From SAR324 cluster bacterium (GTDB lineage: Bacteria > Bdellovibrionota > UBA2361 > JAAZON01), in the NCBI GenBank assembly GCA_012797725.1, contig JAAZON010000596.1, positions 1 through 10,177 on the forward strand: 10,177 nucleotides of DNA, given 5' to 3'. The translations under genes and the position numbers were made by a program. Below the pieces are notes generated by a model. It was not told the DNA's origin and ran no database searches. It worked only from the letters and a program-made list of their open reading frames with translations. Positions 1-10,177 of the stretch are shown piece by piece (the first letter of the stretch is position 1; each line of letters starts with the position of its first letter).

Positions 1-25
1 TCCAACTTGGGATGGCTTTGTTTCA

Positions 26-820
26 TTACGTATTGAATGTAATATTCCCATTAGGGAATAAACATTTATCTTCCACCAGGAAAGACATTCCGCTCCATGT
101 ATAACGTAGAAAGGGGAGAAGATTCCAGCGTTCGTGGTTTGCAAAAATCTCATGAACAGCCAATCTTTCGCCTGCAAGTTGCTTTTCTGACCAACAAAAA
201 TAATCATCAAAGGCGATAAGCATACCATGCTTCAAACGCGGTAAAAGAAATTGTATTGCACTCATGGCACTTGAATAATAATCAGAGTCTATATATGCGA
301 GACAAATATTAGTCGGTTCTTGCGAAGGTGAAGCTTTTTCAAGAGTGTCTTCGTAGAATCCAGGTACTGTTGTATATTCAGTTCGTGGAATGCCGTTTTT
401 TTTACATGTTTGGTGAAAATCCTCTTCTGACATGTTTATCAAACCCTTAGCCCATCTTGGATGTTGGTCTTTCGGAGTCTTTGGTTCTGGCAGTCCACAG
501 AACGAATCAAAGGCCCACAAATGGCACGACATGTAATGTTTACGTGACATTTTATATGCATGTGCAAATGTTGTTGCAGAAGCACATCCGAATTCAACAT
601 AATCCCCATCGATCATATTGTGATTTAAAGCCGTGAATGCCAGATGAAAGAAATACTCTCTGTCTACAATGAAACGTTTGCAGGAGCTTAAGGAAAGATA
701 GCCTTGAGCGCGAGAATAGATCGGCCTTGGAATCATTCTTTTGGCTATAGCCTTTACAATTGGCCATGCAAACATATGAGATACCAGTAAATTAAATCTA
801 GACCTTATCCCGTAAAACAA
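26..820 (-). CDS. TylF/MycF-like SAM-dependent O-methyltransferase
   Basis: Probable S-adenosylmethionine-dependent, metal-dependent O-methyltransferase of the TylF (macrocin O-methyltransferase) family, whose known members methylate sugar hydroxyls. Visible motifs, numbered from the TTG at 820: SAM-binding motif I around residues 75-84 (VEFGCASATT), the family-typical DSFCGLPEP at 105-113 (usually DSFEGLPEP), the acidic metal pair D178/D180 in YIDSDYYS, and FDDY at 204-207. About 250 residues is normal for the family. The start is uncertain: the longest reading uses TTG at 820 after an in-frame TAA, but an ATG at 775 is also possible, and neither has a clear Shine-Dalgarno. It lies 30 bases after the sulfotransferase on the same strand and is probably co-transcribed. 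By context it could methylate a sugar added by the neighbouring glycosyltransferases; that role is inference. Confidence 0.85.
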   Translation of the reverse strand: MFYGIRSRFNLLVSHMFAWPIVKAIAKRMIPRPIYSRAQGYLSLSSCKRFIVDREYFFHLAFTALNHNMIDGDYVEFGCASATTFAHAYKMSRKHYMSCHLWAFDSFCGLPEPKTPKDQHPRWAKGLINMSEEDFHQTCKKNGIPRTEYTTVPGFYEDTLEKASPSQEPTNICLAYIDSDYYSSAMSAIQFLLPRLKHGMLIAFDDYFCWSEKQLAGERLAVHEIFANHERWNLLPFLRYTWSGMSFLVEDKCLFPNGNITFNT

Positions 821-850
821 CCAAGAATCCCAAAATTATCCTATGTGATA

Positions 851-1759
851 CTAAAGCTCGCAAGATTGAAACAACTTTTCATCCCAATCGCTATCTTCTC
901 GGTACCATGGCAAATCAAAATGCTCCCAAATTAAACGAGCTTTTAATGCCATTTTTGGGCTTATTCCCTTAAATTGTCTAGCAGGTACATTTCTTGTTTC
1001 TCGGAGTAGTGAAAAAGGATGTTGATGTTCAAAAGAACCAAGGCGTTCAATAGTATTAATTGTAGTGTTGTCGAATTTAAGTCCTCCGAATTCATAAAGC
1101 TGCCTGAATATTTCCAATGGTTGTCTGCAGAGAGTCTCAAAACAAACGAATACTTTGTCCTTATAGCTTAACAAATAGGGTAAAGTTCTGCTTAGCATGT
1201 ATGCGTATAGAGACACTCCCAAGCTAAAATCATCTGATAGATCCAAGGATTCTCGATATTTCTGGGATGAAACAAGAAAATCTTTACTTGAACACATAAC
1301 TTTAGAACGAATTAGACTTTGTGCTACAGCAGCAGGGTGCCGATAGAGGAAAATCAACTTAGGCTTAAACTCGAGAAAAATCTGTGTAGATAATAACGAT
1401 ACTTCCTTTACTACCAAAGTTCCACCTATCAGCCTATCTGGTCTCCAAAGCGAAGGAAATGGAAGATAATCGATGTTATCTTCTGGCCATTTGCTGAAAA
1501 TCTGAAAAGAAGCACGACGAAAATCATCATTTGTCTCAGAAAATATTGAACTTAATCCTTTGACCTTTACCATTCTTGATATGGGTTCTCTCAGATACTG
1601 TGCCTTTTTTGCTCTTCCAATTATCGATCCTACCCAGCTTGATCCACATCTTGGAAATGAAAGGACAAGGATAGAGGGTCTTTTTCTTAAAGCAATTAGG
1701 GCATTACGCAAAAGAGGGATTTTGAGCCAAAGAAGATGAAGAGATCGTTTTTCAATCAT
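851..1759 (-). CDS. PAPS-dependent sulfotransferase family protein
   Basis: Likely cytosolic sulfotransferase that moves sulfate from PAPS to a hydroxyl group. The 5'-phosphosulfate loop is at residues 34-45 (SFPRCGSSWVGS). The 3'-phosphate-binding segment is at 138-151 (FLYRHPAAVAQSLI.., with R140 and S148 in the expected R...S pattern). The 302-residue length is normal for the family. The ATG at 1759 begins close to the P-loop, as expected; no good Shine-Dalgarno precedes it and the stop is TAG. It is the first gene of a minus-strand unit divergent from the precursor peptide. Sulfotransferases of this broad family act on carbohydrates, small molecules and tyrosine, and have been noted in some lasso-peptide clusters with an HprK-like kinase. 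Possible targets here are the two core tyrosines or an attached sugar; the sequence does not decide. Confidence 0.85.
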   Translation of the reverse strand: MIEKRSLHLLWLKIPLLRNALIALRKRPSILVLSFPRCGSSWVGSIIGRAKKAQYLREPISRMVKVKGLSSIFSETNDDFRRASFQIFSKWPEDNIDYLPFPSLWRPDRLIGGTLVVKEVSLLSTQIFLEFKPKLIFLYRHPAAVAQSLIRSKVMCSSKDFLVSSQKYRESLDLSDDFSLGVSLYAYMLSRTLPYLLSYKDKVFVCFETLCRQPLEIFRQLYEFGGLKFDNTTINTIERLGSFEHQHPFSLLRETRNVPARQFKGISPKMALKARLIWEHFDLPWYREDSDWDEKLFQSCEL

Positions 1760-1830
1760 ATTCTAAATAATAACTTGAATCTTAAATACTTTTTCAAGTC
1801 CAAAACGGATCAACTCATATCGCGTCAGTA

Positions 1831-1860
1831 TTGACAAGATAATTTCAAGTAGTTAGTTTT
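1831..1860 (+). promoter_or_regulatory. Candidate sigma70-type promoter for the peptide operon
   Basis: A perfect TTGACA (1831-1836) lies in the 121-base divergent intergenic region, followed at 17 bases by TAGTTT (1854-1859), a poor -10 element with 3 of 6 matches. The near-consensus GATAAT at 1838-1843 could be an alternative -10, but it lacks a recognisable -35. The placement, just ahead of a strong ribosome-binding site, supports a promoter. The exact start is unproven. Confidence 0.4.
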
Positions 1861-1865
1861 GCTAC

Positions 1866-1873
1866 GAGGAGAT
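1866..1873 (+). promoter_or_regulatory. Strong Shine-Dalgarno before the 1881 start
   Basis: GAGGAGAT, with the core AGGAG at 1867-1871, sits 9 bases before the ATG at 1881. It is the clearest ribosome-binding site in the window; most other genes here have weak or absent ones. It favours translation from 1881, giving the 118-residue form of the precursor, over the internal ATG at 2091, which has only a modest AAGAAAG upstream. Confidence 0.6.
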
Positions 1874-1880
1874 ATTCCGT

Positions 1881-2237
1881 ATGTGGGATGCAATTTCATT
1901 TCTCGAAAGTGATGGAGTTCAATATAACGCCACCTCTGATAGCCGAATTTTGATACCTGTTCCTAGTCAAGAAGAGTACTTTCTATCCTTGTTGTTTGCT
2001 TCACTTAGTTTGTTGTGTTTATGCTCAGCCGTATTTTTTAGACAACCTAATTTAAACAGTGCTTATTTGGTGCAAGAAAGTTTCATAAATATGCAAGCTG
2101 TTGTTGTCAAGCCTACAAAAAATGCGCAGGGAAAAGAGGTTAAGCGTCCCTACGTGCGGCCAAGTATAAAAGATCTAGGAAAGGTTGACGAGAAGACCGA
2201 ATATACTACTCCCTCGGGAACTACTTATTCCACTTAG
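1881..2237 (+). CDS. Lasso-type RiPP precursor peptide with N-terminal extension
   Basis: Precursor peptide (A protein) of a lasso-like RiPP system. Its last 48 residues, from the internal ATG at 2091, have the size and layout of a lasso precursor: a charged leader with YVRPSIKDLG at 91-100 and T106, matching the leader pattern YxxPx[LI]..xG.....T recognised by the B1 RRE and cut by B2. The predicted core follows E107. The 118-residue form starting at 1881 has the stronger Shine-Dalgarno and adds 70 residues, including a hydrophobic segment at about 33-53 after PVPS (26-29). This is vaguely like a PEP-CTERM tail but is internal. That extension may be a real membrane anchor or noncoding sequence that happens to be open. 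The RRE gene follows after 137 bases. Identification rests on the leader motif and neighbours, not on overall similarity. Confidence 0.75.
   Translation: MWDAISFLESDGVQYNATSDSRILIPVPSQEEYFLSLLFASLSLLCLCSAVFFRQPNLNSAYLVQESFINMQAVVVKPTKNAQGKEVKRPYVRPSIKDLGKVDEKTEYTTPSGTTYST
2202..2234 (+). other. Predicted core peptide YTTPSGTTYST
   Basis: The 11 codons before the TAG stop would remain after cleavage two residues beyond the conserved leader Thr106 (T-E, then the core). Composition is Tyr2, Thr5, Ser2, Pro1, Gly1: nine of eleven side chains carry a hydroxyl. There is no Asp or Glu at positions 7-9 or elsewhere, so the usual lasso macrolactam cannot form. There is also no Cys. YTTPSGTTY is nearly palindromic around PSG. 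The cleavage site is inferred from the lasso rule. If cleavage falls elsewhere, for example before E107 or after Y108, the Ser/Thr richness still holds. Confidence 0.5.
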
Positions 2238-2374
2238 TCCTGCACAAGAGCCTAAGTCATATCTCCTATGAACGAGTTCCAGTATAGACTTGGTCAGAAG
2301 ATCTTAGGGTCATTGCATAAGTCAGATCGTTATATTAATTTTTATTAAAGTGATAGGTATGTTTAACCAGTATT

Positions 2375-2686
2375 ATGGCAGATAAAAGTAATACTATCTT
2401 GTTCTCTCGTAGTACTTCAGCATTTTGGTGTGAATTGGGTGAGGATGCAGTTGTATTCATTGGTAGTTCAGGACATTATTTTGGTTTGAATCAACTAGCA
2501 GCCTTTGTATGGCAGAAACTAGCGATCCCCTTGAGTATTGAACAAATGACAACATTAGTTGTTTCCGAGTTTGATGTACCAAGAGCAATAGCCGAAGCTG
2601 ATTTGAGGGTTTTTGTTGAAGATATGACAGAAAAGGGTATGCTTACAAAGATTTCTGCTTCCTCAAATTGTGTTGGAATTCCATAA
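2375..2686 (+). CDS. PqqD-family RiPP recognition element (lasso B1-like)
   Basis: Small stand-alone RiPP recognition element that binds the precursor leader and presents it to the B2 peptidase and other enzymes. The 103 residues follow the PqqD/B1 plan: beta strands (AFWCELGEDAVVFIG, 16-30), the signature GHYFGLNQLAAFVWQKL (33-49), then a winged-helix part ending in DLRVFVEDMTEKGML (76-90). PqqD-like proteins of this kind also occur beside HprK-related kinases in non-lasso 'HPr-rel-A' gene sets. The ATG at 2375 gives the usual length; the only purine-rich stretch (ATAGG) is rather far upstream. The kinase begins about 40 bases downstream. Its position directly after a precursor with a YxxP leader makes leader binding the likely role. 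Confidence 0.88.
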   Translation: MADKSNTILFSRSTSAFWCELGEDAVVFIGSSGHYFGLNQLAAFVWQKLAIPLSIEQMTTLVVSEFDVPRAIAEADLRVFVEDMTEKGMLTKISASSNCVGIP

Positions 2687-2727
2687 TTTTCGTATTTGAT
2701 TAATATCTGCTTTAAAACAACTCTGAT

Positions 2728-3639
2728 TTGGTACTAATTGGTGTGAGCTATTTATATAATGCCTATGGTTACACAATTCACTCAGAAAAGGAGCTTCTGC
2801 TTCATAGAGCGACAAGTAATCACATAGATTTTACTATCGAATTTAAGCAAGAAAACCAAACCACGGATGACATAGAGCATATCGAGGTTAAGAAACTGAG
2901 TTCACATATGGAATTTAGTTTTCCCAAGTATGGGAGTGCTAATATTTATAGAACGCACATTGAAGCATTTGAAAGTCCAAGTTTGTCAATTTTTGAGAGA
3001 ACAGAATTCATCGCGCAAAATATTATTCTTATGCTTCATGTCCTTAAGGGAAGCATAGTCATTCATGCAGCTTCTGTTATTATTGGGGATAAGGCTTATT
3101 GTATAGCAGGTGCTCACGCAAGTGGGAAATCAACACTTACAGCAGCCTTATTGCTAAATGGATATGGCGTCCTAGCGGACGAATTTAGTATTCTTACGGT
3201 TTCAAAGAAAGATAATAGAATTATCGCACAACCGGGCAAAGGTTGGATTTCAATTAATAAAGATGTTGTCTCAGTCTTCAAAGGAAACCATGAGTTTATT
3301 GGCGAAAGTTCAGGAAAATTTTGTGTGCGGACTCCAAGTTGTCAGGCGGTGGAATGTAAGGCGATCGTTTTCTTGAATATTCTTGGGGTCGAATCTCCAA
3401 CCCATGGGGATGATCTGGATTTATTCTCTTCATTGTTTCAGCATTTGAAGATACCTGGTCATCAAGGAGCCCTGGCCCCGGGTCTTTTTCTAGAAAATTT
3501 GTGTTACATAACAAAAAATTTGAAGATGCTGAACTTTCGTAGGCAAAAATCCTTAAATTATTTAAATGATGATGTTTCAAATTTTCTAACAGATATTGCA
3601 GCTTTAAACAAAGACTCTTTGTTGGGTTATATGGAATGA
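2728..3639 (+). CDS. HPr kinase-like peptide kinase (paeninodin K type)
   Basis: P-loop kinase of the HprK-related family found in RiPP clusters. In the paeninodin lasso system the homologous enzyme phosphorylates the C-terminal serine side chain of the precursor. Motifs: VIHAASV before the nucleotide site, Walker A GAHASGKS at 128-135, and LADEF at 149-153 with D151/E152 in the place of the HprK catalytic acid. The 303-residue length is typical. The start is TTG at 2728 or GTG at 2743; an in-frame TAA at 2713 limits it, and the usual family beginning (Y..YG..I.SE..L) starts at about residue 8. The stop overlaps the next ATG (ATGA, 3636-3639), implying translational coupling to B2. A plausible substrate is the precursor tail, which ends ...Y-S-T, with serine penultimate rather than terminal. 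Canonical HPr regulation is unlikely. Confidence 0.85.
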   Translation: MVLIGVSYLYNAYGYTIHSEKELLLHRATSNHIDFTIEFKQENQTTDDIEHIEVKKLSSHMEFSFPKYGSANIYRTHIEAFESPSLSIFERTEFIAQNIILMLHVLKGSIVIHAASVIIGDKAYCIAGAHASGKSTLTAALLLNGYGVLADEFSILTVSKKDNRIIAQPGKGWISINKDVVSVFKGNHEFIGESSGKFCVRTPSCQAVECKAIVFLNILGVESPTHGDDLDLFSSLFQHLKIPGHQGALAPGLFLENLCYITKNLKMLNFRRQKSLNYLNDDVSNFLTDIAALNKDSLLGYME

Positions 3640-4064
3640 AAAAGGTTAAAATCTTTAAAACAGTCTTTTTGACAATATGCGAGAGCATAAGGTTGACTAG
3701 TCAGCGTGTGTTCCATAATGAGTCAATTAATAGAGAGATTTTAGACGGACTCTTGTCAATCAGTGAGAAGAATGAATTTTCTGATCGAAATGAACCCTCA
3801 ATCATTCAGATAATTAATAGGACATTAAAGTTGATTCCATGGTGCAATAACTGTTTGGTACGTTCATTGGTTATGAAAAGAGTCCTTAGGATTTATGGAA
3901 TTGAGTCTACACTCAGACTAGGTTGTAATAGTTCAATAGAAAGCTTTAAGGCACATGCATGGATAAGCGTTGGTGGTATTGATTATTTCCGTTATCGAAA
4001 CAGGAATCCTTTTGAGTACACTAATATTTCAGCAAGCAGCGAGAGGCTTCCTAATGATACCTAA
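3636..4064 (+). CDS. Lasso-type B2 leader peptidase (transglutaminase-like fold)
   Basis: Cysteine protease of the lasso B2 / transglutaminase-core-3 family, which removes the leader from the RRE-bound precursor. The hallmark CLVRSLVMKRVLRIYGI at 73-89 contains the nucleophile Cys73, and KAHAWISVGG at 106-114 contains His107. The third catalytic acid is not obvious: D116 is nine residues after the His, closer than the roughly twelve seen in McjB. The 142-residue length fits a stand-alone B2 protein. The start codon overlaps the kinase stop by 4 bases, and the next gene starts 2 bases after its stop. An active B2 beside an RRE and a YxxP leader is the strongest evidence for leader cleavage in this locus. 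Confidence 0.88.
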   Translation: MKKVKIFKTVFLTICESIRLTSQRVFHNESINREILDGLLSISEKNEFSDRNEPSIIQIINRTLKLIPWCNNCLVRSLVMKRVLRIYGIESTLRLGCNSSIESFKAHAWISVGGIDYFRYRNRNPFEYTNISASSERLPNDT

Positions 4065-4066
4065 CT

Positions 4067-5284
4067 ATGAAGACAAATTCTGAAGAGAAAGTTAAAGTCA
4101 GTATTATAATCTGTCAGACAGCAAAGAAATGGGAGAGCATATTGCTGGAGGAGATCCTCGATTCTCTAACCAGACAAGAACCAAGAGAGCTTTGTCTTGA
4201 GGTGATTGTAGTGAGTTCTCGAGCGTGCATCAACATTAATCAAGAACATAATTTCAAGTCATTGAAAATGGTGAAATGCTCTAGAGGTACTCCAGCTTGG
4301 AAGAGAAAAAATCTTGGGGCTCATGAAAGCAAGGGAGACTTTTTGCTTTTTGTTAACCGAGGGGTTCGTTTTTCCCCTGATTATTTGAAGAATTTAATTC
4401 AACATTTGGAGCTTGTATCTGTGGTGGCTGTACAAGGTCGTGGTCTTGAAAGGGGTGATACTGATATAACTTCTTATCCGAGAGTTGCTGGCTTCAAAAG
4501 AATATTCCGAGTCCCTTATCTTGATGATACCGGCGTTTTAATTAGGCGTAGCATTTTCAATGCTCTTGGTGGATTTGGCCCCTTTCATGCAGGCTTCGAT
4601 TGGATCGATTTGAGTTGGCGAATTCTTTTTTCTGACTGCCTTATTGCATATGAGACAAAAGCAGTATTCTATGAACTTGAGAGTGAACAAGTCATACAAG
4701 ATAGTTTTCGAAAAGGCTGGGAAATGGCAGCTTTTATAATTCGTTGGAAAGAAGTACTTTTTGTTTCATTAAGACTGAAACGAATTGCGTTCAGAACCAA
4801 TGAGAGGCTGCGAAGATGTCTGCATTGCTTCTTTGATATGCGAAACCTAATAGAATTAAAGGATTTAACCCAGTTTATCGTGGTATGTTTTTTAAGAGTT
4901 TCAGGTTTTATTTTTGGGATTCCGAGTGCACTACTTTTGAAACGTGGAAAGAAGCACGTACTTGAAGTTGATCGGACTCTTAGCTGGGTAGAGAAGGATA
5001 ATGCTCGAATTCAAGGGAAAAGGGTACCTACTACTTTTTTTTATTTGAATGGCGAATTTCTTTTTGCAGGTCGTATAAGCGTTATTAGTCATTCGGGATT
5101 TATCGGAGCCGAAAGAGAGTTTCTCATATCCTGGCTAAATGGTCAGTGTGAACCTGGGATTTTGAGAAAAAATTATACAGACCAACCCTCTCAAATTTCA
5201 TTAACAGAAAAAGATCTTCTTAGAAGTATGGCGAAAAAAATGATTCAAGAAGGTATACTGGAAAAATCAAAGGCATATCTATGA
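4067..5284 (+). CDS. GT2-like glycosyltransferase with C-terminal RRE-like extension
   Basis: N-terminal GT-A (family 2-like) domain, about residues 8-205: VSIIICQTAK at 11-20, GTPAWKRKNLGAHESKGDFLLF at 74-95 (the usual A-R-N-x-G....G region), and GGFGPFHAGFDWIDLSWR at 168-185 with the likely general-base acid. The metal-binding DxD that should follow FLLF is replaced by NRG (97-99), so activity may be altered, or it may act as a scaffold. A hydrophobic stretch lies at about 269-291. Residues about 324-402 form a separate region ending LTEKDLLRSMAKKMIQEGIL; its order (strands, WLNGQ helix, terminal helices) resembles a PqqD/RRE winged helix, though this is an impression. It sits 2 bases after B2, and its stop overlaps the next start (ATGA, 5281-5284). 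Inferred role: adding sugar to the leader-bound precursor. Confidence 0.8.
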   Translation: MKTNSEEKVKVSIIICQTAKKWESILLEEILDSLTRQEPRELCLEVIVVSSRACININQEHNFKSLKMVKCSRGTPAWKRKNLGAHESKGDFLLFVNRGVRFSPDYLKNLIQHLELVSVVAVQGRGLERGDTDITSYPRVAGFKRIFRVPYLDDTGVLIRRSIFNALGGFGPFHAGFDWIDLSWRILFSDCLIAYETKAVFYELESEQVIQDSFRKGWEMAAFIIRWKEVLFVSLRLKRIAFRTNERLRRCLHCFFDMRNLIELKDLTQFIVVCFLRVSGFIFGIPSALLLKRGKKHVLEVDRTLSWVEKDNARIQGKRVPTTFFYLNGEFLFAGRISVISHSGFIGAEREFLISWLNGQCEPGILRKNYTDQPSQISLTEKDLLRSMAKKMIQEGILEKSKAYL

Positions 5285-6162
5285 GTAAAGTCACACTTGG
5301 AATGAGCACTTATGATGACTTTGATGGAGTTTATTTTTCTTGTCAGGGGAATCGTCTATTGCATCCAATACTTGATTTAGACGGAGAAATTATTGTTATC
5401 GATAATAATCCTAATAGCAGTCATGGAGCTGCAACAAAACACTTTTGCAATAAATCGAAATTCATCAAGTATATTCCATTTACAAAGTATCAAGGAACCG
5501 CAGTTCGAAGTGAGCTTTTCAATTATTCCAAGTCTGAAATAGTAATCTGTATTGACTCTCATGTATTACTTGCACCGGGAGCTATAGATGCCGTTGTCAA
5601 ATACTTGAGTTTGGAGCAAACAGATTCGCCAATACTTGTTCAAGGCCCAAGGCTATACGATAACTTGTCTCATTGCTCTCTTAAATGGTTAAACATTTGG
5701 AGTGCGACCATGCTGGGGAAATGGGCGCCGACCATTCCTGTTGATACTATTGGTAATGAGGCTTTTGAAATTGAGAATCAAGGTCTAGGAGCTTTTGCCT
5801 GCAGAAGAAAAGAATGGTTGGGTCTCAATCCTCTGTTCCGTGGCTTCGGGGGTGAGGAGGGATATATTCAACGTAAGTATCAATTAGCAGGTGGCAAAGT
5901 TGTGTGCATTCCAGAATTTAAATGGATCCATCGCTTTGATCGTCCCAATGGGATTCCATACAGATGTAATTTGAAAGATCGTTTGTTTAATTACTTTTTG
6001 GGGGCATTTGAACTGAAACTTTCCACAGATTCTATAGTAGAAAACTTCCGTGCCCTGTTGAGTGATTTTCACGTTAGAGCAATATTCAAAGAAGCTCTGA
6101 AGGCATATAACAAGAGTAAAACAGACAGTTCGCTAAAGCTTGATAATTCTGGTGAAAATTGA
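5281..6162 (+). CDS. GT-A glycosyltransferase with polypeptide GalNAc-T-like motifs
   Basis: GT-A fold glycosyltransferase of 293 residues without a membrane segment. Visible elements: a nucleotide-sugar start (VTLGMST at 4-10, IDNNPNSS at 40-47), the metal motif as DxH (ICIDSHVLLAPGAI, D92-S93-H94), and FRGFGGEEGYIQRKYQLAGG at 186-205 followed by PEFKWIHRF at 211-219. In eukaryotic polypeptide GalNAc-transferases the metal motif is also DxH, and an acceptor-side segment runs W-G-G-E-N..E...R....GG....P....GH.FR; the order and spacing here are similar. That is a motif-level likeness only. It overlaps the preceding transferase by 4 bases as last gene of the plus-strand unit, and its stop is 25 bases from the convergent radical SAM gene. 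A Ser/Thr-rich core upstream makes peptide O-glycosylation a reasonable hypothesis. Confidence 0.82.
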   Translation: MSKVTLGMSTYDDFDGVYFSCQGNRLLHPILDLDGEIIVIDNNPNSSHGAATKHFCNKSKFIKYIPFTKYQGTAVRSELFNYSKSEIVICIDSHVLLAPGAIDAVVKYLSLEQTDSPILVQGPRLYDNLSHCSLKWLNIWSATMLGKWAPTIPVDTIGNEAFEIENQGLGAFACRRKEWLGLNPLFRGFGGEEGYIQRKYQLAGGKVVCIPEFKWIHRFDRPNGIPYRCNLKDRLFNYFLGAFELKLSTDSIVENFRALLSDFHVRAIFKEALKAYNKSKTDSSLKLDNSGEN

Positions 6163-6187
6163 GCTAGATCCTGCAATTTCTTGTTGA

Positions 6188-7099
6188 CTAATCGGCCAAG
6201 TGAAATGCTCTTCTAATTCTTCGGGAAGCTCTTGCTATGATATTTTTGGTCCTTGCCCAGGGACCAAGGGCAAATACGCAATAACGACAGAATTTATCCT
6301 TTAACATTTTTTCAGCTACTTTGTGTTGAGGGCAGGACAATAGACATTGAAGACTTTGGTCTTTAAGATTCCCAAAAGATGTCTTTTTATAATAATCATG
6401 ACAACACAAATAGACATTACCTTCTACACCTATATAAATATTAGATGTGTAATGAGCGCCACAAAAAAGAAGACTTGGGTATGAATGCTCCACATAGGTT
6501 CCCACTCCTTTTAACATTCCAGCTCTATTAACCAAAGAAGCTTGCACAGCCTTTGCTGAATACACGGTGGCCCATTGAAGAACCCTTTGGAAGTCTTGTT
6601 TGTGTTCTGGGCTCCCATCCCCATGTACTACAAAAAGGACTCTTTTTGCGAGCTTAGGATTTTCCTCAAGAAAAATACTCATTGATTTTATGTGCTTTTG
6701 CGCCTCAAATTGAGTTATTCCAACCAATTTTGATAAGCGTTCAGGCTCACATGACGGCATGTTTATATGAAAGTTTGTAATTTTCGGATTATATTCTCGA
6801 AGAAATCTTTGTATTTTGTTGGTCATACAAGAAGCATTACTGATCCACCAATATGTGAAACCAAATTTGTTCAAAAGCATTAAACGGTCTATAAAAAAAG
6901 GGTCCATAGAAGGTTCGTTATAAGCAGCAAAAGAAATAAGAGGAAGTGGCATTTTTTTGCAGAATGAGATTATTTGTTTCAAGATCTCCTCAAAGGATTT
7001 CATTTCCATTACTTTTTCGGGTGGAGCTTCATATTGGGAATTTTGGCAATACCAGCAGCTGAAATTACATTTTGTGTTGACTTCAATTTGAACGATCAT
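6188..7099 (-). CDS. Radical SAM protein with SPASM-like C-terminus
   Basis: Radical SAM enzyme of 303 residues. The [4Fe-4S]-SAM motif is CNFSCWYC (C11, C15, C18) near the N-terminus, as in the SPASM group. YNEPSMDP at 60-67 stands for the usual GGEP segment. The C-terminal part has C213, an EGNVYLCC segment (C232/C233), SFGNL at 241-245 and CRYC (C271, C274), enough for one auxiliary Fe-S cluster of SPASM or twitch type. Such enzymes modify RiPP precursors, mature proteins or build cofactors; the substrate cannot be read from the sequence. No N-terminal RRE domain is present, so leader recognition would need the separate PqqD protein. ATG at 7099 has no evident Shine-Dalgarno, and it is 15 bases after the transglycosylase stop, so the two are probably co-transcribed. 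It converges tail to tail on the peptide operon. Confidence 0.88.
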   Translation of the reverse strand: MIVQIEVNTKCNFSCWYCQNSQYEAPPEKVMEMKSFEEILKQIISFCKKMPLPLISFAAYNEPSMDPFFIDRLMLLNKFGFTYWWISNASCMTNKIQRFLREYNPKITNFHINMPSCEPERLSKLVGITQFEAQKHIKSMSIFLEENPKLAKRVLFVVHGDGSPEHKQDFQRVLQWATVYSAKAVQASLVNRAGMLKGVGTYVEHSYPSLLFCGAHYTSNIYIGVEGNVYLCCHDYYKKTSFGNLKDQSLQCLLSCPQHKVAEKMLKDKFCRYCVFALGPWARTKNIIARASRRIRRAFHLAD

Positions 7100-7114
7100 A
7101 ACAAAAACATAATG

Positions 7115-7963
7115 TTACTTTGATGAGTTATCAGCCATACTGCTTATCATGCTGTGTAATTTATCAAGATGAATCATTGCCCTGGTTTCGATAGATATGT
7201 GCTCAATCTTCGATATTTTCGCGGCAGATTCTTTGAGCTCTTTACGATCTTTTAGAAATGATAGAAGTTGGTCCAGTTTAATAAGATGAGGATTAATAAG
7301 AGAGTCAATCGAGAACCTTATAAGCGATATTCTGAAGAAATCAAAATATTTTAAAAACGACATCTCATAGTCAAAACGATGGGCATTTCCTGGTTTCATC
7401 GCGAATCTTTGTCTCTTTGTAGGCTGCCGGATTAGAGAACAAATAAACATCGATTCATCTACCGATAGCTCGGAAACTGTCTTTTTAAAATATCGCTCAG
7501 AAGCTTGGTGAATACCAAAAATATCGCGTCCTAATCCGACCGTATTTAAATAAAGAGCCAAGATCTCTTCTTTTGAGAATTCTTCCTCCAACCCATAAGC
7601 AATTATGATTTCTCGAATCTTTCGAGAAATGGATCTTTCACGACTAGTAAATAAGAATTTTGCCAGTTGCTGAGTTATAGAACTTCCGCCCATTAGGGGT
7701 GCCTTGCGAAGGAGAAAATCATAGATAAGCCGCCTTAACTCAGTCCAATTCAATACACCATGAGTAAAAAAGAATTGGTCTTCGTGTAGAATTACAAGAA
7801 GAATCAGATGTGGTGGAATAGCCTCAAGTGGAATGAATGTATCTGTCTTAAATCCTATATCAGCTATGAAGCTTCCTTCCCATGATTTCCAACAGTAAAC
7901 GCCTCGAAGAGCGCTAACGTCTACCTTAAAGCAATAGCGTGTAAGTACCTGAAATAATTTCAT
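7115..7963 (-). CDS. Monofunctional GT51 peptidoglycan transglycosylase
   Basis: Family GT51 transglycosylase domain, which polymerises lipid II into glycan strands. Motif 1 is HEDQFFFTHGVLNW at 60-73, with the likely catalytic Glu61; the usual HxG[VF]D is altered here, with Asn72 where Asp is common. Motif 2 is GGSSITQQLAK at 92-102. Motif 3 is RKIREIIIAYGLEEEFSKEEIL at 114-135 followed by ALYLN. Motif 4 includes GLGRDIFGIHQASERYF at 143-159. There is no transpeptidase domain, and unlike MtgA no clear N-terminal membrane anchor, although residues 1-14 and 51-60 are somewhat hydrophobic. The last 90 or so residues are unassigned and helix-rich. The ATG at 7963 has only a weak upstream site. 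It is the first gene of the unit ending with the radical SAM gene; whether it works on peptidoglycan or on another lipid-linked glycan is unknown. Confidence 0.87.
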   Translation of the reverse strand: MKLFQVLTRYCFKVDVSALRGVYCWKSWEGSFIADIGFKTDTFIPLEAIPPHLILLVILHEDQFFFTHGVLNWTELRRLIYDFLLRKAPLMGGSSITQQLAKFLFTSRERSISRKIREIIIAYGLEEEFSKEEILALYLNTVGLGRDIFGIHQASERYFKKTVSELSVDESMFICSLIRQPTKRQRFAMKPGNAHRFDYEMSFLKYFDFFRISLIRFSIDSLINPHLIKLDQLLSFLKDRKELKESAAKISKIEHISIETRAMIHLDKLHSMISSMADNSSK

Positions 7964-8091
7964 GGCAAGATTCCAAATTGAATCATATTGTTTGGGTTAA
8001 TAATGGAAGACTATCGACAAAAGATCCATATTCGAAAGCATTTATTTAAAACTTGTATTAATCAGCGATTTCAAAAGCTAATAAAAGCGGA

Positions 8092-8421
8092 TCACTTCCT
8101 AAGATTCTTGTCTCTCCCAACCACTATTCCTCCTAAAAAGACAAGTATGAGTGCAAGCTATATGCGAAAATGCAACTCGATTGATAAATAAATGCTTGCG
8201 AGAATGGTTGATGCGATTGGAGTTAAATTTGCAAGGACTCTCACTTGGATTATGTCTCCATGTCGCATGGCGAAATCCCAGAGTATATATCCAACCGCCG
8301 TGAATGCGGTCAAAAATCCAATTTCGAAAGATGTAGTTGTCTAGAGATTTGAAGTTTCAGGATGCGCTAGTCGAAAAACAGATGCAATGAAGACATTTCG
8401 TAGCATAAAATATAGACATTA
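8092..8421 (-). pseudogene. Decayed DMT/EamA (YddG-like) exporter, C-terminal part
   Basis: Reading the minus strand in one frame from 8340 to 8161 gives 60 residues, including EIGFLTAFTAVGYILWDFAM and RVLANLTPIASTILASIYLS, the pattern of the last two conserved transmembrane helices of drug/metabolite transporter (EamA) proteins. The W-D-F-A-M..GD....L..LTP....L arrangement recalls aromatic amino-acid exporters of the YddG type. After an in-frame TAG (8158-8160) the same frame continues with LALILVFLGGIVVGRDK and ends at TGA (8092-8094), matching a normal final helix. Another in-frame TAG (8341-8343) precedes the good part. The 25 codons before it, back to TAA (8419-8421), are only weakly membrane-like. 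The rest of the gene is missing. This is a truncated pseudogene carrying at least two stops; the part upstream of 8343 is less certain. Confidence 0.65.
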
Positions 8422-8428
8422 ATGCGCC

Positions 8429-8686
8429 ATGAAAGGCGCCTTCGATGGTGAGCAAGCAAACCATCCAGTAGTTTTTTTGCTGTGCCAAGGGATGAGTTTC
8501 TCTCTTGCAACTGATGATCCTATAGTACAAGGAATCAAAGACCCGAAAGCAGAATTGCCGGTAGCTCAGGAATTATTAGGTGCAGAAAGAAGTGATCTGA
8601 ATCAGCAAGGGAAAAATGCTAATAATGCAGCGTTTATTCGGAGTGATCTTCGCAAGCAGTACAAGGATAAATCAGGGATCGGTTAG
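8429..8686 (+). pseudogene. Adenosine/AMP deaminase-like C-terminal fragment
   Basis: The open frame encodes 85 residues with NHPVVFLLCQGMSFSLATDDP at about 11-31. This matches the metal-site segment of the adenosine/AMP deaminase superfamily (HP....L..G....L.TDDP), where the first Asp of TDDP is a zinc ligand. The remainder (PVAQELLGAERSDL at 44-57, NANNAAFI at 63-70) follows the order of the C-terminal helices (E...A.. LG....DL...  NA...AF). The N-terminal roughly three quarters of the enzyme, including the HxH zinc motif, is absent; an in-frame TAA lies at 8420-8422. It therefore cannot be an active deaminase and is best read as a gene remnant, though the fragment itself has no internal stop. 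Match to adenosine versus AMP deaminase is undecided. Confidence 0.55.
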
Positions 8687-8712
8687 CTATAACGGTCGCA
8701 AAGCTGCTATTT

Positions 8713-10177
8713 TTATTGCACAAGAAATTTCTCTTTGATATACGCAATAAAAGCATCTTCACTGAAAGGCTTCCCACTTAGGTTTTCTACGAGCTGTGTG
8801 CCCGTGTACTGCATCCCCTTCTCATGCACATTCTTTCTTAACCAACCAAGAATATTTCCAAATTTCCCTTCCTCAACATCTTTCAAATAATCAGGAATTA
8901 CTACCTTCATGGAATCGAGCATATAGGCTCCATAAAGATTTCCAAGCGCGTAAGTCGGAAAATAACCGATAAGCCCGGAGTACCAATGAACGTCTTGTAA
9001 AACCCCTTCTTTGTCTGATCTTGGTGTTATTCCGAGATATGTAGTATATAACGCATTCCAGGCCTCGGGAAGCTCTTCAATGGGAATCTTTTCATTAATT
9101 AGTTGTTCTTCCAGAAGCATCCTGATGATTATATGCAGTGAATAAGTGACTTCATCAGCTTCAATTCGAATGTAAGAAGGGGAAACTTTGTTTAAAACCG
9201 TCCAAAGATCTTCAGGACTGCTCTTCTCATAAAAATCAGGGAAAAACTTTTGAAGGTGTTTATGAAGAAATTTGCAAAACTCCATGCTTCTACAAAGAAT
9301 GTTCTCAAAAAAGCGGGACTGTGATTCATGCACACCAAGAGATACCGCAGTTCCCATAGGGGTTCCATGAAACTCTTCAGGCAGCCCCATTTCATATAGA
9401 GCATGACCAGTTTCGTGAATTACTCCATAAAGGGCTGACAGAAAATTATTTCTCAAATAACGTGTTGTAACACGTTGGTCCCCTGTTCCAAGTGTAGAAC
9501 AGAAAGGGTGCGCACTCATATCAAGGCGCCCCTCTTGGAAATCAAATCCAAGTTGCTTCATTACGAATACAGCAAGCTCTTCTTGTTGATCCTCAGGAAA
9601 ATCACCATCAATTCCAGGAGAGTCTTGAAAACGGGCCTGCAATTTAAGCGAGAACTTTGCGAGTGATTCACCAAGACGAACCAATAATGGTTTTACAGAG
9701 TTAAGCGTGGCACCTGGTTCGAAAACGTCTAACAGAGCGTCATATCGAGTATCTGCATACCCGACTTGTTCTGCTTCCTCGCAACTAAGTTCGACTATTT
9801 GTTGTAATGCAGATTTCACAATGCTGAAATCAGATACTGGCTTTGCTTGAGTCCAAAGATCGTAAGCATGAGCGCACGCAAGAGCCTTCTTCCCAACAAA
9901 ATCTTCCGAAAGCTTTTGTTGTCTTTGGCAGAGGCGATGAGTCTCTCTGACATTCACTTTATGAGCATAATCAAGAGATTCTAAATTATCAAAAAGCGCC
10001 TGTGTGGTCTGTAGAAAAATCCGATCAGTTAATTTTGAATGGCGAAGTTTCTCAATAAATTCAATCTGCTTAGCTCGACCTGCTGCTGCTGCAGGTGGCA
10101 TATAGACTTGCTGGTCCCATTCCAGAAGCGCGTATATGCATCCTAGGGTATGTATCTCATCCAGTTGTTTGTAAAAA
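8713..10177 (-). CDS. M32 carboxypeptidase Taq-family metallopeptidase (5' end beyond window)
   Basis: Zinc or cobalt metallocarboxypeptidase of family M32, which trims C-terminal residues from peptides in the cytoplasm. Numbering from the internal Met at 10101: HPF at 198-200, GDQRVTTRY at 207-215, the HEXXH metal site HETGH at 229-233, third-ligand segment HESQSR at 258-263, then EADEVTYSLH and the C-terminal GVLQDVHWYSGLIGYFPTYA block. All family hallmarks are intact. The frame stays open from 10101 to the window edge and encodes ALLEWDQQVYMPP, the conserved family opening (LLGWDQETYMPP). So the ATG at 10101 is internal, and 487 residues of a protein usually about 500 long are visible. It ends 26 bases from the deaminase remnant on the opposite strand and looks like a housekeeping gene flanking the accessory region. 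Confidence 0.95.
   Translation of the reverse strand, partial: FYKQLDEIHTLGCIYALLEWDQQVYMPPAAAAGRAKQIEFIEKLRHSKLTDRIFLQTTQALFDNLESLDYAHKVNVRETHRLCQRQQKLSEDFVGKKALACAHAYDLWTQAKPVSDFSIVKSALQQIVELSCEEAEQVGYADTRYDALLDVFEPGATLNSVKPLLVRLGESLAKFSLKLQARFQDSPGIDGDFPEDQQEELAVFVMKQLGFDFQEGRLDMSAHPFCSTLGTGDQRVTTRYLRNNFLSALYGVIHETGHALYEMGLPEEFHGTPMGTAVSLGVHESQSRFFENILCRSMEFCKFLHKHLQKFFPDFYEKSSPEDLWTVLNKVSPSYIRIEADEVTYSLHIIIRMLLEEQLINEKIPIEELPEAWNALYTTYLGITPRSDKEGVLQDVHWYSGLIGYFPTYALGNLYGAYMLDSMKVVIPDYLKDVEEGKFGNILGWLRKNVHEKGMQYTGTQLVENLSGKPFSEDAFIAYIKEKFLVQ

What the first reader, a model, noticed from the sequence alone, without database searches (positions are those of the whole stretch)
1881..2237. Precursor with an almost all-hydroxyl core, YTTPSGTTYST, beside hydroxyl-modifying enzymes
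The predicted core has nine hydroxyl side chains out of eleven residues. The neighbouring enzymes are an HprK-like kinase, two glycosyltransferases, a sulfotransferase and a sugar-type O-methyltransferase, families that act on hydroxyls or sugars. This suggests a mucin-like phospho/glyco/sulfo-peptide made with lasso leader machinery. I know of no described RiPP class with exactly this combination, but I cannot search for one.
Basis: partly seen in the sequence, partly recalled or inferred. Interest (0 to 1): 0.85.

Follow-up and report, generated by a model that had tools for sequence, protein, structure and literature searches.

The report
Cyclase-less lasso-type glycopeptide gene cluster
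A bacterial gene cluster appears to make a tiny, unlooped peptide of mostly serine, threonine and tyrosine, using borrowed lasso-peptide leader machinery, a kinase and a probable sugar-adding enzyme shaped like those that start animal mucin sugars.

The parts
1881..2237 (+). Long form of the precursor ORF (118 aa), with a hydrophobic stretch in its N-terminal part and a Shine-Dalgarno-like gaggag before ATG 1881; alternative to the 48-aa form
   Evidence: hydrophobic stretch and Shine-Dalgarno read by eye
2091..2237 (+). Short form of the precursor (48 aa): leader 37 aa + core 11 aa
   Evidence: sequence
2151..2198 (+). Lasso-type leader motif Y(-17)xxP(-14)xI(-12)xxxG(-8)xxxxxT(-2)
   Evidence: 11 of 1000 resamples; register as in PMC10368454 passages
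2202..2234 (+). Predicted core YTTPSGTTYST, 9 of 11 S/T/Y, no Asp/Glu. Thr3 has the number of the Ser phosphorylated in BsfA and of Ser3 in four Deinococcus frames; counted from the leader Tyr, the phosphorylated Ser of LppA falls on Thr2
   Evidence: boundary inferred
2375..2686 (+). PqqD-family discrete RRE (B1-like)
   Evidence: PF05402 2.2e-13; lasso PqqD models 2e-9, below their cut-offs; TfuB1, TbiB1 and another lasso RRE in PDB at E 1e-5 to 1e-4 (higher-ranked rows there are designed repeat proteins summing weak stretches)
2743..3639 (+). HprK-related kinase (GTG 2743, or TTG 2728): H108, P-loop GAHASGKST, D146-E147
   Evidence: TIGR04352 4.2e-11 over 55 residues, below cut-off; motif alignment
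3636..4064 (+). B2 leader peptidase, transglutaminase-like; Cys73 and His107 conserved
   Evidence: NF033537 9.6e-14 over cut-off; PF13471
4067..5284 (+). GT2-type protein 1 (MftF-like, residues 9-200); VNRG where the aligned MftF has TDSD
   Evidence: TIGR03965 3e-11, 42.9 bits against cut-off 280
5281..6162 (+). GT2-type protein 2 with the modelled fold of mucin-type polypeptide GalNAc-transferases; D92, H94, E192, H217 invariant
851..1759 (-). Sulfotransferase, divergent; link to the peptide only by position
   Evidence: PF00685 9.9e-10
26..820 (-). TylF-family (macrocin-type sugar) O-methyltransferase, divergent; link only by position
   Evidence: PF05711 1.9e-16; sugar O-methyltransferases among PDB matches

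Best explanation
A RiPP cluster that uses lasso-peptide leader recognition and cleavage without the lasso cyclase. The PqqD protein (RRE) binds the YxxPxI leader motif and presents the precursor to the tailoring enzymes. The HprK-like kinase phosphorylates a core hydroxyl, most likely Thr3, otherwise Thr2 or the C-terminal Ser10/Thr11. GT2 protein 2, a bacterial enzyme with the modelled fold and metal triad of mucin-type polypeptide GalNAc-transferases, glycosylates Ser/Thr of the core. GT2 protein 1 assists or extends the glycan. The sulfotransferase and TylF-type methyltransferase may decorate sugars or Tyr. B2 cleaves after Thr(-2)-Glu(-1), releasing an 11-residue linear, phosphorylated glycopeptide. 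Shown by sequence: gene content, leader register, core composition, motifs. By model: the transferase fold. Inferred: every reaction, its order and sites, and that all genes act together.
Against: No sequence homologue of the precursor. Deinococcus cores are not hydroxyl-rich (S/T/Y 4 of 23, 5 of 20, 6 of 21, 4 of 24). LppK did not phosphorylate S3T or S3Y. At least 486 homologues of GT2 protein 2 are in viral contigs; profiles for RRE, kinase and B2 find none in the 80 loci kept, and 22 of 106 neighbouring proteins are PD-(D/E)XK nucleases, so the wider family may modify something other than peptides. A profile of that family finds other GT2 enzymes (best 6h1j, E 3e-6) but no GalNAc-transferase at E up to 10, and bacterial GlfT2 galactofuranosyltransferases also appear from Foldseek rank 21. 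GT2 protein 1 lacks DxD. Sulfotransferase and methyltransferase are on the other strand. The kinase has Asp-Glu where most aligned relatives have Asp-Asp or another pair ending in Asp. No intact transporter among 16 scanned ORFs.
Confidence: 0.5

Rival explanations
1. A simple phosphopeptide (LPP/Bsf/Deinococcus type): RRE, kinase and B2 make a linear phosphorylated peptide, and the GT2 proteins, sulfotransferase and methyltransferase belong to a neighbouring surface-polysaccharide locus.
For: LPP and paeninodin clusters often lie in capsular polysaccharide loci; Deinococcus regions have RRE and kinase, and mostly B2, with no annotated glycosyltransferase in the stretches viewed; TylF-type enzymes methylate sugars; GT2 protein 2 relatives occur without RRE/kinase/B2.
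Confidence: 0.28
2. An ordinary lasso peptide cluster whose cyclase lies outside the contig.
For: Leader, RRE, B2 and kinase are lasso-type; the contig ends 25 bases beyond the methyltransferase ORF.
Against: No Asp/Glu in the core; 11 residues against 18 or more in 11 comparison frames, 9 of which have an acid at 7-9; 12 of 12 comparison regions with B2 and kinase have the cyclase in the fetched stretch; cyclase-less sets exist.
Confidence: 0.05
3. The small frame is not a precursor; RRE, kinase and B2 act on another substrate.
For: No homologues; weak codon score of the 48-aa part; two possible starts.
Against: Exact leader register, place and strand at the head of the gene set, core composition unmatched in 2779 11-mers, same leader pattern with a hydroxyl at core 3 near RRE/kinase genes in Deinococcus.
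Confidence: 0.08

Closest known systems
Linear polyphosphorylated peptides (LPPs; PMC13381572, Nat Commun 2026; abstract, sections 6 and 12, and passages read)
   Same: Discrete lasso-like RRE, YxxPx leader motif, HprK-like kinase, no cyclase, linear core, glycosyltransferase-rich surroundings; a hydroxyl 18 residues after the motif Tyr
   Different: [quoted passage not shown] here B2 is the peptidase and two GT2 proteins follow
Bsf-type phosphorylated lasso peptides (PMC10368454; passages read)
   Same: RRE + B2 + HprK-type kinase; YxxPxL at -17 to -12; residue 3 of the core phosphorylated, Thr3 tolerated
   Different: Bsf precursors have Gly1, Asp8 and Ile(-2) and form a macrolactam; here no cyclase in the contig, no acid, Thr(-2)
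Cyclase-less RRE/kinase/B2 sets on Deinococcus plasmids (found here: L012, L157, L158, L159)
   Same: PqqD and HprK-like genes side by side; B2 near in 3 of 4; no Asn_synthase on the plasmids; in L012, L157 and L158 a lasso-register frame, acid-free at 7-9, with Ser at core 3
   Different: B2 fused to an NTP-transferase domain in L012 (the other two not scanned with Pfam); cores of 20-24 residues, not hydroxyl-rich; no glycosyltransferase annotated in the stretches viewed
Paeninodin / pseudomycoidin lasso peptides (PMC9266682; passages read)
   Same: HprK-type kinase; pseudomycoidin also carries hexoses
   Different: Lassos phosphorylated on the C-terminal Ser; the hexose is put on the phosphorylated Ser by a nucleotidyltransferase homologue
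Mucin-type polypeptide GalNAc-transferases (GT27; PMC11074326 and PMC4388629, passages read)
   Same: Fold over about 260 residues; DXH plus distal His; Glu of a GGE motif; the studied EA2 acceptor Thr stands between Thr and Pro, as Thr3 does here
   Different: 12-18% identity in the VIA rows, no lectin domain, no sequence-profile match; donor and acceptor unknown
Mycofactocin MftF
   Same: GT2 protein in an RRE-guided RiPP pathway; 29% identity over 163 columns
   Different: Protein 1 here lacks DxD; other mycofactocin genes are absent from the ORFs scanned

Membership tests
Lasso peptide | Leader YxxPxL at -17 to -12 and Thr(-2) | tested here: met
   register as (Ile for Leu)
Lasso peptide | Discrete RRE (B1) and B2 peptidase | tested here: met
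Lasso peptide | Asparagine-synthetase-like macrolactam cyclase | tested here: not met
   no hit in the window with three cyclase queries; the contig is only 10,177 bases
Lasso peptide | Asp or Glu at core position 7-9 | tested here: not met
   core has no acid
LPP | HprK-like kinase with discrete RRE and no cyclase | tested here: met
   (within the contig)
LPP | SpI-like leader peptidase | tested here: not met
   none among 16 window ORFs scanned with Pfam (16 of 95 listed); B2 present instead
LPP | Motif YxxPxVLxHQxIxFETxxS | tested here: not met
   only the Y, P, hydrophobic (+5) and T (+15) positions clearly agree, and a Thr stands at the S position (against the sequence)
HprK-type peptide kinase | His, P-loop GKS, Asp-Asp | tested here: inconclusive
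   H108, G128-K129-S130, D146 kept; second Asp is Glu
Polypeptide GalNAc-transferase (GT27) | GT-A fold of the catalytic domain | tested here: met
Polypeptide GalNAc-transferase (GT27) | DXH plus distal His metal site | tested here: met
   D92, H94, H217 in 60 of 60 sequences; correspondence to the GalNAc-transferase residues inferred from order and alignment ranges, not from coordinates
Polypeptide GalNAc-transferase (GT27) | C-terminal ricin-type lectin domain | tested here: not met
   protein of 293 aa; the fold match spans residues 1-287
Polypeptide GalNAc-transferase (GT27) | UDP-GalNAc donor, Ser/Thr peptide acceptor | not testable with these tools
   needs assay

The most novel reading that the evidence does not exclude
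A bacterial 'mucin RiPP': within a wider, cyclase-less, B2-processed group of lasso-leader phosphopeptides (window and Deinococcus plasmids), this branch has an 11-residue Ser/Thr/Tyr core that is O-glycosylated by an enzyme shaped like a mucin-type polypeptide GalNAc-transferase, and further sulfated and O-methylated.
Probability: 0.3. Interest if true: 0.83.

Novelty: new variant of a known kind. Interest (0 to 1): 0.64.

Why it matters
It would show that lasso leader machinery, with its own B2 peptidase, has been reused for linear peptides outside the LPP class (here and on Deinococcus plasmids), and that peptide O-glycosylation by a mucin-type transferase fold may occur in a bacterial RiPP pathway. 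GT2 protein 2 belongs to a family of at least 1131 proteins, many relatives being in viral contigs, whose acceptor is unknown to me; a cognate 11-residue peptide beside it gives a concrete substrate to test.

Tried and rejected
Homologues of the 48-aa precursor: none in 5.8 billion proteins (a word search that can miss such short peptides) or in plasmids. Kinase in genome contigs, plasmids and viral contigs: none. GT2 protein 1: one plasmid match, an MftF, none in viral contigs; its single-sequence model failed (pLDDT 33) and was not used, so the idea that its C-terminus is a second RRE stays untested (no Pfam hit). Host: the M32 peptidase reaches 40-41% identity in Spirochaetota, so the host phylum is unknown. 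GT2 protein 2 family in 151 Chloroflexota and 149 Spirochaetota genomes: 3 and 15 weak partial matches; in plasmids and phages: none. Rfam at gathering scores: nothing. Literature: open-licence papers only; no listed title or abstract describes this gene set, and the ten papers listed of 32 do not mention Deinococcus.

Rows dropped and limits: alignment A2 used 60 of 120 listed homologues (of 1131). My first look for RRE/kinase/B2 there was too insensitive (it missed annotated B2 genes in L011, L012 and L014); one search repeated it with profiles that do find control loci. Chloroflexota: 21 of 26 B2 places lay in the 20 regions fetched, five were left out; 12 regions have B2 and kinase hits (two kinase hits weak, E 0.0008 and 0.0083), 3 have B2 and cyclase without a kinase hit, 4 have B2 alone, 1 has cyclase alone. 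In one search the pattern itself imposed Tyr/Trp, Pro, the hydrophobic residue and Thr(-2), so shared spacing there is partly by construction; 11 of 17 rows (Gly at +9) were compared, the six without Gly were set aside, one of which (L148, Asp8) looks like a true lasso precursor. Of the eight frames, found without the Thr, that look like precursors by eye, seven have Thr at that spacing and L136 does not. One search also imposed the leader, a small set at +9 and a T/I/V/S at -2, not core position 3. Of the Deinococcus regions, L159 shows no such frame, L157 no B2, and L160 (found by precursor similarity, E 0.04) no RRE, kinase or B2 in its 12 kb. Chromosomes of these strains were not searched for a cyclase.

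Because of the Deinococcus finding I lowered 'not a precursor' from 0.12 to 0.08 and 'cyclase elsewhere' from 0.06 to 0.05, and raised the phosphopeptide-only rival from 0.25 to 0.28.

Full report
What is there. The window is a 10,177-base contig for which no genome is held. On the + strand lie a small frame (2091-2237, or from 1881), PqqD (2375-2686), an HprK-related kinase (2743-3639), a B2 peptidase (3636-4064) and two GT2-type proteins (4067-5284, 5281-6162); the last four overlap by 4, lie 2 apart and overlap by 4 bases. Divergently upstream lie a sulfotransferase (851-1759) and a TylF-family O-methyltransferase (26-820). Downstream on the - strand are a radical SAM/SPASM protein, a transglycosylase and an M32 peptidase.

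The small frame. Its last 28 residues, YVRPSIKDLGKVDEKTEYTTPSGTTYST, hold a lasso-type leader. Bsf-type leaders keep YxxPxL at -17 to -12, and previously reported lasso precursors keep Thr at -2 (PMC10368454, passages). Here Tyr, Pro and Ile fall at -17, -14 and -12 when Thr is put at -2. The exact pattern with Gly occurs once in the window and in 11 of 1000 Markov resamples; the six-residue motif alone is not significant. This fixes the core as YTTPSGTTYST by the B2 rule (inference). Nine of eleven residues carry a hydroxyl; the highest count among 2779 11-mers of the neighbouring proteins is six. Of 11 comparison frames from Chloroflexota B2 regions, 9 have Asp/Glu at core 7-9 and none has a core shorter than 18. 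This core has no acid, so the lasso ring as defined in PMC10368454 is excluded.

No cyclase, and parallels. Three cyclase queries find nothing in the window. Among 20 fetched Chloroflexota regions, 12 have B2 and kinase hits, and all 12 also have a cyclase hit. A cyclase beyond the contig's ends cannot be excluded by search, but the core argues against it. Checking a plasmid PqqD hit led to a second kind of set: on plasmids of Deinococcus psychrotolerans, D. radiodurans R1, D. wulumuqiensis and Deinococcus sp. QL22 a PqqD gene is followed by an HprK-like gene, with B2 near in three of the four (in D. psychrotolerans fused to an NTP-transferase domain), and no Asn_synthase match on any of the four whole plasmids. 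Lasso-register frames are found in three of these regions and in one more (Deinococcus sp. KNUC1210, where no RRE, kinase or B2 was found within 12 kb). In all four frames core positions 7-9 have no acid and core position 3 is Ser, which the search pattern did not ask for. They have 4-6 S/T/Y in 20-24 residues, so the hydroxyl-rich core is special to the window.

Kinase and peptidase. The kinase keeps the His, the P-loop and the first Asp of peptide kinases of this type; the second Asp is Glu in the window's protein and in its one close relative. Only one other homologue was found in 5.8 billion proteins by a word-limited search. BsfK phosphorylates core residue 3 and accepts Thr; LppK phosphorylates residue 3 of its core and did not accept Thr or Tyr there; paeninodin kinases act on the C-terminal Ser. 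Thr3 is the first candidate (Bsf numbering, Deinococcus Ser3), Thr2 the second (LPP register from the leader Tyr), Ser10/Thr11 the third. B2 keeps Cys73 and His107.

Comparison with known classes. LPPs (PMC13381572; abstract, two sections and passages read) are cyclase-less, kinase-modified relatives of lasso peptides in Bacillota. The present cluster works like them but fails two defining features: B2 stands in place of the SpI peptidase, and the leader lacks the LPP motif. It also fails two defining features of lasso peptides. I file it as a new variant: lasso-type leader processing by B2, no cyclase, GT2-rich tailoring. The nine searches listed under Tried and rejected showed no paper describing this gene set; the library holds only open-licence papers.

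Confidence. Real precursor about 0.9; linear product about 0.9; phosphorylation by the kinase about 0.75; glycosylation of the core by protein 2 about 0.5; sulfation and O-methylation of the same product about 0.35. These are judgements; the first three rose by about 0.05 after the Deinococcus finding.

Noticed in passing
L012:7538-9100, L157, L158, L159, L160:5581-6129: Deinococcus plasmids (D. psychrotolerans, D. radiodurans R1 MP1, D. wulumuqiensis, sp. QL22) carry PqqD + HprK-like genes, mostly with B2, without a cyclase on the plasmid; four lasso-register frames (L012, L157, L158, L160) have Ser at core 3 and no acid at 7-9. In L012 and L158 the frame lies beside an ExeM/NucH extracellular endonuclease gene.
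   Followed up: partly
8158-8313 (-) and 8429-8686 (+): Short ORFs matching an EamA-type transporter (weak, E 0.0018) and the C-terminal part of an adenosine deaminase (E 1.6e-7): looks like gene decay.
   Followed up: partly
6188-7099 (-): Radical SAM/SPASM protein next to GT2 protein 2. One of 106 neighbours scanned in viral loci is of this kind (L025:8949-10001), and homologue P0075 joins a SPASM domain to the GT2 protein.
   Followed up: partly
   Followed up: partly
protein P0024: Homologue of GT2 protein 2 with a C-terminal extension that by eye resembles a P-loop sulfotransferase (no Pfam hit there).
   Followed up: no
L011:7986-12339: Sulfitobacter indolifex plasmid: PqqD, B2, cyclase, a protein that the kinase profile matches and a sulfotransferase gene side by side, a lasso-type set with a sulfotransferase near.
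   Followed up: no
L137:2956-3147 and L154:4817-5032: Two Chloroflexota precursor-like frames with lasso-type leader and cyclase and kinase genes in the region but no Asp/Glu at core 7-9; the L154 core has 11 S/T/Y of 29.
   Followed up: no
1881-2090 (+): In-frame extension upstream of the 48-aa precursor with a hydrophobic stretch, a better codon score than the precursor part and, by eye, the best Shine-Dalgarno of the genes looked at: possibly a membrane-anchored precursor.
   Followed up: partly
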